Of a DNA stretch of 64,000 nt, positions 1-64,000 are shown piece by piece; the stretch's first letter is position 1; each line of letters starts with the position of its first letter. Position numbers and translations under genes: made by a program. Under the pieces are notes generated by a model. It searched no databases and was not told the origin of the DNA. It was given only the letters and a program-made list of their open reading frames with translations. This DNA is from Methanosalsum zhilinae DSM 4017 (GTDB lineage Archaea > Halobacteriota > Methanosarcinia > Methanosarcinales > Methanosarcinaceae), in contig NC_015676.1 in the NCBI RefSeq assembly GCF_000217995.1, forward strand, positions 1,905,708 through 1,969,707, read 5' to 3'.

Positions 1-1
1 G

Positions 2-616
2 AATAATGAATACGGACTTTCTTCTATGGGTGGGGTGATCGTTAAGAAAATGCAGCCCCTACTGGAGACCCTGAACCTCTATGAAGATAACAGACTTTAC
101 TGGGAGAACCATAAGATAGAGGCCCTTCCATGTCATCTTTTAAATAGAATAGAGGAACTGGGTAGCTGTGAATTTGTCGAGCCAGATCTTGATAGGATGT
201 ATGACCTTCCAAAGAGGTTTGAAGAAAATCTGGAAAAATCAAAATATATTCATGAGGTATCATCATACTTCAGCCCTGCTTATTCAGGTCTTTATAAGAG
301 ACTTGTAGAAAAGGGAATTGAGATTTCATTGATCCTTACAGAAACTGTTTTTGAAAGACTGAAGAATGAATATCAATCAGACCTGGCCTTTTATCTGGGT
401 TCTGGCTATGTTAACCTGTATGTTTGTACGGAGAAGATAGAACTGGCATCGGGGGTAGTTACTGATCGGTTCCTTGCATTATCTCTTTTCTACAACACAG
501 GAATTTATCACAATCACACAATGATGAGCTTTGAATCCAGTGCAATCAATTGGGGCAAGGATCTTTTTTCCTATTATCTGGATATATCTAGAAAAATATC
601 ACAGGATGATTTCTGA
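2..616 (+). CDS. Msr-type methanogenesis regulator, C-terminal part (cut by the window edge)
   Basis: The frame is open from the first full codon, so the N-terminal part, where a winged-helix DNA-binding domain is expected, lies outside the window. The visible 204 residues match the DUF1724 (FilR1 middle domain) family of methanogen regulators: a KVKPLLETL-like motif after the missing helix-turn-helix, then an alpha/beta domain with the pattern HEVSSYFSPAYSGLY and a C-terminal stretch ending in YYLDISRKI. In Methanosarcina, proteins of this family named Msr sit beside and activate the mtsD/F/H methyl-sulfide methyltransferase genes; that is family knowledge. Because an mts-type gene follows 256 nt downstream on the same strand, I infer that this is its regulator. 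The exact Msr subgroup cannot be told without the N-terminus. Confidence 0.8.
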   Translation, partial: NNEYGLSSMGGVIVKKMQPLLETLNLYEDNRLYWENHKIEALPCHLLNRIEELGSCEFVEPDLDRMYDLPKRFEENLEKSKYIHEVSSYFSPAYSGLYKRLVEKGIEISLILTETVFERLKNEYQSDLAFYLGSGYVNLYVCTEKIELASGVVTDRFLALSLFYNTGIYHNHTMMSFESSAINWGKDLFSYYLDISRKISQDDF

Positions 617-660
617 TTCTTAATGTAGAAAGTATAGCAGAGCAATTAACTCTCTTATTC

Positions 661-677
661 GATCAAAGTCTTTGATC
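661..677. repeat. Short perfect inverted repeat after the msr-like gene
   Basis: GATCAAA and TTTGATC are separated by 3 nt. The repeat lies 45 nt after the regulator stop codon. It could be a transcript-end hairpin, although no T-run follows, or a protein-binding site between the regulator and the mts-type gene. Confidence 0.45.
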
Positions 678-700
678 TCATTAACATCTATGATCTGATT

Positions 701-714
701 GTATGATATCATAC
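701..714. promoter_or_regulatory. Perfect 14-bp palindrome upstream of the mts-type promoter
   Basis: GTATGATATCATAC is its own reverse complement. It sits about 55 nt upstream of the likely TATA box of the corrinoid/methyltransferase gene, a reasonable place for an archaeal activator site. The idea that the Msr-type regulator binds here is inference from position only. Confidence 0.4.
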
Positions 715-764
715 TATTATGCTATTTAATTATATTATGAAATTTAATAAATAACCAAGAATTA

Positions 765-785
765 TTATATATATATTTAAATTTA
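765..785 (+). promoter_or_regulatory. Likely TATA region for the mts-type operon
   Basis: A very AT-rich run containing TATATATATTTAAAT lies about 90-110 nt before the start codon at 873. With a normal archaeal spacing of about 26 nt, transcription would start near 800-810 and leave a leader of about 65-70 nt. The leader contains a small CCTG/CAGG hairpin near 815-830. The exact TATA octamer is uncertain because the whole stretch is A/T. Confidence 0.45.
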
Positions 786-872
786 AAATCACTTTGAATA
801 ACGCTGTGAATTCCTGGATAATTCAGGTGTTATTACCTAACAGTACAGATAGGATATGGAGAGTATGTATTT

Positions 873-2783
873 ATGAAAGAAGAAATACTGAACCAATTAG
901 CGGATGCTGTAGTTTCTGGTAGTAAGGAAAGTGCAGCAGAGCTTTCAAAAAAAGCTCTTGAGGAAGGAATAGACCCCCAGGAAGCACTGGTGAACGGGCT
1001 TGCTAAAGGTATGAACATAATGAGTGATAAGTATGAGACTGGAGAAGCCTTTGTCCCTCATCTATTGATCGCATCCGGTGCAATGTATGCTGGTATGGAA
1101 GTGCTTATACCCCACCTAAAGAAAGAAGGAGCTGGCAGACCTGCAACAGGGGTTATAGGTACTATTGAAGGAGATGTACATGACATAGGCAAGAACCTTG
1201 TCAAAACAATGCTCAGCGCAGCAGGATTTAATATGATAGATCTTGGTAACGATGTTCCTCTTGAGGACTTTGTGAAGGCTGCAAAGGAAAATAAGGCTGA
1301 TATCATATCCATGAGTGCACTGATGACTACTACAATGGTGGGCATGGAAAAGGTCATTGAAAGCCTTCAGGAAGAAGGTATCAGGGATGCGGTAAAGGTA
1401 ATGGTCGGTGGAGCACCTGTTTCCGAGGAATTTGCAGAAAAGATTGGTGCTGATTCAACCCATCCTGATTCTATGGGTGCAGCTGACTGGGCTACAAATG
1501 CTGTAAAAAGTATGCCACCTGCAGATGAGAGATGGACTGAGGAGAAGATAAGCCTTGGAAAGGTCAAATACAGGGATGTTCTGGCAAAGAAAAAAGCCAA
1601 GGTTGGAGCTGCAAAGGATATTGGCCTTGAGACTGCCCGTGAGATCATAGATGAGTTTGAAAAAGTAGGTGTAAAGAAGAAAGAGGAAATGACCCATATA
1701 GACAGGGTAGTCTCATCCCTTGGAGACAAAAAGGTTGACCGTCTTCCTGTATACCCACTTGCCTGTGGAGTTCTGAGAAAGTTCGTACCTACAACCTATA
1801 GAGAATATACAACTGATCCGGAAATGTTTGCCCAGAGTGCCTACCTGGGAGTAAAATACATGGACCTTGACATGTTTGTAGGTCTTGTTGATCTGTCAAT
1901 TACATCCTCTGACCTTGGATGTAAGGTAAGTATACCGGATGAGGATACTCCTGCGTCAGTGGGTCACCTGGATGACTATGATAAAATAGAAATTCCCGAG
2001 GTAAAGGAAGGAACACGTATATATGAGCTGATCCAGGCTTCAAAACTTGCAAAAGAGAGACTGAACAAGGAACTCAATGCACCATTTGTAGCTTTCCATG
2101 AAGGACCGCTTCTTACACTAACCCAGTTGATGGGTGCGGACCGTGTTCTTATGGATATGAAGACAAATCCGGACGTTGTTCTTGATGCAGTAGATAAGAT
2201 GACTGATTTTGTATGTGACATCTCTGAAAAGTTCTTTGAAGAGGATGCATGTGATGGTCTTTGTATAGATAATCTCTGGTCCAACAATGTAATTATGAGT
2301 GAGGATGATTACTGGAAGTTTGAAGGTAAGTTTGTTAAAGATCGCCATGTGCCCCTCTTTAAAGAATACAATCAGCCATACATGATCCACAGCTGTGCTG
2401 ACAATGTCCACTTTGATATTCAGATTAAAGAATTTGGTACAGGACTGTTCAGCTATGCATATTATCCAAAACTCAGGAATAAAGGATCCAAGAATTATGC
2501 AGACCTTATTCCAAAATATGGTGACATGTGCTGTATGATGGGAGAAGTAGATCCAATCAAATTCATAGATCCCTCTCCAGAGGGCGTACAGAGCATTGAG
2601 AATGATACTGAGGAACTTCTCAGGGGTGTACTTCCGGTTCTCAAAGAAAATGGACTGCAGTCAAAATATGTCATGTCTACAGGATGTGAAATTCCACCAG
2701 GCGGTCCGTTGAACGGTGTAAAGGCTATGGTAGATACTGTCAAGAAACTTGGTCCGGACTTACAGAAAGAGATCATGGGCTGA
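873..2783 (+). CDS. Corrinoid protein/methyltransferase fusion of the MtsD/F/H type (methyl-sulfide:CoM methyl transfer)
   Basis: This 636-residue protein has two parts. Residues 1 to about 215 form a corrinoid protein: a helical cap followed by the B12-binding motif GDVHDIGKN, with His103 as the lower cobalt ligand. Residues from about 260 to the end form a uroporphyrinogen-decarboxylase-fold methyltransferase with candidate zinc ligands His506 and Cys508 (IHSCAD) and Cys605 (TGCEIPPGGP). This fusion is typical of the Methanosarcina MtsD, MtsF and MtsH proteins, which carry methyl groups between methylated thiols such as dimethyl sulfide and coenzyme M. An Msr-type regulator lies upstream, and a chaperone-like gene block follows 281 nt downstream. 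A GGAG sequence precedes the ATG at 873. Cytoplasmic. The fusion class is clear; the exact substrate is inferred. Confidence 0.88.
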   Translation: MKEEILNQLADAVVSGSKESAAELSKKALEEGIDPQEALVNGLAKGMNIMSDKYETGEAFVPHLLIASGAMYAGMEVLIPHLKKEGAGRPATGVIGTIEGDVHDIGKNLVKTMLSAAGFNMIDLGNDVPLEDFVKAAKENKADIISMSALMTTTMVGMEKVIESLQEEGIRDAVKVMVGGAPVSEEFAEKIGADSTHPDSMGAADWATNAVKSMPPADERWTEEKISLGKVKYRDVLAKKKAKVGAAKDIGLETAREIIDEFEKVGVKKKEEMTHIDRVVSSLGDKKVDRLPVYPLACGVLRKFVPTTYREYTTDPEMFAQSAYLGVKYMDLDMFVGLVDLSITSSDLGCKVSIPDEDTPASVGHLDDYDKIEIPEVKEGTRIYELIQASKLAKERLNKELNAPFVAFHEGPLLTLTQLMGADRVLMDMKTNPDVVLDAVDKMTDFVCDISEKFFEEDACDGLCIDNLWSNNVIMSEDDYWKFEGKFVKDRHVPLFKEYNQPYMIHSCADNVHFDIQIKEFGTGLFSYAYYPKLRNKGSKNYADLIPKYGDMCCMMGEVDPIKFIDPSPEGVQSIENDTEELLRGVLPVLKENGLQSKYVMSTGCEIPPGGPLNGVKAMVDTVKKLGPDLQKEIMG

Positions 2784-2818
2784 ATAGACGAATAGTTGTT
2801 TCATGTAAAAAAAGTGAG

Positions 2819-2838
2819 GGCTTTGATGCATTAAAGCC
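2819..2838 (+). terminator. Small hairpin after the mts-type gene
   Basis: GGCTTT and AAAGCC flank an 8-nt loop, 35 nt after the stop codon. No T-run follows directly, so this may be an attenuating or RNA-stability hairpin rather than a full terminator. Confidence 0.35.
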
Positions 2839-2878
2839 AGCAAATATTCATATCTTACTGTGGATATGTTCCATTTGC

Positions 2879-2908
2879 GGGCTGTTCAATGCCCTGTTAT
2901 TATTTTTT
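2879..2908 (+). terminator. Hairpin with T-rich tail between the mts-type gene and the HyuA-like gene
   Basis: GGGC pairs with GCCC across an 8-nt loop and is followed by TGTTATTATTTTTT. It may partly separate transcription of the methyltransferase from the downstream accessory genes. Genes 3065-8257 could be expressed at a lower level or from their own promoter. Confidence 0.4.
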
Positions 2909-3064
2909 GCAGAAATATATCGGTAACAGATGCTATTTGCCTGTCAACCCGACATTTACGAAACTGGAATAATTTGAAAATAACATGTATGTAAGAAAAA
3001 AGGTGGATTGTGTTCTCCTGAATTTTAGGGAAGCAATTATACATCTGAAAATAGGAGGAATTTA

Positions 3065-5092
3065 ATGAGTCTTGGTCTTGGAATTGATACTGGGGGGACA
3101 TATACAGACTCGGTGATCATGGACATTTCTAGTGGATCCATACTTGATTCCAATAAATCACTGACAACATACCCTGACCTAATTACAGGGATACAGAATT
3201 CAATTGACGGGCTTGACACCAGGCTTCTGGAAAAGGTTACAAACGTTTCCGTTTCCACCACACTGGCAACAAATACCACACTTGAAGGAAAAGGTTATCC
3301 TGCTGCAATGATTCTGATTGGATACTCAATTCCAAAAGGTCTTCCAACACAGCATGTGATATCTGTAAAAGGAGGGCATGATGCAGATGGTTATGAGATC
3401 GATGATCTGGATGATCCTGAAGTAATCAAAGATTTTGTAATGTACTGTAAGAACAAGGTTGCTGCATTTGCAGTCTCGTCGTATTTTGGTGTACGAAATC
3501 CTGATCATGAACTGAAAGTAAAAAAGATAATACAGGATCTGACAGATATGCCAGTGGTCTGCGGGCATGAACTGTCACAGGGGTTGGGAGCTTATGAGAG
3601 ATCAGTCACTGCACTGTTAAATGCCCAGCTTATACCGGTAACAAACCAGTTTATACAATCAATACTTTCAGTGATGAAAGAAAGACATATCAGTGCAAAC
3701 CTTATGATGATGAAATGTGATGGTTCGCTGGTAAAGATAGAAGAGGCACTGGAAAAACCGGTCGAGTCCATATTCTCAGGTCCTGCTGCCAGTCTTGTAG
3801 GTGCAGCTCATCTAACAAAACTTGATACATGCATGACAGTTGATGTTGGTGGTACAAGCACTGATATATCCTCTTTATCAGAAGGAATCCCTATCATCAG
3901 TGACTCAGGTGCTGTTGTAGGCGGATGGAGTACAATGGTAAAGGCTATCAAGATGAATACATCTGCAATGGGAGGGGATAGTCATGTGTGGGTTCAGTGG
4001 AAGCCTTCAATCGGGCCCGGAAGAGTTATTCCTCTATGTTATGTAGCTTCGCAGCACCCGGAAGTTGTGGACAAGCTTGAAAAAATAAAAGAGGATCGAA
4101 AGATTTCTGAAAGGATTATGGACCGTATCATACAACCTGTGTCTTTTTTTGTCCGCAGTGAATCTGATCCCAGAACTCTGGAACGGTTAAACGATAATGA
4201 AAAAGAGATACTTGATGCACTTTCAGATGAACCCTTATCCATCAAAGAAATAGCCGGGATTACAGGGCACCATCCTCTGATGTTTGGTAATATCCTGGAG
4301 TCACTGATACAGAAAAGGCATATTAGCCATATAGGATTTACTCCAACAGATGCACTTCATGTACTGCAGGACTATGAAAAATGGAATTCAGAGGCTTCAC
4401 ATCTGGGCGCAGAGATTCTGGCAGAATATGTGAAGATGGATAAACTATCTTTCTGCACACATGTAAAGAAGAAAGTCGCCTTTAATATTGCACAGAACCT
4501 TGTTTCCTTTGTTGCGGAGGATGTGAAGAAAGAGGAAATTGAGAAATTGATGCAGAACTCCGAGAATCTCAGGTTCAGGTTAAATGTACCGGTTGTGTTG
4601 ATCGGGGCACCAGTCGAGGCTTTTCTGGAAGAGCTGAAAAGTGTTATTGATGGAGAAATCACTGTTCCTGAATATTATGATGTTGGAAACGCTGTAGGTG
4701 CACTTGTAGGTAATATCATCCACAGATCAGATGTTCTCATCAGGCCTTCAGCTGCAGGAAGCAGCCAATATTCAGTATTCTGTGAAGCAGGAAAAATGGT
4801 ATTTGATGAATATGGCCAGGCAGTGGATTATGGTATAAAATTCATAAACGACAGTATGGCAGAATATATGAATAGCTATGGGCTCAGCATGGACAGAATA
4901 CAGTTTGACCTGAAAAGGGATGATATAAAAAGTGAAACAGGTTCTGTCATTGAGACCAGATTAACAGGAGTTGGCATAGGATCACCAAGGAGGTCAGATA
5001 ATGAATGGGTTAAACGCTGGAATGAATCCACAGGACCAAATGAGCAGCATGGATGCTCTAGCCCGGAGTGTGCGGGCAAAGATAGGGATTAA
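3065..5092 (+). CDS. HyuA-like ASKHA-fold ATPase (hydantoinase/oxoprolinase family) with inserted winged-helix segment
   Basis: A strong Shine-Dalgarno, AGGAGGA, precedes the ATG. The 675-residue protein carries the two phosphate-binding motifs of the ASKHA (actin/Hsp70) fold: GIDTGGTYTDSVI at residue 6 onward and VDVGGTSTDISSL near residue 260. Hydantoinase and oxoprolinase A subunits share this architecture, but no partner HyuB gene is present, so amide hydrolysis is unlikely. Residues about 375-430 look like an inserted winged helix-turn-helix (LSIKEIAGI, then ILESLIQKR and IGFTPTDALHVL). The gene lies between a corrinoid methyltransferase and a chaperonin. Diol dehydratase reactivases and corrinoid-protein activators also use ASKHA folds, so I infer a role in loading or reactivating the corrinoid enzyme. 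The last 92 nt overlap the next gene. Confidence 0.8.
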   Translation: MSLGLGIDTGGTYTDSVIMDISSGSILDSNKSLTTYPDLITGIQNSIDGLDTRLLEKVTNVSVSTTLATNTTLEGKGYPAAMILIGYSIPKGLPTQHVISVKGGHDADGYEIDDLDDPEVIKDFVMYCKNKVAAFAVSSYFGVRNPDHELKVKKIIQDLTDMPVVCGHELSQGLGAYERSVTALLNAQLIPVTNQFIQSILSVMKERHISANLMMMKCDGSLVKIEEALEKPVESIFSGPAASLVGAAHLTKLDTCMTVDVGGTSTDISSLSEGIPIISDSGAVVGGWSTMVKAIKMNTSAMGGDSHVWVQWKPSIGPGRVIPLCYVASQHPEVVDKLEKIKEDRKISERIMDRIIQPVSFFVRSESDPRTLERLNDNEKEILDALSDEPLSIKEIAGITGHHPLMFGNILESLIQKRHISHIGFTPTDALHVLQDYEKWNSEASHLGAEILAEYVKMDKLSFCTHVKKKVAFNIAQNLVSFVAEDVKKEEIEKLMQNSENLRFRLNVPVVLIGAPVEAFLEELKSVIDGEITVPEYYDVGNAVGALVGNIIHRSDVLIRPSAAGSSQYSVFCEAGKMVFDEYGQAVDYGIKFINDSMAEYMNSYGLSMDRIQFDLKRDDIKSETGSVIETRLTGVGIGSPRRSDNEWVKRWNESTGPNEQHGCSSPECAGKDRD

Positions 5093-6608
5093 TGAGTCTG
5101 TAGAGGACGAGGAGCTGATGCATCATGTGGAAAGGGCATGTACAGAGATATATGATCTTCTTGTCTCATCCTATGGTCCCCGTGGCATGAATAAGATGAT
5201 CATTAACCCTGTAAATGACGTATTTCTCACAAGCGACGGGAAAACAATAATGGAAGAGATTGATATACTGCATCCGGTAGTAACTTCCCTTAAGGATATT
5301 GCAAAATCAATGGACAGAGCATGCGGAGATGGTACCAAAACCGCAGTGATACTGGCTGCAGGTCTAATCCGGAATGCTTCTATGCTCATTAAAAGAGGTG
5401 TTCATCCATCAACCATAATCAAAGGATACAGACTTGCTCTGAACAAGACATATGAGCTTCTTGAACACGAAAGCTTTCCTGCAAAATCCTATGAACAGAT
5501 GTATGCTGCTGTTCTAAGCTCGACTGCAGGTAAGGGTATAGATTTCATTATGGCAGACAAGCTTGCCAGAAACATGATGGGCATAGTAGAAAATCTTGAT
5601 AATATGTCTGAGGGTGGATTCCTTGACCTTGATGAGAATGTGAGTATTATAAAGAAGGTAGGAAAACCTGATATTGTTTCTATATCTGGTGTAATACTTG
5701 ATGAGAGACCTGCAAGAAAGGATATGCCAGATACTCTTGATAATCCTGAAATATTGATCTTAAAAGGCGATGTCAGTTTTAAGAGTGCTTTTTTGAATTC
5801 TCAGCACAATATCAGGATGGACAGTTATGAAACTTCAGTGATGTTTGAAAAAGAGCAGAAGAGAATTGTAAATGATTTTACCCGAAAAATCGTTTCCAGT
5901 GGTGCAGAAGCAGTTTTCTGTGAAGGCGATGTTGACCCTTTAATTGAATCCACCCTGTCCAGAAACAGGATTCTGCTATTTAAGAAACTTCAACCAAAAG
6001 ACCTCCTGCGATTATCAAAATCTACAGGTGCAACAATGATGTCCATCCATGATGACGATTTGTGTGAAGGCACCGGCAGGGCTGAGAGAGTGGAGGTCTC
6101 AAAAAAGTGTAATGAGTATTTTGTGTTTGTCAGGTCTCATAACAGGATGATATCTACCATTCTTATCTGGGAACCTGTCAGATATGGCCTGGAAAAGATT
6201 GAGGAGGCTGCAGATGATGCTCTGACAAATGCAGCTTTCATTCTAAGAAACAGAATGATTGTAACAGGCGGAGGTGGAATCGAGTTCATATTATCCCAGA
6301 TGCTTCGAAGCTATGCCACTACCATCGAGGGCAAGGAACAGCTGGCTGTGGAAGAGTATGCCTCTGCTCTTGAAGATATTCCAAGGATCCTGGCAAAAAA
6401 CGCAGGTATGGATGTGTTCGATTCAATGGCACAGATGTCAGGATACTATAACAGGGGAATTGATGCAAGAATAGATACTTCAGGCAGAGTATGCGAGAAT
6501 AACCCTCCGATATATGACTGTGCATCCATTAAGAAACTGGCAATTATCTCTGCTACTGAGGCTGCAAGCAATGTTCTAAGAATTGACCGGATTCTGGCAA
6601 AGAGTTAA
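5001..6608 (+). CDS. Divergent group II chaperonin (thermosome/Cpn60-like)
   Basis: This 535-residue protein spans the full length of a thermosome subunit. Recognisable are YGPRGMNK (normally GPxGMDK), SDGKTIMEEIDILHP, the catalytic loop GDGTKTAVILAAGL, DDALTNAAF in place of the usual DAL motif, VTGGGGIEF and LAKNAGMDVF. The usual nucleotide-domain signature ending in RGG is replaced by STILIWEP, and the C-terminus lacks the Gly/Met-rich tail. It is therefore a paralogue and not the housekeeping thermosome. AAGGAGGT 8 nt before the ATG at 5001 fixes this start, inside the upstream gene. Methanosarcina species carry atypical Hsp60 paralogues, and I recall that some lie near mts genes. Its position suggests a client in the methyltransferase system; this is inference. 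Confidence 0.85.
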   Translation: MNGLNAGMNPQDQMSSMDALARSVRAKIGINESVEDEELMHHVERACTEIYDLLVSSYGPRGMNKMIINPVNDVFLTSDGKTIMEEIDILHPVVTSLKDIAKSMDRACGDGTKTAVILAAGLIRNASMLIKRGVHPSTIIKGYRLALNKTYELLEHESFPAKSYEQMYAAVLSSTAGKGIDFIMADKLARNMMGIVENLDNMSEGGFLDLDENVSIIKKVGKPDIVSISGVILDERPARKDMPDTLDNPEILILKGDVSFKSAFLNSQHNIRMDSYETSVMFEKEQKRIVNDFTRKIVSSGAEAVFCEGDVDPLIESTLSRNRILLFKKLQPKDLLRLSKSTGATMMSIHDDDLCEGTGRAERVEVSKKCNEYFVFVRSHNRMISTILIWEPVRYGLEKIEEAADDALTNAAFILRNRMIVTGGGGIEFILSQMLRSYATTIEGKEQLAVEEYASALEDIPRILAKNAGMDVFDSMAQMSGYYNRGIDARIDTSGRVCENNPPIYDCASIKKLAIISATEAASNVLRIDRILAKS

Positions 6609-6632
6609 TTAGCAGTATGAGAGTGATCTATT

Positions 6633-7646
6633 ATGAATCAAAAAGATCGGGTACTGAATGCACTGAACCTCAAAAGCGTGGATAGGGTCCCGGTTGGTTC
6701 ATTTACTACAACTCCTGTGCTTGAACTTATGGAGGCATGCGGTGCATTCAGACCAGAGGCTGACCATGATCCTGAAAAAATGGCGCTGCTTGCGTTGTCG
6801 GCTCATGAAAACTGCGGATTTGAGACCGCCAGGTTTCCTTTTGATATGACCGTCCTTGCAGAGGCTGTGGGATGTACGATAGATCCGGGTACCACCAGCA
6901 GGACCCCAGCAGTTATTGAGGGGCTCAAATTTGATGATCCAGATGATCTGAATTTCATACCGGATGACCTTTGCAAAGAGGGCAGAATTCCGCAAGTACT
7001 TGAAGCTGCATATATTGTTCGAAAAAGTTTGGGGGATGATGGTTTGACAGTGGCAGGACATGAGGGACCTGTAGACCTTGCTGCAAATATTGTGGGTATG
7101 AAGGAATTTCTGCTGTTGACTCTCAAGAACAGGCCCTTTGTTGAGAGATTGCTGGATATATGTGCCGATGCATGTATCGAATACGGTAATGCCTGCATAG
7201 CTGCAGGAGCAGATGCTGTATGTGTGGCAGATGCAATTTCATCTCCTGGTATTCTTCCACCTAATGACTTTGAAGAACTTGCCCTTCCCAGATACATCCG
7301 TATTTCCAGCAGTCTTAAAGGTCCAGGAGTACTTCATGTATGTGGCAGAGTTGACCTGATCACTGATAGTATTACAGAATGTGGATTTGATGGGATCAGT
7401 GTAGAGGAGAGTGTTCAGGATCTGAGAAATCTTATCACAACAGCCCATGAAAAAGATGTGGCTGTAATTGGCAATGTATCTGCATCGTCAACCCTGTACT
7501 CTGGTAGTGAGGAGGATGTAAATGCAGAGACTCTAGAAGCCCTTGATTGCGATATTGATATAATTGCACCTGGGTGTGGCATTGCACCAGAGACACCGAT
7601 AAATAACCTGAAGGCAATGGTGAAGGCCAGAGACAGTTATTATTAG
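6633..7646 (+). CDS. MtbA/MtaA-type methylcobamide:CoM methyltransferase homologue
   Basis: This 337-residue protein has the uroporphyrinogen decarboxylase fold. It starts NQKDRVLNAL, typical of methylcobamide:coenzyme M methyltransferases, and contains the zinc-site pattern HxC...C: His235 and Cys237 in LHVCGR, and Cys315 in APGCGIAP. Family members move a methyl group from a corrinoid protein to coenzyme M, which is activated as a zinc thiolate. It lies 24 nt after the chaperonin gene, apparently in the same transcript. The upstream fusion already carries a methyltransferase domain, so this one may serve another corrinoid protein or complete the route to CoM. Which methyl donor it uses cannot be told. 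Confidence 0.85.
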   Translation: MNQKDRVLNALNLKSVDRVPVGSFTTTPVLELMEACGAFRPEADHDPEKMALLALSAHENCGFETARFPFDMTVLAEAVGCTIDPGTTSRTPAVIEGLKFDDPDDLNFIPDDLCKEGRIPQVLEAAYIVRKSLGDDGLTVAGHEGPVDLAANIVGMKEFLLLTLKNRPFVERLLDICADACIEYGNACIAAGADAVCVADAISSPGILPPNDFEELALPRYIRISSSLKGPGVLHVCGRVDLITDSITECGFDGISVEESVQDLRNLITTAHEKDVAVIGNVSASSTLYSGSEEDVNAETLEALDCDIDIIAPGCGIAPETPINNLKAMVKARDSYY

Positions 7647-7669
7647 CTGTTTTGGAGTGGGGTAAATTG

Positions 7670-8257
7670 ATGAAAATTATTATGATCGGAGGTATCAGGG
7701 GTTCAGGTAAAACTTCTCTGATAAGAAGACTAGCTGGACATTTCACTGCCAGGGGGTTGAAAGTGGGAATTGTTGTTACTGAACTGGGTGAGATTGAATA
7801 TAATGAGAGTTCAGATGAAGTATTCGTAAAGCATTCTGTGAGTGATTGTGTATCATGTACATTCCGATATGATGTGGTACATGCACTCATTGATATGTTC
7901 AGTACTTTTACTCCAGACATTGTTTTTATAGAAATTGCAGGCATTGCATTTCCTGGAAGGCTTGAAGAAGATATCGAAGAGCATGTGGATGTTGCAGGAC
8001 TTGAGGTTATACCTGTGATATATATGGTGGATGCTGCTGAATTTATACCAGATACTGAAAAGATTCCAAAATTTGTTATAGATCAGATTAACAGTGCTGC
8101 TGCAGCCTGTATTAACAGGATCGATCTCGTTGAAGGTGAAAAAATTGAACAGATCAAATATGTACTGGAGAAAACCAGGCCTTCAATTCATGTTTTCTGC
8201 TTTTCTTTGAAATTAAATAAAGGAGATCTGGATGATCTTATACAGTTTTTAAGTTAA
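7670..8257 (+). CDS. G3E-like P-loop GTPase (CobW/HypB/MeaB-like metallochaperone)
   Basis: The ATG at 7670 follows GGGGT and is preferred over an upstream TTG at 7652. The 195-residue protein has a Walker A motif GGIRGSGKTS (residues 7-16), a hydrophobic strand ending DIVFIEIAG near residue 88, and NRID near residue 148 as a variant of the guanine-specifying NKxD. A CVSC pair (Cys60, Cys63) sits where many COG0523 proteins have a CxCC metal motif. It is shorter than CobW proteins and lacks their C-terminal domain. G3E GTPases deliver metals or cobalamin to enzymes; MeaB guards a B12 mutase. It is the last gene of the mts-associated block, so I infer a role in corrinoid or metal insertion. 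Confidence 0.75.
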   Translation: MKIIMIGGIRGSGKTSLIRRLAGHFTARGLKVGIVVTELGEIEYNESSDEVFVKHSVSDCVSCTFRYDVVHALIDMFSTFTPDIVFIEIAGIAFPGRLEEDIEEHVDVAGLEVIPVIYMVDAAEFIPDTEKIPKFVIDQINSAAAACINRIDLVEGEKIEQIKYVLEKTRPSIHVFCFSLKLNKGDLDDLIQFLS

Positions 8258-8337
8258 TTATGGCAAATTTAAAATCTATTCATATACCATACATCAATAA
8301 TGCATAAAAGTATAGTATCTGGGGGTGAATTTTTATA

Positions 8338-10032
8338 ATGGACCAGGAAACTGAAGGTCCTGATCGACATGAATCCTGCATGAGATTTCGTATGATCTTT
8401 GAAAACTGTCCCACTGGAATGCTCTATATTAACAGAATGGGACTGGTAGATGATTGCAATAGTAAATCTTTAGAAATACTTGCAGTCAGCAGAGATGATA
8501 TTGTGGGTTCAGATCCTGGAAGTTTTCTGTCAGGGGAACAGATAAATGAGGTTATTGAATCAATCCTTTCTTCAAAGGTCAATTATCATGAATCTGAATA
8601 CAGAACAAAGAATCATGATAATCCCATTCCCTTAAAAGTATATCTTAGTCCTCTTCCAGACCAGGAGTTGCCATCCGGGGTAATCTGTGTACTTGAAGAT
8701 ATTTCCAGGGAAAAAAGTATTGAAGAAGCTTTACTTATGGATGAGTCCAGACTGGAGGCGCTCCTTCGTCTACATCAGATGACAGATGCTACAATACAGG
8801 AGATAACTGATTTTGCCAGAGAGGAGGCTGTCAGGCTTACTGGAAGCAAACTGGGATATCTTGCCTTTTTGAATGAAACAGAAGATGTTCTTACAATGCA
8901 TTCATGGTCAAGGGTTGCTATGAAAATATGCAGGATCAGAGACAAACCAATTGAATATCCGGTTGGGACCACTGGCCTCTGGGGTGAGGCGGTAAGGCAG
9001 AGAAAGCCTGTTATCACAAATGACTACAGGGAACCCAATCCACTTAAAAAAGGGTATCCAAAAGGTCATGTGGAACTTACCCGGCATATGAATGTACCTG
9101 TATTTGATAAGGATAAGATCGTCCTTGTCGCTGGTGTGGGAAATAAGGATACTGATTATGATCAGTCCGATGTTCGCCAGCTTACACTGTTGATGCAGGG
9201 TATGTGGACCTTACTCAAACACAAGAAAGCAGAGGATGCTCTGAAGAAATATTCAAATAAACTGTCACAGGTAAATAAAGAGCTATGGGAAGCAAATAAG
9301 GAACTTAAGTCCCTCAACCAGCTTAAAAACGAGTTCATATCCAATGTAAGCCATGAACTTAAAACACCTCTGGTTTCGATCAGGGGGTATAGTGAGATCA
9401 TGAATGGAGAAAACCTTGGTCCGCTAAACGATAAACAAAAAAGGGCAGTTGAAACGATTTTAAGGAACAGTGAACGATTAAGGCGCCATGTTGATTCTCT
9501 TATGTATATAAGTATGGAACAGATGGGTAAGATCCGATACAGTTTTGATTCCATAAATATCGAGGGTATTATTGATGATGCAATAACTGATATCCTTCCT
9601 CAGATAAGAGATACCGGAAAAGATCTGAAACTTGAGAAGAACGTATCAGAGGATCTACCTGAGATTCAGGGAGATGCCCAGAAACTTACAGATCTGCTGA
9701 CAAACCTGCTGAGCAATTCTGTTAAGTTTACTCCGGATGGTGGCAGGATATCAATTAATGTGAAGCAGGAGGGCGATGAACTTCACATAGTGGTTGAAGA
9801 TACAGGTATTGGAATTCCAAAAGAGGTGATACCGGATATTTTTGATAGATTCTATCAGATTGATTCCTCAACAAAGAGAAAATTTGGGGGTACCGGAGTG
9901 GGATTGTATATATGCAAGAGCATTGTGGAAGGGCACAGTGGAAAGATATGGGTTGAAAGTGACAGAGGAAAGGGAACATCTGTTCATGTAAAACTGCCTG
10001 TAAAAAATAGGCCAGAAGAAAAAAAACAGTAA
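8338..10032 (+). CDS. Sensor histidine kinase with PAS and GAF domains
   Basis: This 564-residue protein has no membrane segment and is probably cytoplasmic. Domains in order: PAS (about 12-125, starting FRMIFENCPTGMLY); GAF (about 140-305, with LGYLAFLNE and TTGLWGEAVRQRKP); a short coiled coil (310-330); HisKA with the H-box NVSHELKTP (His339); and HATPase_c with N-box LLTNLLSNSVKF, G1 DTGIGIP and G2 GGTGVGLYIC. The start follows GGGGTGA. No response regulator gene lies nearby, as is common in methanogens. In Methanosarcina, the heme-binding kinase MsmS and related kinases lie near mts/msr genes and use this GAF subtype. Cys198 in the segment after LTMHSWS may be comparable with the heme-linking Cys of MsmS. 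This needs an alignment. Confidence 0.88.
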   Translation: MDQETEGPDRHESCMRFRMIFENCPTGMLYINRMGLVDDCNSKSLEILAVSRDDIVGSDPGSFLSGEQINEVIESILSSKVNYHESEYRTKNHDNPIPLKVYLSPLPDQELPSGVICVLEDISREKSIEEALLMDESRLEALLRLHQMTDATIQEITDFAREEAVRLTGSKLGYLAFLNETEDVLTMHSWSRVAMKICRIRDKPIEYPVGTTGLWGEAVRQRKPVITNDYREPNPLKKGYPKGHVELTRHMNVPVFDKDKIVLVAGVGNKDTDYDQSDVRQLTLLMQGMWTLLKHKKAEDALKKYSNKLSQVNKELWEANKELKSLNQLKNEFISNVSHELKTPLVSIRGYSEIMNGENLGPLNDKQKRAVETILRNSERLRRHVDSLMYISMEQMGKIRYSFDSINIEGIIDDAITDILPQIRDTGKDLKLEKNVSEDLPEIQGDAQKLTDLLTNLLSNSVKFTPDGGRISINVKQEGDELHIVVEDTGIGIPKEVIPDIFDRFYQIDSSTKRKFGGTGVGLYICKSIVEGHSGKIWVESDRGKGTSVHVKLPVKNRPEEKKQ

Positions 10033-10042
10033 ATAATATTTT
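10033..10042. terminator. A/T-rich gap between convergent genes
   Basis: The histidine kinase gene and xseB end tail to tail with only about 10 nt between them. A TATTTTTTATTC run covers the junction and can serve as a T-tract terminator for the + strand transcript. Confidence 0.35.
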
Positions 10043-10315
10043 TTATTCTTTATCTTCTTTTGAATTAAATGGTTCTGATTTTATTTTTCCACCTTCATTA
10101 ATGAGTTGCTCTATCCTGCGTTCAGCATTGTCCAGACGTTTCCGGCATCTGCTGGCAAGTTTCATTCCCTGCTCAAAAGTGTCCAGACTCTCGTCCAGGC
10201 TCATACGCCCGCACTCAAGCTGTTCCACCAGCAATTCCAGCTTTTCCATTGCTTCTTCAAAAGTCATTTCAACTTCTTCAGCATCAATGTTTTTTTCTTC
10301 TTTATTGGATTTCAT
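10043..10315 (-). CDS. xseB: Exonuclease VII small subunit
   Basis: This 90-residue protein carries the XseB helical hairpin: FEEAMEKLELLVEQLECGRMSLDESL, with the conserved sequence continuing TFEQGMKLASRCRKRLDNAE. Exonuclease VII degrades single-stranded DNA to short oligonucleotides without needing a metal ion; several XseB subunits bind the long helix of one XseA. A charged tail of about 15 residues precedes the core. It lies 56 nt downstream of xseA on the same strand and is probably co-transcribed with it. Exonuclease VII is mostly bacterial, so this pair is probably an old transfer into methanogens. No odd codon use is evident. Confidence 0.93.
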   Translation of the reverse strand: MKSNKEEKNIDAEEVEMTFEEAMEKLELLVEQLECGRMSLDESLDTFEQGMKLASRCRKRLDNAERRIEQLINEGGKIKSEPFNSKEDKE

Positions 10316-10371
10316 TCGTTCACCTGAATTCTTCTGTACAGATAATGCTGATAAATCTGTATAAGATCCAA

Positions 10372-11574
10372 TTATCTTTTATTTGTTCTGGTTATGTTCC
10401 TGACACTGCATTCGATTATTCCGTCATGAATCATAATTTCTATGTCATCTGCTTCTGTGACCTCATTCACGGAATGTATTATATTGCCTTCAGTGTCCAT
10501 GGTTATACTATATCCTCTTGCAAGTGTCTGGAGTGGACTTACAGCATCAAGTCTTCCGGCATATTCTCTCAGGAAAGATTTTTTGTTGCGGAGCAGATTT
10601 GAAATAATGTATTCCATTCGTGAAGCCGTTTCATCGAGTTTCTGATAGTTTTGAAGTACGTGATCCCTGAACTTCTCCGGCTGAACTCTGGAATGGAGAT
10701 ATTTCAGATCGGTCCTGTGATCTTTGATCTTTTGATCTGTGGACTGTATTATCCTGTGGATCAACGAATCTATGTATTTTTCGAGTTCTGAGCTTGAAGG
10801 TATTACCATTTCACATGCAGCAGAGGGCGTAGGTGCTCTAAGATCTGCGGTAAAATCAGCGATCGTATAGTCTGTCTCATGGCCTACTGCTGAAACTATC
10901 GGCACATTTGAGTCATGTATGGCTCTTGCAACTATCTCTTCATTAAATGACCAGAGATCTTCCAGTGATCCTCCACCTCTTCCTAAAATAATTACATCTA
11001 CATCGGTATTGTTCAGCATTTCTATAGCATTTGCCACACTTGAGGCTGATCTTTCACCCTGTACAAGGGCAGGCGCCAGGAGCAGATCTACAGGTAATCG
11101 CCTTTGTGCCACATTGAGTATATCGTGTATTGCAGCTCCAGTGGGTGATGTAACAATCCCTATCCTCGAAGGATATTTTGGTATCGGCTTTTTGTGTTCG
11201 ATCTCAAATAGTCCTTCCTTTTCAAGCCTGTTTTTTAGCTGTTCAAAAGCCTGATACAGTTCTCCTATTCCATCAGGCCTCATATCAAGTATCTGCAACT
11301 GATACTGGCCGCGGACAGTATACAGGTCAATCGATCCAAATGCCAGTATGCTCATGGATTTTTCTGGCTGAAATTTAATCTTTCGACTAACTGAGCTAAA
11401 GCATACACAGCTTATCTGTGCCTTGCTATCTTTGATCGTGAAATAATAATGACCGCTTCTGTGCAGTGTAAGGTTTGAGATTTCACCTCTGACCCAGACC
11501 TGCTGCAGTCCAGGCTCGGATCTTAGCACATTTTTAACATGCTGGTTCAGTTCTGATACAGTAAATATTCCCAT
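10372..11574 (-). CDS. xseA: Exonuclease VII large subunit
   Basis: This 400-residue protein begins with an OB-fold nucleic-acid-binding domain (VSELNQHVKNVL and VWVRGEISN, about residues 1-95). The catalytic domain follows, with the hallmark GRGGGSLEDLWSFN near residues 198-211 and the preceding motifs IGIVTSPTGAAI and HETDYTIADF. A long helical region (about 260-350) is the XseB-binding arm. At 400 residues it is somewhat shorter than the E. coli protein of about 456. GGAGATT lies just before the ATG. It acts on single-stranded DNA in repair and recombination. xseB follows it. Confidence 0.95.
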   Translation of the reverse strand: MGIFTVSELNQHVKNVLRSEPGLQQVWVRGEISNLTLHRSGHYYFTIKDSKAQISCVCFSSVSRKIKFQPEKSMSILAFGSIDLYTVRGQYQLQILDMRPDGIGELYQAFEQLKNRLEKEGLFEIEHKKPIPKYPSRIGIVTSPTGAAIHDILNVAQRRLPVDLLLAPALVQGERSASSVANAIEMLNNTDVDVIILGRGGGSLEDLWSFNEEIVARAIHDSNVPIVSAVGHETDYTIADFTADLRAPTPSAACEMVIPSSSELEKYIDSLIHRIIQSTDQKIKDHRTDLKYLHSRVQPEKFRDHVLQNYQKLDETASRMEYIISNLLRNKKSFLREYAGRLDAVSPLQTLARGYSITMDTEGNIIHSVNEVTEADDIEIMIHDGIIECSVRNITRTNKR

Positions 11575-11990
11575 GATAATCTCCAGGAGATACAGTATAT
11601 GTTACCTATATTATTAGGATATGATGGAAGTGGAGTGAAAATATTCTTCCATTTATGTAACTATGTTATGTAACAAAATTCTGTATTTTTCTTCTGTAAC
11701 AATTCTTCTGTTATTTATTTCTAATCTTTGTACAATACTCTATATGCCCAAAAGATAACGGATTTGAGGGTACAGAAAAACGAACATCACGGTGATCATT
11801 GTTTTTGTCGGATTACGGCTCAAACATAAAAACGATTTCCTAAAAACGGCCTTTTACCGTGATTAAGCCGGAAAGTCACAGATTGCAGATATGTGATCTG
11901 TGGCAAATCCTGCATGTCAATTGCAGTTTTCCAGGCACGTATCCTTCAAAGCTGTATCCAAATCAAAAAAAGCGGGATATGGGGGTAAGT
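11575..11990. promoter_or_regulatory. Divergent intergenic region: xseA promoter and long leader of the beta-helix protein gene
   Basis: No convincing coding sequence is seen in these 416 nt. The left part is A/T-rich and should hold the xseA promoter (minus) and a TATA box for the + strand gene. It also has TGTTA-TG-TAACA at 11664-11675. The right part contains several inverted repeats: ATCAC-G-GTGAT at 11786-11796, whose ATCACGGT can also pair with ACCGTGAT at 11856-11863, and CACAGAT/ATCTGTG around 11877-11902. A longer reading frame from 11859 exists, but the signal peptide only begins after 11991, so this stretch is more likely an untranslated leader. Confidence 0.45.
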
Positions 11991-13322
11991 ATGTTGATAC
12001 AATCAAGAATAATGAATAAAGAGACTACTGGATCTATATTGAAAATAGGAATGATCGCATTTTTAATGGTAATGTTTATGGCAGTAGCTGCATCAGCAGA
12101 TGTTGACAGCGGATCCGTTGAAATTGTGAACGAAAGTGGTGCGAATGATATATTTGATTCGATTCAGGCTGCCATTAATGCTGCAGAAGACGGAGACACT
12201 ATTGTAGTGAATGAAGGAACTTATAAAGAATCCCTGAGTATAACTAAAGAAGGTTTAACCATACAGGGAATGGATCAGGATAACGTAATAATTGATGCCA
12301 GTGATAAATCAGGCTATGCGATATCTGTTGAAGCTTCAAATGTTAGTCTTGAATCATTTACTCTTGTTGGAACAGGTGATCAGACACATGGCTATGGAAT
12401 CAAGGTAGGGCCTGAAAGCAATGGAATTCTAATATATGATATAAGTGTTAAAGACAGTCAGAGAACAGCCATTGACCTTCATGGAGTCAGTGATGCTCTG
12501 GTCAAGGATGTCCATGTTTTTGGTGTTGCTTCTGGAAATGGAATTGCAGTTACTGATTCTGAAGATGTTGTGATTGATGGAGCTGTAACCGATTCCAATG
12601 CATGGGGTGGTATTGCGCTTTACACAAGTGGAAATTACGTCGACGCCGGGATCCGTAATATAGCAATCATAAATTGTCTGTTCTCCAATGAACAGAATGG
12701 AATTTATCTTCATGACAGTGCAGATGCAGGTGAAAACGCATTCGTTGATATATCTATTATAGATAACGCCTTTAATAACAATAGTATTCAGATTTCAACA
12801 ATAAATAAAGACAAAATTCCGTCGTATGTCAGTGACATCAATTTCAATGACCTGGCTGAAGAAAACACATTTGATCTTTCTGTTGTGGTTCTTGACGAAG
12901 AATCCAAAATAAAGGTTCCTGTAATCTTTAGCAGTATACAGGATGCAATTGGTGCTGCAGAAGCTGGAGATACTATTGAAGTTTCTGAAGGTACTTATAA
13001 CGATGATTTAACTATTGATAAAGCCAGTCTTACCATAAGATCACTTTCAGGACCTGCTGAAACCACCATTATGGGTGCTACAGTTAAGGTTGCTGCTGAT
13101 GATGTGACAATTGATGGTTTTACAATTGACAATGAAGGTGGAGAGCGTGTAGTCGGTCCTGGTAGTACCAGCAATACTACAATCAAAAACAATGTACTTG
13201 TTAATTCTATGCGAGGTATCCAGGGTGACTGGTATGGAATACCTGCAGACCTTACGATCTTAAACAATGTGTTTAAACGCAGTATGGGATTGCTGGAACT
13301 GAGGGTATGTCTAATCTATTGA
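11991..13322 (+). CDS. Secreted parallel beta-helix (NosD/PbH1-like) protein, N-terminal half before a frameshift
   Basis: The ATG at 11991 follows GGGGGT and leads into a signal peptide (ILKIGMIAFLMVMFMAVAASA). Two copies of a repeat follow: SIQAAINAAEDGDTIVVNEG and SIQDAIGAAEAGDTIEVSEG, each leading into Asn/Ile/Thr-rich beta-helix rungs such as VTIDGFTIDNE. Such PbH1 repeats form right-handed beta-helices in exported surface or carbohydrate-acting proteins. The frame ends in a TGA at 13320-13322, but the sense continues in the next frame: a repeat-like reading resumes as IAGTEGMSNLLIENN from 13289 on. One missing base near 13283-13291 would explain this. The gene is therefore broken in this copy, or the sequence has an error. 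Confidence 0.75.
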   Translation: MLIQSRIMNKETTGSILKIGMIAFLMVMFMAVAASADVDSGSVEIVNESGANDIFDSIQAAINAAEDGDTIVVNEGTYKESLSITKEGLTIQGMDQDNVIIDASDKSGYAISVEASNVSLESFTLVGTGDQTHGYGIKVGPESNGILIYDISVKDSQRTAIDLHGVSDALVKDVHVFGVASGNGIAVTDSEDVVIDGAVTDSNAWGGIALYTSGNYVDAGIRNIAIINCLFSNEQNGIYLHDSADAGENAFVDISIIDNAFNNNSIQISTINKDKIPSYVSDINFNDLAEENTFDLSVVVLDEESKIKVPVIFSSIQDAIGAAEAGDTIEVSEGTYNDDLTIDKASLTIRSLSGPAETTIMGATVKVAADDVTIDGFTIDNEGGERVVGPGSTSNTTIKNNVLVNSMRGIQGDWYGIPADLTILNNVFKRSMGLLELRVCLIY

Positions 13323-15481
13323 TAGAGAATAATATATTTGAAACATCTGATGAGGGAATAGGACTTGGTGAAGGTGTAGAAATCAAGAACATTATCGGTA
13401 ACCACTTTTCAGGCGAAGGTGTGCACATAAAAGACTATCGAACTGCCCCTGAAATGACATACATTGATACTTTGTTAAATGAGAATACTTTTGGCACAAC
13501 TGTTATTGTTCAGGACCATGAAGGAAACATAGAGCTGGCAACTATTTTCAGCAGCATACAGGCTGCGATCAATGAAGCTTCAGGTGGAGACATTATTGAA
13601 GTGGCTTCAGGCAGTTATGAAGAAGTTATCACGGTAGATGTGGAAAACATAACTCTCAGGTCTGCAGAAAGGCATGGTGCTGTTATCAATGGCACTGTAA
13701 CAATAAAGGCAGATAATGTTACAGTGGATGGATTTACAATCAGGGATAGTGAAGCACCTGTTTTGATAGAATTCCATGGTACTGATGGGACTTCAATTCT
13801 TAATAACAGAGCAGAAGCAAGTCTTAACTCACAGGCAAAGCTGGCAGCAGGGAACTGGTATGGTGCCAGTGTCGGTGATTCCTCAATAAAAAACAATGAA
13901 TTTGTTGGGGCAGTTGGTCTCTATCCAAAGGACGGGGCTGTTATAGAGATTGTTAACAATACAGTAAATGGTGCATATCATGAAGGAATATGGCTTGTTC
14001 CCGATGCTGATGTAGTGCTAACTATTGAGGATAATACAATAACTGACCATGATCTTGCAGGTGATAATCTTTCAGAAATAAAGGTAGTCAGCAGACCTGC
14101 GTCAATCAATGATGAAACAACATCAGGTGAAATGAAAGAATCTCTGTTGATTGAAAATTCAGTAGACTCTGTATACCTGCAGTGGGCAACGGTAAAGGAT
14201 GGTCAGAGTATTCAGGATGCTATTGATGCAGCGCTTGAGGGTGATACTATAGAGGTACACCCAGGGACCTATACGGAATCACTGTCTGTTAACAAAGACA
14301 GCCTTATTTTAAAATCTTTAGAAAAACATGAAGCTAAGGTTGATCGAATAAGAATTCAGGCAGATAATGTAAGGATAGATGGTTTTTACCTGCAGGGAGA
14401 TGGAACACTTCGTGGTGCCATTGACGAAACGGGTTCCAGGACCGGTTATACAATTGAGAACAACCTTATAAGAGACCATATAACTGGTATTTTCATAAAC
14501 GACGGATCAGATGGGGTCATTGATAATAACGTAATAGATAACGTTGTTGCTGGTATTGCCCTATCAAGTGGTACATCAAGCCATACTGTCATAAACAATA
14601 TTATTACAAATGCTTCTGATGAATGTATAGGAATAGCAGGGCCAGATAATAATATTGAGAAGAATGAACTGAGAGATTCGTCTGCAGGTATAAAAATATT
14701 TAAGGGCACATGGTCACTGGAAAACACCATCATCACAGATAACGTGTTCTGCAGCAGCAATAACTATGCAATTTCTAATGAAGCTTTAGAATTAATTGAT
14801 GCCCGTTACAACTGGTGGGGACATCCGTCCGGTCCATCCGGTGCAGGTCAGGGTTCAGGTGCTGCTGTTTCAGATAATGTAGACTATCGTCCATGGCTTC
14901 TTGAGGCTGGCGGTGAAAGATTTGATTTCACACTTGTTCTTGGACAGGGCTGGAATGTTGTCTCTGCTCCTTCGAATATTGAACAATATGAGATCAAGGG
15001 TGATGTTGCAGCATGGCTGGCACATACAGCATCTGGCTGGGTAAGCGATGAGTCTGTTATATCAAAGGAGTTCAAAAACCCTGCAGGAGCTGTGTTTGTA
15101 AATGCCAATGAGACACTTGGTGTAGGTTATATATGGGCTGATTTTGGACCTGGAGATGACTTTGCAAACAAACAGCTCAGAGAAGGCTGGAATCTCATAG
15201 GCGTAGGTAATACGGATGATTCCATGAATCGCCTGAGCAATCTGAAATATGAAAGTGGGGAAGGTATAACCTCCATTTACTCTCCAAATGTCTTCAACCA
15301 GGTGAAGGATGTAAGTTACCACTGGCAGATATCACAGATGGATAAGACCTCATGGAAAAATGAGGATAAGATGTATCGCCTGGATGGTTACTGGGTTTAT
15401 CTGCGCGGATCCGATCGGGTGCACAGCGTGACCGTAGAACCTGCAGGATCTGCATCTGACCTGGTTTCTGAAGCCATTTGA
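13307..15481 (+). CDS. Secreted parallel beta-helix protein, C-terminal half after the frameshift
   Basis: This frame continues the upstream protein. It contains the third and fourth repeats (SIQAAINEASGGDIIEVASG and SIQDAIDAALEGDTIEVHPG), many PbH1 rungs (VIDNNVIDNVVAGIAL), and a C-terminal domain of about 180 residues rich in Trp and Gly (GQGWNVVSAPSN, then REGWNLIGVGNT) with no transmembrane anchor. The ATG at 13307 is probably not a natural start: it has no signal peptide, and coding sense extends upstream to about 13289 in this frame. The intact protein would be about 1,160 residues, exported and possibly bound to the S-layer or cell-wall polysaccharide. The next gene encodes a PGF-CTERM surface protein. 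Confidence 0.72.
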   Translation: MSNLLIENNIFETSDEGIGLGEGVEIKNIIGNHFSGEGVHIKDYRTAPEMTYIDTLLNENTFGTTVIVQDHEGNIELATIFSSIQAAINEASGGDIIEVASGSYEEVITVDVENITLRSAERHGAVINGTVTIKADNVTVDGFTIRDSEAPVLIEFHGTDGTSILNNRAEASLNSQAKLAAGNWYGASVGDSSIKNNEFVGAVGLYPKDGAVIEIVNNTVNGAYHEGIWLVPDADVVLTIEDNTITDHDLAGDNLSEIKVVSRPASINDETTSGEMKESLLIENSVDSVYLQWATVKDGQSIQDAIDAALEGDTIEVHPGTYTESLSVNKDSLILKSLEKHEAKVDRIRIQADNVRIDGFYLQGDGTLRGAIDETGSRTGYTIENNLIRDHITGIFINDGSDGVIDNNVIDNVVAGIALSSGTSSHTVINNIITNASDECIGIAGPDNNIEKNELRDSSAGIKIFKGTWSLENTIITDNVFCSSNNYAISNEALELIDARYNWWGHPSGPSGAGQGSGAAVSDNVDYRPWLLEAGGERFDFTLVLGQGWNVVSAPSNIEQYEIKGDVAAWLAHTASGWVSDESVISKEFKNPAGAVFVNANETLGVGYIWADFGPGDDFANKQLREGWNLIGVGNTDDSMNRLSNLKYESGEGITSIYSPNVFNQVKDVSYHWQISQMDKTSWKNEDKMYRLDGYWVYLRGSDRVHSVTVEPAGSASDLVSEAI

Positions 15482-15514
15482 ATACAATAGGGGTGCTTCA
15501 AAAAAAATGTGAAC

Positions 15515-15550
15515 ATATCAGCTGGCTTAATGCTGGCTGATATATATTTT
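15515..15550 (+). terminator. Hairpin terminator after the beta-helix protein gene
   Basis: ATATCAGC pairs with GCTGATAT and is followed by ATATATTTT, 33 nt after the stop codon. Confidence 0.55.
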
Positions 15551-15566
15551 AGGGGGAATTTTGCAT

Positions 15567-16646
15567 ATGAAATATAAACTTATTATCTGTACTCTAATTA
15601 TGATGATTGCACTGGGGCTTACAACAACTGCCTGCGCAGATGAGTCTCAGTTACCTGAACTGCCTGCACTCTGTTACGGTACAGTATATATCAATGGTGA
15701 ACCTGCTCCTGAAGGTACAGTTATTGAAGCTGTTGCTGATGGAGAGGTAAAAGGAACGTTCATTGTGGATGAGGCAGGAAAGATTGGGGGTCCTCAGACC
15801 CAGTCCAAAATGGCAGTTGAAGGAGGGCTTGATGGAATGGTTGTGGAATTTTATCTAAGCGGTGAAATTGATGGTCAGTCGTTTTCAGATAAAAAAGCAG
15901 GTGAACAGATGTACTGGGGTTCTGGGAATATAGAAGAATTCAGCTTCAATGCAGAATTTGATATTCCAACTTCCGCAACCGAACCTGATGGAGAACCGCG
16001 ATCCACACAATCACCACCCATAACTATGGTCAAAGGAACTGACGTTACATTTATGGAATCTGAATCACTCATGCTTGATACTCCATCCCGGGACCTTGTC
16101 TTGAACTTTGAAAATATAGGATTTACTCTAAATATTGAAACAGAGACGGAAGTTTCCGGTGTATCTGTTGATATCACCGGTACAGAGTCCAGACCTGATA
16201 ATGTGAAGGATGAACTTCCTGGTATGGTTTATATGTATCTTATCATAGAAGTTCATGATATTGATCCAGCTAACATCAGAAATGCAGATATTCACTTTAG
16301 CCTGGAAGATGAATGGCTTCATAATAACAATGTGGATGCTGGACAGGTGGTACTTGCAAGGTATTCTGATAATGAGGGTGCATGGTCAACACTGGAAACG
16401 TCTATTGCAGGCCATGAGAATGGCAGGGTGTACTTTGTGTCTCAGACCTCAGGCTTTTCTGTCTTTGCCATAACTGTAATGGATATTGTATCTGATGATC
16501 CGGTGACAGTACCTGATGACAGCTTACCTGAAACTCCTGCACCGGATGGACCGGAAGGGGTTGAGGCAATACCAGGGTTTGGATTTTCACTGGCTGCTAT
16601 TGGAATGCTTGCTGCTGCAGGATTAGCTGTTCAGAGAAAAAAATAA
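15567..16646 (+). CDS. Exported surface protein with PGF-CTERM sorting signal (PGF-pre-PGF type)
   Basis: The ATG at 15567 follows GGGGGAA and gives 359 residues. A signal peptide (LIICTLIMMIALGLTTTACA) is followed by a beta-rich ectodomain, including a domain with VYMYLIIEVHDIDPANIRNA and HSGF-like SQTSGFSVFAI features typical of PGF-pre-PGF domains. An acidic Pro/Asp-rich spacer (about 305-330) leads to the C-terminal signal IPGFGFSLAAIGML, a hydrophobic helix and QRKK. PGF-CTERM proteins are cut by archaeosortase A and attached to lipid outside the cell. The Cys after LTTTA could alternatively be a lipobox Cys. It is flanked by terminators on both sides and so is probably transcribed alone. 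Confidence 0.85.
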   Translation: MKYKLIICTLIMMIALGLTTTACADESQLPELPALCYGTVYINGEPAPEGTVIEAVADGEVKGTFIVDEAGKIGGPQTQSKMAVEGGLDGMVVEFYLSGEIDGQSFSDKKAGEQMYWGSGNIEEFSFNAEFDIPTSATEPDGEPRSTQSPPITMVKGTDVTFMESESLMLDTPSRDLVLNFENIGFTLNIETETEVSGVSVDITGTESRPDNVKDELPGMVYMYLIIEVHDIDPANIRNADIHFSLEDEWLHNNNVDAGQVVLARYSDNEGAWSTLETSIAGHENGRVYFVSQTSGFSVFAITVMDIVSDDPVTVPDDSLPETPAPDGPEGVEAIPGFGFSLAAIGMLAAAGLAVQRKK

Positions 16647-16668
16647 TTCTGGATGGAATTTAAGTATG

Positions 16669-16710
16669 ATGGCAGAAAAGGGATTAACATTCCTTCTGCC
16701 ATTTTTTCAT
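16669..16710 (+). terminator. Strong hairpin terminator after the PGF-CTERM gene
   Basis: A perfect 9-bp stem (ATGGCAGAA with TTCTGCCAT) is followed directly by TTTTTTCATTTT. Confidence 0.75.
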
Positions 16711-16773
16711 TTTAGTGCCATTTTTATTTATCAGGGAAAATATTTTTAATAATAAGGTCAACTAATATCCTAT

Positions 16774-17097
16774 ATGTCACTTGATGATGCCGTCAAAGAG
16801 ATGGACGATGGAGTAATTATTGATGTTGATGTGACTCCTGAATCTAAAAAGCTGTGCGTACCATGTGGTTATAACCAGTGGAGGCATTCTATCCATGTAA
16901 AGCTTACTCAAAAACCCCGAAATGGGAAGGCAAATGAACAGCTTATTGAACACTTTTCTCAGTTATTCGGGGTTGGGACTAAGAGTATAGAAATACTAAG
17001 CGGAGCAAAGGGTAGCAAAAAGTGTCTGGCTGTAAAGGGTATAGATCGCCATTATGCAATCAAAATACTCACAAATAGCCTGAGAGAATCAGAATAA
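16774..17097 (+). CDS. DUF167 (YggU family) protein
   Basis: This 107-residue protein has the DUF167 core: IDVDVTPESKK, then VKLTQKPRNGKANEQLIEHF, followed by LFGVGTKSIEILSGAKGSKK. YggU-type proteins are small alpha/beta proteins of unknown biochemical role, found in bacteria, archaea and eukaryotes. A TATA-like stretch (ATATTTTTAATAATAAGG) lies about 30 nt upstream. The Toprim gene begins 20 nt downstream, and the pair is probably an operon. The start ATG is the only good candidate. Confidence 0.88.
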   Translation: MSLDDAVKEMDDGVIIDVDVTPESKKLCVPCGYNQWRHSIHVKLTQKPRNGKANEQLIEHFSQLFGVGTKSIEILSGAKGSKKCLAVKGIDRHYAIKILTNSLRESE

Positions 17098-17117
17098 TAT
17101 CAGCAGGGGATTTTTAT

Positions 17118-17549
17118 CTGACAGATCTGCTTGAATACAGAAACCGGCTTGAAAGGGTTGAAGAACTGCTTGATGAACTTGAACAGAGGGCTATTTTAGG
17201 TGAAATTATAATAGTTGAAGGAAAAAGGGATGTTCTGTCCCTAAACAAGCTTGGAATAAAGGGTAATATAAAAACTGCAAGTCATCAGCCTCTTTTAAAT
17301 TTTGCTGAACTTATTGAACGTAGTGGTGAAAATGTTGTCATATTAACAGACTGGGATCGAAGAGGTGATATTCTTGCATCCAAGATTGCCGGTTATCTGG
17401 AACATTCAGGTATTGAGGTGGACACGGATATACGCATGCGTCTGCAATCTCTGGTTAAGAAGGAGATCAAGGATATTGAAAGTGTTTACACATATGTTAC
17501 AAAACTTCGTCAGCTAGCCGGTAATGAAAAATGGGAATACTGGCTATGA
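17118..17549 (+). CDS. Toprim-domain protein (UPF0292 type), probable CTG start
   Basis: This gene is easily missed because its frame has no ATG. From CTG at 17118 it gives 143 residues beginning (L/M)TDLLEYRNRLERVEELL. The Toprim signature is clear: EIIIVEGKRDVLSLNKLGI with catalytic Glu and the later acidic pair ILTDWDRRGDILASKI. AGGGGA at 17105-17110 stands 7 nt before the CTG. The upstream in-frame stop is at 17076, and the only other candidates are weaker non-ATG codons. Toprim proteins of this type resemble RNase M5 and primase cores; their archaeal function is unknown. The coding sense is certain; the start is inferred from the ribosome-binding site and from the typical N-terminus of relatives as I remember it. 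Confidence 0.8.
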   Translation: MTDLLEYRNRLERVEELLDELEQRAILGEIIIVEGKRDVLSLNKLGIKGNIKTASHQPLLNFAELIERSGENVVILTDWDRRGDILASKIAGYLEHSGIEVDTDIRMRLQSLVKKEIKDIESVYTYVTKLRQLAGNEKWEYWL

Positions 17550-17625
17550 CCATTCATATATTTGATAATCCATATTTTTCCGGCGTAGAATCGCCTGGAT
17601 ACCGATATATCAATGTCAAAGTATT

Positions 17626-18768
17626 TTAAAATATTAGACCTATGTTCTCCTGCTTGATAACATGGTTGTAGTTCTTGTATCCCAGTATATCAGCAATCTT
17701 ATCGGTATGTACGCCTTTTATTTTGCTCAGTTCATCTGAACTGTAATCTGTAATACCCTTTGCAAAGAGGTATCCATCACACTCGATTTCTATAATGTCT
17801 CCACGCTCGAATGTTCCGATAACATCTATCACACCGGATGGCAAAAGACTCATACTGCTCTCAATTGCATCCTTTGCACCGGGATCCACAATTATTTTAC
17901 CGGACGATTTTGAAAGGATTATCCATCGAATACGGTTCTTATGGACATCTTCATTTGTCAGGAACAGTGTTCCGATATTTTCTCCATCCAGGATCCTTAG
18001 AATTACATTGTCTATACTGCTGTTTGCAATTATCATGTAACACCCGGCCATATTGCATATCCTGGCAGCTTCTATTTTAGTTCTCATACCTCCAACACCT
18101 TTAGTGCTGGTAGGATTTCCTCCAAAGCTCTCTATTTCAGGTGTTATCTTTTCAACGGTATCAAGGAGCTTTGCATCAGGGTTTCTTTTCGGATTTTTAT
18201 CATACAGGCCATCAATGTCTGAAAGCATTATGAGCAGGTCGGCTTCCGTTTTGCTTGCAACCATAGCAGATAGCTTGTCATTGTCTCCAAAAGTAGCTTC
18301 TATTTCATGTACACAGGTACAGTCATTTTCATTTATTATAGGGACAACACCATAGCTGAGAAGTGTTGATATGCTGTTCCTAAGGTTGAGATAGGTGAGA
18401 CGGTTTGAAAATGATTCGTATGATAGAAGTATCTGTGCTACGTCAAGGTCGTATTTCTTAAATGTACTGCTCCACTCCTGCATTAGAATGCTTTGACCTA
18501 CAGCAGCGGCAGCCTGGCGTATAGGTATTTCCCTGGGTCTGTATCCCAGCTTAAGCATCTCAATTCCGATTCCTATGGACCCGGAGCTAACAATTATTAC
18601 CTGCTTGTTCTGTTTATGCAGATGGGATACCTGGGCTGCAATCCGGTCCATAAAATCGCGGTTTAGACCCCCATCTTCACGGGTTATTGATGATGTCCCT
18701 ATCTTTATGACGATTTTATTGACATCATTAAGTATTTTCATCCTATCTGTCAATACAAATTTCCTCAC
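17626..18768 (-). CDS. proB: Glutamate 5-kinase with C-terminal PUA domain
   Basis: ProB phosphorylates L-glutamate to gamma-glutamyl phosphate, the first step of proline synthesis. The kinase domain shows VIKIGTSSITRE, VSSGSIGIGIEML, NENDCTCVHEIEATFGDND and the glycine-rich GVGGMRTKIEAA. The PUA domain follows from about residue 285 (GKIIVDPGAKDAI, then LLPSGVIDVIGTFERGD). Length, about 371-380 residues, is normal. The start is GTG at 18768 overlapping the proA stop, or ATG at 18741 (MKILNDVNKI), which fits the family N-terminus at least as well. It is last in a minus-strand proline group with proA directly upstream. Confidence 0.94.
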   Translation of the reverse strand: MRKFVLTDRMKILNDVNKIVIKIGTSSITREDGGLNRDFMDRIAAQVSHLHKQNKQVIIVSSGSIGIGIEMLKLGYRPREIPIRQAAAAVGQSILMQEWSSTFKKYDLDVAQILLSYESFSNRLTYLNLRNSISTLLSYGVVPIINENDCTCVHEIEATFGDNDKLSAMVASKTEADLLIMLSDIDGLYDKNPKRNPDAKLLDTVEKITPEIESFGGNPTSTKGVGGMRTKIEAARICNMAGCYMIIANSSIDNVILRILDGENIGTLFLTNEDVHKNRIRWIILSKSSGKIIVDPGAKDAIESSMSLLPSGVIDVIGTFERGDIIEIECDGYLFAKGITDYSSDELSKIKGVHTDKIADILGYKNYNHVIKQENIGLIF

Positions 18769-20135
18769 ATAACCTTTTTATCTGTTTTCAGATTGAGCAT
18801 ATTCTCAAGGCTTATATCCAGTTTGCGATGGGTATATTTCTTTTTGCCTGTATTTTCAAAATCTGCGACTGTATCTCCATTCCCAATGAGGACATATTTA
18901 TAGATCACGAGACCTTCCATTCCTACAGGCCCCCGTGCATGTATTTTATTTGTACTGATCCCTACCTCTGCTCCTTTTCCATATCTATAGCCGTCGGCAA
19001 ATCTGGTGGAAGCATTTATTATGGTACTGGATGAATCAACCAGACTGATAAATTCTGCTTTTTTCTGCTCGTCTTCAGTCACAATTGCATCGGTGTGGTG
19101 TGAACCATAGCTATTGATATGGTCTATCGCTTCTGCCATTGAGTTTGTAAGTTTTACTGAAAGTATCAGATCATTATATTCACTCTTCCAGTCATCTTCA
19201 GAAGCTCTTTTTAGTTTAAGTCCTTTAATGTTTTCAAGTATACTGAAAGATTCATCATCACATCGAAGCTCAACACCTGCTTCCATATATCTCTGTGCCA
19301 TTTCTGGCAAAAATCGAGAAGCAACTGTATGGTCTACAAGCATTGTTTCCATTGCATTACATACTGCCGGATATTGCACCTTTGAGTCAAAACAGACATT
19401 GTAAGCTTTATCCAGATCAGCTGCTTCATCTACGTATACATGACATATTCCATCAGCATGGCCCAGTACAGGTATTCTGGTATTGTCCTGTATGAACCTG
19501 ACAAAATCATTTGAACCTCTGGGTATGAGAAGATCAATATACTGATCCATTCTGAGTATATCCATTACTTCTTCTCTTGTTTCCATCAGATGGAATGCAT
19601 CGTATGGTATGGTTCCTGTATTTCTGAGTGCTTCGATCATCACATCAAATAGCGCTTTGTTGGAGTAAAGGGCTTCACTTCCACCCTTAAATATAACTGC
19701 ATTTCCGCTTTTAAGACACAGGGACATGATCTGGGGAACTACATCTGGTCTGGATTCGAAAACAACACCAATAAGTCCTATGGGGCAGGTTACCTTGCAC
19801 AGGTTTAGTCCTTCAGAGAGTTCTATTGAGCTGATTGTCTTTCCTGAAGGATCATCCAGTGTCATCACGTCTCTAATTCCGCTGATCATTGAATCGATCT
19901 TTTTATCGTTCACTTTCAGCCTGTCAACAAGTGCCTGTGAGAGTTTTCCCTCTCTTTTCAGTTGTTCAGCGTTTTCCAGGTCTTTTTCATTTGCCTGGAG
20001 TATAGAACTGCGGTTATTATCCAGAGCTCTGGCAATTGCTTCAAGGGCTTTGTCCTTTTCACCAGTCCTGATGCTTGAAAGAATGATAGATGCCTTTTTT
20101 GCAGCCATCACTTTGGATTCAATTTCTGTGACCAT
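18765..20135 (-). CDS. proA: Gamma-glutamyl phosphate reductase (glutamate-5-semialdehyde dehydrogenase)
   Basis: ProA reduces gamma-glutamyl phosphate with NADPH to glutamate 5-semialdehyde. Visible motifs are GLIGVVFESRPDVVPQI, AVIFKGGSEA, VLGHADGICHVYVD, and the catalytic Cys within VQYPAVCNAMETMLVD. RGPVGMEGLVIYKY closes the family pattern. AGGTGAT lies 7 nt before ATG 20135, which is therefore chosen over the GTG/ATG codons slightly upstream (20147, 20141). The stop overlaps the proB start by 4 nt, so the two are translationally coupled. Confidence 0.94.
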   Translation of the reverse strand: MVTEIESKVMAAKKASIILSSIRTGEKDKALEAIARALDNNRSSILQANEKDLENAEQLKREGKLSQALVDRLKVNDKKIDSMISGIRDVMTLDDPSGKTISSIELSEGLNLCKVTCPIGLIGVVFESRPDVVPQIMSLCLKSGNAVIFKGGSEALYSNKALFDVMIEALRNTGTIPYDAFHLMETREEVMDILRMDQYIDLLIPRGSNDFVRFIQDNTRIPVLGHADGICHVYVDEAADLDKAYNVCFDSKVQYPAVCNAMETMLVDHTVASRFLPEMAQRYMEAGVELRCDDESFSILENIKGLKLKRASEDDWKSEYNDLILSVKLTNSMAEAIDHINSYGSHHTDAIVTEDEQKKAEFISLVDSSSTIINASTRFADGYRYGKGAEVGISTNKIHARGPVGMEGLVIYKYVLIGNGDTVADFENTGKKKYTHRKLDISLENMLNLKTDKKVM

Positions 20136-20383
20136 GGTCATAATCACCTACAATGAACTTTATGGTTTGCTATCCTGATGCAGACTCTTTACACATATAG
20201 TTATCGATAGTCTATATATGGCTAGTCTGCACTATACACCTCCAGGTTAAGCAGCTGGAATGCTTCTGCTTTTGTATAGCTGTAGCAGAAATATCTAATG
20301 ATTTTTATAGCAACAGCTGGCATAGCAGGTAGATTATAATCCATTTTATGAAAATTGTAATTTTGAAGTTTAAAATGTCAGTA

Positions 20384-20779
20384 TCATGATATTTTTGCAC
20401 TGTCAATGAACCTGCTACGATTCATACTTCTATCAAATTCGGGGTATTCTTCAGCCTTTTCAACCAGTTCTGAATACACACCATGCCTTGGACTCACGAC
20501 AACAATGTGTGCTGGAGGATGTATTTTTCTCAGCTTGTTAATTATAGCCCCTGCATTACTTCCAACTTCCACCAATGCTGCAGAACTGCATCTTGTTTTA
20601 AGTGGCACTCCCATAACACTAACAAGCACGTTATCTGCAAACTCTGGTTCTATATATTTTGGTTCTGATAGAAAATTTATATGACCGTACTGTTGCATAT
20701 CATGTAATGCAATTTTAACCTTGTCTGTATTGTCCCCACGTACTACCGCAAACGATTTTATGTTTTTCCACTCCTGCAC
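20384..20779 (-). CDS. DUF356 protein (methanogen-specific, unknown function)
   Basis: This 131-residue protein starts at GTG (VQEWKNIKSFAVVRGDN) and matches DUF356, a family I know only from methanogens. Features are the conserved VSVMGVPLKTRCSSAALVEVGSNAGAIINKLR stretch (read as two segments) and PPAHIVVVSPRHG. No catalytic motif is recognised. It lies between proC and proA on the same strand, 113 nt after proC and 236 nt before proA, and has its own TATA-like sequence (ACTATATAATGG) just upstream, so it may be transcribed alone. A link with proline synthesis is not supported beyond position. Confidence 0.85.
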   Translation of the reverse strand: MQEWKNIKSFAVVRGDNTDKVKIALHDMQQYGHINFLSEPKYIEPEFADNVLVSVMGVPLKTRCSSAALVEVGSNAGAIINKLRKIHPPAHIVVVSPRHGVYSELVEKAEEYPEFDRSMNRSRFIDSAKIS

Positions 20780-20892
20780 AATAATAACCCATTATATAGT
20801 ACTACCAATTGATATTCTCTTTTTAAATATAAGTAACTTCCTATGGATCATTTTGGTGCAAAAAATGAACTGGAAGCGGAATTTAGAACGGA

Positions 20893-21729
20893 TTATTGTT
20901 CCTTTTTTCCAAGTTCCCTGGAACGCTTTGAACTTTCTATCACTGCATTCATAAACGCAGCTCTGATTCCGTATTCTTCAAGTGTGTGGACACCCCTTAT
21001 TGTTGTTCCCCCAGGAGAAGTGACCATGTCTTTTAGCTCACCGGGATGTTTTCTGGAAATCATCATCATTTTTGCGGCTCCAAGAACGGTCTGTGCAGCA
21101 AGAGTCAGTGCACTTTGTCTGTCAAGCCCTTCATGTACCGCACCATCCGCCATTGCTTCTATTATTGGAAAAATAAATGCCGGGCCACTGCCAGATAGGC
21201 CGGTAACAGAATCCATCAGATTTTCAGATATGACTATTGCACTGCCAACAGATTCGAATATATCAACTGCGGTTTCAGTGTCTTCAATGGTTGCATTTTT
21301 ACCGGGTGATATTGCAGTGGCACCCTCTGAGACGGTTGCTGCAATATTTGGCATGACCCTGACAACCCTTGTACCGGATTCCAGTTCACTCTCTATATCA
21401 GCAGCTCTGACACCTGCTGCAATGGATATCACCAGTTTCTTATTATCAATCGAAGACCTGATTTCACTGAGTACAGATTTGAGTATCTGGGGCTTTACTG
21501 CAAGGATTATTATATCTGAATTCATCACTGTAAGATTATTATCTGTTGAAATGTTAATCCCCAGTTCCTTGTTCAATTTATCAAGTGCAGGGAAATATTT
21601 ATCGCTTGCATGAATACTGTTTTCCGGGACAAGTCTGGATTTGATGATCCCTCTTATCAGTGCCTCTCCCATTTTTCCTGTACCTATGAATCCTATCTTT
21701 TTACCTGTCATGTTGGTTTTGGTGTCCAT
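20893..21729 (-). CDS. proC: Pyrroline-5-carboxylate reductase
   Basis: ProC catalyses the last step of proline synthesis, NAD(P)H-dependent reduction of pyrroline-5-carboxylate. The N-terminus has the Rossmann motif KIGFIGTGKMGEALIRG. VILAVKPQ, SIAAGV, RVMPNIAATVSEGATAIS and the C-terminal dimerisation region GLSGSGPAFIFPIIEAMADGAV (shown in family order) with SPGGTTIRGVHTLE are all present. It has 278 residues, normal for the family. The start at 21729 follows GGATGG; MTGKKIGF six residues later is an alternative. It is the promoter-proximal gene of the proline group. Confidence 0.95.
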   Translation of the reverse strand: MDTKTNMTGKKIGFIGTGKMGEALIRGIIKSRLVPENSIHASDKYFPALDKLNKELGINISTDNNLTVMNSDIIILAVKPQILKSVLSEIRSSIDNKKLVISIAAGVRAADIESELESGTRVVRVMPNIAATVSEGATAISPGKNATIEDTETAVDIFESVGSAIVISENLMDSVTGLSGSGPAFIFPIIEAMADGAVHEGLDRQSALTLAAQTVLGAAKMMMISRKHPGELKDMVTSPGGTTIRGVHTLEEYGIRAAFMNAVIESSKRSRELGKKEQ

Positions 21730-21832
21730 GTTACCATCCTTTGGTTATTGCAGGCAGGATTTTGTTCAATGTAGTCAGTATCCTGCATTTGGAATGTACC
21801 TGAGTCAATGATCAGGGAGTATTTATTCTTCT

Positions 21833-22327
21833 TTATTTTCTTTTAATTTTCACAATGTCTCCCAGTGTTGTTCCCCTGCTGAAGTTATCTCCACTCCAGT
21901 CATCTTCTCCCACTCTTTCTGTTAGTGTGACATCCAGTGCTCTTTCTATTTTTTTAAGCACAGAATCTTCGGGAACAATGTCTCCACGCTCTATTTTTTT
22001 GATCAGTGACTCTTTTTCCTTGATCTTTAAAGCCAGTTCTTCCTGTGTCCAGTTAAGTTTTTCTCTGGAATCCCTTATGATATTATTATAATCTTCAACA
22101 AGTTCTTCCTTTATATCTGCTAGCGGATCTGGACGTGCAGGACGCGGACGACTCTTTTTTGCTGATGGCTGCTGTGCAACAGGCGCAATTTTTCTGGATA
22201 CTGGCTTTCTTTTATTGGTAGAAGTTCCATATTGTGCACATCTGGGACAGGCATCAAGTTCAGAACCTTCGATCATCACCTTTGAAGGCTTATCCCGTAT
22301 TTCAGCACCGCATATTTCACATTGCAT
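21833..22327 (-). CDS. Archaeal multiprotein bridging factor 1 homologue (aMBF1)
   Basis: The N-terminal zinc ribbon (CEICGAEI and CPRC, residues 3-28) is followed by a basic Pro/Lys-rich linker (about 37-70) and a C-terminal Cro/C1-type helix-turn-helix: NWTQEELALKIKEKESLIKKIERG, shown here in its two helices, then PEDSVLKKIERALDV. The architecture of 164 residues is that of aMBF1, which binds ribosomal subunits in archaea and is related to the eukaryotic coactivator MBF1. It is divergent from PAN, and the two share an 85-nt promoter region. Confidence 0.9.
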   Translation of the reverse strand: MQCEICGAEIRDKPSKVMIEGSELDACPRCAQYGTSTNKRKPVSRKIAPVAQQPSAKKSRPRPARPDPLADIKEELVEDYNNIIRDSREKLNWTQEELALKIKEKESLIKKIERGDIVPEDSVLKKIERALDVTLTERVGEDDWSGDNFSRGTTLGDIVKIKRK

Positions 22328-22390
22328 ATCGTATCAACTCTTAGAAGAATAGATTGAATCTCTCTTCGAAAGGGCTATATTGGAGTAAGA

Positions 22391-22400
22391 ACTTAAATAC
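22391..22400 (+). promoter_or_regulatory. TATA box for the PAN gene
   Basis: ACTTAAATAC is a good archaeal TATA box. It is only about 17 nt upstream of the first possible ATG (22413), so transcription should start near 22424, after that ATG. This argues that the next ATG at 22467 may be the real start. Confidence 0.5.
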
Positions 22401-22412
22401 TATTCGGAGCTT

Positions 22413-23711
22413 ATGAGGGAAAGTACAGGTAGTAATATAGATCGTAAAGATTGCAAGATTCCGGATATGAGTAATATTGGCAAGGAATACCTTGAAGCTG
22501 ACAGTGACGAGGATTTCTCCAAATACCTGCTGGATCGTATGAAACAGCTGGAATCAAGAAACAATTATTTGAAAGAGCAGTGCGACCAGATCGAGTCTGA
22601 AAAAAGAATCATAGAAAATGAAAAGCTTAGATATGAGCGTGAAGTCCGAAAAATGCAGGCCGAGATTGACAGGCTGAAGAAGTCACCTCTTGTTGTGGGT
22701 ACAATCCTCAATTTTGTTGATGACGAAAGGGTGCTTGTTAAAAGCAGTACAGGTCCTGAATTTCTTGTAGGAGTTTCCCGGTACCTTGATGATGTTAACC
22801 TGAAACCTGGAGCTAAAGTAGCCCTGAACCAGAACTCACTTGCAATAGTAGATATCATACCGGTTGCAGAAGATCCGGAAGTATTTGCTATGCAGTTTGT
22901 GGAACCTGTAGATGATCTGGGTTTTGATTATGATGATATTGGGGGACTTGATGAGCAGATCCAGGAAATAGTTGAGTCTGTGGAGATGGCTCTGAAGAAA
23001 CCGGAAATATTTGATAGGATAGGGATATCTCCGCCCCGCGGAGTACTACTCTATGGTCCGCCAGGTACTGGAAAGACACTGCTTGCAAAGGCAGTTGCCC
23101 ACCGAACTGAAGCTACCTTTATCAGAGTGGTTGGTTCAGAACTTGTCCAGAAATATATAGGAGATGGTTCTAAACTGGTAAGGGAGATCTTCGAAACTGC
23201 AAGAAAGAAAGCACCGAGCATAATATTCATCGATGAACTTGATGCCATAGCAGCCAGGAGACTCGATGACACCACCGGTGCAGATCGGGAGGTGCAGAGA
23301 ACACTGATGCAACTTCTGGCAGAAATGGATGGGTTCTATGATCGGGGAAATGTACGGATCATAGCAGCCACCAACAGGCCTGATGTACTTGACCCTGCGA
23401 TTATTAGACCCGGCAGATTTGATCGTGTGGTATGTGTTCCTCTTCCGGATACGGACTCAAGAGAACAGATACTGAGGATACATACGCGGAAGATGCAAAT
23501 ATCAAAGGATATAAACTTCAGGGAAATCTCCTCCCGTACCGAAGGAGCCAGTGGTGCGGATCTCAATGCCATAGTCATGGAGGCAGGAATGTATGCTGTA
23601 CGTGCTGAAAGGGAATCTGTGACCATGGAAGATTTTCTAAATGCCATCAGGAAAGTTATGGCAAATATACAGAAGCCTTTATTTGGAAACCCTGAAGCGA
23701 TGTTTGTGTAA
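22413..23711 (+). CDS. pan: Proteasome-activating nucleotidase PAN
   Basis: PAN is the hexameric AAA+ ATPase that unfolds proteins and feeds them into the archaeal 20S proteasome. Visible are an N-terminal coiled coil (about 40-90), an OB domain ([19 protein letters not shown]), and an AAA domain with Walker A GPPGTGKT, Walker [10 protein letters not shown], the pore loop KYIGDG and the second region of homology [20 protein letters not shown]. The C-terminus reads MFV, a Phe variant of the HbYX motif that docks into the 20S ring. Length is 432 residues from ATG 22413, or 414 from ATG 22467; the latter agrees better with the TATA box. The gene stands alone between divergent and independent neighbours. 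Confidence 0.96.
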
Positions 23712-23784
23712 ATGTTAATCCTGCATTTTATTATTTTTAATTTTTAAATAAATTATACATACCGGTGTACATTATTGATGGAGG

Positions 23785-24390
23785 ATGACTTCCAGAGTGC
23801 ACATAAAACAGGAAATAAGGATCCTTGGAATAGATGATTCTGCACTTATCAGTGATAAAATAAGGATAGTGGGTGCCTTTTTCAGAGGAGGGCAGTGGCT
23901 GGATGGGGTTCTCAGTTCAATGATAACCCGTGATGGTATGGATGCCACAGATGTGATCATTGATATGGTAACCTCAAGCAAGCATTACTGCCAGGTAAGG
24001 ACTATCATGCTGGATGGAATAACATATGGTGGATTCAATCCAATCGATATTGTCCGGGTTCATAGAGAAACAGATATACCGGTGATCGTTGTTATGCGCA
24101 GGTGCCCGGACTTTGATAAGATAAGGCTCGCACTCACTCATTTTGATGATGGTTCTCAAAGATTTGAAATCATCAAAAATGGTGGAAAAATAAGCAGGGT
24201 GCATATCTCCGATTACAGGATAGCTAATTCCACGAGCCCGGTTTATATCCAGGTCAGTGGTATTTCCATAGAGGATGCATCAAGAATAATACAGATTACA
24301 TGTACCCGTGGCAATATACCTGAACCATTAAGGGTTGCTCACCTGATTGCCACGGGAATTGTGTGTGGTGAATCCAGGGGAAAGGCCTGA
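23785..24390 (+). CDS. DUF99 protein (UPF0215, endonuclease V-like)
   Basis: This roughly 200-residue protein starts IRILGIDDSAL and continues VGAFFRGGQWLDGVL, TIMLDGITYGGFN, and near the end RVAHLIATGI. DUF99 proteins have an RNase H-like fold related to endonuclease V, and some are named endonuclease dU; the archaeal role is not settled. GGAGG abuts the ATG at 23785, leaving no spacer, so GTG at 23797 (12 nt after the site) is a realistic alternative start. The gene converges with the sugar mutase gene, with only 2 nt between the stop codons. Confidence 0.82.
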   Translation: MTSRVHIKQEIRILGIDDSALISDKIRIVGAFFRGGQWLDGVLSSMITRDGMDATDVIIDMVTSSKHYCQVRTIMLDGITYGGFNPIDIVRVHRETDIPVIVVMRRCPDFDKIRLALTHFDDGSQRFEIIKNGGKISRVHISDYRIANSTSPVYIQVSGISIEDASRIIQITCTRGNIPEPLRVAHLIATGIVCGESRGKA

Positions 24391-24392
24391 GT

Positions 24393-25733
24393 TCACCTGT
24401 ACTTCTCCACCATTTCTTTTCCAAACTTCATCAATTCTTCTGCTCTTGTCATAGTCTTTGATTCTGCAAATATTCTGATAAGGGGTTCTGTTCCTGATGG
24501 TCTGATCAGAAGCCATCCGTCTTCATACCATATCTTGATTCCATCAGTGGTATCTATCTTTTCTTCAGATTGCAGAACTTCTGATTTTGCTGCTTCCATT
24601 GTTTTATTCAAATTATCACAGTAGACCTTTGTCTTTGAGTTGAAATAGACAGGTACACCTTCTGTGATATATGATAATTTTTCACCATCTGCCATCATTT
24701 CAAGTATCTTGGCACATGCCATCCCCCCATCGCGACAATACTGGTGTTCAGGGAAGATGAATCCACCATTTCCCTCTCCTCCAAAGACCGCAGATGTTTC
24801 CATCATTTTTCTGGCTACATTGATGGATCCAACAGCTGTCCATATTATCTCGACCCCTGCATCCTTTGCAACATCTGCCATTCTCTGTGATGAACTGACC
24901 GGAGTTACGATAGGTCCTTTTTTCTGGGCCAGAATATATTTTGCTACCGTGGCAAGCAGAACCTCTTCATTTATAAAATTCCCCTTCTCATCAAAGAACA
25001 CAGCCCTGTCAGCATCTCCATCCTGTGCAACTCCCATATCAGCTCCACTGTACTGTATCACTTCCTTCAGTTCACCCAGTGATTCGATTGTAGGCTCCGG
25101 GTTGCGCCAGGGGAAGGTTCCGTCTATCTGGGAATTGATGGTTATCACCTCGCAGCCAAGTTTTCTCAAAAGGAAAGGTAAGGTAAGGGAACCGGCACCA
25201 CATCCTGTATCAACAGCGACCCTGAATTTTCTTGAACGTATTTTTTCAGTATCAACTGCATTCATTATTCCTCTGATATAATAATCATTTACTGAATTGT
25301 CTGTAATAATTTCTCCTGTGCAGTCCCAGGTGGCAGCTTTGTATTCTCTGGAATAGTATATCTTTTCAATTTCATTTTCTCCTTTGCGGGAAAATTCACT
25401 GCCATCTCCTGCTATTAATTTAATCCCATTGTATTCTCTTGGATTGTGAGAGGCGGTGATGGCAATCCCTGCATCTCCATGGTCTCTGGTATAGTACTGG
25501 ATGGCTGGTATTGGTGCCATTCCAACATCAATCACAAAGAGGCCGGACGAAAGAGCCCCGGCAATGGCTGCAGATTCAAGCATCTGACCGGATATTCGTG
25601 TATCTCTACCAATCACAACTCTTTTATCTGGTCCCAGATATGTACCAAGACTTTTTGCAATATCCATTACAAGCTGTGGCGTAATGAACTCATTGGCAAT
25701 TCCCCTTACTCCGTTTGTTCCAAACAATGTCAT
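24393..25733 (-). CDS. glmM: Phosphoglucosamine mutase/phosphomannomutase family protein (GlmM-like)
   Basis: This 446-residue alpha-D-phosphohexomutase begins TLFGTNGVRGIANE, as in archaeal GlmM. The phosphoserine loop is GIAITASHNPREYNG; the metal loop is VAQDGDADRAVFFDE; the sugar loop is GGEGNGGFIFPE; the phosphate loop is IRPSGTEPLIRIFAES. Archaeal GlmM converts glucosamine-6-P to glucosamine-1-P for UDP-GlcNAc synthesis, but members of this family can also act on mannose or glucose phosphates, and substrate cannot be read from sequence. ATG 25733 is chosen because GAGGTG lies 7 nt before it; the open frame extends to a TTG at 25748. Confidence 0.87.
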   Translation of the reverse strand: MTLFGTNGVRGIANEFITPQLVMDIAKSLGTYLGPDKRVVIGRDTRISGQMLESAAIAGALSSGLFVIDVGMAPIPAIQYYTRDHGDAGIAITASHNPREYNGIKLIAGDGSEFSRKGENEIEKIYYSREYKAATWDCTGEIITDNSVNDYYIRGIMNAVDTEKIRSRKFRVAVDTGCGAGSLTLPFLLRKLGCEVITINSQIDGTFPWRNPEPTIESLGELKEVIQYSGADMGVAQDGDADRAVFFDEKGNFINEEVLLATVAKYILAQKKGPIVTPVSSSQRMADVAKDAGVEIIWTAVGSINVARKMMETSAVFGGEGNGGFIFPEHQYCRDGGMACAKILEMMADGEKLSYITEGVPVYFNSKTKVYCDNLNKTMEAAKSEVLQSEEKIDTTDGIKIWYEDGWLLIRPSGTEPLIRIFAESKTMTRAEELMKFGKEMVEKYR

Positions 25734-25879
25734 CAACAAGCACCTCAAATAAAATTATATTTAATGGATGATACTTACCTTTAATAATGTGATTAATTGA
25801 TTTAACTCTTGGGGAAGTTCCCGGATGCACTGCCAGTATGACAAATAAAATATAAAAGAAGAATATTATTCAAAATTCA

Positions 25880-26680
25880 ATGATAGATGAAAAGATAGAA
25901 AAAATCGGGAATGCAATCCGTGAAAAGGAAAAGGTAATGGTAGCATTCTCAGGCGGGGTGGATAGCTCAACACTTGCTGCAATTGCATGCAGAAATCTTG
26001 GAAATAATGCCATTGCAGTTACTGCAGATTCCGCCTTCATGCCACGCAGTGAAGTAAAAAATGCACAGGCAGTGGCAGAGGAAATGGGTATACAGCATCA
26101 TGTGATTCTATTTGATGAATTAAAGAACATGAATATCATGCATAATAGCCAGAACAGATGCTATTATTGCAAAAAATCTCTTATTGATTTTTTCAGAGAT
26201 ATTGCTAAAAAAGAAGGTTTTACAACTCTGATTGAAGGCACAAACGCATCTGAGATAAAAGGATACAGGCCCGGGCTAAAGGCATTGGAGGAAGCGGATG
26301 ATTTTGTATATTCTCCCTTTAAGGAATTTGGTGTAACTAAAGAAGAGGTAAGGGAGATGGCAAGTGCCTTCCAGCTAAGCATTGCACACAAACCATCAGT
26401 GGGCTGTCTTGCTACCAGAATTCCATATGGAGATCCAATAACATTAGAAAAACTGCTCAGAATTGAAAGAGCAGAAGATTATCTGTATTCACTTGGTTTT
26501 TCTCAGCTGAGAGTACGTGATCATAATGGCCTGGCAAGAATTGAGATTCTGCCGGAACAATTTTCTTTGTTCCTGAAGATGCATGAAGAAATCAATAAAT
26601 ATATATTGGCTCTTGGTTTTTGCTATATTACACTGGATGTACAGGGTTTTCGAAGTGGAAGTATGGATGAGGTTCTGTGA
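25880..26680 (+). CDS. larE: LarE-type ATP-dependent sulfur transferase, three-Cys form
   Basis: This 266-residue PP-loop protein has VAFSGGVDSSTLA at residues 21-33, which adenylates a carboxylate. LarE supplies sulfur for the nickel-pincer nucleotide cofactor. Three cysteines are placed as in the [4Fe-4S] LarE subgroup: Cys94 and Cys97 (RCYYCKK) and Cys176 (GCLATRIPYG). That subgroup would use a cluster-bound sulfide, while the single-Cys form sacrifices its own Cys sulfur. No larA, larB or larC is in the window, so the acceptor might be different here. A TATA-like run (AAATATAAAAG) 25-30 nt upstream suggests a nearly leaderless start. It overlaps the GNAT gene by 4 nt. Confidence 0.85.
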   Translation: MIDEKIEKIGNAIREKEKVMVAFSGGVDSSTLAAIACRNLGNNAIAVTADSAFMPRSEVKNAQAVAEEMGIQHHVILFDELKNMNIMHNSQNRCYYCKKSLIDFFRDIAKKEGFTTLIEGTNASEIKGYRPGLKALEEADDFVYSPFKEFGVTKEEVREMASAFQLSIAHKPSVGCLATRIPYGDPITLEKLLRIERAEDYLYSLGFSQLRVRDHNGLARIEILPEQFSLFLKMHEEINKYILALGFCYITLDVQGFRSGSMDEVL

Positions 26681-27126
26681 GTGCAGCTAATGTTTTGATT
26701 CGCAGTTGTCGACCTGATGACATGAAACATGTAATTAAAATTGCATCCACCTACTTTCTTGATATTGCAGATATAAGATGTGAGGACTGTGCAGTATCTG
26801 AAACAGGAGATGGCAGGATAACCGGCTTTGCAGCACTTGTGTGTGATAATTTTCCTGAAATACATACAGTTGCAGTTGCTCCTTCTTACAGAGGGAGGGG
26901 TACTGGCAGAAAGCTGGTTCATTATCTGATATCAAAAATACCTTCAGGACACAGGTATGTTTATACAAGGACCACATCCACAGGCTTCTTTCTAAAAATG
27001 GGTTTTGCTATGATGGAGCAATCAGATAAAATAAATCTCTGGGATGATTGCCTGGAATGCAAATTCTCAGACACATGCCAGCAGAAGGTTTTAAGATACA
27101 CACTGGATGGTGCTGATAGATGCTGA
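26677..27126 (+). CDS. GNAT-family acetyltransferase
   Basis: This 149-residue protein starts at GTG within the LarE stop overlap. The acetyl-CoA-binding motif A is VAVAPSYRGRGTGRKLVHYL near residues 67-86 and is preceded by GRITGFAALVCDN. The C-terminus has CLECKFSDTCQQK, three Cys, which could bind metal. It resembles argA/Arg-biosynthesis type GNAT proteins in archaea, but the acceptor cannot be named. It is the second gene of a tight cluster with LarE and DUF531. Confidence 0.85.
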   Translation: MSAANVLIRSCRPDDMKHVIKIASTYFLDIADIRCEDCAVSETGDGRITGFAALVCDNFPEIHTVAVAPSYRGRGTGRKLVHYLISKIPSGHRYVYTRTTSTGFFLKMGFAMMEQSDKINLWDDCLECKFSDTCQQKVLRYTLDGADRC

Positions 27127-27686
27127 CAATGGGCCTGGTCAATACGTATGACCGAATAAAGATACTGGATGCACATTATCGTGCAATTGCAAGGGCAGCT
27201 CCCATATGCTATGCATTTGGATTTAATCTTGCACTATTTGACTTTCCGTTTACTATGGAATCTGATGAGATGGTTGATTATGTAGTTGACAAAACAACAA
27301 TTGGCGAATCTGGAAAATACCTGCGTATGCTCCATGAAAGCAGACGTTTTTATCTTTCTGATCTTCCAAAAAAAGGATTTCAGGCTCATCTGGGACACCC
27401 TGTGGTAACCACCTCAAAACCAGAGGAAAAGTTCAGGACAACACCACAGCAGCTTGTGGACGAAATCATGAGAAAAAGGTCGTTTCTGATACTGGTGGGC
27501 CTTGGAAGAAAGGGTCTTCCTAAGAATATGTACCAGCTGTCCAGATATCACCTTGATATCACCTCGTGTGGAGTATCTCTGGAAACATGTACAGCAATTG
27601 GAGCAATTGCTGCCAACATTGAAGGAATTGCTGCAGGTCGCAGGATATCACTTTCATCTGATAGAACTGCTTCAGAGAAAAATTGA
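27120..27686 (+). CDS. DUF531 protein (methanogen conserved, SPOUT-like?)
   Basis: This 188-residue protein starts at ATG 27120, overlapping the GNAT gene by 7 nt (a second ATG at 27129 is possible). The conserved stretches LVNTYDRIKILDAHYRAI, FGFNLALFDFPF and LVGLGRKGLPKNMYQL match DUF531, found in methanogens and related archaea. The last motif, followed by YHLDITSCGVSLETCTAIGA, resembles the cofactor region of SPOUT RNA methyltransferases, so an RNA methyltransferase role is possible but unproven. Confidence 0.8.
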   Translation: MLTMGLVNTYDRIKILDAHYRAIARAAPICYAFGFNLALFDFPFTMESDEMVDYVVDKTTIGESGKYLRMLHESRRFYLSDLPKKGFQAHLGHPVVTTSKPEEKFRTTPQQLVDEIMRKRSFLILVGLGRKGLPKNMYQLSRYHLDITSCGVSLETCTAIGAIAANIEGIAAGRRISLSSDRTASEKN

Positions 27687-27729
27687 TTCTGTCTAAACGG
27701 CAACAACATTATATATTATCAACAAAATA

Positions 27730-28560
27730 ATGATAAATAATATGGTACCAATATCCAGCAGGCTTATTGAGTCCATGATGAACCTTGGCTTGACAAAAAA
27801 AGAGTCTGAGGCATACAATGCACTTGTGAGCAATGGAGTGATGACTGCTGAGGATATCAGCAGGACTATCGGTGTTCAGTATCCTATTGTTTACAGGACC
27901 TTGCAGAGCCTGAAGGAAAAAGGATGGATAGATTCTACTGCAGACCGGCCCAAGAAATACAGGGCAAAACACCCAAAAACAGCTGCAAATATCGCAGGCA
28001 AGCAGATAATAGAATCAGTCAATGAATCTATTGAAATAATAGACCGGCTGCTCACTCCTCATTATAATGAAAATCAGGAAATACTTACCCAGGAGATATG
28101 GATATTAAGGGGATATGAGAGGGTTATCCAGAAAATATCCGATATGGGGAAAAAGGAGTGTCAGAGTGTGAATGCCAAGATAACAGGACCCATTGATGAT
28201 GATACATTCAATGAAATTTTTACATGCATCCGGAAGGGTATCCCCATAAAAGTGAAAATAATGGGTCCTCCGATCATCAATGTTCATCCAGCTCTAGAAT
28301 CATACATAAGTATTGAAAGGCCTTTATTTGAAGGTAAATGCCGTCATTCTTCATTCGGTCCCCATGAAGCTTCTGAGAAAGAAGAATTTCTGGAAAATGT
28401 TCATAGTTCCAGGTTTATATCGATCCATCTGCTCTTTGGAAAAAAAGAGGCTATATGGATCAATATTCCCTATAAGGATAATAAGGTAGTGAAAGACAAA
28501 GTGTGGGCAAACTGGATACTTGACCCTGAATATATTTCGATTATTATGGAAGATATCTAA
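27730..28560 (+). CDS. TrmB-family transcriptional regulator
   Basis: The N-terminal winged helix (LGLTKKESEAYNALVSNGVM, then AEDISRTIGVQYPIVYRTLQ) is typical of TrmB regulators; it is followed by a short coiled coil and a C-terminal sensor-like domain of about 170 residues. TrmB proteins usually sense sugars, but members in methanogens act in varied pathways and this one cannot be assigned. A TATA-like sequence (ACATTATATATT, 27705-27716) is so close that the start may be the ATG at 27742 (MVPISSRLIE), giving a leaderless mRNA. The DUF166 gene starts 1 nt after the stop. Confidence 0.85.
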   Translation: MINNMVPISSRLIESMMNLGLTKKESEAYNALVSNGVMTAEDISRTIGVQYPIVYRTLQSLKEKGWIDSTADRPKKYRAKHPKTAANIAGKQIIESVNESIEIIDRLLTPHYNENQEILTQEIWILRGYERVIQKISDMGKKECQSVNAKITGPIDDDTFNEIFTCIRKGIPIKVKIMGPPIINVHPALESYISIERPLFEGKCRHSSFGPHEASEKEEFLENVHSSRFISIHLLFGKKEAIWINIPYKDNKVVKDKVWANWILDPEYISIIMEDI

Positions 28561-28561
28561 C

Positions 28562-29314
28562 ATGCGTATATGTATTCTTTATTCCGGAGAATTTGGCAGA
28601 AAAGTTATAGGTAATCTGGTAAATCTGAGTGGATTCTGTGTATCGTGTGGCGACCTCTGTGATCAGTGTCGCAGATGCAGGCCTTCTGCTGCAGATCAAA
28701 TCGTAGGAATATATGAGATTACTCAGAACCTTCCAGAATTTATAGAAGAGCCTGAGGAATATCTGCCGGCAATGATTCCTGAATGTGATCTGTTAATTGC
28801 AATGGATCTTCATCCCGATCTGTTGACCGGACTGCCTGATATTGCAGAAAAGGCAGGCATATCTGGTGTTATTGTACCGGTTGAGCAGCACAGGCTTGGA
28901 CCACCTGGAATTATTGAGAAGGTAAGAAAGGATCTTGAGTCAAAAGGCATTGACTGTGAATTTCCAAGAGCCTTTTGTTCACTAGAAAAATGTGGTAAAC
29001 CCGTAATTGACAGATTTGTTGAAATGGGATTCGGTAAACCGGTTCTCAGGGTACAACTTAATGAGAGAAAGGATCATATTGTTGCAGCGGATGTAATAAC
29101 AGATGCCCCCTGCGGATCCACATGTTTTGTTGCAAGAAAGCTCAGGGGTACAGCGGTAAAAGAGTATAAAGAGACTGTATCCAGTGCTCACCATGCATAT
29201 CCCTGTACAGCAGGAATGGAAATTGATCCGCAGATAGGCGATACCATTCTACACAGAGCAGGATATATCATAAGAAAGAGCGTGGAAGATGCACTGGAGG
29301 ATTGTAAAAAGTAA
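28562..29314 (+). CDS. DUF166 protein (methanogen conserved, Cys-rich)
   Basis: The ATG at 28562 (MRICILYSGEFGRKVI) is preferred over an in-frame start 42 nt upstream inside the TrmB gene. The 250-residue protein matches DUF166, which has been loosely called a thymidylate synthase-like protein without good proof. A cysteine group CVSCGDLCDQCRRC near residues 27-40 and further Cys at CSLEKC, APCGSTC and YPCTAG could bind iron-sulfur clusters or zinc. It probably shares a transcript with the TrmB regulator. Confidence 0.82.
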   Translation: MRICILYSGEFGRKVIGNLVNLSGFCVSCGDLCDQCRRCRPSAADQIVGIYEITQNLPEFIEEPEEYLPAMIPECDLLIAMDLHPDLLTGLPDIAEKAGISGVIVPVEQHRLGPPGIIEKVRKDLESKGIDCEFPRAFCSLEKCGKPVIDRFVEMGFGKPVLRVQLNERKDHIVAADVITDAPCGSTCFVARKLRGTAVKEYKETVSSAHHAYPCTAGMEIDPQIGDTILHRAGYIIRKSVEDALEDCKK

Positions 29315-29352
29315 TAACTGGCTTGTCTACTGAGCCGCAACAGAGGCGCAGT

Positions 29353-30831
29353 TTACAGCCTGAATACTTCAGATTGTCTAAGCCAGTCAATATCTGATCG
29401 ATACAGTTCTCTGAGATCCTTAAGTCCAAGTTTTAACATTGCAACACGACTTACTCCAAGTCCCCAGGCAAGTACAGGCTCTTTTATACCAAGTGGCTCA
29501 GTTACTTCTTTTCTAAAAATTCCGGCTCCTCCAAGTTCCACCCAGCCCATGCCCTCAATGTATACTTCTGGTTCTACGCTGGGTTCAGTGTATGGGAAAT
29601 AACCAGGTCTAAAACGCACATCCTCAAACCCCATTCTGTGATAGAACTCAGTAAGGCATCCCAGGAGATTTGCAAAGGACATGTCTTTATCCATCACTAC
29701 TCCTTCAAGCTGTTCAAATTCAGGTGTATGTGTTGGATCAATTGTTTCGCGCCTGTATGCCCGGTCAATACAGAAAGCCTTTACAGGAGGTTGTGGATTA
29801 TCTGCAAGATATTTGATCGTAACAGACGTGGTATGTGTTCTCAGTACATTTTTTGCGGCTATTTCCTCACACCATTTTCCACCCCATCCTGTAGATTCAT
29901 TCTCTCCCCCATATTCATGCATGGCACATACTTTGCTCATGTATTCTTCAGGCAGCTGTGCTGTAGAATCCAGATGGAAAGTATCCTGCATTTCACGTGC
30001 AGGGTGATCCTGTGGCTGAAAGAGTGTATCAAAATTCCAGAATGAACTCTGTACTATGTCGCCTTTTATCTCAGTAAAGCCCATTTCCAGAAAAATATGT
30101 CTCATCTGGTTCAGCAGACGCTGATAGGGATGTATTTTACCCCCGTAAACAGGTTTTGGAGGAATCGATATGTCATATGGCCTGAAAGTCTTATTCTTCC
30201 ATTCCCCGCTTTTTAGTAACCTGGATGTCAGTTGAGTTATTTCTTCCTGGATCTCAAGCCCGCTTCTGGCAATATCCAGTCCTTCATCTGTGATCTCAAT
30301 GGTCCTGAATTTATCTTCATCTTCATATACAAGCTTTCTTTTGATAAGATCCTTTAAGACTTTCTCAAAGTTCTCTAATTCTTCAAAACTCAGAGTTTTA
30401 CCTTCAAGCCTTCCAAGCAGTACTTCATCAATTCCAGGTTCAGGCTGGGAGAAGGGAACCATCTGCCCGTTATCAATAACTGCCCATCCCTTTCTGAGAA
30501 GCCAGCCGGTTGCTATTCCCACCATCATAGGTGAGAATCTCTGTTTTAGATCTTCAATAGGTACCGGCTCTGAAATAGAATCAATAATTTGCCTCTCAGG
30601 CAATCCATTTTTGGCGTATTCCTCTCCTTCTGATGTAAGACCGTATTTTTTGACCACACTGTCCTCTACATTAACATATCCCTTATCTTCAAGCAGAAAA
30701 GCTGCATGCATTGCAGTTTCTGTTTTAAGTTTTGATGTCTGTGAAAGTTCTTCTGGAGTACATTTTGGACTATCTTTCAGGGCAAGTAACACAGCCTTCT
30801 CATGAGATGTAAGTGTCTGCTGGGAATTCAT
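29353..30831 (-). CDS. pheS: Phenylalanyl-tRNA synthetase alpha subunit
   Basis: This 492-residue archaeal-type PheS has N-terminal winged-helix domains ([16 protein letters not shown] and following) and the class II catalytic core: [39 protein letters not shown] (motif 2 region), and the C-terminal motif 3 [19 protein letters not shown]. It charges tRNA-Phe as a heterotetramer with PheT, which is not in the window. It lies 30 nt after trpS on the same strand. Confidence 0.96.
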
Positions 30832-30861
30832 ATCAATACCTGTATGTTGATTATTTTTATA

Positions 30862-32166
30862 TTATTCTTTTATTCCATATTCATGTAACCGCTCTCTTGC
30901 ATTCTCACGCATCTGCTGGTGCTCCACCAGAAACTCCTTCATAAGCTCTGCAGCATAGGCTTTGCATTTACCACACATTAGCTTTCCATTACTGCATTCC
31001 TGATGTATCCTGGCAAGTTCCCTGTCATCTTCCACAAGATGAAACAGCATGATTTCAAAGACCGAACATTCTTCAGGTATCCCTCCAAGTTCTTTCTGTT
31101 CCTGGAGAGTTATACGTCCACCGGTTTTTGAACGTTTTATCTTTTTGACAGAACTCTCAGGATCATCTGTAAGGGCAATATAGCTATCAGGTGAACTGCT
31201 TGACATTTTTCCACCCTGAAGACCGGACATGAATCTGTGATATGTAGATGCAGGTGGTACAAAAGAATATCCTCCAAATTCAAGTTCCACCTGACGTACT
31301 GTTTCAAGCAGGTCGTTAAAATCGTCGGTATTATATACATCGACATGTCCCTCAAACAGTTTTGCATCACCAGGGGCCAGCTCTTTAATTTCCTTTAGTG
31401 CCTCTGATGGTGCAGATTTACTTCTGACACTGAAGTAAAAATTACCATTATTCTGCTCACGCTTCTCTATTCTGAACATATTCATCTTGTGTGCAAGGCC
31501 CCTTGTAAGTCTTATGTGGGGATCTTGGTCAGCACCTACGGGAATTACTGTGGGCTTTGGTCCCCCGTTGTCACTTAATTGCGGGTTGAGTATATCTGCG
31601 CTCTGGCACAGGGCACTTATCATATGGGATATATTCGTTTCTCCACTAAATCCATAGATTGCACTCATTTCCGAAAAATTAGCCCGAACTCCCAGTTCAA
31701 ATGCAAGGTCCATAATTTGCTGTGATTCTGACTGGAAATAGATATGTCCTTCGGGTTCAAATCCAAGTGCTATCAGACTGAGTATATATTCATTGATCCC
31801 TGTTTCCCTGCACATCTCCCACGAAATACCCCTGACCGAATAAGCTTCCCTGTCAGCAATACCTACAAAGGCATCCCCTCCCATCTTCTGGTGCCATATG
31901 ATCTCGTCCATCACCATTTTATGACCCAGGTGGACCTTTCCGCTGGGCATGAACCCACTCATGACTGAAAATGGCTTCTGGTTGTTCATTGCATCTATTA
32001 CCAGATCATAACTTCTGTGTCCAAAAATTATATTTCGTCTTATATAGCGGTTAGGACTCTTTATTTCTGGAATTAGATCGTTGAAAGGAGATATTCCAAA
32101 ATCATCAAACAGCCTTGAATAATCCTGAATGCTGGACGAACTCCATGGGTTTATTTTTACATTCAT
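30862..32166 (-). CDS. trpS: Tryptophanyl-tRNA synthetase
   Basis: This class I synthetase has 434 residues. The HIGH-type motif is [16 protein letters not shown] and the KMSKS-type motif is [11 protein letters not shown]. The N-terminal extension (about 60 residues with [14 protein letters not shown]) and the [16 protein letters not shown] motif are typical of archaeal/eukaryotic TrpRS. AGAGGT precedes the ATG, and a TATA-like AAATATAAAG on the minus strand near 32230-32242 gives it its own promoter in the 127-nt gap before the radical SAM gene. pheS follows. Confidence 0.96.
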
Positions 32167-32293
32167 TTAGTACCTCTCTTATCTTCATTGTGCAGGATAG
32201 AGCTGGATTTAATATTGTTGCCGTTTGTCTTTATATTTTGATGATCTAGCTGAAATTAGAATCCACATGCTTCTATGTAAATGTTGGCATTTC

Positions 32294-33508
32294 TCAATCC
32301 CTTTTGATCTCATCAAAACTGAATGGTATGGAGGAGTTATCAGGAATGCTGTTTACAAGCTCAAGAAATTCTGGTGTATGCATCAGGCAACTGCTTCTGT
32401 GACCTCTGAACTCATTATATGTTCGTATTCGGCTCCATATTTCTTTAAGGGAATTTTCACTTATGTTACCGAATTCAAAAGGTATGTAGGGACAGGGTTT
32501 TACTGATCCGTCCACACATACATGCAGCCACCTCTGGCCTGCCAGGCATCCAAGCATCTCTCCTTCAAAATAAGTACTGGAAAATATCCTGGGTCCGTCT
32601 TCGGCAGAATTGATCTGCTTATACATATCAAGTATTGTGGCTCTGTGAATGTCTGAAAGGATTGGATCCCCTTTCTTTTTAGGAACTGATTCCCAGAGGG
32701 AAAACTCATGAACTCCAAGCTCAGATGCAAATTCATACATTTCAGGAAGTTCACTGATCCTGGTGGGGGATACATGTGTGGTCATTGTGACCAGTAGGTC
32801 AGCATCAAGACCGTGTTTTATGGCAGATACCGCTTTATCGAAAGCACCTTCAAGCTTTCTGACAGAATCATGTTTTTCAGGATTTGTGGAATAAATACTT
32901 ATCAGGAGATTGTGAAGTCCTGCTTCTTTGAGACGTCTTGCAGACTCAGGTGTTATTTCCGTGCCCGGGGTGAAGATATTCACTATAGCTCGATCTTTAT
33001 CCACATATTCTATAAGTTCGAATATCTCTTCCCTTAAAAGGGGATCTCCTTCAGTGAAGGTGATAATGAATGCTCCCATATCAAGGGCCTGGTCAATAGC
33101 ATTTTTGATCGTGTCAATGTCAAGTTCTCCTTCTCCACCACTTACAACACAGTGCTCGCAATTGCAGCGACACTCCCTTGTGATCTCAAATGAAACGGTT
33201 TCAGGCACGTATTTTCCAAGTGCTATCTGAAACTCGGCAAGAAGGAGCCTTTTAAATACCTTGCCAGGTATTGGCGGTAACCATGCAGATGCAATGATTT
33301 CATCATCTGTGGCCTTTGCAGGTCTTTCGTTTTCAAGTCTTGAATTGATTTTTTCAATAAAAGGAGTACAGAGATGTTTTAGATAGCCTTCAGCATTGAG
33401 AAAAATCCGGTTTCGGGCATTTACCAATTTTATTGTGACTCCGGGCACTGATAGTACTTCTATCTCATTTTCGATGGAATTATGGCTGGAACTGTTTTTG
33501 TCCATCAT
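32294..33508 (-). CDS. Radical SAM protein with SPASM-like C-terminal cysteines
   Basis: This 404-residue protein carries an N-terminal extension of about 105 residues, including a PqqD-like or unknown helical segment, then the cluster motif Cys113-x3-Cys117-x2-Cys120 (ITRECRCNCEHC, with an extra Cys115). TEGDPLL is the glycine-rich S-adenosylmethionine motif region. The C-terminus has CLAGQRWLHVCVDGSVKPCPY and SSCLMH, a SPASM/Twitch pattern for extra iron-sulfur clusters. Family members modify peptides, build cofactors or act in heme and tungsten-cofactor work; I cannot assign this one. It is 10 nt downstream of a KaiC-like ATPase gene, so the two probably share a transcript. Confidence 0.83.
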   Translation of the reverse strand: MMDKNSSSHNSIENEIEVLSVPGVTIKLVNARNRIFLNAEGYLKHLCTPFIEKINSRLENERPAKATDDEIIASAWLPPIPGKVFKRLLLAEFQIALGKYVPETVSFEITRECRCNCEHCVVSGGEGELDIDTIKNAIDQALDMGAFIITFTEGDPLLREEIFELIEYVDKDRAIVNIFTPGTEITPESARRLKEAGLHNLLISIYSTNPEKHDSVRKLEGAFDKAVSAIKHGLDADLLVTMTTHVSPTRISELPEMYEFASELGVHEFSLWESVPKKKGDPILSDIHRATILDMYKQINSAEDGPRIFSSTYFEGEMLGCLAGQRWLHVCVDGSVKPCPYIPFEFGNISENSLKEIWSRIRTYNEFRGHRSSCLMHTPEFLELVNSIPDNSSIPFSFDEIKRD

Positions 33509-33518
33509 TTATCCCTCA

Positions 33519-34286
33519 TTATAATGTTGTAAAATCCATGGCATCATTTTCATGTCCGATAACCGATTCTGAGGGGTAGACAACGATTCCTCCATCGGTT
33601 ATTGTATAGGGATGTATTGATTCCTTGTGTTTTACTCCCCTCATTTTAAGGATTTCGAGAGCACGAACACGATTTCCTCCAACCCTGAACATATGCAGTC
33701 TGATAACACCCTCGCAGAGATACTCCTCTACATTGAATTCTCCGCAATTGTCGCTTATTTCACTTGTTATTAGGGTGGTGCAGTCCATATTTTCAATATT
33801 TTTTATAAATTCCAGTATCACGTGCCTTACATTGACCGGATCGGAAGAGATCTTTAGTGATGTTATTGAATCAATAAAAAGTCTTTTTGCACCGGTTTCC
33901 TTTACATTCCTATATATTTCTTTAAGAAGATGCTCAATGGTTGCTATCTCTGCGCTGGCTGTACCGATATTATCCTGAGATTCCTTGATGTATCTACTAT
34001 AGACTATGGGATTTGCTCTTATAATCCGGATCTTGTCTTCCTTGGTCAGCCTTTCCAGGTCCCAACCATGTCTCCACATATTTCTCATAATACGTGCAGG
34101 AGACTCTTCAAGTGTTACATATAGTCCCGGATCATTGTAATCCACAGCGCCCTTGTATAGATACTGGATTCCAAAGGTTGATTTACCTGCACCTGGACAT
34201 CCTGTTACAAGGATCACGTCATCTTCTATGAATCCACCTTCGATCATTTCATCGAGGCCGGGAATTCCAGTTGGTACACGAGTCAT
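33519..34286 (-). CDS. KaiC-like RecA-superfamily ATPase
   Basis: ATG 34286 (MTRVPTGIPGLDEMIEGGF) is the family-like start; the longer open frame to 34382 is probably untranslated. The 255-residue protein has Walker A TGCPGAGKST, LYVTLEESP, and Walker B RLFIDSITSLK, with a C-terminal EILKMRGVKHKE as in KaiC domains. Single-domain archaeal KaiC proteins are mostly of unknown role; some affect signalling or motility. It lies downstream of aIF2-beta (gap 121 nt) and upstream of the radical SAM gene. I infer a functional pair with the latter from the 10-nt spacing. Confidence 0.85.
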   Translation of the reverse strand: MTRVPTGIPGLDEMIEGGFIEDDVILVTGCPGAGKSTFGIQYLYKGAVDYNDPGLYVTLEESPARIMRNMWRHGWDLERLTKEDKIRIIRANPIVYSRYIKESQDNIGTASAEIATIEHLLKEIYRNVKETGAKRLFIDSITSLKISSDPVNVRHVILEFIKNIENMDCTTLITSEISDNCGEFNVEEYLCEGVIRLHMFRVGGNRVRALEILKMRGVKHKESIHPYTITDGGIVVYPSESVIGHENDAMDFTTL

Positions 34287-34407
34287 ATTAATCTCGTTTA
34301 ATTGATGAAATTTGTAATTTCTTGATGCCAATACTATAAAAAATGATTTGTATCTTATGAAAAGTATCCATGGATTATCCATAGAAACTGTTCATACAGA
34401 ATTGCTG

Positions 34408-35016
34408 TTATACTTTTTCAGCAAAGGCAAGCGTACCACTGATGCGTTTTATTCTGATGTTTACAACATCCCCCTGACTGGCGCCAGGTACAAAGATTGT
34501 AAATTTACCAACTTTTGCTATACCATCGCCTTTGGAGCCAACAGCTTCGATCTTTACTTCATACTGTTTTCCTTCCTCTATGGCATCCCTTGCCACTTCC
34601 GTCATAGCTTTGCGCTTTTTCACAGGACGGTGAGCTCCGCATGCAAGACATTTGAGCACCATGACCCTCTCGACCTTCTCCAGTTGAGTATCAGGCCTTC
34701 CACACTCTGAACATATCACATATTCTTCCACATAGGATTCAATATTTGATTTGATCAGTTCTTTAGGGAATTTTCCCTGAAATATAGCTCTGCTTCCTTC
34801 AACCTTACCTGCTGTTCCCAGTTCCCTGGTCAGGTATTTCATGAGGTGATCCGGATCACGGTTGAGAACATTTATAATGTTGGTGAAATTGTCAAGTACT
34901 GTGGTTTTTCCTTCAATAAAAATCCTGGGCTCCGGTATTATAAAACGGGCATCAGTGGTCTCTACATCCGGCAGGTTCTCCAGTGCACGATCCAGAAGCT
35001 TTTCATATTCATCCAT
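34408..35016 (-). CDS. Translation initiation factor aIF2 beta subunit with C-terminal TRAM domain
   Basis: Residues 1 to about 137 are a standard aIF2-beta: an alpha/beta core ([22 protein letters not shown] in parts) and a C4 zinc ribbon (CSECGRPDT and [12 protein letters not shown]). A TRAM domain follows ([23 protein letters not shown], shown in family order, then [14 protein letters not shown]), giving 202 residues in all. aIF2 brings initiator tRNA to the ribosome; TRAM domains bind RNA, and this fusion is known in Methanosarcinales. It follows the L10e gene by 28 nt in the same direction. Confidence 0.94.
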
Positions 35017-35044
35017 TTTGCAATCTCCCTGCCATAGGTTGTAT

Positions 35045-35560
35045 TTACTGTACCAGTTCCTGTCCTTTATCTACCACTATGCGCACAGGTGTTGGCAGTT
35101 TATATCCTGCTCTTTTGAGAGCCTTTTTTGCGGATTCAAAGTTTTCTTTGTTGACTCCTACGGTAAATATCTTTTGACCTGCTGAAAGTCTGGCGGCAGT
35201 TCCTACGTTCTTACCATATGCTTCTCTCATACCACTGGATACACGGTCAGCACCGGCACCTGTTGCCTGCTTGTTTTCCCTCAATACCTCATGGGGATAT
35301 ACACGCAGTTTCAGATGATAGGATGCACGGCCTGATTTCATGAGTAGTCTGTTTGCAGTAATACGTGCTGCTTCCAGTGCAGTATGACGTATCTGACATT
35401 TTTCCTCAGCTAACAATGATAGCTTAATTGGAAATTCTGCAGACTTATTGCCCATGTCATAGTGAATGATCTGACTTCCCGGAACACCGCCCATATACTC
35501 CCGGCGAGTAAATGAACGCTGCTTTACGTTTCTGTACATGCTTGCTGGTTTTCGTACCAT
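35045..35560 (-). CDS. rpl10e: 50S ribosomal protein L10e
   Basis: This 171-residue protein has the L10e/L16 pattern: [20 protein letters not shown] at the N-terminus, [12 protein letters not shown], and [22 protein letters not shown]. It binds near the peptidyl transferase centre of the large subunit. GGAGG precedes the ATG. It is the first gene of a minus-strand group continuing with aIF2-beta and possibly the KaiC-like gene. A palindrome lies in its promoter region. Confidence 0.95.
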
Positions 35561-35617
35561 GTAAATTGAACCTCCTGATTAGGTTATTGATTGGTTATTA
35601 TGCAGTTAATGTGATCG

Positions 35618-35639
35618 TTTCAGGAAATATATCCTGAAA
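35618..35639. promoter_or_regulatory. Inverted repeat in the L10e promoter region
   Basis: TTTCAGGA and TCCTGAAA are perfect inverted copies separated by AATATA. The site lies 58-79 nt before the L10e start codon, and its centre is the best TATA-like sequence in that stretch. A protein binding here would cover the promoter. The 194-nt gap otherwise holds only A/T-rich DNA. Confidence 0.45.
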
Positions 35640-35754
35640 ATCTATTATGCTAGATTTGGTGCTTATACTTGAATCTGTTGATAATACTATTATCAATATT
35701 TCTAGTTAACGCTGGTTTCCTTATTACTTTGTAGGTTATAAGCTTTGTCCAGCA

Positions 35755-36822
35755 TTATTTCTTTTTTTGAAGGTGTCCTGCAACAAGCCCATAGCATCCA
35801 GAAAGCATCATATTACCTGCAGGTGCTGCAAATATCACTTCTCCCCTAAAGCCCTGCGATAACAGTGGGATATTCTCAACCCTGTTCCTGTTTGGCCCTG
35901 TGACTAAAACAGATCTGATACTTTCGATACCAATATTTTCTATAGTATAACATCCATGGCCACCCTCATTAAATATTTCCTCAAATGTGAGTGAGCCATC
36001 ACCCAGTTTTATAATATATTTCTGGAAATTATGCCAATCAATTGCAGATGTATGGTGCTCAAAAAGTCCCACTATCCTGTCATCACTTACCACTGCAGCC
36101 AGTGTATGGCCATTGCCCACATTTACAACAATACAGGGCTGAACCGCACGAGAATCTTCCATAGCTCCGAAAATAGCTGCAGGACCGGTATCCATGAACA
36201 CGGTATCAAAGCGGGAAAGGGCTTTTGAAGCAGCTTTCATACGGGTCAGATCTTCGGGAATGTCATGGTATTCGTAGGTGAAACAGTCTATTGTACCGCC
36301 TTTGTTGATTGTATCCTCCAGATATCTGAATCTTGCTTTTCTGTTGCTGCTGTGAGGGGAATTTCCGTGGTCCTGGAGAGCCACGCAGATCCTATCAGGC
36401 ACTATGAGGTCAAAACTTGAAAATGATCTTTTAAAGATATCAGGATCAATATCGCCCATTTTAATTCTTTCAAAAGGCTTATCGTTTTTGGAAATCTCAT
36501 TGACATTCCTGATGATTCTGATTCCAAGAGACTTCACCTTTTCAATGTTGTCGTTTATGGTAAGTGCAGCCTTTTCCTCTGCATATACACAAAAGCCTGA
36601 ATGTATATGATCCCGGATAGCACGCACACACGGTCCTCCTCCCATTATATCGCCGGTTAGCAGAATATTGCTCCCTGAATAAGTTGCTTTTCTGATTCTG
36701 CCGGCAATAATTGATGTAGGTGAGGGCATGACCATGTGATAGTTGTTCTCAGGCTCTTTTTCGGTATCATAGATAAGGATATCCTGGGTACCTGTTCCTA
36801 TATCAATTGCTAGTATCTGCAT
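35755..36822 (-). CDS. DUF1786 protein (ASKHA-like, methanogen conserved)
   Basis: ATG 36822 (MQILAIDIGTGTQDILIYD) is preferred over the TTG at 36828. The N-terminal AIDIGTGTQD and the later VVNVGNGHTLAAVV resemble the two phosphate motifs of the ASKHA fold, and PSPTSIIAGRIRKA, GDIMGGGPCVRAI and TGPAAIFGAME are characteristic of DUF1786 (COG4012). Members have been misnamed pyruvate formate-lyase activating proteins; no radical SAM cysteine motif is present here. The function is unknown. It is divergent from moaB with only about 50 nt between them. Confidence 0.82.
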   Translation of the reverse strand: MQILAIDIGTGTQDILIYDTEKEPENNYHMVMPSPTSIIAGRIRKATYSGSNILLTGDIMGGGPCVRAIRDHIHSGFCVYAEEKAALTINDNIEKVKSLGIRIIRNVNEISKNDKPFERIKMGDIDPDIFKRSFSSFDLIVPDRICVALQDHGNSPHSSNRKARFRYLEDTINKGGTIDCFTYEYHDIPEDLTRMKAASKALSRFDTVFMDTGPAAIFGAMEDSRAVQPCIVVNVGNGHTLAAVVSDDRIVGLFEHHTSAIDWHNFQKYIIKLGDGSLTFEEIFNEGGHGCYTIENIGIESIRSVLVTGPNRNRVENIPLLSQGFRGEVIFAAPAGNMMLSGCYGLVAGHLQKKK

Positions 36823-36870
36823 ATTCAAATCGGTTATTACATATACAGGTTTTATGTATAAATTCTTTCT

Positions 36871-37410
36871 ATGAATTCACCCACCTCAGATCAACACAGA
36901 AAAAAATCCAGAGGTAAATACAAGTTTTCAGTGATTACAATATCCAGCTCAAGGTTTCAAAAATATGGCAGTGTATCCAGTCCAGATGAAGCCCGGGATA
37001 CTTCAGGCGGTTTTCTGGTAGATTACTTACAGGAACACGGAATGAGTGTTATAAGATATATTCTGACAGATGATGATAGATCTGATATCATAAAAGCGGT
37101 CGAACTGGCTATGGATTCAGGAGCAGATGTGATTATTACTACCGGCGGGACAGGCCTATCTCCCAGGGACCTTACTATTGAGTCATTAAAGCCTATGTTT
37201 GATAAGGAGATGCCAGGTTTTGGAGAACTCTTTCGACTCCGCAGCTTTGACTCGGTTGGCACGGCAGTTGTGCTCACCCGAACGACTGCAGGGATTATTC
37301 AGGGCAGGGCAGTGTTCTGTCTTCCAGGGTCCACAGATGCATGCAGGCTGGGGATCGAAATAATCGTTCCTGAAGCGGGACACATAATTAAACATTCCAG
37401 AACAAATTAA
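36871..37410 (+). CDS. moaB: Molybdenum cofactor biosynthesis protein MoaB
   Basis: This 179-residue protein has the MoaB/Mog fold: VITISSSR, IIKAVELAMDSGADVIITTGGTGLSPRDLT (read in two segments), PGFGELFRLRSFDSVGTAVVLTR and CLPGSTDACRLG. It adenylates molybdopterin before metal insertion. The methanogen formylmethanofuran dehydrogenase needs this cofactor. MoeA and a MoaD-like protein are encoded 2.4-4 kb away on the other strand. Confidence 0.93.
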   Translation: MNSPTSDQHRKKSRGKYKFSVITISSSRFQKYGSVSSPDEARDTSGGFLVDYLQEHGMSVIRYILTDDDRSDIIKAVELAMDSGADVIITTGGTGLSPRDLTIESLKPMFDKEMPGFGELFRLRSFDSVGTAVVLTRTTAGIIQGRAVFCLPGSTDACRLGIEIIVPEAGHIIKHSRTN

Positions 37411-37612
37411 AATTATTTATCAGTTCACACCATTTACAGAGTATTTATTAGGTATGTAAATAAAATCATTTTTTATAGGAAGATGATCATGACTGAATAG
37501 AACTTTCAAAGATTTGAGAATATAAAGTTGGAGATAAAGGACAATAAACAAATAACAAACATTATAAATGTATTATTGAATGCTTTATTAGATATTTTAG
37601 GGAACGGTATAC
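37411..37612. other. A/T-rich intergenic region before the RecA-like gene
   Basis: No coding sequence or strong hairpin is evident. TTTATAGG-like and TATAAAG-like promoter candidates are present near 37475 and 37522. Confidence 0.3.
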
Positions 37613-38317
37613 ATGGCAGGATATTCGCTGGGCATAACTGAACTGGATGAAGTAATCGGGGAGATCAGAGGTGGTACAAATCTCATGTTGATTGGCCCGC
37701 CAATGAGTGGAAAAGATGAAATAATCAACTCGATTCTTTATAAAGGTCTTCTGGAGAATAACTCTGGTATTATTGTAAGTACTGTGGATCCTGGAGAGAG
37801 AATAGTCCAGTGGTTTCAGGAGCATGGAATCGATCCCTCAGATTCTCCTGTTGGAATAGTTGATTGTGTAACCCGAACACTTGGACTGGGATCTGCTGAT
37901 ACTTCCAGCATTAGACGTGTTGCAAGTCCCGTTGACCTGACGGGTATTGGTGTAAAGATCAGCCAGTTTTTTGAGGAATTTATGGTGAAAAGAAAGCTGG
38001 AACAGACCAGATTGTGCATAAATTCACTTTCAACAATATTGATGTATTCCAATCTCCAGACCGTTTTCAGGTTCCTTCATGTTTTCACGGGTCGTGTAAA
38101 GGCGGCAAATGCCTTCGGGCTTTATGTTGTGGAGGATGAGATGCATGATTCCAGGACAATTGCCACCCTCAAGCAGCTATTTGATGGTGTGATAGAAATA
38201 AGGTCATCAGAGGACGGTCAGCATTCATTGAGAATTGTGGGAATAACCTCCAAGCCAACACCATGGTATGAATATGATATTGACGGGGCAGATATCCTGA
38301 TCAGGAAAATTGAATGA
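37613..38317 (+). CDS. RecA-superfamily (Rad55/KaiC-like) protein with altered Walker A
   Basis: This 234-residue protein begins YSLGITELDEVIGEIRGGTN like single-domain KaiC/GvpD proteins. Its P-loop reads GPPMSGKDE: the Ser/Thr that normally follows GK is Asp, which may weaken magnesium coordination and ATP hydrolysis. SSGIIVSTVDPGERIVQWF and CINSLSTILMYS occupy the usual strand positions. A regulatory rather than motor role is possible. It is not in an obvious operon; the next gene is 72 nt downstream with its own TATA box. Confidence 0.75.
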   Translation: MAGYSLGITELDEVIGEIRGGTNLMLIGPPMSGKDEIINSILYKGLLENNSGIIVSTVDPGERIVQWFQEHGIDPSDSPVGIVDCVTRTLGLGSADTSSIRRVASPVDLTGIGVKISQFFEEFMVKRKLEQTRLCINSLSTILMYSNLQTVFRFLHVFTGRVKAANAFGLYVVEDEMHDSRTIATLKQLFDGVIEIRSSEDGQHSLRIVGITSKPTPWYEYDIDGADILIRKIE

Positions 38318-38389
38318 GCAGATACTTTTATGATATACCTGTAGTCTTATATACATAAAAATCACTGACTTAGATTATATATCAGTTCT

Positions 38390-38665
38390 ATGGATGATAC
38401 TTATATGGAAAATAAAAAGCTATATGAACTCAAATCGAGAGCAAGCCAGCTAAAACCTGTAATCAATATTGGTAAAAGCGGAATAAATGAGGCTGTGATT
38501 GAGGAATTAAAGAATTACATTAAAAGAAACCGGCTTGTTAAAGTGAAGGTACTTAAGACTGCTGTAGGTGATGAAAATATTGATGATATTGCCAGCCGGC
38601 TTGCAGCAGAAACAAAAAGTGAACTTGTTGAGATCAGGGGAAGATCGGTAACCCTCTACAGATAA
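38390..38665 (+). CDS. YhbY/CRM-domain RNA-binding protein
   Basis: This 91-residue protein contains the CRM (YhbY) domain: LYELKSRASQLKPVINIGKSG, NEAVIEELKNYIKRNRLVKVKV and EIRGRSVTLYR at the end. CRM proteins bind rRNA and associate with pre-50S particles. TTATATAC near 38348-38355 is a good TATA box placed for a very short leader. It converges with the DUF190 gene 7 nt away. Confidence 0.9.
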   Translation: MDDTYMENKKLYELKSRASQLKPVINIGKSGINEAVIEELKNYIKRNRLVKVKVLKTAVGDENIDDIASRLAAETKSELVEIRGRSVTLYR

Positions 38666-38672
38666 AAAATGA

Positions 38673-38993
38673 TTATATCCTTTCACCTGATAGCACTTCT
38701 ATCCTGTGCATTGTAATCAGTTCTTTAGGTATCATTGAACGAATGCAGTCGATCAGCGGCCTGATCTTTTCCTCATCTTCTATGATTTCTATAATTTGAG
38801 GTAGATCTGAACTCAGGCGAAGTATGCGGGTGGTATGCAGGTCTGTATGAACTCCGTATCCTGCAGTACCCCGGATAACGGTTGCGCCCGAAACATTGTT
38901 TTCTTTTAAATATTCCAATATTGCACTGGAAGCACTTTTACCCTTATATATATCATTTTCACTCAAATATATTCGAATTGTCACAAAGCTCAA
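38673..38993 (-). CDS. DUF190 protein (CrcB-associated)
   Basis: This 106-residue protein has the DUF190 pattern: RIYLSENDIYKGKSASSAIL, VSGATVIRGTAGYG and LPQIIEIIEDEEKI. DUF190 has a GlnB-like ferredoxin fold and is often next to crcB fluoride channel genes. It is the last gene of the minus-strand run from the MoaD-like gene, 28 nt after the second crcB. A regulatory role on the channel is plausible but not shown. Confidence 0.85.
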   Translation of the reverse strand: MSFVTIRIYLSENDIYKGKSASSAILEYLKENNVSGATVIRGTAGYGVHTDLHTTRILRLSSDLPQIIEIIEDEEKIRPLIDCIRSMIPKELITMHRIEVLSGERI

Positions 38994-39021
38994 AATAATT
39001 CACCTTACTAGATTGTTTGTT

Positions 39022-39381
39022 TTACAGTATCATAGTAGCAATCAGGTGCCCTGCACCAACGCCGGTAATACATAATGCCATGTTACCTATTATGTTTAGC
39101 CAGAAGTGATATATCTGTTCATTTTCCAGTAGCCTGAATGTTTCATATGAGAATGTTGAATATGTCGTAAAAGATCCCAGAATTCCTATATTGAATAAAT
39201 ATAATTCAATTCTTCCTTCGCTGGAAAAGGTGAGTATGGATAACAGAGTACTTCCTATAAAATTGACTGTTAATGTACCTGCAGGAATAATTTCCTTTCC
39301 CGAAAAAAACCCAGTAAGACTATATCTCAGGACTGCACCTATAAATCCCCCTCCTGCCACCATCATAATATTTACTATCAT
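39022..39381 (-). CDS. crcB: Fluoride channel CrcB/FluC, second subunit
   Basis: This 119-residue protein has four predicted membrane helices, starting AGGGFIGAVLRYSLTGFF and with GILGSFTTYSTFSYE, the conserved pore motif of FluC. Fluoride channels are dual-topology dimers; two separate, tandem and unequal copies usually form an antiparallel heterodimer. It overlaps the first crcB by 4 nt, consistent with coupled translation. Confidence 0.92.
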   Translation of the reverse strand: MIVNIMMVAGGGFIGAVLRYSLTGFFSGKEIIPAGTLTVNFIGSTLLSILTFSSEGRIELYLFNIGILGSFTTYSTFSYETFRLLENEQIYHFWLNIIGNMALCITGVGAGHLIATMIL

Positions 39382-39776
39382 CTGTTCCTCCTGGATGAAA
39401 CATATATAACTGCTTCCCGCCCTGCAATAATTGCAGCTATTCCCAGAATCAGGTTAAGGAAAATATTGGCTATTGAATAAATTAAGGATACTGAAGCCAG
39501 CGTATATGTCTGCAGTGCAAAGTTGGAGAAGGTGGTCAATGATCCCAGAAAACCAATACCGAAAAATAGTCTGAAATGGGGATTCACATTTCCAAATTCA
39601 GTGCTGTACATGAGTACTCCAAGCATGAAGCTACCAAGTACATTGATAATAAGGATATTGAAAGGGGTGCTGGCAAGTCCTAAAAATCCCATCCTGAGAA
39701 TGGCTCCTGAAGAACCTCCAAAACCCACATAAATCAGAGGCCATATCTTCTCTTGATTAATGAAATTATCATTCAA
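39378..39776 (-). CDS. crcB: Fluoride channel CrcB/FluC, first subunit
   Basis: This 132-residue protein has four membrane helices with GFGGSSGAILRMGFL and GFLGSLTTFSNFALQT. It exports fluoride across the membrane. The gene starts inside the end of moeA (8-nt overlap) and overlaps the second crcB by 4 nt. No room is left for a separate fluoride riboswitch directly upstream. Distinct charged residues in the loops between the two CrcB proteins agree with opposite topology. Confidence 0.92.
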   Translation of the reverse strand: MNDNFINQEKIWPLIYVGFGGSSGAILRMGFLGLASTPFNILIINVLGSFMLGVLMYSTEFGNVNPHFRLFFGIGFLGSLTTFSNFALQTYTLASVSLIYSIANIFLNLILGIAAIIAGREAVIYVSSRRNR

Positions 39777-40962
39777 TTAGTTCGACTTCCACAATTTCTC
39801 CTTCTTCATATCCCTCAACGTTCTCCTCAATGACAACAAACCCATCAGCCCTTGAAACCGAACTCATTATCCCTGCACCAGAAGTCATCAGAGGGATTGC
39901 ATTTCCGTTTTCAAGTCTGACTCTGGTATAAGTAACATATCCGATTCTGGAGGTAATTTTTCTATCCAGGCGCGCCTGCAACGGGGGAGTCCTGATCTTA
40001 TTTATGTGGGCCAGCTTCATGAGAGAAGGGCGGACAAATTCGAACAGGCAAACAAGACCTGCTGCAGGATAACCTGGCATGCAGATGACTGGTATATTAT
40101 TTATGACTCCAAGTGCAGTGGGTTTTCCGGGACTTATTCCAATTCCATGGACCAGAATCTTTCCAATAGAGTCAACAGCATCAGGGACATGATCTCTTTC
40201 ACCAACTGATGTTCCTCCACAGAGTAAAATCATATCAGCATTTAACTGAGATTCAATTACCTGTCCTATAAGTTCAGGATTATCAGGGACGATATCACAA
40301 TACTGAGGTTTTCCTCCCCATTTGCTCACATACATTCCTGCCATGAGACTGTTTGTTTCAGTTATTTTCCCCGGTGGAGGGGTTATTTGTGAAGGCCTTT
40401 TAACCAGTTCATTTCCTGTAGGTATTATCGCAACCACGGGTTTTCTGTAAACTTCAATAATATTTATTCCAATTGAAGCAAGCATTGCGATGTCACATGG
40501 GCGCAGAAAATGGCCAGCATCCAGTACCTTATCACCAATCTTTATGTCTTCTCCTGTATAACCTACATGTTTTCCTGGATGAACCTGTGTATGGACCTCA
40601 ATAAGATCTCCTTTATGTGAAGTGTCTTCTATCTTTACCACAGCATCCGATTCTGGAGGCATGGCAGAGCCTGTATGTACCCTGACACAGGATCCTTCAG
40701 ATATTTCATCCGTAGCCCTGAGAATAATGGGTGATGAATCGGATGCTGAAACAGTATCTGATGACCGTACAGCGTATCCATCCATTGCTGCCCGATCATA
40801 ATGGGGCACATTGCGCTCTGCAATCACATCTTTTGCAAGGACCCTGCCACAGCTATCATTTAGTTCTATCGTCTCACATGAATCAGGAGGAGTAAAGGAA
40901 TTTAGAAGTAACTCTCTGGCATCAGCCAATTTTGTGCGTTTCCTGATAATTTTACTTTTCAT
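39769..40962 (-). CDS. moeA: Molybdopterin molybdenumtransferase MoeA
   Basis: This 397-residue protein shows the MoeA pattern: NVPHYDRAAMDGYAVRS, VHTGSAMPPESDAVVKIED, IPTGNELV, MILLCGGTSVGERDHVPDA, GISPGKPTALGV and MPGYPAAGLVCLFEFV. It inserts molybdate into adenylylated molybdopterin. It lies 39 nt downstream of the MoaD-like gene and overlaps the fluoride channel gene, so the channel genes are translated from a molybdenum cofactor transcript. Confidence 0.94.
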   Translation of the reverse strand: MKSKIIRKRTKLADARELLLNSFTPPDSCETIELNDSCGRVLAKDVIAERNVPHYDRAAMDGYAVRSSDTVSASDSSPIILRATDEISEGSCVRVHTGSAMPPESDAVVKIEDTSHKGDLIEVHTQVHPGKHVGYTGEDIKIGDKVLDAGHFLRPCDIAMLASIGINIIEVYRKPVVAIIPTGNELVKRPSQITPPPGKITETNSLMAGMYVSKWGGKPQYCDIVPDNPELIGQVIESQLNADMILLCGGTSVGERDHVPDAVDSIGKILVHGIGISPGKPTALGVINNIPVICMPGYPAAGLVCLFEFVRPSLMKLAHINKIRTPPLQARLDRKITSRIGYVTYTRVRLENGNAIPLMTSGAGIMSSVSRADGFVVIEENVEGYEEGEIVEVELIE

Positions 40963-41001
40963 TTAAACCAGAACTTCCTTATTCCATCTTTAAACCTATT
41001 T

Positions 41002-41280
41002 TTATCCTCCGGACACAGGAGGAAAAATGGCAACTTCATCTCCATCTGATAGTCTGGTTTCAGTCCTTTCCAGATGGTGAATGTTGTTGCCGTTTACAAA
41101 TATATTGATATATCCGCGTATTTCCTGTTGTCCATTTTCAAATATAAGATCTTTAACTGCAGGATAGTCTGTGACCAGTATGCTGAGCAAATCAATCACT
41201 GTCTCTGCATTATATTCAGCCTGTGATATCCCGGCTTTCTCTCTCACATTTGCAAACAGTTTTATCTTTACATTTCCCAT
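41002..41280 (-). CDS. MoaD/ThiS-family sulfur carrier protein
   Basis: This 92-residue beta-grasp protein begins VKIKLFANVREKAG and ends in PPVSGG. The C-terminal diglycine is thiocarboxylated to carry sulfur for molybdopterin synthesis. The adjacent moeA supports a MoaD role, but archaeal SAMP proteins and other carriers look alike. It is the first gene of the minus-strand run moaD-moeA-crcB-crcB-DUF190. Confidence 0.85.
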   Translation of the reverse strand: MGNVKIKLFANVREKAGISQAEYNAETVIDLLSILVTDYPAVKDLIFENGQQEIRGYINIFVNGNNIHHLERTETRLSDGDEVAIFPPVSGG

Positions 41281-41352
41281 GAATTAAATCATCCAGATAA
41301 TGTTTTATAAAATTATGCATAAGACCGGTGCAGTAAGAATGTGTCAATTGTT

Positions 41353-41360
41353 AAAAAAAA
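41353..41360 (-). terminator. T-run terminator of the tRNA gene
   Basis: Eight T residues on the minus strand directly follow the tRNA discriminator base, and no CCA is encoded. Confidence 0.7.
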
Positions 41361-41435
41361 TGGGATAGCGCGGATTTGAACCGCAGTCCAAGCGTCCCAA
41401 ACGCTCGAGGATCGTCCAGGCTACCCTACTATCCC
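41361..41435 (-). tRNA. tRNA-Pro (anticodon UGG)
   Basis: The minus strand folds as a full cloverleaf of 75 nt. The acceptor stem is GGGATAG/CTATCCC with discriminator A. The anticodon loop is TTTGGGA, giving UGG, which reads CCN proline codons. GCGG-TTCAAAT-CCGC is the T arm. No intron and no encoded CCA are present. A TATA-like sequence (CTTAAAAA) about 20-25 nt upstream on the minus strand is the likely promoter. Confidence 0.93.
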
Positions 41436-41571
41436 GGGTTGATTGGTTTTTAAGTTACAATAAACGGCCTTCAAACAGGTCGTTTTTGCACCTCTCCTAA
41501 GTATGCATTCTAATAGATATAGTTTACGATAATATATGATTGATTGCCAGTTAATACTATAAATCTCTAGC

Positions 41572-42342
41572 TCAGGAAGTAACACGGTTGAAGGACCAGC
41601 CACCAAGTATGACCATCATAAAAGCAAATGCTATGACCACTGAAAGACTGGTGAAAGGGGATATCTGTGGATCTGCTATCAATGCCCATCGGAGTGATTC
41701 TATTCCATAGGTCAGGGGGTTTAGGAGAACGATGGTTTTAAGCCATACAGGAAGATTTTCAAGAGGGTAAAAAGCTGTACTGGCCATAAGCAGTGGAAAT
41801 GTCAGAAATGTCATGACCAGCTGAAATCCTTCAATTGATTCTATCTTTGAGGCAATGGATATTCCAAGCCCAATGAATCCAAGCCCTATCAAAAACATTA
41901 TTGGAATACTCAGGACCTGACCCCATGCTGATGTATAGTTAACACCAATTATTCCGGCAATTACCATCAGTATGATTCCCTGAATCAGTGCAGTTGTAAC
42001 ACCACCTACTGATTTTCCCAGGGCTGTATAAAATCTGCTTACAGGTGCGATCAAAATTTCCTTCAGATAACCAAATTCCCGGTCCCAGATGATTGAGATT
42101 CCTCCTGTAAGTGAGGAGAAGAGTACTGACATGGCAATAATTCCAGGAGCCATATAGTCTATGTAACTGATGCCATTAATATCTACAGCAGTGTCCAGTG
42201 CAGAACCCAGGAATACCAGAAAGAAAAGGGGAGTTGCAATGGATCCTATTATCCTTGATTTTGATCTCCTGAATCTCAGCATTTCCCTGAGCCACAGTGT
42301 GTAAACAGTCTGGAATGCTATTTTCATATCAGTATATTTCAT
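41572..42342 (-). CDS. ABC-2 type transporter permease
   Basis: This 256-residue protein has six hydrophobic segments and the ABC-2 membrane pattern: LWLREMLRFRRSKSRIIGSI at the N-terminus, FGYLKEILIAPVSRFYTALG between helices 2 and 3, and FYPLENLPVWLKTIVLLNPL before the last helix. ABC-2 permeases export drugs, polysaccharides or proteins together with a separate ATPase. No ATPase gene is adjacent. It overlaps the ubiX-like gene by 4 nt, so it is co-transcribed with it; the partner ATPase must be encoded elsewhere. Substrate unknown. Confidence 0.87.
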   Translation of the reverse strand: MKYTDMKIAFQTVYTLWLREMLRFRRSKSRIIGSIATPLFFLVFLGSALDTAVDINGISYIDYMAPGIIAMSVLFSSLTGGISIIWDREFGYLKEILIAPVSRFYTALGKSVGGVTTALIQGIILMVIAGIIGVNYTSAWGQVLSIPIMFLIGLGFIGLGISIASKIESIEGFQLVMTFLTFPLLMASTAFYPLENLPVWLKTIVLLNPLTYGIESLRWALIADPQISPFTSLSVVIAFAFMMVILGGWSFNRVTS

Positions 42343-42899
42343 TGATCTCCCCAGCGTCTGTATGCACTGTTCTCAATACCTGCCAGATCAAGCGCTCTTC
42401 CGGCAATGGTATATATGATTTCATCAATGGTCTGCGGTCGCGAATAAAATCCAGGGCATGCTGGAAGTACACAGGCACCTGCTCTGTCAGCTTTAAGCAT
42501 GTTCTTAAGATGAATCTGGTTCAGAGGTGTTTCCCGCGTTACCAGTACAAGCTTATGTCTTTCTTTTAGACAGACATCTGCCACGCGGGTCAGGAGGTTA
42601 TCTGTTACTCCGTTTGCTATCGACCCGAGTGTCTTCATACTGCAGGGTGCAATTATCATTCCATGTATTCGATAGGATCCACTGGCAACCGGTGCTGTAA
42701 AATCTTTCTCATCATGTACAACAGATGCAAGTTCCTGGATCTCTTTGATAGTATAATCACTTTCTATACTTATGATCTTTTTAGCAGATGAAGTAATTAT
42801 AAGGTGTGTTTTTATCTCGGTTTTTGAGAGTATTTCCAGAAGCTTTATTCCGTAATCTACACCTGATGCACCACTGATCCCAATTACAATCTCCTTCAA
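42339..42899 (-). CDS. ubiX: UbiX-like flavin prenyltransferase
   Basis: This 186-residue flavoprotein begins VIGISGASGVDYGIKLLE and contains IAPCSMKTLGSIANGVTDNLLTR (in parts), LVTRETPLNQIHLKNML and PACPGFYSRPQTIDE. UbiX attaches a prenyl group to FMN, giving the prenyl-FMN cofactor of UbiD-type (de)carboxylases. In archaea this supports an isoprenoid or menaquinone-related step. No ubiD is in the window. It overlaps both neighbours by 4 nt. Confidence 0.94.
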   Translation of the reverse strand: MKEIVIGISGASGVDYGIKLLEILSKTEIKTHLIITSSAKKIISIESDYTIKEIQELASVVHDEKDFTAPVASGSYRIHGMIIAPCSMKTLGSIANGVTDNLLTRVADVCLKERHKLVLVTRETPLNQIHLKNMLKADRAGACVLPACPGFYSRPQTIDEIIYTIAGRALDLAGIENSAYRRWGDQ

Positions 42900-43255
42900 G
42901 CACGTTCCTCCAGTATAGCGGCCAGATCATCTATCATCTGATAGGAAATATCAACAATATCTCTGATCTCCGATTTTGTAATATTATCTAAATGAATCCC
43001 TGCTATAAATACAGTTGTTGTTTTTGTAACATATGATATATGTTTTGCACCATCATATGCAATTTCTGTTTCCCTGTGGCCTGGAGATTTAATAACATCT
43101 GTGAACACCCTGTCACTTGATCTGTCATAGTATGCAAAACCCGTTGCTCCAATATGTTCATCCCCTCCTCTTAATACCACTACATTATCTCCCCCAATAT
43201 TTTTCCATTCCAGAACCAGTTTTGCACGCCCAACCCTTTTGATCATTGATGGCAT
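42896..43255 (-). CDS. LpdD-like protein (putative prenyl-FMN handling chaperone)
   Basis: ATG 43255 is chosen because GGAGATT lies just before it; the frame extends to TTG 43261. The 119-residue protein has LRGGDEHIGATGFAYYDR and FTDVIKSPGHRETEIAYDGA, resembling the small LpdD-type proteins that accompany UbiX and UbiD-like decarboxylases. That adjacent position before ubiX (4-nt overlap) supports the assignment. The molecular role, possibly passing prenylated flavin to a decarboxylase, is family inference. Confidence 0.7.
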   Translation of the reverse strand: MPSMIKRVGRAKLVLEWKNIGGDNVVVLRGGDEHIGATGFAYYDRSSDRVFTDVIKSPGHRETEIAYDGAKHISYVTKTTTVFIAGIHLDNITKSEIRDIVDISYQMIDDLAAILEERA

Positions 43256-43267
43256 ATTCAATCTCCT

Positions 43268-44464
43268 TTACAGTTCTGTAAGTCTGAACTGTTTTGTATT
43301 CTTCTTCACATCAAAAAATTCCCTCGCAACCTTTGCAACCTTTTCACGATATTCCTGTGGCGTATATACTCCCATTCTCCAGTTATCAAGGTGTGCTTTT
43401 TCCAGAATGGAAACTACGTGAGATGCCTCATCAATTCGAATAATCTGATCACCTGTGCGGACCATTGCCTTCATTTCAGTAATTTCAGGAGTTTCAGGAA
43501 TGTCGACAAGGACTTTTTCGGGTTCAATCCCTGCAAGCTCTGCTATCTCCGTTTCAATTCTGTCAGTGCTGCTCTGTAATTTCAGCACATTCTCACTTAC
43601 AGATTCAAAACCTGTGTACAGTGCTCTTTTATACAGACGCCTGTCTTCCAGTCTCCTTGCAATATCACCTGCATAACCCGTATCATTTCTCATTGCTTCA
43701 AAGAGCTGTGAATCATCCATCTTTCTAAAACTGAAAGGGTCAATTGTCTTGTTTTCGATCAGGTACCTTATTGCCTTTGAACACATTGTTTCTGCAATTC
43801 TGGATACATGGTGAAAATAGACTGATGGGTGCATCAGGAACCTTGATACAAGCAGGGATTCTGCTGCTTTGAGTCCTCCCATTCTGACAACTAAGCGGTT
43901 TTCGTAGAAATCCATTTCATGGATGAGCCTGATATGATCGACAAGCCCAAAGGTTACTCCTGTATAGTGAGCATCACGTATCAGGTAGTCCATTCTGTCA
44001 ACATCGATCTCACTGCACAGAATCTGTCCAATTGAGGTTTCTCCTTTAATATGTTTTGCCAGTCTTGAAGGATTCAATCCAAAATCTTCCAGGACATCCC
44101 TGATCTCTTCTTTTTTGAGTATATGCTTCACATCATCATGTTTCTGGCGTGTATAATGTTTGATTATTCCTTCACTGACATGGGAAAGGGGGCCGTGGCC
44201 AATGTCATGCAGCAGTGCAGCAGCTCGGAGTTCATCCTTCTCATCCGTTCCAGGCTCTTCTATCTGATTGGTCAGCATGCCTGCAAGATGCATTGTTCCA
44301 AGGGAATGCTCGAATCTTGTATGATTTGCTCCTGGATAGACAAGATTTGAAGTACCCAGCTGTCTGACCCTTCTAAGTCTCTGCATTCTTTTAGTATCAC
44401 ACAGACCAAGACCCATTGTGTCCATTTCTATATAGCCGTGTACAGGGTCACGTATTACTTTCAT
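43268..44464 (-). CDS. HD-domain phosphohydrolase (SAMHD1/dGTPase-like)
   Basis: ATG 44464 gives the classic family start MKVIRDPVHGYIEMD; a GTG at 44518 is possible but unlikely. The HD metal motif is HTRFEHSLG (His), then LLHDIGHGPLSHVSE, and the downstream SEIDVDRMDYLIRDAHYTGV contains the final Asp. At 398 residues the protein is typical of COG1078 HD proteins, which hydrolyse dNTPs or related nucleotides. It is the promoter-proximal gene of the run HD, LpdD-like, ubiX, ABC permease, with only 12 nt before the next gene. Substrate not predictable. Confidence 0.88.
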   Translation of the reverse strand: MKVIRDPVHGYIEMDTMGLGLCDTKRMQRLRRVRQLGTSNLVYPGANHTRFEHSLGTMHLAGMLTNQIEEPGTDEKDELRAAALLHDIGHGPLSHVSEGIIKHYTRQKHDDVKHILKKEEIRDVLEDFGLNPSRLAKHIKGETSIGQILCSEIDVDRMDYLIRDAHYTGVTFGLVDHIRLIHEMDFYENRLVVRMGGLKAAESLLVSRFLMHPSVYFHHVSRIAETMCSKAIRYLIENKTIDPFSFRKMDDSQLFEAMRNDTGYAGDIARRLEDRRLYKRALYTGFESVSENVLKLQSSTDRIETEIAELAGIEPEKVLVDIPETPEITEMKAMVRTGDQIIRIDEASHVVSILEKAHLDNWRMGVYTPQEYREKVAKVAREFFDVKKNTKQFRLTEL

Positions 44465-44470
44465 ATAAGT

Positions 44471-44511
44471 GGCGCAAAAAGATGGTTTTTGCTGTAGGCA
44501 AAAATTGCGCC
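44471..44511 (-). promoter_or_regulatory. Inverted repeat just upstream of the HD gene
   Basis: GGCGCAA (44471-44477) and TTGCGCC (44505-44511) are perfect inverted copies with a 27-nt A/T-rich loop that itself can pair (AAAAA with TTTTT). It lies 7-47 nt before the HD start codon, within the expected promoter or leader, and may be an operator or mRNA structure. Confidence 0.4.
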
Positions 44512-44590
44512 TTTTCACCTCTCATTATACTGTGGTCGTTAAACTTTTTAACTTTATGCGAGATTTGATTGATACTAGGTGACATAATAG

Positions 44591-45520
44591 ATGATAATAT
44601 TATCCGGAGGTACAGGAACTCCTAAACTGTTACAGGGAGTAGCCTGTGTCCATGATCATGATGATCTTACAGTTGTTGTAAATACTGCTGAAGATAGCTG
44701 GGCTGGTGGAAATCTGGTAACACCTGACATTGATACTGTTCTGTATCTTCTCTCAGGAAAACTCGATACTGATAAATGGTGGGGAATAAAGGATGATACA
44801 TTCACAACCCACAGAGCCCTGGAAGCTATGGGATTTGATGAAGGTATGATGATTGGTGATAATGATCGTGCAACTCATATTATGCGTACGCAAATGTTAA
44901 GAAACGGCCATACTCTCACCAGCTCAATTGAAAAGCTTGCAGATTTATTTGAAATAGATATTCGGGTATTGCCAATGTCTGATGACCCTATATCTACTAT
45001 AATATGTACACCTGAAGGTGAAATGCATTTTCAGGAATTCTGGATACGTGAAAAGGGTCTTCCAGATATACTTGATGTAAGAATTGAAGGTATTGATAAA
45101 GCAAAAATCTCACCTGCTGTGCAGAAAGCACTGAAAACGGATGATCAGATTCTGATAGGTCCAAGCAATCCGGTTACCAGCATAGGTCCCATTTTATCAA
45201 TACCGGGCATGGTTGATATACTCAAGGAAAAAATAGTTGTGGCAATAAGTCCGATCATAGCAGGCAAGCCTGTAAGTGGTCCTGCAGAGAAACTTATGGC
45301 TGCCAGGGGAATTGAGGTATCATCAACAGGAGTTGCTGATGTATACAGGAATATCATGGATGCATTTGTGGTGGATATCAGGGATGAAATCAGTGGCCGG
45401 AATTTTGAAACTGATAGATATTCAGTGTATCGTGAGGATACATTGATGAGTTCCGGAAAAAAGAGTGAAAATCTAGCACATGCTGTATTGTCAATATTTG
45501 AAGATCTGTCCAAGAGTTGA
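44591..45520 (+). CDS. cofD: 2-phospho-L-lactate transferase (F420 biosynthesis)
   Basis: CofD joins a phospholactyl group to 7,8-didemethyl-8-hydroxy-5-deazariboflavin to make F420-0. The protein (309 residues) begins MIILSGGTGTPKLLQGV with the nucleotide-binding glycine loop, and has VVVNTAEDSWAGGNLVTPD, MIGDNDRATH, GPSNPVTSIGPILSI and GVADVYRNIMDAFVVDIRD. It is one of the clearest methanogen markers in the window. It is divergent from the HD gene and followed 90 nt later by hpt. Confidence 0.96.
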   Translation: MIILSGGTGTPKLLQGVACVHDHDDLTVVVNTAEDSWAGGNLVTPDIDTVLYLLSGKLDTDKWWGIKDDTFTTHRALEAMGFDEGMMIGDNDRATHIMRTQMLRNGHTLTSSIEKLADLFEIDIRVLPMSDDPISTIICTPEGEMHFQEFWIREKGLPDILDVRIEGIDKAKISPAVQKALKTDDQILIGPSNPVTSIGPILSIPGMVDILKEKIVVAISPIIAGKPVSGPAEKLMAARGIEVSSTGVADVYRNIMDAFVVDIRDEISGRNFETDRYSVYREDTLMSSGKKSENLAHAVLSIFEDLSKS

Positions 45521-45578
45521 AATGTCATTCAATATCACATATGGGATTATGCTCTCAGTTCATCCGGGCAAGCGCTAC

Positions 45579-45586
45579 TTATATAA
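45579..45586 (+). promoter_or_regulatory. TATA box of the hpt-dph2 transcript
   Basis: TTATATAA lies 25-32 nt before ATG 45611, so transcription should begin at or next to that ATG and the mRNA would be leaderless. Confidence 0.65.
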
Positions 45587-45610
45587 ATAATATTGTGTAC
45601 AGAATACTCG

Positions 45611-46183
45611 ATGCTTGAGCAGCTATATGATAGTCTTGTGAATGCTCCTGTTGTAAAACGCGGGGATTACTCTTATTTTATACATCCTGTTTCTGATGGG
45701 GTACCTCTGCTTGAACCATCTCTTCTGGAGGAGATTTCGGAGTGTATTCTTTGCTATGCGGACATGGATGTGGATCGCATAGTCACAGTGGAAGCCATGG
45801 GTATTCCAGTTGCAACATGCCTTTCTTTAAAAACAGGTATTCCACTCTCGATAGTCCGAAAGAGAAAATACGATCTTGCCGGAGAAATTGAACTTTCTCA
45901 GAGCACTGGATATTCAAAGGGAAAACTGTATGTAAACGGCATATCAGAAGGGGACAGGGTACTCATTGTTGATGATGTGATCAGTACAGGCGGTACACTC
46001 CTTGTACTTGTAAAAGCTCTTGAGGATGCAGGCATTAAGATATCTGATGTGGTGGCTGTTATTGAGCGTGGCACAGGTTCAAATGATCTCCGGGATGCAG
46101 GTATTGATGTGAAGACCCTTGTTCGTGTTGAAGTTGATGATGACAGGGTGGTTGTTGAGGAGGTATACTCGGACAATGAATGA
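45611..46183 (+). CDS. hpt: Hypoxanthine phosphoribosyltransferase
   Basis: ATG 45611 (MLEQLYDSLVNAPVVKRGDY) fits both the archaeal family and the TATA box; the frame extends 18 nt upstream. The 190-residue protein has the PRPP-binding motif VLIVDDVISTGGT and the purine-binding hood region. It salvages hypoxanthine, and often guanine, into IMP/GMP. It overlaps dph2 by 8 nt. Confidence 0.92.
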   Translation: MLEQLYDSLVNAPVVKRGDYSYFIHPVSDGVPLLEPSLLEEISECILCYADMDVDRIVTVEAMGIPVATCLSLKTGIPLSIVRKRKYDLAGEIELSQSTGYSKGKLYVNGISEGDRVLIVDDVISTGGTLLVLVKALEDAGIKISDVVAVIERGTGSNDLRDAGIDVKTLVRVEVDDDRVVVEEVYSDNE

Positions 46184-47162
46184 AGAATTTGATTTCCAGT
46201 TTGGCCATGTTATTGATATTATTGATAAAACAGGGGCTGAGATTGTTGGCCTCCAGTTTCCCGAGGGTTTCAAACGCAGAGGTATAAAAATTGCATCATT
46301 TATTGAGGAAAATACCGACTGCAGGACCCTGATTTCTGCAGATCCCTGCTTTGGAGCATGTGATATAGACCGGAATCTGTTATCCAGGGTAGATGTTATG
46401 TTCCACTTTGGACATTCAGTACTGGAACCTGGAAAATATGAAAATGTACATTTTATTGAGTGTCGAAGCAATGCTGATATTGAGCAGGTTATTGAAAATG
46501 CATTGAAAAAACTAACCGGCAAAAAAATTGGCCTAGTTACCACTGTACAGCATGTTCACCACCTGCCCGGGGTGTCTGAGATACTGGAAACTAACGGGAT
46601 GGAAGCGGTCACAGGTACTGGTGATTCCAGGATTACATATCCGGGCCAGGTACTGGGATGCAATTTTTCAGCTGCCCGGGACCAGATATGTGATGAATAT
46701 CTCTATATAGGAAGTGGAAACTTTCATCCGGCAGGTGTTTCCCTTTCAACAGGAAAGCGTGTACTGGTCGCAGATCCTATTCTCAATGAAGTACGTGAAA
46801 TTAACACCGAAAAAATAATCCGACAGAGGAGTGCTGTTATTGCAAAATGCATGGATGCATCTCTTTTTGGAATAGTTGTATCTGACAAGAATGGCCAGAT
46901 AAGGATGGATACTGCAAAGAGGCTCAAGGAACTGGCACATCAACATGACAGGCAGGCGCATATTCTCTCAATGGACTTGGTCACACCTGAGCAGCTCTTA
47001 AATTTTAAAGTGGATGCTTTTATCAATACTGCATGCCCAAGAATTGCAATTGATGATGTGGGTCTCTACCCGGCTCCAATGTTAACGCCTGTGGAATTTG
47101 AAATCGTTCTTGGAGAGCGCAGCTGGGATGAACTTGTTCTGGATGAAATAAGGGGTGAATGA
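46176..47162 (+). CDS. dph2: Diphthamide biosynthesis protein Dph2
   Basis: Dph2 starts the diphthamide modification of elongation factor 2 with a non-classical radical SAM reaction. ATG 46176 follows GAGGAGGT and overlaps the hpt stop. In 328 residues the three cluster-binding cysteines are visible in SADPCFGACDID, VLGCNFSAARD and NTACPRIAIDD. GLQFPEGFKRRG and FHFGHSVL (as HFGHSVLEP) are family motifs. Confidence 0.93.
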   Translation: MNEEFDFQFGHVIDIIDKTGAEIVGLQFPEGFKRRGIKIASFIEENTDCRTLISADPCFGACDIDRNLLSRVDVMFHFGHSVLEPGKYENVHFIECRSNADIEQVIENALKKLTGKKIGLVTTVQHVHHLPGVSEILETNGMEAVTGTGDSRITYPGQVLGCNFSAARDQICDEYLYIGSGNFHPAGVSLSTGKRVLVADPILNEVREINTEKIIRQRSAVIAKCMDASLFGIVVSDKNGQIRMDTAKRLKELAHQHDRQAHILSMDLVTPEQLLNFKVDAFINTACPRIAIDDVGLYPAPMLTPVEFEIVLGERSWDELVLDEIRGE

Positions 47163-47169
47163 TTTTTAA

Positions 47170-47766
47170 ATGAAAAGACGCAAACTTGAAATGCTGCTTG
47201 AAGAGGTTGAAAGTTTCCAGGAACCTGATGTAATCCTTGAACAATATTCAACACCTGCAACCGTTGCCTCGGATATGCTTCATTTTGCATATATGAAAGG
47301 AGATATTGAAGATAAGAAGATATATGATCTGGGCTGTGGAACAGGGATACTATCAATTGGTTGTAAATTGCTTGGAGCAGCAGAGGTTACTGGTTTTGAT
47401 TCAGATGAGAGGGCTCTCAATATTGCAAGAGCAAATGCTAAAAAAATGGATGTGGATATAGACTTCATATATTCTGATATAGAAGAGGTTTCAGGCCATG
47501 CACAGACTATTGTGATGAATCCTCCATTTGGTGCACAGAAAAAGGGTAGTGACAGGCCATTTATAAAAAAAGCACTTTCAACTGGTGAGATCATTTATTC
47601 AATTCATAATCGGGGAAGCTATGATTTTATCAGTAAATACATTGCACCTGCGATAATTTCTGATCAATATACTGCTTTTTTCCCCATAAAACGAACATTT
47701 AAATTCCATAAAAGAGATGTAGAACGAATTGAAGTGGAAATTTATAGAATTATAAATGAATTATAA
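47170..47766 (+). CDS. METTL5-like RNA N6-adenine methyltransferase
   Basis: This 198-residue class I methyltransferase has LEQYSTPATVASDML, the S-adenosylmethionine loop YDLGCGTGILSIG, GFDSDERAL and the catalytic NPPFGAQKKGSDRPFI. This NPPF form with the basic patch after it belongs to COG2263/METTL5, whose eukaryotic member methylates 18S rRNA. The archaeal target is probably small-subunit rRNA. It begins 7 nt after dph2 and belongs to that transcript. Confidence 0.88.
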   Translation: MKRRKLEMLLEEVESFQEPDVILEQYSTPATVASDMLHFAYMKGDIEDKKIYDLGCGTGILSIGCKLLGAAEVTGFDSDERALNIARANAKKMDVDIDFIYSDIEEVSGHAQTIVMNPPFGAQKKGSDRPFIKKALSTGEIIYSIHNRGSYDFISKYIAPAIISDQYTAFFPIKRTFKFHKRDVERIEVEIYRIINEL

Positions 47767-47888
47767 AGCTGATAAAGGTCTTAAAAATACTTTAAATTTC
47801 AAGAGGGATAGGCATTAGGATAAGAAGTAAGAAGAAAGCCTCAAGAAGACGTCTACAATCGTCGGAGACCAAAGACCGGAAAACAAAT

Positions 47889-48533
47889 TTGCGTACAATA
47901 GATCAGGATACTCCTGAAAAAAGTAAAAAAGATACGGATAAAAAGAAGCCAGATATATCACACGAAGATGATGAAGGGTCCAGAACTGTGCTTCCGGGAG
48001 ACCATATTGGTATTACTGAAGAGTTTGCCTCAGGTGAGGGGACCTACTCTCTAGCCGGGGATATTTATGCAAACAGGACCGGAAAGGTGCATGTCAACAA
48101 GAAGGACCGGAAGATCTCTGTAGTACCTATTACCAGTGTTCCTCCTGTAATCAATAAAGGTGATATTGTTATTGGTGAGATTGTAAATGTTCGCGACTCG
48201 GTTGCTATAGTTTCCATCTCATCAATAAAGGGGTCCAGTGAACGGGAATTTATGAGCGATGATAATTTTGTGATACATATATCAGATGTCAAGGATTCCT
48301 ATGTAAAGGACCTGTCTAGAGAATTTTCCCTGGGAGATGTTGTGAAGGCAAAGGTAATAGATACAGAAAAAATGCGTCTTACAACTTCTGATGATTCACT
48401 GGGTGTCATGACGTCCAGGTGTTCAAAATGTCATGGGATACTCAGGATGGAAGACAAAAATCTCAAATGTCCATCATGTGGAAGGATTGAGCATAGAAAG
48501 CTTTCTAAGGATTATGGTACAGGGGTAGTCTGA
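47889..48533 (+). CDS. csl4: Exosome RNA-binding protein Csl4
   Basis: Csl4 caps the archaeal RNA exosome. Visible are the N-terminal beta domain (LPGDHIGITEEFASGEGTY), an S1 domain (KGDIVIGEIVNVRDSVAIVSI, FVIHISDVKDSYVKDL) and a C-terminal zinc ribbon (CSKCHGILRM and CPSCGRI). The only non-rare start codon in frame is TTG at 47889 (214 residues), which has a weak ribosome site. The frame stays open upstream to 47796 and encodes a Lys/Arg-rich stretch (IRIRSKKKASRRRLQ); an ATT at 47814 stands 4 nt after GGGAT. A non-standard start cannot be excluded. Confidence 0.88.
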   Translation: MRTIDQDTPEKSKKDTDKKKPDISHEDDEGSRTVLPGDHIGITEEFASGEGTYSLAGDIYANRTGKVHVNKKDRKISVVPITSVPPVINKGDIVIGEIVNVRDSVAIVSISSIKGSSEREFMSDDNFVIHISDVKDSYVKDLSREFSLGDVVKAKVIDTEKMRLTTSDDSLGVMTSRCSKCHGILRMEDKNLKCPSCGRIEHRKLSKDYGTGVV

Positions 48534-48567
48534 GACCGGCAAAAGCCGACTTTAAGAGGTAGCACTT

Positions 48568-48846
48568 ATGGAACTAAAGATTATAGATAAAACAGATGAT
48601 GAACTGAGCATTGAAATAAAGGGTGAGGATCACACATTTCTCAACATGCTGAAATTCATACTTCTGGAAGATGAAAGGGTAAATATTGCATCCTATGATA
48701 TGAAACATGTAAGTATCAGTGATCCAATACTTTTTGTAAAGACTGAAAACACAGATCCTGTGGATGTTGTCAGAGATGCACTAGCAATTCTGATCTCCCA
48801 GTGTGATGAGTTCATAGAATCATTCACTCATGCTCTTGAATCCTGA
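48568..48846 (+). CDS. rpoL: DNA-directed RNA polymerase subunit L
   Basis: This 92-residue protein is a clear Rpo11/L homologue: IEIKGEDHTFLNMLKFILLED, VSISDPILFVKTEN and a C-terminal helix. It pairs with subunit D in the assembly platform of the polymerase. AGAGGT precedes the ATG, 34 nt after csl4. The csl4-rpoL order is common in archaea. Confidence 0.95.
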   Translation: MELKIIDKTDDELSIEIKGEDHTFLNMLKFILLEDERVNIASYDMKHVSISDPILFVKTENTDPVDVVRDALAILISQCDEFIESFTHALES

Positions 48847-48969
48847 ACCTGGTGTACAAATGTGTGGAAATAATTGAAAATAATGAAAATTCACTATATT
48901 TAATAGCTTTTTCAAGTATTTCCTCTACACATATTCTTATTACATACTGCTGTAATCTCATATTGATGA

Positions 48970-50133
<1,164 letters not shown>

Positions 50134-50250
50134 TTTTGCAATAAAATAATTACTTTTTAAATCACTCATTCAATTTGAGTGTGCTGTATTTGTAATGGTG
50201 GAGTATCCACACATAAGCTTTATGTTTTTAGATCCCATATATGATATGGG

Positions 50251-52992
50251 GTGCAGGGTATAAAAGCCGGTGAAAATTTATCCTCCATAGATGAAAGTCT
50301 TTCTGGAGATGAGCATACCGTTTCAATTGAAGATCTGCTGGAGAGGCTGGATACTTCAGAATCAGGACTTACACAGGCTGAAGCTGACAGAAGAATGGAT
50401 GAATTCGGGCCAAATATTCTGGAAAAGGGTCGAAAGGAAAATCAGATCATCCGGTTCCTGAAACACTTTAAGAATCTATTCTCTGTACTGCTGCTTATAG
50501 GTTCAGCTCTATCTTTCATTGCTGAATGGCTGAACCCGGGACAGGGCAATATCTATATTGCCGGTGCTCTGTTTGGGGTTGTTATCATCAATGCCATTTT
50601 TACTTTTTTTCAGGAATATAAGGCAGAGAAGATTATGGAAAATTTCCAGCAGCTTCTTCCGCCCCATACCCGTGTTATAAGGGATGGAAATGTCAAAGAT
50701 GAACTGGCCTCCGACCTTGTGGTAGGTGACATTATTGTTATTGAGGAAGGGGACCTTGTACCTGCAGATGCAAGATTGGTTGAAGTGAACAGCCTGAAGG
50801 TTGATAATTCTTCCCTGACCGGGGAATCTGAACCGCAGCTGAGGTCCCTTAAATGCACACATCAGAATATACTGGAATGCCGGAACATGGTGTTCTCAGG
50901 AACGCTTGTAAGGACAGGAAATGGAAAGGCTGTAGTTATAGGTACGGGCAATAACACCCAGATCGGTTCACTTGCGACCCTTACCGGAGAAACATCTACT
51001 GTAGATACACCAATTAAAAAAGAGATCAAAAAGTTTATTGAGATAATTTCTATTATTGCCATAAGCCTTGGCATCATTTTTTTTATTGCAGGCTATATGA
51101 TTCAGGAAATATTTCTTGCAAGCCTGATATTTGCGATCGGTATTATCGTGGCAAATGTCCCTGAAGGTCTTTTGCCAACAGTCACTCTGTCCCTGACACT
51201 TGCATCCAAAAGAATGGCAAAGAGAAACGCTCTGATAAAACATCTGGAATCTGTTGAAACCCTGGGTTCCACAACTGTGATCTGCACAGACAAGACCGGG
51301 ACTCTTACACAGAATAAAATGAAGGTTTATTCACTTTACCTTAACCGGAAGCTGATGGATGCAGAGCAGATAACAGATGAAGGAGAGGCTGGCGATATAT
51401 TTATCAGGATATCTGGATTGTGCAATAATGCAGATCTAATAGATTCAGATCCCGGGTATTCAGGAGATCCAACCGATGGTGCGCTTCTTGTATTTGCAGA
51501 CGATCATACAGACCTTGTAGACCTTCATGAACACTATCCCCGGCTGCAAGAGTACCCATTTGATTCCCTTACAAAAAGGATGCAGGCGATATGCTCCACT
51601 CCTGATGGCAATAAGGAAGCATATGTTAAAGGTGCGCCTGAGGTAATTCTGGATATGTGCTCACAGGTACATACAGAAGATGGACTTGATACACTGGAGG
51701 ATACAGATCGAAAAGAAATCCTTAAAAAAGAACTTGAAATGGCAGAAAAAGGGGAACGTGTCATAGGCCTTGCCTACAGGCCAGTTGAGGGTACAGATGA
51801 ATATGTTGATGATTTTATTTTCCTTGGACTGGCCGGATTACAGGACCCTCCAAGAGTGGAAGTAAAAGAATCCATTGCAAAGTGCCATGAAGCAGGTATT
51901 AAAGTGGTTATGATCACAGGTGATCATCCTGTCACAGCAGGGGCAATTGCTAAAAGTGTGGGCCTTAATGATTCAGGTGAAGATATTGAGTTCATAACAG
52001 GTGAAGAACTGAAGCAACTTTCAACTGAGGAACTGGCAGAGAGACTGAAGTCAAAAAGTATTGTTTTTGCAAGAACATCTCCTCTCCAGAAACTGAAAAT
52101 TGTACAGGCTTTTCAGGCATCAGGTGAAGTTGTGACAATGACCGGAGATGGGGTAAACGATGCACCTGCTATCAAGCATGCTGATATGGGTGTTGCAATG
52201 GGCAATGGTACAAATGTTGCACAGGAAGCTGCTGATATGGTTCTGCTGGATGATAATTTTGCAACTATCGTAAATGCTGTTGAAGAGGGAAGAACGGTGT
52301 TTGATAATATTAAAAAATTTATTTCGTACATTCTGACCAGTAACATTCCTGAAATACTTCCCTTTATTGCATTTATACTACTTGGCATTCCTCTTCCACT
52401 GACTGTTCTTCTGATTCTTGCAATAGATCTTGGAACCGATATAGTTCCTGCCCTGGCGCTTGCTAGAGAAAGAGGTGAAGAGGATGTTATGAAAAAACCT
52501 CCACGTTCAAAAGATGAGCGGCTGCTTACCTCACAGTTACTGATAACTTCCTACGGCATAAAAGGACCCCTGGAAGCTGCAGCAGGATTTGCATGCTATT
52601 TTGCAGTTCTCTATGGTGGCGGATGGACATGGGGTGATACACTTTCATCCGGGGATATTCTATACAGTCAGGCAATAACTGCCTATTTTGCTGCCATAAT
52701 TATCTGCCAGATTGCAAATGTACTGACTTCACGTACCAGAAGACAGTCATCAATAAACAGAGATCTGTTCAAAAATTCCTGGATATTTTACGGAATTGTT
52801 CTGGAATTGATTATACTTGCAGCAATTATCTGGCTGCCTCAGGCAAACCTTGTGTTCAATACAGCACCGGTGGACCTGAAATATATTGTGCTTGCTGTTC
52901 CTTTTGCCCTGACAATAATGTTCATAGATGAGATAAGGAAATTCCTTGTTAGAAAAGATGTGTCATATGTGCGGGGAATACTGGACTGGTAA
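50251..52992 (+). CDS. P-type cation ATPase, P2C (Na+,K+-ATPase alpha)-like
   Basis: This 913-residue P2 ATPase has ten predicted membrane helices. The catalytic Asp347 lies in CTDKTGTLTQNKM; TGES is at SSLTGESEPQ; the hinge is MTGDGVNDAPAIKHADMG. M4 reads VPEGLLPTVTLSLTLASKRMA and M6 continues DLGTDIVPALALARERGEED, matching Na+,K+/H+,K+-ATPase alpha chains (PEGLLATVT and DLGTDMVPA) rather than the PEGLPAVV-type of SERCA. Archaeal P2C proteins of this type lack a beta subunit gene. A role in sodium or potassium balance is inferred. Start is GTG at 50251; the codon before the in-frame stop gives no better choice. Confidence 0.88.
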   Translation: MQGIKAGENLSSIDESLSGDEHTVSIEDLLERLDTSESGLTQAEADRRMDEFGPNILEKGRKENQIIRFLKHFKNLFSVLLLIGSALSFIAEWLNPGQGNIYIAGALFGVVIINAIFTFFQEYKAEKIMENFQQLLPPHTRVIRDGNVKDELASDLVVGDIIVIEEGDLVPADARLVEVNSLKVDNSSLTGESEPQLRSLKCTHQNILECRNMVFSGTLVRTGNGKAVVIGTGNNTQIGSLATLTGETSTVDTPIKKEIKKFIEIISIIAISLGIIFFIAGYMIQEIFLASLIFAIGIIVANVPEGLLPTVTLSLTLASKRMAKRNALIKHLESVETLGSTTVICTDKTGTLTQNKMKVYSLYLNRKLMDAEQITDEGEAGDIFIRISGLCNNADLIDSDPGYSGDPTDGALLVFADDHTDLVDLHEHYPRLQEYPFDSLTKRMQAICSTPDGNKEAYVKGAPEVILDMCSQVHTEDGLDTLEDTDRKEILKKELEMAEKGERVIGLAYRPVEGTDEYVDDFIFLGLAGLQDPPRVEVKESIAKCHEAGIKVVMITGDHPVTAGAIAKSVGLNDSGEDIEFITGEELKQLSTEELAERLKSKSIVFARTSPLQKLKIVQAFQASGEVVTMTGDGVNDAPAIKHADMGVAMGNGTNVAQEAADMVLLDDNFATIVNAVEEGRTVFDNIKKFISYILTSNIPEILPFIAFILLGIPLPLTVLLILAIDLGTDIVPALALARERGEEDVMKKPPRSKDERLLTSQLLITSYGIKGPLEAAAGFACYFAVLYGGGWTWGDTLSSGDILYSQAITAYFAAIIICQIANVLTSRTRRQSSINRDLFKNSWIFYGIVLELIILAAIIWLPQANLVFNTAPVDLKYIVLAVPFALTIMFIDEIRKFLVRKDVSYVRGILDW

Positions 52993-53021
52993 CTTCTTTT
53001 GACCTTTATTTTTAAAGAAGT
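52992..53021 (+). terminator. Hairpin after the P-type ATPase gene
   Basis: ACTTCTTT and AAAGAAGT form a perfect 8-bp stem starting at the stop codon. A T-run follows only about 20 nt later (TTTTATTTTTT, around 53037-53048). Confidence 0.45.
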
Positions 53022-53119
53022 ACGATTCATTGCCTATTTTATTTTTTAACATAGTAGTAGTTAATTATAAATATTATTAAATAGGTAATAAGTTACCGTA
53101 TACCGTATAGGTGATATGG

Positions 53120-54547
53120 ATGATAGAACATTTAAAATTGAATTACATTTCGAAAACAGGAATAGTTATGTTGGCTGTCGTGGTTGTGTGCCTATTGCTC
53201 ACAGTACCTGTATCTGCAGCTGATATAGATGAAACTACAGAATCAATTGCAAACCTTGAAACTGCTCTTACATTTGTATGGATAATTCTGGCAGGAGCAA
53301 TTGTCTTTTTCATGCATGCAGGCTTTTCGCTTGTGGAAGCTGGTCTTACAAGAACCAAAAATACTGCCAATATTCTTATGAAGAACCTTATAACCATATC
53401 ACTTGGTGTGGTTATCTACTGGCTTGTTGGTTGGGGGATAATGTATGGAGCATCGGCATACGGCCTTGTTGGAACCGATCAGTTTCTTCTATCAGGAGCT
53501 GATAATTCACTGTGGAACAGCTGGTGGTTCCAGATGGTCTTTGCAGCTACCGGGGCTACCATTGTTTCAGGTACAATGGCTGAAAGGACCACTTTGAAAG
53601 GCTATCTTGCATTCACTATCCTTATGGTGGCTTTCATATATCCGATCCACGGACACTGGGTATGGGGGGATGGAGAAATATCAATTCTTGCAGGATCTGC
53701 AAGTCCTCTGGTAATGGCGGTGGGAGCCGGATTGCATGATTTTGCAGGGTCGGGTGTTGTACACTCAATTGGTGGTTATGCAGCCCTTGCAGGCGCAATG
53801 GTGGTAGGAGCAAGACTTGGTAAGTTCAGAAATGGTGAACCAATGGTCATTCCCGGACACAATCTTACATTTGCATTTCTTGGAACCCTGATACTTGCCT
53901 TTGGTTGGGTAGGATTTAATGGTGGCAGTACACTGGATGCAAATGATGCTTACATGAACCTGGTAATAGTTAACACATTCTTGTCCGGTGCTGCAGGAGC
54001 TCTTACTGTTCTGCTGATCACCTGGTTCAAGACTGGAAAACCCGATCCTTCATTAACTGCAAATGGACTTCTTGCAGGACTTGTATCTATCACTGCACCA
54101 TGTGGATCTGTTGCCAACTGGTCAGCACTTGTTATAGGAATAATCGGAGGAATCATTCTGTATGCAGGTGTCATGTTCAATGAGAATGTCCTTAAGGTGG
54201 ATGATCCGGTAGGTGCCATTTCAGTACATGGTTATGCAGGAAGCTGGGGTCTTTTATCTGTTGGAATTTTTTCGATTGGAATGGGTAATGGAATACTCGC
54301 AGATGCAGTATATGCAGCAGAAGGAGTTGGCCTGATATATGGTGGGTTCAGTCAGTTTGCAATACAGCTTATAGGTGTAGTGGTCAGTATAGTATGGGCT
54401 TTTGGTTTATCCTATATATTATTCAGAATCATTGATTCTCTGATAGGACTGAGAGTTTCAGAGACTGAGGAAATTGAGGGTCTTGACATAGGTGAACATG
54501 GTGTAAGGGCATACCCCGAATTCATACTTGAAAGCGGGGACAGGTGA
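53120..54547 (+). CDS. amt: Ammonium transporter Amt
   Basis: ATG 53120 follows AGGTGAT and gives 475 residues. A signal-like first helix ends in VPVSAADIDE, and eleven further helices follow. Amt signatures are present: GFSLVEAGLTRTKNTANI, DFAGSGVVHSIGGYAALAGA (with the pore His), GWVGFNGGSTL and VHGYAGSWGLLSVGIFSIGMG. It moves ammonium into the cell. glnK follows 5 nt later. An A/T-rich region with TATA candidates lies in the 127 nt before it. Confidence 0.95.
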   Translation: MIEHLKLNYISKTGIVMLAVVVVCLLLTVPVSAADIDETTESIANLETALTFVWIILAGAIVFFMHAGFSLVEAGLTRTKNTANILMKNLITISLGVVIYWLVGWGIMYGASAYGLVGTDQFLLSGADNSLWNSWWFQMVFAATGATIVSGTMAERTTLKGYLAFTILMVAFIYPIHGHWVWGDGEISILAGSASPLVMAVGAGLHDFAGSGVVHSIGGYAALAGAMVVGARLGKFRNGEPMVIPGHNLTFAFLGTLILAFGWVGFNGGSTLDANDAYMNLVIVNTFLSGAAGALTVLLITWFKTGKPDPSLTANGLLAGLVSITAPCGSVANWSALVIGIIGGIILYAGVMFNENVLKVDDPVGAISVHGYAGSWGLLSVGIFSIGMGNGILADAVYAAEGVGLIYGGFSQFAIQLIGVVVSIVWAFGLSYILFRIIDSLIGLRVSETEEIEGLDIGEHGVRAYPEFILESGDR

Positions 54548-54552
54548 TCTGT

Positions 54553-54891
54553 ATGAAGAAGATTGAAGCAATTATCAGAAATACAAAATTTGGTGATGTT
54601 AAAGCAGCACTTGAGAGTGCCGGCTTTGAAAGCATGACTGCAGTCCATGTGGAAGGCAGAGGAAAACAGAAAGGAATTGTACAGCAGTGGAGGGGTAGAA
54701 CCTATAGTGTTGATCTGCTTCCAAAGATAAAGATAGAGATCGTGGTGCCTGATGATACAGTGGACAGGATTATATCCATTATCCAGGAAAGTGCTTCTAC
54801 CGGCAATATTGGAGATGGTAAGATATTCGTATATCCTGTTGAAACTGCTATTAGAATTAGGACAGGTGAAAAAGATGAAAGTGCACTCTAA
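54553..54891 (+). CDS. glnK: PII-type nitrogen regulator GlnK
   Basis: GlnK senses ATP/ADP and 2-oxoglutarate and plugs the Amt channel when nitrogen is plentiful. The 112-residue protein has MKKIEAIIRNTKFGDVKAAL, a T-loop region ending RTYSVDLLPKIKIEIVV with the Tyr usually found there, and GDGKIFVYPVETAIRIRTGE. The start at 54553 follows AGGTGATCT. It directly follows amt, as in most archaea, and its stop codon lies in a terminator hairpin. Confidence 0.96.
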   Translation: MKKIEAIIRNTKFGDVKAALESAGFESMTAVHVEGRGKQKGIVQQWRGRTYSVDLLPKIKIEIVVPDDTVDRIISIIQESASTGNIGDGKIFVYPVETAIRIRTGEKDESAL

Positions 54892-54909
54892 AGAGTGTAC
54901 TTTTTTTTA
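54881..54909 (+). terminator. Terminator overlapping the glnK stop codon
   Basis: GTGCACTCT pairs with AGAGTGTAC (one G-U pair) and is followed by eight T residues from 54901. The stem includes the last codons and stop of glnK. Confidence 0.75.
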
Positions 54910-54929
54910 ATGGTAATAATTATTCAGTC

Positions 54930-56087
54930 TCAATCAATTGTTTTTATCTCTGGGTCACTGACATGAAGTATTTCAGCAAGTTCACGTCCCTGTTCCCCTA
55001 TATCTGAGAGCTGGTTGTAAAGTTCTTCTTTTGTTATGTATTTTTCAGTTCTGGTATCATCAGCCTGCTGGATCTTGATGGATATTTCATTTTTGACATA
55101 TGCTCTTTCCAGGCACTCTCTGACAATTTCTCCATACTGTCTGGCAATAATCCTGAGACAGTCAAAAATACGATTACTGGCAAGAGCATCCTCGCCATCA
55201 AGCATTATCTGAGTCAGTTTATTGGACTTCACATATTCCTGGAGGTATATTTTGAGTTCCTGGACCAGAATTTCAATATTATTCATATCCAGTGAGCCTG
55301 AAAGACGGCTATCTTCTGTGATATCATTGTCATCAAAGTACACAACGTATCTTCCATCATCAGAGGTTACTCTAAACTTCTGCTCCCCATCCTTGTCCTC
55401 AAATATGGCATCAATATGCTCAGGCTCGTATCTTGCTGAGAATAGTGTAAAATCGGAGACTTCCATCATTTTGAGTTTATCTTCTTTATGAATTATTCCT
55501 GATTTTTTAAGAGTTGGAAGTGACAGTTCTCCGCAAAGGTCCTCAACGGTGAGTACATCCTGTGCAAATGTTACTTCCAGAGTATATTCCATTCCATTGC
55601 TTTTACCAATGACCGTACCCTGCAAAAAACCATCTTTCATTGAAGCCCTGTACCTTTTATGGGTATTGTATATATAATCTGCAAAAAAAGGGCTTAGTAT
55701 TGACAGAATCCTTGATTCAAGAGCATCTATATCATTACGGGCTGTCTTTTCAATTTTTTCAATCTCTTCCTGCAGTGTCTCTATCTCACGGGATGTTATG
55801 GATTCACAGCTATCAACAATCTCTTTTTTTACCTTTGATATTTCTTCATAATCTCCATGTCCAGATATATCTGTTATATAACCCACAATTTCATTTTTGA
55901 GATTTTCAAGTTCTTCAGCCTTTTTATCTGATTCTGATCTGCTCTGGTCTCGGTCATGTTTTATATTGATTGCGGACTTCTCCAGTGGTATGGCAGTTCT
56001 GCAAACATTAACAAGCTCCTGCAGATCCTGAATAAAATCACGCTGAACCGGCAGCTCTGTAGAATCCTGATATGTAAATATCATCAA
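54930..56087 (-). CDS. Unknown protein with central coiled coil
   Basis: I do not recognise this 385-residue protein. It is acidic and Glu/Asp/Lys-rich with no signal peptide or membrane segment. Residues about 55-125 form a coiled coil (EELENLKNEIVGYI, IETLQEEIEKIEKTAR). The rest looks alpha/beta: YNTHKRYRASMKDGFLQGTVIG, FTLFSARYEPEHIDAIFEDKDGEQKF (in parts) and a helical end with LVQELKIYLQEYVKSNKLTQ. The first ATG follows GAGGC. It lies 91 nt downstream of tyrS on the same strand. It could be a lineage-specific cytoplasmic scaffold, but no function can be proposed. Confidence 0.7.
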   Translation of the reverse strand: MMIFTYQDSTELPVQRDFIQDLQELVNVCRTAIPLEKSAINIKHDRDQSRSESDKKAEELENLKNEIVGYITDISGHGDYEEISKVKKEIVDSCESITSREIETLQEEIEKIEKTARNDIDALESRILSILSPFFADYIYNTHKRYRASMKDGFLQGTVIGKSNGMEYTLEVTFAQDVLTVEDLCGELSLPTLKKSGIIHKEDKLKMMEVSDFTLFSARYEPEHIDAIFEDKDGEQKFRVTSDDGRYVVYFDDNDITEDSRLSGSLDMNNIEILVQELKIYLQEYVKSNKLTQIMLDGEDALASNRIFDCLRIIARQYGEIVRECLERAYVKNEISIKIQQADDTRTEKYITKEELYNQLSDIGEQGRELAEILHVSDPEIKTID

Positions 56088-56178
56088 TTTGCCTCCCCCT
56101 ATTTGTAAAAAATAGCCATACTACAGATAGGGAATATAAAAATAAAAGGTTTGTGTATAAGGCTGGATAATCAGTCTT

Positions 56179-57132
56179 TCAGGCAAGAATATTTCGTACA
56201 GGCTCAAGTAGCATATTCATATACCTGGCAGCTCCATTTTTCAGATCCATTGGATGAAGTTCTCCTGACTGGAAAGTCTCTTCAAGTTCCTGGTAATTTT
56301 TGCATACAAGTTCTCCACCATATTTTTCTGGCCTGTAGAACACAATATTATTGTACCGTGGCAATATATGGTACTGGAATAGTGCAAGTACAGGATTATC
56401 TTTGATTTCACCGGCAGGGCAGAATGCTTTTTTCATTTTTTTCTGAATATCCTCTTCACTGTCATCAACTGATATGTAGTTGTTCTTTGAAGATGCCATC
56501 TTGGTTCCATCCAGGCCCAGTAATATGGGAGTATGGATACAGACCGGAACCTTGAACCCATGGCCAGGCAATCCTTCCCTTGCAAGCATATGAATCTTCC
56601 TCTGATCAATTCCACCAACAGCTACATCGACATTGAGCATTGCAATATCAATTGCCTGCATTATGGGATAGACCATCTGGGAGACTTTTGGGTCTTCCAT
56701 CTGTCTGCCAACCTCATCCATGCTTCTGCGGGCACGATTGAGTGAAGTTGTACTTGTGAGCTTGAGAACATTGAGCATATATTCAGGATCCAGCTGGAAA
56801 TCCGATCCATATACAAATTCGGTCTTTTCAGGATCAAGTCCAAGGGCAATGAAACATCTTTTATTGTAGTCGGCAGTTTCACGCACCTCCTCCATTGTAC
56901 CTTTTTTATTGAGGAATGCATGTACATCTGCCAGAAGTACTGTGATTTCAAATCCTGCATTCTGCAGGTCAATCAGCTTATTGACTGTAAGTACATGCCC
57001 CATGTGGATCTTGCCGCTGGGTTCATATCCCACATATGCTGTTGGATTATCTTTATTTTTAAGAAGATCAATAAGTTGCTCATCAGTCACTATTTCCTGA
57101 ACATTTCTCTTTATCAATTCAAGCCTGTCCAT
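56179..57132 (-). CDS. tyrS: Tyrosyl-tRNA synthetase
   Basis: This 317-residue class I enzyme is of the archaeal/eukaryotic type. The HIGH-type motif reads PSGKIHMGHVLTVNKLIDLQ, the tyrosine pocket includes YPIMQAIDIAMLNVDVAVGG and DQRKIHMLAREGLP, and the KMSKS-type loop is LDGTKMASSKNNY. It charges tRNA-Tyr. Divergent from the thiN-like gene across a 341-nt region. Confidence 0.95.
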   Translation of the reverse strand: MDRLELIKRNVQEIVTDEQLIDLLKNKDNPTAYVGYEPSGKIHMGHVLTVNKLIDLQNAGFEITVLLADVHAFLNKKGTMEEVRETADYNKRCFIALGLDPEKTEFVYGSDFQLDPEYMLNVLKLTSTTSLNRARRSMDEVGRQMEDPKVSQMVYPIMQAIDIAMLNVDVAVGGIDQRKIHMLAREGLPGHGFKVPVCIHTPILLGLDGTKMASSKNNYISVDDSEEDIQKKMKKAFCPAGEIKDNPVLALFQYHILPRYNNIVFYRPEKYGGELVCKNYQELEETFQSGELHPMDLKNGAARYMNMLLEPVRNILA

Positions 57133-57280
57133 GGGTTCACCGCTGTTATAATTATATTTAGTTCCTGGATTGTTGATCCATTATTTGCTACTTTCTGTGA
57201 TAATCTATCTCGCTCATCATTCAATTGCATAATATATAAATTCAAGGTTTAGAAATACCCAGCAATATTTGCTTTTGAAG

Positions 57281-57313
57281 TATCAATTTGCAGCATATTT
57301 TGCTGCATTGATA
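57281..57313. promoter_or_regulatory. 33-bp interrupted palindrome between tyrS and the thiN-like gene
   Basis: TATCAAT-TT-GCAGCA on the left mirrors TGCTGC-A-TTGATA on the right around TATTT. It is the strongest symmetrical element in the gap and sits about 160 nt before the thiN-like start codon. It has no T-tail, and neither flanking gene points at it, so an operator or RNA structure is more likely than a terminator. Confidence 0.5.
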
Positions 57314-57440
57314 AATCTGATATACTCCCTGTGCAGAAATAATAGACACCTCATATCTGTGAATACTGGACTTTGCTGAAATTATACAGGCAGAAGACAT
57401 ATGACACATATTTTAGATATATGTAATACCTGCAGGATAC

Positions 57441-57453
57441 TTCCGGTCCGGAA
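57441..57453. promoter_or_regulatory. Perfect inverted repeat 20 nt before the thiN-like start
   Basis: TTCCGG-T-CCGGAA stands alone in A/T-rich DNA, between the expected transcription start and the ribosome-binding site. It could be an operator for repression. Confidence 0.5.
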
Positions 57454-57473
57454 TAATTGAGGATGTGGTTATA

Positions 57474-58061
57474 ATGGTAGACAATGAAATGATTGAAATG
57501 TATGGGAAAATGCATATTGCATTGCAAAAGCTTGAAAAGTGTTCTGAGTTTTCTTCTCTGGTACCTGAAGTGCGGACAAATCTTGTCTATGCCAGATCTT
57601 CTGCAAAGGATACAGATGATGTTCTGGCAGTTGATGGGAGGATCACCGTTGTTAATGGTATGCCCCATGCATCAGGAAATGTGAAATTTGCAGCTTCAAG
57701 TCACATGGCACGACTCATGTTAGAACTCAGGAAAGTGGATCCTTCCTATCGTGCAGGAATTGATTTTGCCAATGGTCCTGAACTGGCCAGCTGGCTTGAA
57801 GACTTTTGCCGTGAGAAAAAGTGGCTTTTTGGGTCTATTGACCGGAGCAGGGAGCCTGAGGAAATTAAGCAGGCTGAAGGGATGTCAATGCCATGGAAAG
57901 TCCAGGAAGCAGTCCGAACAGTTGATGGACAGGTCCCAAAAATATTCTATGAGACCGGTGCAGTAGGAAAAGAGCCCGTAAGCGTTCTTGTAGGATCAGA
58001 TCCTCTGGAGGTTGTAGACCAGGTCTGTGAAATAGCGAGGGCGTACAATGCCAGAAAATGA
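57474..58061 (+). CDS. ThiN-domain protein (thiamine-phosphate synthase type)
   Basis: ATG 57474 follows GAGG and gives 195 residues. The ThiN pattern is visible: VPEVRTNLVYARSSAKDTDD, VDGRITVVNGMPHASG, FAASSHMARLMLEL, then SIDRSREPEEIKQAEGMSMP, and the closing IFYETGAVGKEPVSVLVG. In archaea ThiN domains make thiamine phosphate, fused to ThiD, or act as ligand-sensing domains in ThiR repressors. Here neither ThiD nor a DNA-binding domain is attached; the first 30 residues are a helix only. It overlaps the next gene by 14 nt, which suggests they work together. Confidence 0.78.
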   Translation: MVDNEMIEMYGKMHIALQKLEKCSEFSSLVPEVRTNLVYARSSAKDTDDVLAVDGRITVVNGMPHASGNVKFAASSHMARLMLELRKVDPSYRAGIDFANGPELASWLEDFCREKKWLFGSIDRSREPEEIKQAEGMSMPWKVQEAVRTVDGQVPKIFYETGAVGKEPVSVLVGSDPLEVVDQVCEIARAYNARK

Positions 58062-59103
58062 TTTCAAAGTTGGAAAGATAGATAATAAGGCTTTTTCATC
58101 TTTCATACTCAATCGCCTGGGTGAGAAGGATGATTCCATTATAGTTCCTCCAAGCAGCGGGGTAGATGCAGGTGTAATTGACATTGGAAACAATAAGGTT
58201 CTCATTGTTGCAGAAGATCCGATATTTATGATACCAAAACTTCCACTTGACATATTCGGGTGGTGTACAGTTCATATAGGTGCCAGTGATGTGGCTGTTA
58301 TGGGTGTAAAACCTGAGTATATGACCTACTCTCTGCTGCTCCCACCTGGAACCCCTGATGATGATCTGCGTGTAATTGTTGATTCTATCCATGATGCAGC
58401 CCTTGAACTGGGCATTTCGATAGCAGGAGGGCATACGGGCTATTATCCTGGTTTTACTTCTCCGACTATTGGAGGGATTACGGTTTTCTCGGTAGCCGAC
58501 AGGGATGGTTTTGTAACTCCGGCAGGAGCTGTTCCGGGTGATGACATCATTCTGACAAAAGGTCCTGCAATTGAGACTGCAGGTATACTCTCAGTACTTG
58601 GTGAGAAAGAACTGGAGAAGAACTACTCCTCTGAGCTGATAGAGAAGGCAAAGGTTCTCAGCAGGCAGATGACTGTGGTAGCCGATGCCCTGATTGCTAT
58701 GGATTCAGGCGGTGTTACTGCCATGCATGATGCTACTGAAGGTGGAGTCATAGGTGGTCTTGCAGAGATTGCAGATGCAAGCGGTGTTGGCATGACTGTC
58801 GATGAGAACCTGTTTGTATATCCTGATGAGGTTCGCATGGTCTGTGAAGCATTTGATATAGATCCTGTCAAAGCGATAGCTGAAGGTTCTCTGCTGATCA
58901 CTGCAGATTCCAGCTTTTCAGACAGGATAATCAGTGCTCTAAGCAGGAAGGGAATCGCAGCTTCGGTTATCGGCAGTGTGATCGACGACCCGGGTACACG
59001 TATCCTGCAACGCATGGATGGATCTGAAATACCTCTTGAAGTACCTGATCAGGATCCTTTCTGGCCGGTTTTTTTTGAGCAGGTAGAAAAAATATCTGAA
59101 TAA
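58048..59103 (+). CDS. AIR-synthase-related protein (HypE/ThiL/PurM superfamily)
   Basis: This 351-residue protein has the AIRS architecture: N-terminal domain with PPSSGVDAGVIDI and VHIGASDVAVMGVKPEYMTY, and a C-terminal domain with GDDIILTKGPAIETAG and MHDATEGGVIGGLAEIADAS. It lacks the C-terminal Cys of HypE, so it is not a cyanide-transferring HypE. Relatives include ThiL thiamine-monophosphate kinase. Overlap with the ThiN-type gene raises the possibility that the pair acts in thiamine phosphate metabolism, but ThiL motifs are not complete. A T-rich terminator follows. Confidence 0.75.
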   Translation: MPENDFKVGKIDNKAFSSFILNRLGEKDDSIIVPPSSGVDAGVIDIGNNKVLIVAEDPIFMIPKLPLDIFGWCTVHIGASDVAVMGVKPEYMTYSLLLPPGTPDDDLRVIVDSIHDAALELGISIAGGHTGYYPGFTSPTIGGITVFSVADRDGFVTPAGAVPGDDIILTKGPAIETAGILSVLGEKELEKNYSSELIEKAKVLSRQMTVVADALIAMDSGGVTAMHDATEGGVIGGLAEIADASGVGMTVDENLFVYPDEVRMVCEAFDIDPVKAIAEGSLLITADSSFSDRIISALSRKGIAASVIGSVIDDPGTRILQRMDGSEIPLEVPDQDPFWPVFFEQVEKISE

Positions 59104-59126
59104 GTTCCAAAAAGCAATCTCAGATG

Positions 59127-59164
59127 GAGCTAAACTCTGAATACAGGCTCTTTTATTTTTTTTC
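59127..59164 (+). terminator. Weak hairpin with long T-tract after the AIRS-type gene
   Basis: GAGC/GCTC with a 16-nt loop is followed by TTTTATTTTTTTTC. The T-tract is the main signal. Confidence 0.5.
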
Positions 59165-59295
59165 TCGAGATATCTGCTCTGTGTACAATCTGAAATAAAC
59201 CTTAAAAACCAGGAATAATTTTGAGTGATACTTTTATTAAGGTTTAGTTCTATTATGGGTAAAATTACAGCTCTCTTACAGGAACAGGTGAAAGA

Positions 59296-60009
59296 ATGAA
59301 GACCGAAGTGCTATATTCAGGAAAAGCTAAGACCATCTACAAGACAGACAACCCCTCTGAACTCATTGCAGAATTTAGAGACAGTTTGACAGCATTTGAT
59401 GGAAAAAAGAAGAGCGAAGTAGCAAAAAAAGGATATTACAATGCTCAGATATCCAAGAAAATTTTTGAAATGCTGGAAGAGAAGGGAATTAAAACTCATT
59501 TCAAAAAAATGGAATCTGATACTGAGATGCTTGTTGATGCTGTGGAAATAATCAAAATAGAAGTAATACCACGAAACATAGCAGCAGGCTCTATCACAAG
59601 AAAATATCCGATCAAAGAGGGGACTCACTTTACGAGACCGGTTATTGTAATGGATTACAAGAGTGATGAATATGCAGACCCGATGATCAATGAAGATATT
59701 GCCATTGCAATGGAACTCGCAACACCCGAGGAACTAAAACAGATAAGGTCGATGGCACTGAAAATAAATGAGATACTTGTGGAATATCTGGATCAGAAGG
59801 GACTGAAACTCCCGGATTTCAAACTGGAGTTTGGAAGAGTCAATGGAGAAATTGTTGTAGCTGATGAAATATCATGTGATACCTGCCGTTTATGGGACAA
59901 AACTACGGGGGATTCACTTGACAAGGATATATTCAGATTTGACAAAGGTGACCTTACAAAAGCCTATGAAGAAGTTGCCAGGCGAATCGTACCGGAAATT
60001 TTTGAGTAA
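59296..60009 (+). CDS. purC: SAICAR synthase
   Basis: PurC joins aspartate to CAIR in purine synthesis. The 237-residue protein has [47 protein letters not shown] (in parts), and [14 protein letters not shown]. All are standard family motifs. CAGGTGA precedes the ATG. A TATA-like CTTAAAAACC at 59199-59208 lies well upstream. Confidence 0.96.
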
Positions 60010-60024
60010 ATCAGGAATTACAAA

Positions 60025-61470
60025 ATGAAATATGACGTGATCATTGTAGGTGCAGGAGTCAGCGGACTGCTCTGTGCACTTACATTGTCAAAACACGGCA
60101 ACAAAGTACTTGTACTTGAAAAAGGAATGACTATTGGAGGGCAGTGTAACAGCTATAACGTTGATGGGTATCAGGTTGATACAGGCCCCCATGCAATAAC
60201 CCACCTGGAAGTTGGGCCACTCAAACGACTTATGGACAATTATTTTGATTATGTCCCTGTATTTGAAAACTATGGAAATTATTTTGCCAGAACAGAAAAG
60301 AATTTTATGGTTGTCCCCTCCAACCTGAAAGAATTCATTACATTTGATGCACTTCCAAAACGGGACCGTCTGATAATTGCTCAGGGAATCACAAAGGCAC
60401 TTACACTTTCCACATTTGGAATGGACCTCTCAAAGCAATCAGTTTATGATACACTTCCTAAAACTTTATCTAATGATACCTGTGACTTTGTCAATGCTAT
60501 CTGCTATTTTCTTTCGGGAAAATCAATGAAGGAGACATCTGTTCACAGGATATTGACAGGAAGTGCCTTTGTCAGGGACAGTATCACACAGGAACAGTTT
60601 GAAATGGATATGGGTAAATTTGAGAGAAAGCAGACAGAATCTATACTCCAGTCACTCATACCCTCAAATCTTCACAAACCATTGCACAGCCGTATGAGTA
60701 CTTTCTCTGTTCCACTGACATCTTTTGGAAGACTGGCAACCAACCAGGCCAGCTGTTCCCAGGGATATCCAAGACAGGGTCTAAAGGCATTGCTTAACAC
60801 CATACTCCAGTCACTGCCAGATAGCGTGGAGATAATGACTGAGAACAGGGTGAACAGAATTATTACAGAGAATGGAAAGGCAATAGGTGTGGAAGCAGAT
60901 GATACCTACCATTCAAATATGGTAATTCATACCGGCTTTGCAAAGCACCTCCCGAAAATGACAGAACAGCTACCTGCATCCTATATACAGGAGCTTGATG
61001 AAATCGATCAAACAAAAAGCCTTACCATCTGGCTTGGACTGGATCAGGTTATGGAAGAGTTCAGCTACATTGGTTCAGAGATCTGGTTTAAGGATTTCCC
61101 ATACTGGGCAATGCCTATCAGTAACTATGATTCATCCCTTGCACCAAAGGGAAAGCAGCTTGTAGGATTTGCATTTATAATTGACAGCAATAATTCTGAA
61201 AAGGCTGAGATTGAAAAAGCATACAATACTATATACAGAGCAGTACCTGGTATTGAAAAACACATAGAAATGAAACATGAACAGATTGGAGTCCCTGAAA
61301 AAGGTGCGGTTACCATTAATGGAAAATTCGCAAATGTCAGGACACCTATAAAAAACCTGTATCTTGCAGGAACAGATACTGATAACCGAAGCATGGGTAT
61401 TACAAGGGCAGCCTATTCAGTTATAGAACTGCTAAAAGCAGTAAAAGAAGACGGAAATTTGAACAATTAA
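60025..61470 (+). CDS. FAD-dependent oxidoreductase, phytoene desaturase (CrtI)-like
   Basis: This 481-residue protein starts with a Rossmann FAD motif (VIIVGAGVSGLLCALTLSKHG) and continues VLEKGMTIGGQCNSYNVDGY and DTGPHAITHL, then the amine-oxidase/CrtI-type substrate domain. The C-terminus has NLYLAGTDTDNRSMGITRAAYS, which closes the FAD site. Archaeal members include carotenoid and isoprenoid redox enzymes and many of unknown substrate. It lies 15 nt after purC, probably co-transcribed. It converges with nreA; their stop codons overlap in one TTAA. Confidence 0.83.
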   Translation: MKYDVIIVGAGVSGLLCALTLSKHGNKVLVLEKGMTIGGQCNSYNVDGYQVDTGPHAITHLEVGPLKRLMDNYFDYVPVFENYGNYFARTEKNFMVVPSNLKEFITFDALPKRDRLIIAQGITKALTLSTFGMDLSKQSVYDTLPKTLSNDTCDFVNAICYFLSGKSMKETSVHRILTGSAFVRDSITQEQFEMDMGKFERKQTESILQSLIPSNLHKPLHSRMSTFSVPLTSFGRLATNQASCSQGYPRQGLKALLNTILQSLPDSVEIMTENRVNRIITENGKAIGVEADDTYHSNMVIHTGFAKHLPKMTEQLPASYIQELDEIDQTKSLTIWLGLDQVMEEFSYIGSEIWFKDFPYWAMPISNYDSSLAPKGKQLVGFAFIIDSNNSEKAEIEKAYNTIYRAVPGIEKHIEMKHEQIGVPEKGAVTINGKFANVRTPIKNLYLAGTDTDNRSMGITRAAYSVIELLKAVKEDGNLNN

Positions 61471-62693
61471 ATAAAATGGTCAAGTGTGCGCTGACATTTA
61501 ATCTCATCCAGTAATTTTGCCTCTGGCCGCCACCTGGACTCATGTGTTTCAAGACGCATAGACATGCATTTCAGGGCTTCTTCAATTGATGAAAAATGTT
61601 CTGGATCTCTGTTAAGCGCTCTGCGAACACCTTCCCTGACCACCCAGACTCCAAGCGGAGCCCAGTATTGCGGTCTAATCTCCCGTACAATAAATATTGA
61701 GGCCTGTCTGTGTATACTAAATAGATATTCAAGCGCTGCCAGTCTTGCAGAGTAATACCCTCCTGCCAGAGTTGAATATCCCTTTTTTCCCGAAACTGTT
61801 TCATGATCTGATCCAACCCATATTTCATCTCCTGACCAGACAGCTCTGGGCATCCATGCCTCAATGAGTTCAAAGGAATATGTTCTGGGAATAAGCAAAA
61901 CTTCAAAATAATTACCGAATAGTTCACCTGAGAAAAGAGTAAAATCAGATATCTGAGGATAGTCCCTGATCTTTTCAATCAGTTTTTTTCCAGCCATGTC
62001 GTCGACTGCTGTTATCGACCATCTGGTGGGTACCAGACGCCTCTGTTTACCAAGCAGCCCAATTGAAAGCAGATGTGTTATATGATGGACAGGTATGTTA
62101 CCTGAATACAGTTCACTGACTGCATCTTCTGCACTTGCATCGGTGTCATAGGCAAGGTAATCAACTTTTCTTGGTACTGAAGGATTGTCCACAACGTCCA
62201 GTTTCTCAATAATACCTGAAGGACCCATCGGAGTTAGAACATCATCAAAATGCATATCCCGGGATGGTGACCTGGAAAACCATGCTTCAGTATCAACAGG
62301 GTTCTTTGAAAGAGCGATCTCCTGAGATTTTAGAAGAAGAGGATTTTTATGGACTGACTTACCGGCATCTGTGACATTTAAACAGGTGTTTGCCCTGATA
62401 AGCCGGGTACGTGAAGCTATAACATTCCTGATATCAAGATCACACAGTTGCCGGGGATCATCAAAACTGATAGCATCCACGCCTCTGATCTCAGGTGGGA
62501 TCATGGGGCCTGCCTGTACGTCAGGATATCCATATCTTCCAACAAAAACCGCAGGAGGAGATGCACCGAAAATAGATTTATTGTCTTTGAAAACCGAAGA
62601 AATTGATTCTATATCACTGATCTTTTCCACAATAGGACATAAAGGTCTGCCACAAAGACCTTTTCCCTTGCACTTTATACATCTATGTGACAA
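61467..62693 (-). CDS. nreA: DNA repair protein NreA
   Basis: This 408-residue archaeal Nre protein has an N-terminal zinc motif (CIKCKGKGLCGRPLC), then FVGRYGYPDVQAGPM, LVPTRWSITAVDDM and YWAPLGVWVVREGVR. The extreme C-terminus QRTLDHFI fits a PCNA-interacting (PIP) box. NreA proteins are needed for DNA damage resistance in haloarchaea. The start is TTG directly after the stop of the upstream HTH gene with no gap; GGGGA lies about 10 nt before it. It is the last gene of a run starting with iscS. Confidence 0.92.
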   Translation of the reverse strand: MSHRCIKCKGKGLCGRPLCPIVEKISDIESISSVFKDNKSIFGASPPAVFVGRYGYPDVQAGPMIPPEIRGVDAISFDDPRQLCDLDIRNVIASRTRLIRANTCLNVTDAGKSVHKNPLLLKSQEIALSKNPVDTEAWFSRSPSRDMHFDDVLTPMGPSGIIEKLDVVDNPSVPRKVDYLAYDTDASAEDAVSELYSGNIPVHHITHLLSIGLLGKQRRLVPTRWSITAVDDMAGKKLIEKIRDYPQISDFTLFSGELFGNYFEVLLIPRTYSFELIEAWMPRAVWSGDEIWVGSDHETVSGKKGYSTLAGGYYSARLAALEYLFSIHRQASIFIVREIRPQYWAPLGVWVVREGVRRALNRDPEHFSSIEEALKCMSMRLETHESRWRPEAKLLDEIKCQRTLDHFI

Positions 62694-63053
62694 TTATTCA
62701 CTGTCCCCGCACATTACACAGCCATACTCTTCAAGAACACCTTTTTTGTATAGCCAGCCTGATTTCTGTACAAACTTACATACATGACACATACCAGTTA
62801 CCTTCTCTTTTTCAGAGATACCTTCCATCAGCCTTGAAGCAAGCTTTGATATTTCCTTCTGCGTTTCCTCAGAGAAGCCTATATCAGCCCCTCTCTTTTC
62901 ACTCATATACTGAGAAACGGCTGCTCTTGACAGTCCAAGCATTTCAGCAACCCTTTGCTGGTTACATCCATAATCCATGATCAGAGAACGGGTCAGTTCC
63001 ACCCTGATAGCAGGCAGAATCTTTTGTACCATGATCTCACATGATGTTTTCAT
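62694..63053 (-). CDS. HTH transcriptional regulator with C-terminal CxxC pairs
   Basis: This 119-residue protein has a helix-turn-helix (CNQQRVAEMLGLSRAAVSQY) near residues 30-49 and a helical middle. The C-terminal part has CHVC (MCHVCKFV) and CVMC (GCVMCGDSE), four cysteines suited to zinc or an iron-sulfur cluster. It lies between iscU and nreA. A regulator of iron-sulfur synthesis that senses cluster or metal is an attractive guess, by analogy with bacterial IscR, to which it is not related in sequence. Confidence 0.85.
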   Translation of the reverse strand: MKTSCEIMVQKILPAIRVELTRSLIMDYGCNQQRVAEMLGLSRAAVSQYMSEKRGADIGFSEETQKEISKLASRLMEGISEKEKVTGMCHVCKFVQKSGWLYKKGVLEEYGCVMCGDSE

Positions 63054-63086
63054 CGAAAAATCCTCTAATAGTATTTACACCTGCAG

Positions 63087-63461
63087 CTATTGATCCTTAT
63101 TCTTCTTAAGATAATCTTCAATGGCAGCATGCAGGCCATCTGCTGCAAGATTTGAACAGTGCATTTTTACAGGAGGCAGGCCTTCAAGTTCATCTGCAAC
63201 TTCATCACGTGTAATCCTGAGAGCCTCTTCTATAGTTTTACCTTTTGCCATCTCGGTTATCATACTGGAGGTCGCAATTGCAGCTCCACATCCAAATGTT
63301 TTAAACTTTACGTCCTCCAGAATATCGTCCTTTACCTTGATGTAGATAGTCATCATATCTCCACATGCCGGATTTCCTACTTCACCTACACCATCTGCAT
63401 CCTCTATCTCTCCAACATTGCGTGGATTTTTGAAATGATCCATTACTTTTTTACTGTACAT
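63087..63461 (-). CDS. iscU: Iron-sulfur cluster scaffold protein IscU
   Basis: This 124-residue protein begins SKKVMDHFKNPRNVGEIEDADGVG (in family order). The three cluster-binding cysteines are in VGNPACGDMM, FKTFGCGAAIATSSM and VKMHCSNLAADGL; the Asp after the first Cys is also conserved. It receives sulfur from the cysteine desulfurase and builds [Fe-S] clusters. It follows the iscS gene by 28 nt. Confidence 0.96.
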   Translation of the reverse strand: MYSKKVMDHFKNPRNVGEIEDADGVGEVGNPACGDMMTIYIKVKDDILEDVKFKTFGCGAAIATSSMITEMAKGKTIEEALRITRDEVADELEGLPPVKMHCSNLAADGLHAAIEDYLKKNKDQ

Positions 63462-63489
63462 ATTATCATCCTCATTGTTTCAGATCCAA

Positions 63490-64000
63490 TTATTTTCGAG
63501 CAAGAGGTGACATTCCACGAAGCTTTGTAACAATGTCCACAAGCAGCTCTACCACAAAGTCAACATCCTCCATTGTATTGTTCTTGCCCATTGAAAAACG
63601 CAGAGATCCATGTGAATCCTCTGGTTTAAGGCCGATAGCCTTTAAGACATGTGAAGCTTCAAGTGATTTGGATGAACATGCAGATCCTGTGGAAACTGCC
63701 ACACCCTCCATATCAAGCATCAGTACCATGGATTCTCCTTCAACAAAACTGAACCTTATGTTGGCTATATTTGGAAGACATTGGGTGGGATGTCCGTTAA
63801 GATAGAGATCATCAATTCTCTCCTCAAGTTTGTTGATCAGGGAATTTCTCAAATTGAGAATATATTTTGAGTTCTTATCAAGGTTCTCAACAGCCATTGA
63901 AAGAGCCTCTGCAAAACCGACAATTCCTGCAATATTCTCAGTTCCTGAGCGAAGACCTCTTTCATGTCCTCCTCCATGCAATAATGGCTCTAATTTAGTG
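63490..64000 (-). CDS. iscS: Cysteine desulfurase IscS, C-terminal part (cut by the window edge)
   Basis: The frame is open to the right edge, so the start and the PLP lysine lie beyond the window. The visible 170 residues read LEPLLHGGGHERGLRSGTEN, then the substrate-binding region, the catalytic loop GSACSSKSLEASHVLKAIG with active-site Cys, and LRFSMGKNNTMEDVDFVVE. This is typical of group I NifS/IscS desulfurases, which deliver sulfur to IscU. It is the first visible gene of the run iscS-iscU-HTH-nreA on the minus strand. Confidence 0.95.
   Translation of the reverse strand, partial: TKLEPLLHGGGHERGLRSGTENIAGIVGFAEALSMAVENLDKNSKYILNLRNSLINKLEERIDDLYLNGHPTQCLPNIANIRFSFVEGESMVLMLDMEGVAVSTGSACSSKSLEASHVLKAIGLKPEDSHGSLRFSMGKNNTMEDVDFVVELLVDIVTKLRGMSPLARK

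Follow-up and report, generated by a model that had tools for sequence, protein, structure and literature searches.

On its sequence, the block at positions 873-8257 of the 64,000 nt stretch of Methanosalsum zhilinae DSM 4017 DNA analysed here (the window) is an MtsD-type dimethyl sulfide (DMS) methyltransferase locus. It probably makes and maintains an MtsD-type DMS:coenzyme M (CoM) methyltransferase, to which a chaperonin would be dedicated and for which a partner-specific HyuA-type ATPase would act alongside RamA.

Organization of the locus

The five genes that the initial annotation had placed on one strand are all present on the + strand at the positions it gave (Table 1). Its spacing also stands, with a 92 nt overlap between the HyuA and chaperonin genes, a gap of 24 nt, and a further 23 nt before the ATG at 7670. 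This ATG is the likelier start of the GTPase, since relatives align from that Met. A ribosome-binding-like GGAGGT is found just upstream of the chaperonin ATG at 5001, and the ends of the HyuA and chaperonin genes overlap in 17 of 32 compared loci; the overlap is therefore not due to chance.

The block is wider than these five genes, having a regulator and a kinase upstream and a kinase downstream. The full regulator gene encodes 263 aa (C1:1905532-1906323 of the genome) and beside it, outside the window, is a PAS-GAF sensor kinase. The second PAS-GAF kinase starts 80 nt downstream of the block. The order is thus sensor kinase, Msr-type regulator, fusion, HyuA, chaperonin, MtaA-like protein, GTPase, and second kinase. 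Methanolobus-type loci are tight operons of mts-HyuA-chaperonin-(URO-D)-RamA.

Table 1. Genes of the mts locus and its flanks, by window position
Feature	Position	Strand	Comments
Msr-type regulator (HTH + FilR1_middle)	1..616	+	Window start falls inside gene; same place in relatives
MtsD-type fused corrinoid / CoM methyltransferase, 636 aa	873..2783	+	PF02607, PF02310 + URO-D
HyuA-type ASKHA ATPase, 675 aa, stand-alone	3065..5092	+	Hydant_A_N + Hydantoinase_A
Putative mts-specific group II chaperonin, 535 aa	5001..6608	+	Cpn60_TCP1, 391 bits
MtaA-family methylcobamide:CoM methyltransferase, 337 aa	6633..7646	+	URO-D; NCBIfam MtaA 411 vs cut-off 400
Small G3E/CobW-family GTPase, G domain only	7670..8257 (ORF from TTG 7652)	+	CobW/G3E domain
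PAS-GAF histidine kinase, 564 aa	8338..10032	+	Related to MsmS-like kinase upstream of block

The fused methyltransferase

The fusion has an N-terminal corrinoid domain and a C-terminal URO-D methyltransferase, which is the architecture of MtsD, MtsF, and MtsH (~635 aa). Its corrinoid motif, DVHDIG (101-106), conforms to DxHxxG and the Zn ligands are present (H506-x-C508 and C605). Identity to the copies in a putative M. acetivorans genome is 72% for the mtsD locus, 67% for mtsH, and 55% for mtsF. MtsD is therefore the closest of the three known fusions, with which the architecture and motifs are shared, although M. zhilinae has a single fusion in its genome. M. zhilinae is a reported DMS degrader (PMC10689795) and DMS is the preferred substrate of MtsD (PMC7374477). 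The initial annotation placed similar neighbours at the mts loci of M. acetivorans, and such neighbours were found. Upon HdrED depletion, the genes from MA4384 (mtsF) to MA4394 are co-regulated (PMC11619418). No function for the accessory genes of the block was described in the literature searched.

A chaperonin clade linked to mts

A survey of 238 genomes of the class identified 60 genes of the chaperonin clade in 47 genomes. For 58 of the 60, an mts fusion on the same strand lies 0.2-3.1 kb away; for the remaining two, the contig itself starts within the upstream HyuA. All 47 chaperonin-containing genomes have mts and none has the chaperonin without it, giving a Fisher value of 1.5e-43 that is only a guide because the genomes were counted as independent. 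The chaperonin is patchy within several genera, yet it tracks mts. Chance clustering of the two is ruled out by this linkage, with which the patchy presence within genera agrees.

Six genomes have mts and no chaperonin, and in these the mts copies are cut by contig ends (G161, G166, and G170 among them), an effect, plausibly, of assemblies breaking at near-identical chaperonin copies. Some mts copies, being of the mtsH type or second copies, have no adjoining chaperonin, so any chaperonin service to these would be in trans. The mtsF-linked chaperonin gene has decayed to a pseudogene in two genomes. The mtsD-locus and mtsF-locus chaperonins of one genome are 96.8% identical, orthologues across species are ~90% identical, and mtsF-type enzyme copies are each ~55% identical to the MtsD-type query. 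That the chaperonins are so alike when the enzymes are far more diverged suggests homogenization and a single shared chaperonin pool.

The chaperonin matches Cpn60_TCP1 over its full length and has a built-in lid region, as is expected of group II; its group II scores are far above its GroEL scores and it is not of the group I fold. It carries SDGK (78-81), GDGTK (109-113), and the catalytic-type DDAL (405-408). An AlphaFold model made from an 8-row alignment is of low quality, with a pLDDT of 52.

Membership of Cpn60_TCP1 would also fit an additional subunit for the general thermosome, one that is expressed when methyl sulfides are present and is found near mts through shared regulation only. 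Archaeal thermosomes can be hetero-oligomeric, and the extra copies of M. acetivorans have been classed in this way. The putative M. acetivorans genome has five group II chaperonins and one of group I, as published (PMC5220055), and two of the five, the pair with 96.8% identity, belong to the mts clade, adjoining mtsD and mtsF. These two are apparently METAC 4 and 5, which have been described as thermosome subunits, the presence of five subunits being known only from M. acetivorans (PMC6420498). No link between METAC 4 and 5 and mts was found in the literature searched. However, every curated thermosome cut-off is missed by the chaperonin (338 vs 671, 323 vs 450, and 321 vs 400 bits). The clade is separate from the thermosomes, with 16 fixed differences that include the pocket lysines K81 and K113. 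GDGTK replaces the thermosome GDGTT in 44 of 44 aligned members and the C-terminal tail is absent from the copies compared. An ordinary thermosome subunit is thereby rejected. A general chaperone would, in addition, not be missing from all genomes without mts, and fusion and chaperonin are paired again in a distant family, amid other neighbours. The extra-subunit explanation is unlikely; the mts clade instead gives a likely job to extra archaeal chaperonins that have no function in published reviews.

The fusion and chaperonin in a distant family

The full-length fusion is present in 2 of 55 genomes of a distant family (f10), with a chaperonin gene directly after it in both. Both genomes lack mcrA. 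In these chaperonins D79 has become K and D406 has become N or S, at the sites of the metal-binding and the hydrolytic aspartate, with K113 kept. This loss of aspartates does not fit an ATP-driven folding cycle that is universal. There are only three deep groups in the chaperonin tree and therefore the tree alone cannot show a common origin for these and the Methanosarcinaceae mts chaperonins. The shared K113, tail loss, and gene position suggest that they do have one.

It is very unlikely that the chaperonin, rather than being a folding machine, stays in the methyltransferase complex as a structural component or cage. The two distant chaperonins and the clade-wide changes at K81 and K113 are in keeping with such a cage, as is the 480-kDa complex formed by MtsAB of M. 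barkeri (PMC7374477). Against it, other corrinoid methyltransferases do not need one, and D79 is kept in the aligned Methanosarcinaceae copies and D406 in all 44. The position of D406 is presumably that of the catalytic D386 in the M. maripaludis chaperonin. Quite unlikely, too, is the conversion of a chaperonin ring into a permanent compartment or scaffold in which the B12 methyltransferase alone is housed or assembled. Its pocket would have been re-tuned by the two fixed lysines in the Methanosarcinaceae, and the distant family would retain a pseudo-chaperonin without hydrolytic aspartates that is still associated with the fusion. A dedicated folding or assembly chaperonin is the preferred reading.

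HyuA, RamA, and the GTPase

The ASKHA phosphate motifs are retained in HyuA. The initial annotation likened it to the diol/glycerol dehydratase reactivases, and it proves to be a hydantoinase/carboxylase-type ASKHA protein instead, having no DDR Pfam match and no reactivase among the structural matches listed. Its paralogues divide by partner system (mts, methanol, and methylamine): 16 of 16 mts-linked HyuA are in one clade, with the mta- and mtb-linked HyuA elsewhere. Together with the placement of the chaperonin beside mts, this bears out the expectation that the accessory genes accompany mts fusions in the Methanosarcinaceae; the lack of co-occurrence that had been named in advance as counting against it was not seen. 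No HyuB adjoins the window HyuA and none was recognized beside its orthologues, where unmatched neighbours are only partly annotated. HyuA-family loci are near corrinoid methyltransferase genes in 39 of 80 cases, about half, and the functions of the family may thus be wider.

The absence of RamA from the window was correctly noted in the initial annotation. That it is replaced by HyuA and the GTPase, as a self-contained corrinoid reactivation system, does not hold, since the genome encodes RamA at C1:502,710-504,332 (803 bits vs a cut-off of 500, with both RACo_C_ter and the 4Fe-4S motifs). Other ASKHA and G3E proteins do serve B12 enzymes, and HyuA has weak similarity to MutL/GlmL, a family that accompanies B12 mutases. 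However, in many relatives RamA is within the mts operon beside HyuA and the chaperonin, and HyuA has neither a RACo domain (RACo_C_ter) nor a ferredoxin-like cysteine cluster or 4Fe-4S motifs. HyuA is thus rejected as a RamA substitute and the replacement model as a whole is highly improbable.

The GTPase does have the CobW domain expected of a G3E protein (PF02492, 79 vs 21 bits), and membership of the MeaB type is ruled out by its TIGR00750 score of 15 bits vs 241. Its metal motif is reduced to CVSC, which is not CXCC; most relatives have CICC or CVCC. No other part of the block varies as much as the GTPase, whose position is irregularly occupied among relatives.

Proposed mechanism

The fusion would move the methyl group of DMS to its own corrinoid and then to CoM. 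The chaperonin would be dedicated and apart from the general thermosome. Its most likely action is to bind the two-domain fusion once newly made and to fold or assemble it, possibly while the cobamide is being inserted. Comparative genomics makes it very likely that the Mts fusion is its client, and likely that the fusion is folded or assembled by it. MtsF/CmtA has reportedly been made in E. coli and then reconstituted by adding cobalamin; the need for the chaperonin may thus not be absolute. HyuA would be an ATP-driven accessory specific to its partner. Its most likely task is to remodel, load, or re-activate the corrinoid protein, either upstream of RamA or jointly with it; RamA would reduce Co(II) to Co(I). 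The MtaA-like protein may add to the methylation of CoM. The GTPase, of the CobW type, may be an optional accessory in metal or cofactor handling.

Significance and comparison with known systems

The group II chaperonins (thermosome/CCT) are seen as folding machines of general use and, to our knowledge, no operon-encoded private member has been known. If the proposed role is true, this would be the first, and the surplus of chaperonins in M. acetivorans would be accounted for. How CCT-type rings choose their clients could then also be studied in a simple system that has one client and is amenable to genetics. The mts-type chaperonin and the partner-specific HyuA are two uncharacterized families, likely required for DMS-dependent methanogenesis and for the heterologous production of Mts enzymes.

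HyuA shares its fold and nucleotide motifs with the A-type ASKHA proteins of hydantoinases and carboxylases (acetophenone and acetone carboxylase, N-methylhydantoinase, and caprolactamase), but is without a B subunit, has corrinoid methyltransferase neighbours, and forms partner-specific clades. RamA/RACE is likewise an ASKHA superfamily ATPase at the same loci; it differs in its RACo_C_ter and two 4Fe-4S motifs, and HyuA coexists with it. For the chaperonin, the comparison is with MmoG and MimG, the operon GroEL-like chaperonins of bacterial binuclear-iron monooxygenases, which are reported to be necessary for functional expression (PMC7994243, PMC9324122). As in those systems, a divergent chaperonin is linked to one catabolic metallo-enzyme operon, and the genetic linkage to a single enzyme that marks a dedicated operon chaperonin is found here. 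MmoG and MimG are group I, with no built-in lid and a di-iron partner, whereas the mts chaperonin is group II and archaeal, with a B12-dependent partner and an ASKHA ATPase.

The mts locus of Methanosalsum zhilinae

The genome of M. zhilinae, a dimethyl sulphide (DMS) degrader (PMC10689795), is a single contig of 2,138,444 bases, and the window holds its only full-length mts fusion (fused corrinoid and CoM methyltransferase). The gene content given for 873-8257 in the initial annotation is present as described (Table). The fusion retains DxHxxG, the corrinoid motif, and, in its CoM-methyltransferase half, the zinc ligands. It is 72% identical to the mtsD-locus copy of G148, the genome inferred to be M. 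acetivorans C2A, 67% to its mtsH-type copy and 55% to its mtsF-type copy; as the first of these is the highest, the sequence identifies the fusion as MtsD-type. The preferred substrate in M. acetivorans is DMS for MtsD and methanethiol for MtsF (PMC7374477). PAS-GAF histidine kinases flank the block, one 5' of the fusion together with an Msr-type regulator and the other 3' of the GTPase. Elsewhere in the window, the split reading frame is likely to be a frameshift, judging from its match in the sister genome.

Table. Coordinates of the features discussed
Sequence	Position	Feature
Window, + strand	873-2783	mts fusion
Window, + strand	3065-5092	HyuA
Window, + strand	5001-6608	mts-type chaperonin
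Window, + strand	6633-7646	MtaA-like
Window, + strand	7670-8257	G3E/CobW GTPase
Window	11859-15481	Overlapping pair of ORFs of 487 and 724 aa, the latter encoding a right-handed beta-helix protein
Sister genome, L058	11018-13155	Single ORF of at least 712 aa, open to contig end, matching both ORFs of the preceding row
Window	48979-50133	SepSecS (O-phosphoseryl-tRNA(Sec) selenium transferase family), family match only
M. zhilinae genome	502,710-504,332	RamA
L052	10590-12267	Two adjacent DUF1638-type genes between two HyuA paralogues, near RamA and mtbC
L072	11953-13578	mts-type chaperonin after mtsD-HyuA
L072	19124-20749	Near-identical mts-type chaperonin after mtsF, same contig
L209, distant genome	3639-4205	Protein between chaperonin and RamA; no Pfam match
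L210, distant genome	9589-10131	Protein between chaperonin and RamA

Linkage of the chaperonin to mts

The same strict search for the chaperonin clade and for mts fusions was applied to 238 genomes of the class. It identified 60 clade chaperonin genes in 47 genomes, spanning ten genera, and mts fusions in 53, among which are all 47. In 58 of the 60 cases the chaperonin and an mts fusion share a strand and are 0.2 to 3.1 kb apart, the chaperonin at mtsD-type loci usually being one HyuA gene downstream of the fusion; the remaining two chaperonin genes are on contigs starting within the upstream HyuA. In the six mts genomes without a clade chaperonin, the mts copies reach contig ends. Several genera are mixed for the pair, and each time both are present or both absent. 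The mtsH-type loci and some second mts copies have no chaperonin of their own. The clade is mts-specific, and from this gene association its client is very probably the Mts fusion.

Beyond the family, a phylum-wide sample contains full-length fusions in two genomes only, G378 and G496, from one family (2 of its 55 genomes). In both, a chaperonin gene directly follows the fusion, at a distance of about 8-66 bases that varies with the start codon chosen, and a convergent RamA comes next. No mts-type HyuA is present at either fusion locus, and mcrA was not found in either genome, G496 being only 54% complete. The link between chaperonin and fusion is therefore independent of HyuA and apparently of methanogenesis. 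These two chaperonins keep the clade K113, lack the tail and have lost the aspartates equivalent to D79 and D406. A protein of 180-188 aa is encoded after the chaperonin in both genomes.

Chaperonin sequence and copies

The window chaperonin matches Cpn60_TCP1 over its full length, lid region included, and scores under every curated thermosome cut-off. It is 31-34% identical to the three ordinary thermosome subunits of M. zhilinae. Sixteen substitutions relative to six thermosomes are common to the clade (present in at least 95% of 44 aligned members). They include lysines adjoining the nucleotide-binding aspartates, in SDGK and in GDGTK, which replaces thermosome GDGTT; K81 is Arg in one member. 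In these members the C-terminal tail is absent and the catalytic aspartate is kept.

Within a genome, mtsD- and mtsF-locus chaperonins are mostly 95-97% identical, whereas orthologues from different species are about 90% identical, and the enzymes of the two loci are much more diverged than their chaperonins. These identities suggest gene conversion and a chaperonin pool shared by the two loci. In two genomes the mtsF-side chaperonin is broken into fragments (L191 in G157, L192 in G154) and the mtsD-side copy is intact. The twin copies of L072 appear, from their sequences, to be a recent duplication or gene conversion.

G148 is the largest genome surveyed (contig of 5,751,492 bases). Its chaperonins number exactly five of group II and one of group I, as published for M. 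acetivorans; for M. mazei and M. barkeri the published group II number is three each (PMC5220055). The two extra group II chaperonins of G148, 96.8% identical, belong to the mts-type clade, with one copy near each of mtsD and mtsF. A 2019 review found five subunits only in M. acetivorans, with METAC 4 and 5 clustering together and their role unassigned (PMC6420498); no paper linking these or other mts-type chaperonins to mts was found in the literature searched. The mts-linked clade would account for the M. acetivorans surplus.

HyuA and RamA

The predicted HyuA structure is confident (pLDDT 89, pTM 0.86) and matches subunits of acetophenone carboxylase, N-methylhydantoinase, acetone carboxylase and caprolactamase, with RACo and dehydratase activators only as distant ASKHA relatives. 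Its phosphate motifs are invariant and it has no iron-sulphur cysteine motif. M. zhilinae has three close paralogues, located beside RamA, near mtbB/mtbC and near two mtaCB pairs. A tree of 90 sequences places every one of the 16 mts-linked HyuA in a single clade (support 96). The clade has 19 rows, of which the remaining three come from truncated mts loci or are a Methanosarcina copy next to Mrp-like antiporter genes; HyuA linked to methanol or methylamine systems are outside it. Such Methanosarcina paralogues adjoin antiporter genes at L063 and L064, the latter near mtsH. DUF1638 recurs at further methyltransferase loci. Relatives are named HydA in bacterial glycine-betaine methyltransferase clusters (PMC9768040), and MA4395/MA4396 of M. 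acetivorans are 'predicted hydantoinases' (PMC11619418).

At Methanomassiliicoccales-type loci (L126, L129, L143), HyuA is near separate mts-like corrinoid and URO-D genes and no chaperonin is nearby. This gene arrangement suggests a chaperonin tied to the fused enzyme and a HyuA with a wider role among corrinoid methyltransferases.

It had been proposed that the block replaces RamA. This does not hold, as RamA is encoded in the M. zhilinae genome and is within the mts operon at Methanolobus-type loci, which are tight operons in the order mts-HyuA-chaperonin-(URO-D)-RamA.

Proposed roles and parallels

Most likely, the private chaperonin would fold or assemble the fusion, which is probably its mode of action. 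HyuA may handle the corrinoid of the fusion in an ATP-dependent step, its loading or remodelling being a tentative assignment, and RamA would make Co(I). In M. acetivorans, MA4384-MA4394, mtsF included, are co-regulated after HdrED depletion (PMC11619418); by gene position this should also cover the mtsF-adjacent chaperonin. The closest functional parallel to the mts-type chaperonin is MmoG/MimG, encoded in the operons of bacterial binuclear-iron monooxygenases (PMC7994243, PMC9324122). However, MmoG/MimG are group I chaperonins, and the mts-type chaperonin, being group II, is therefore outside that family.
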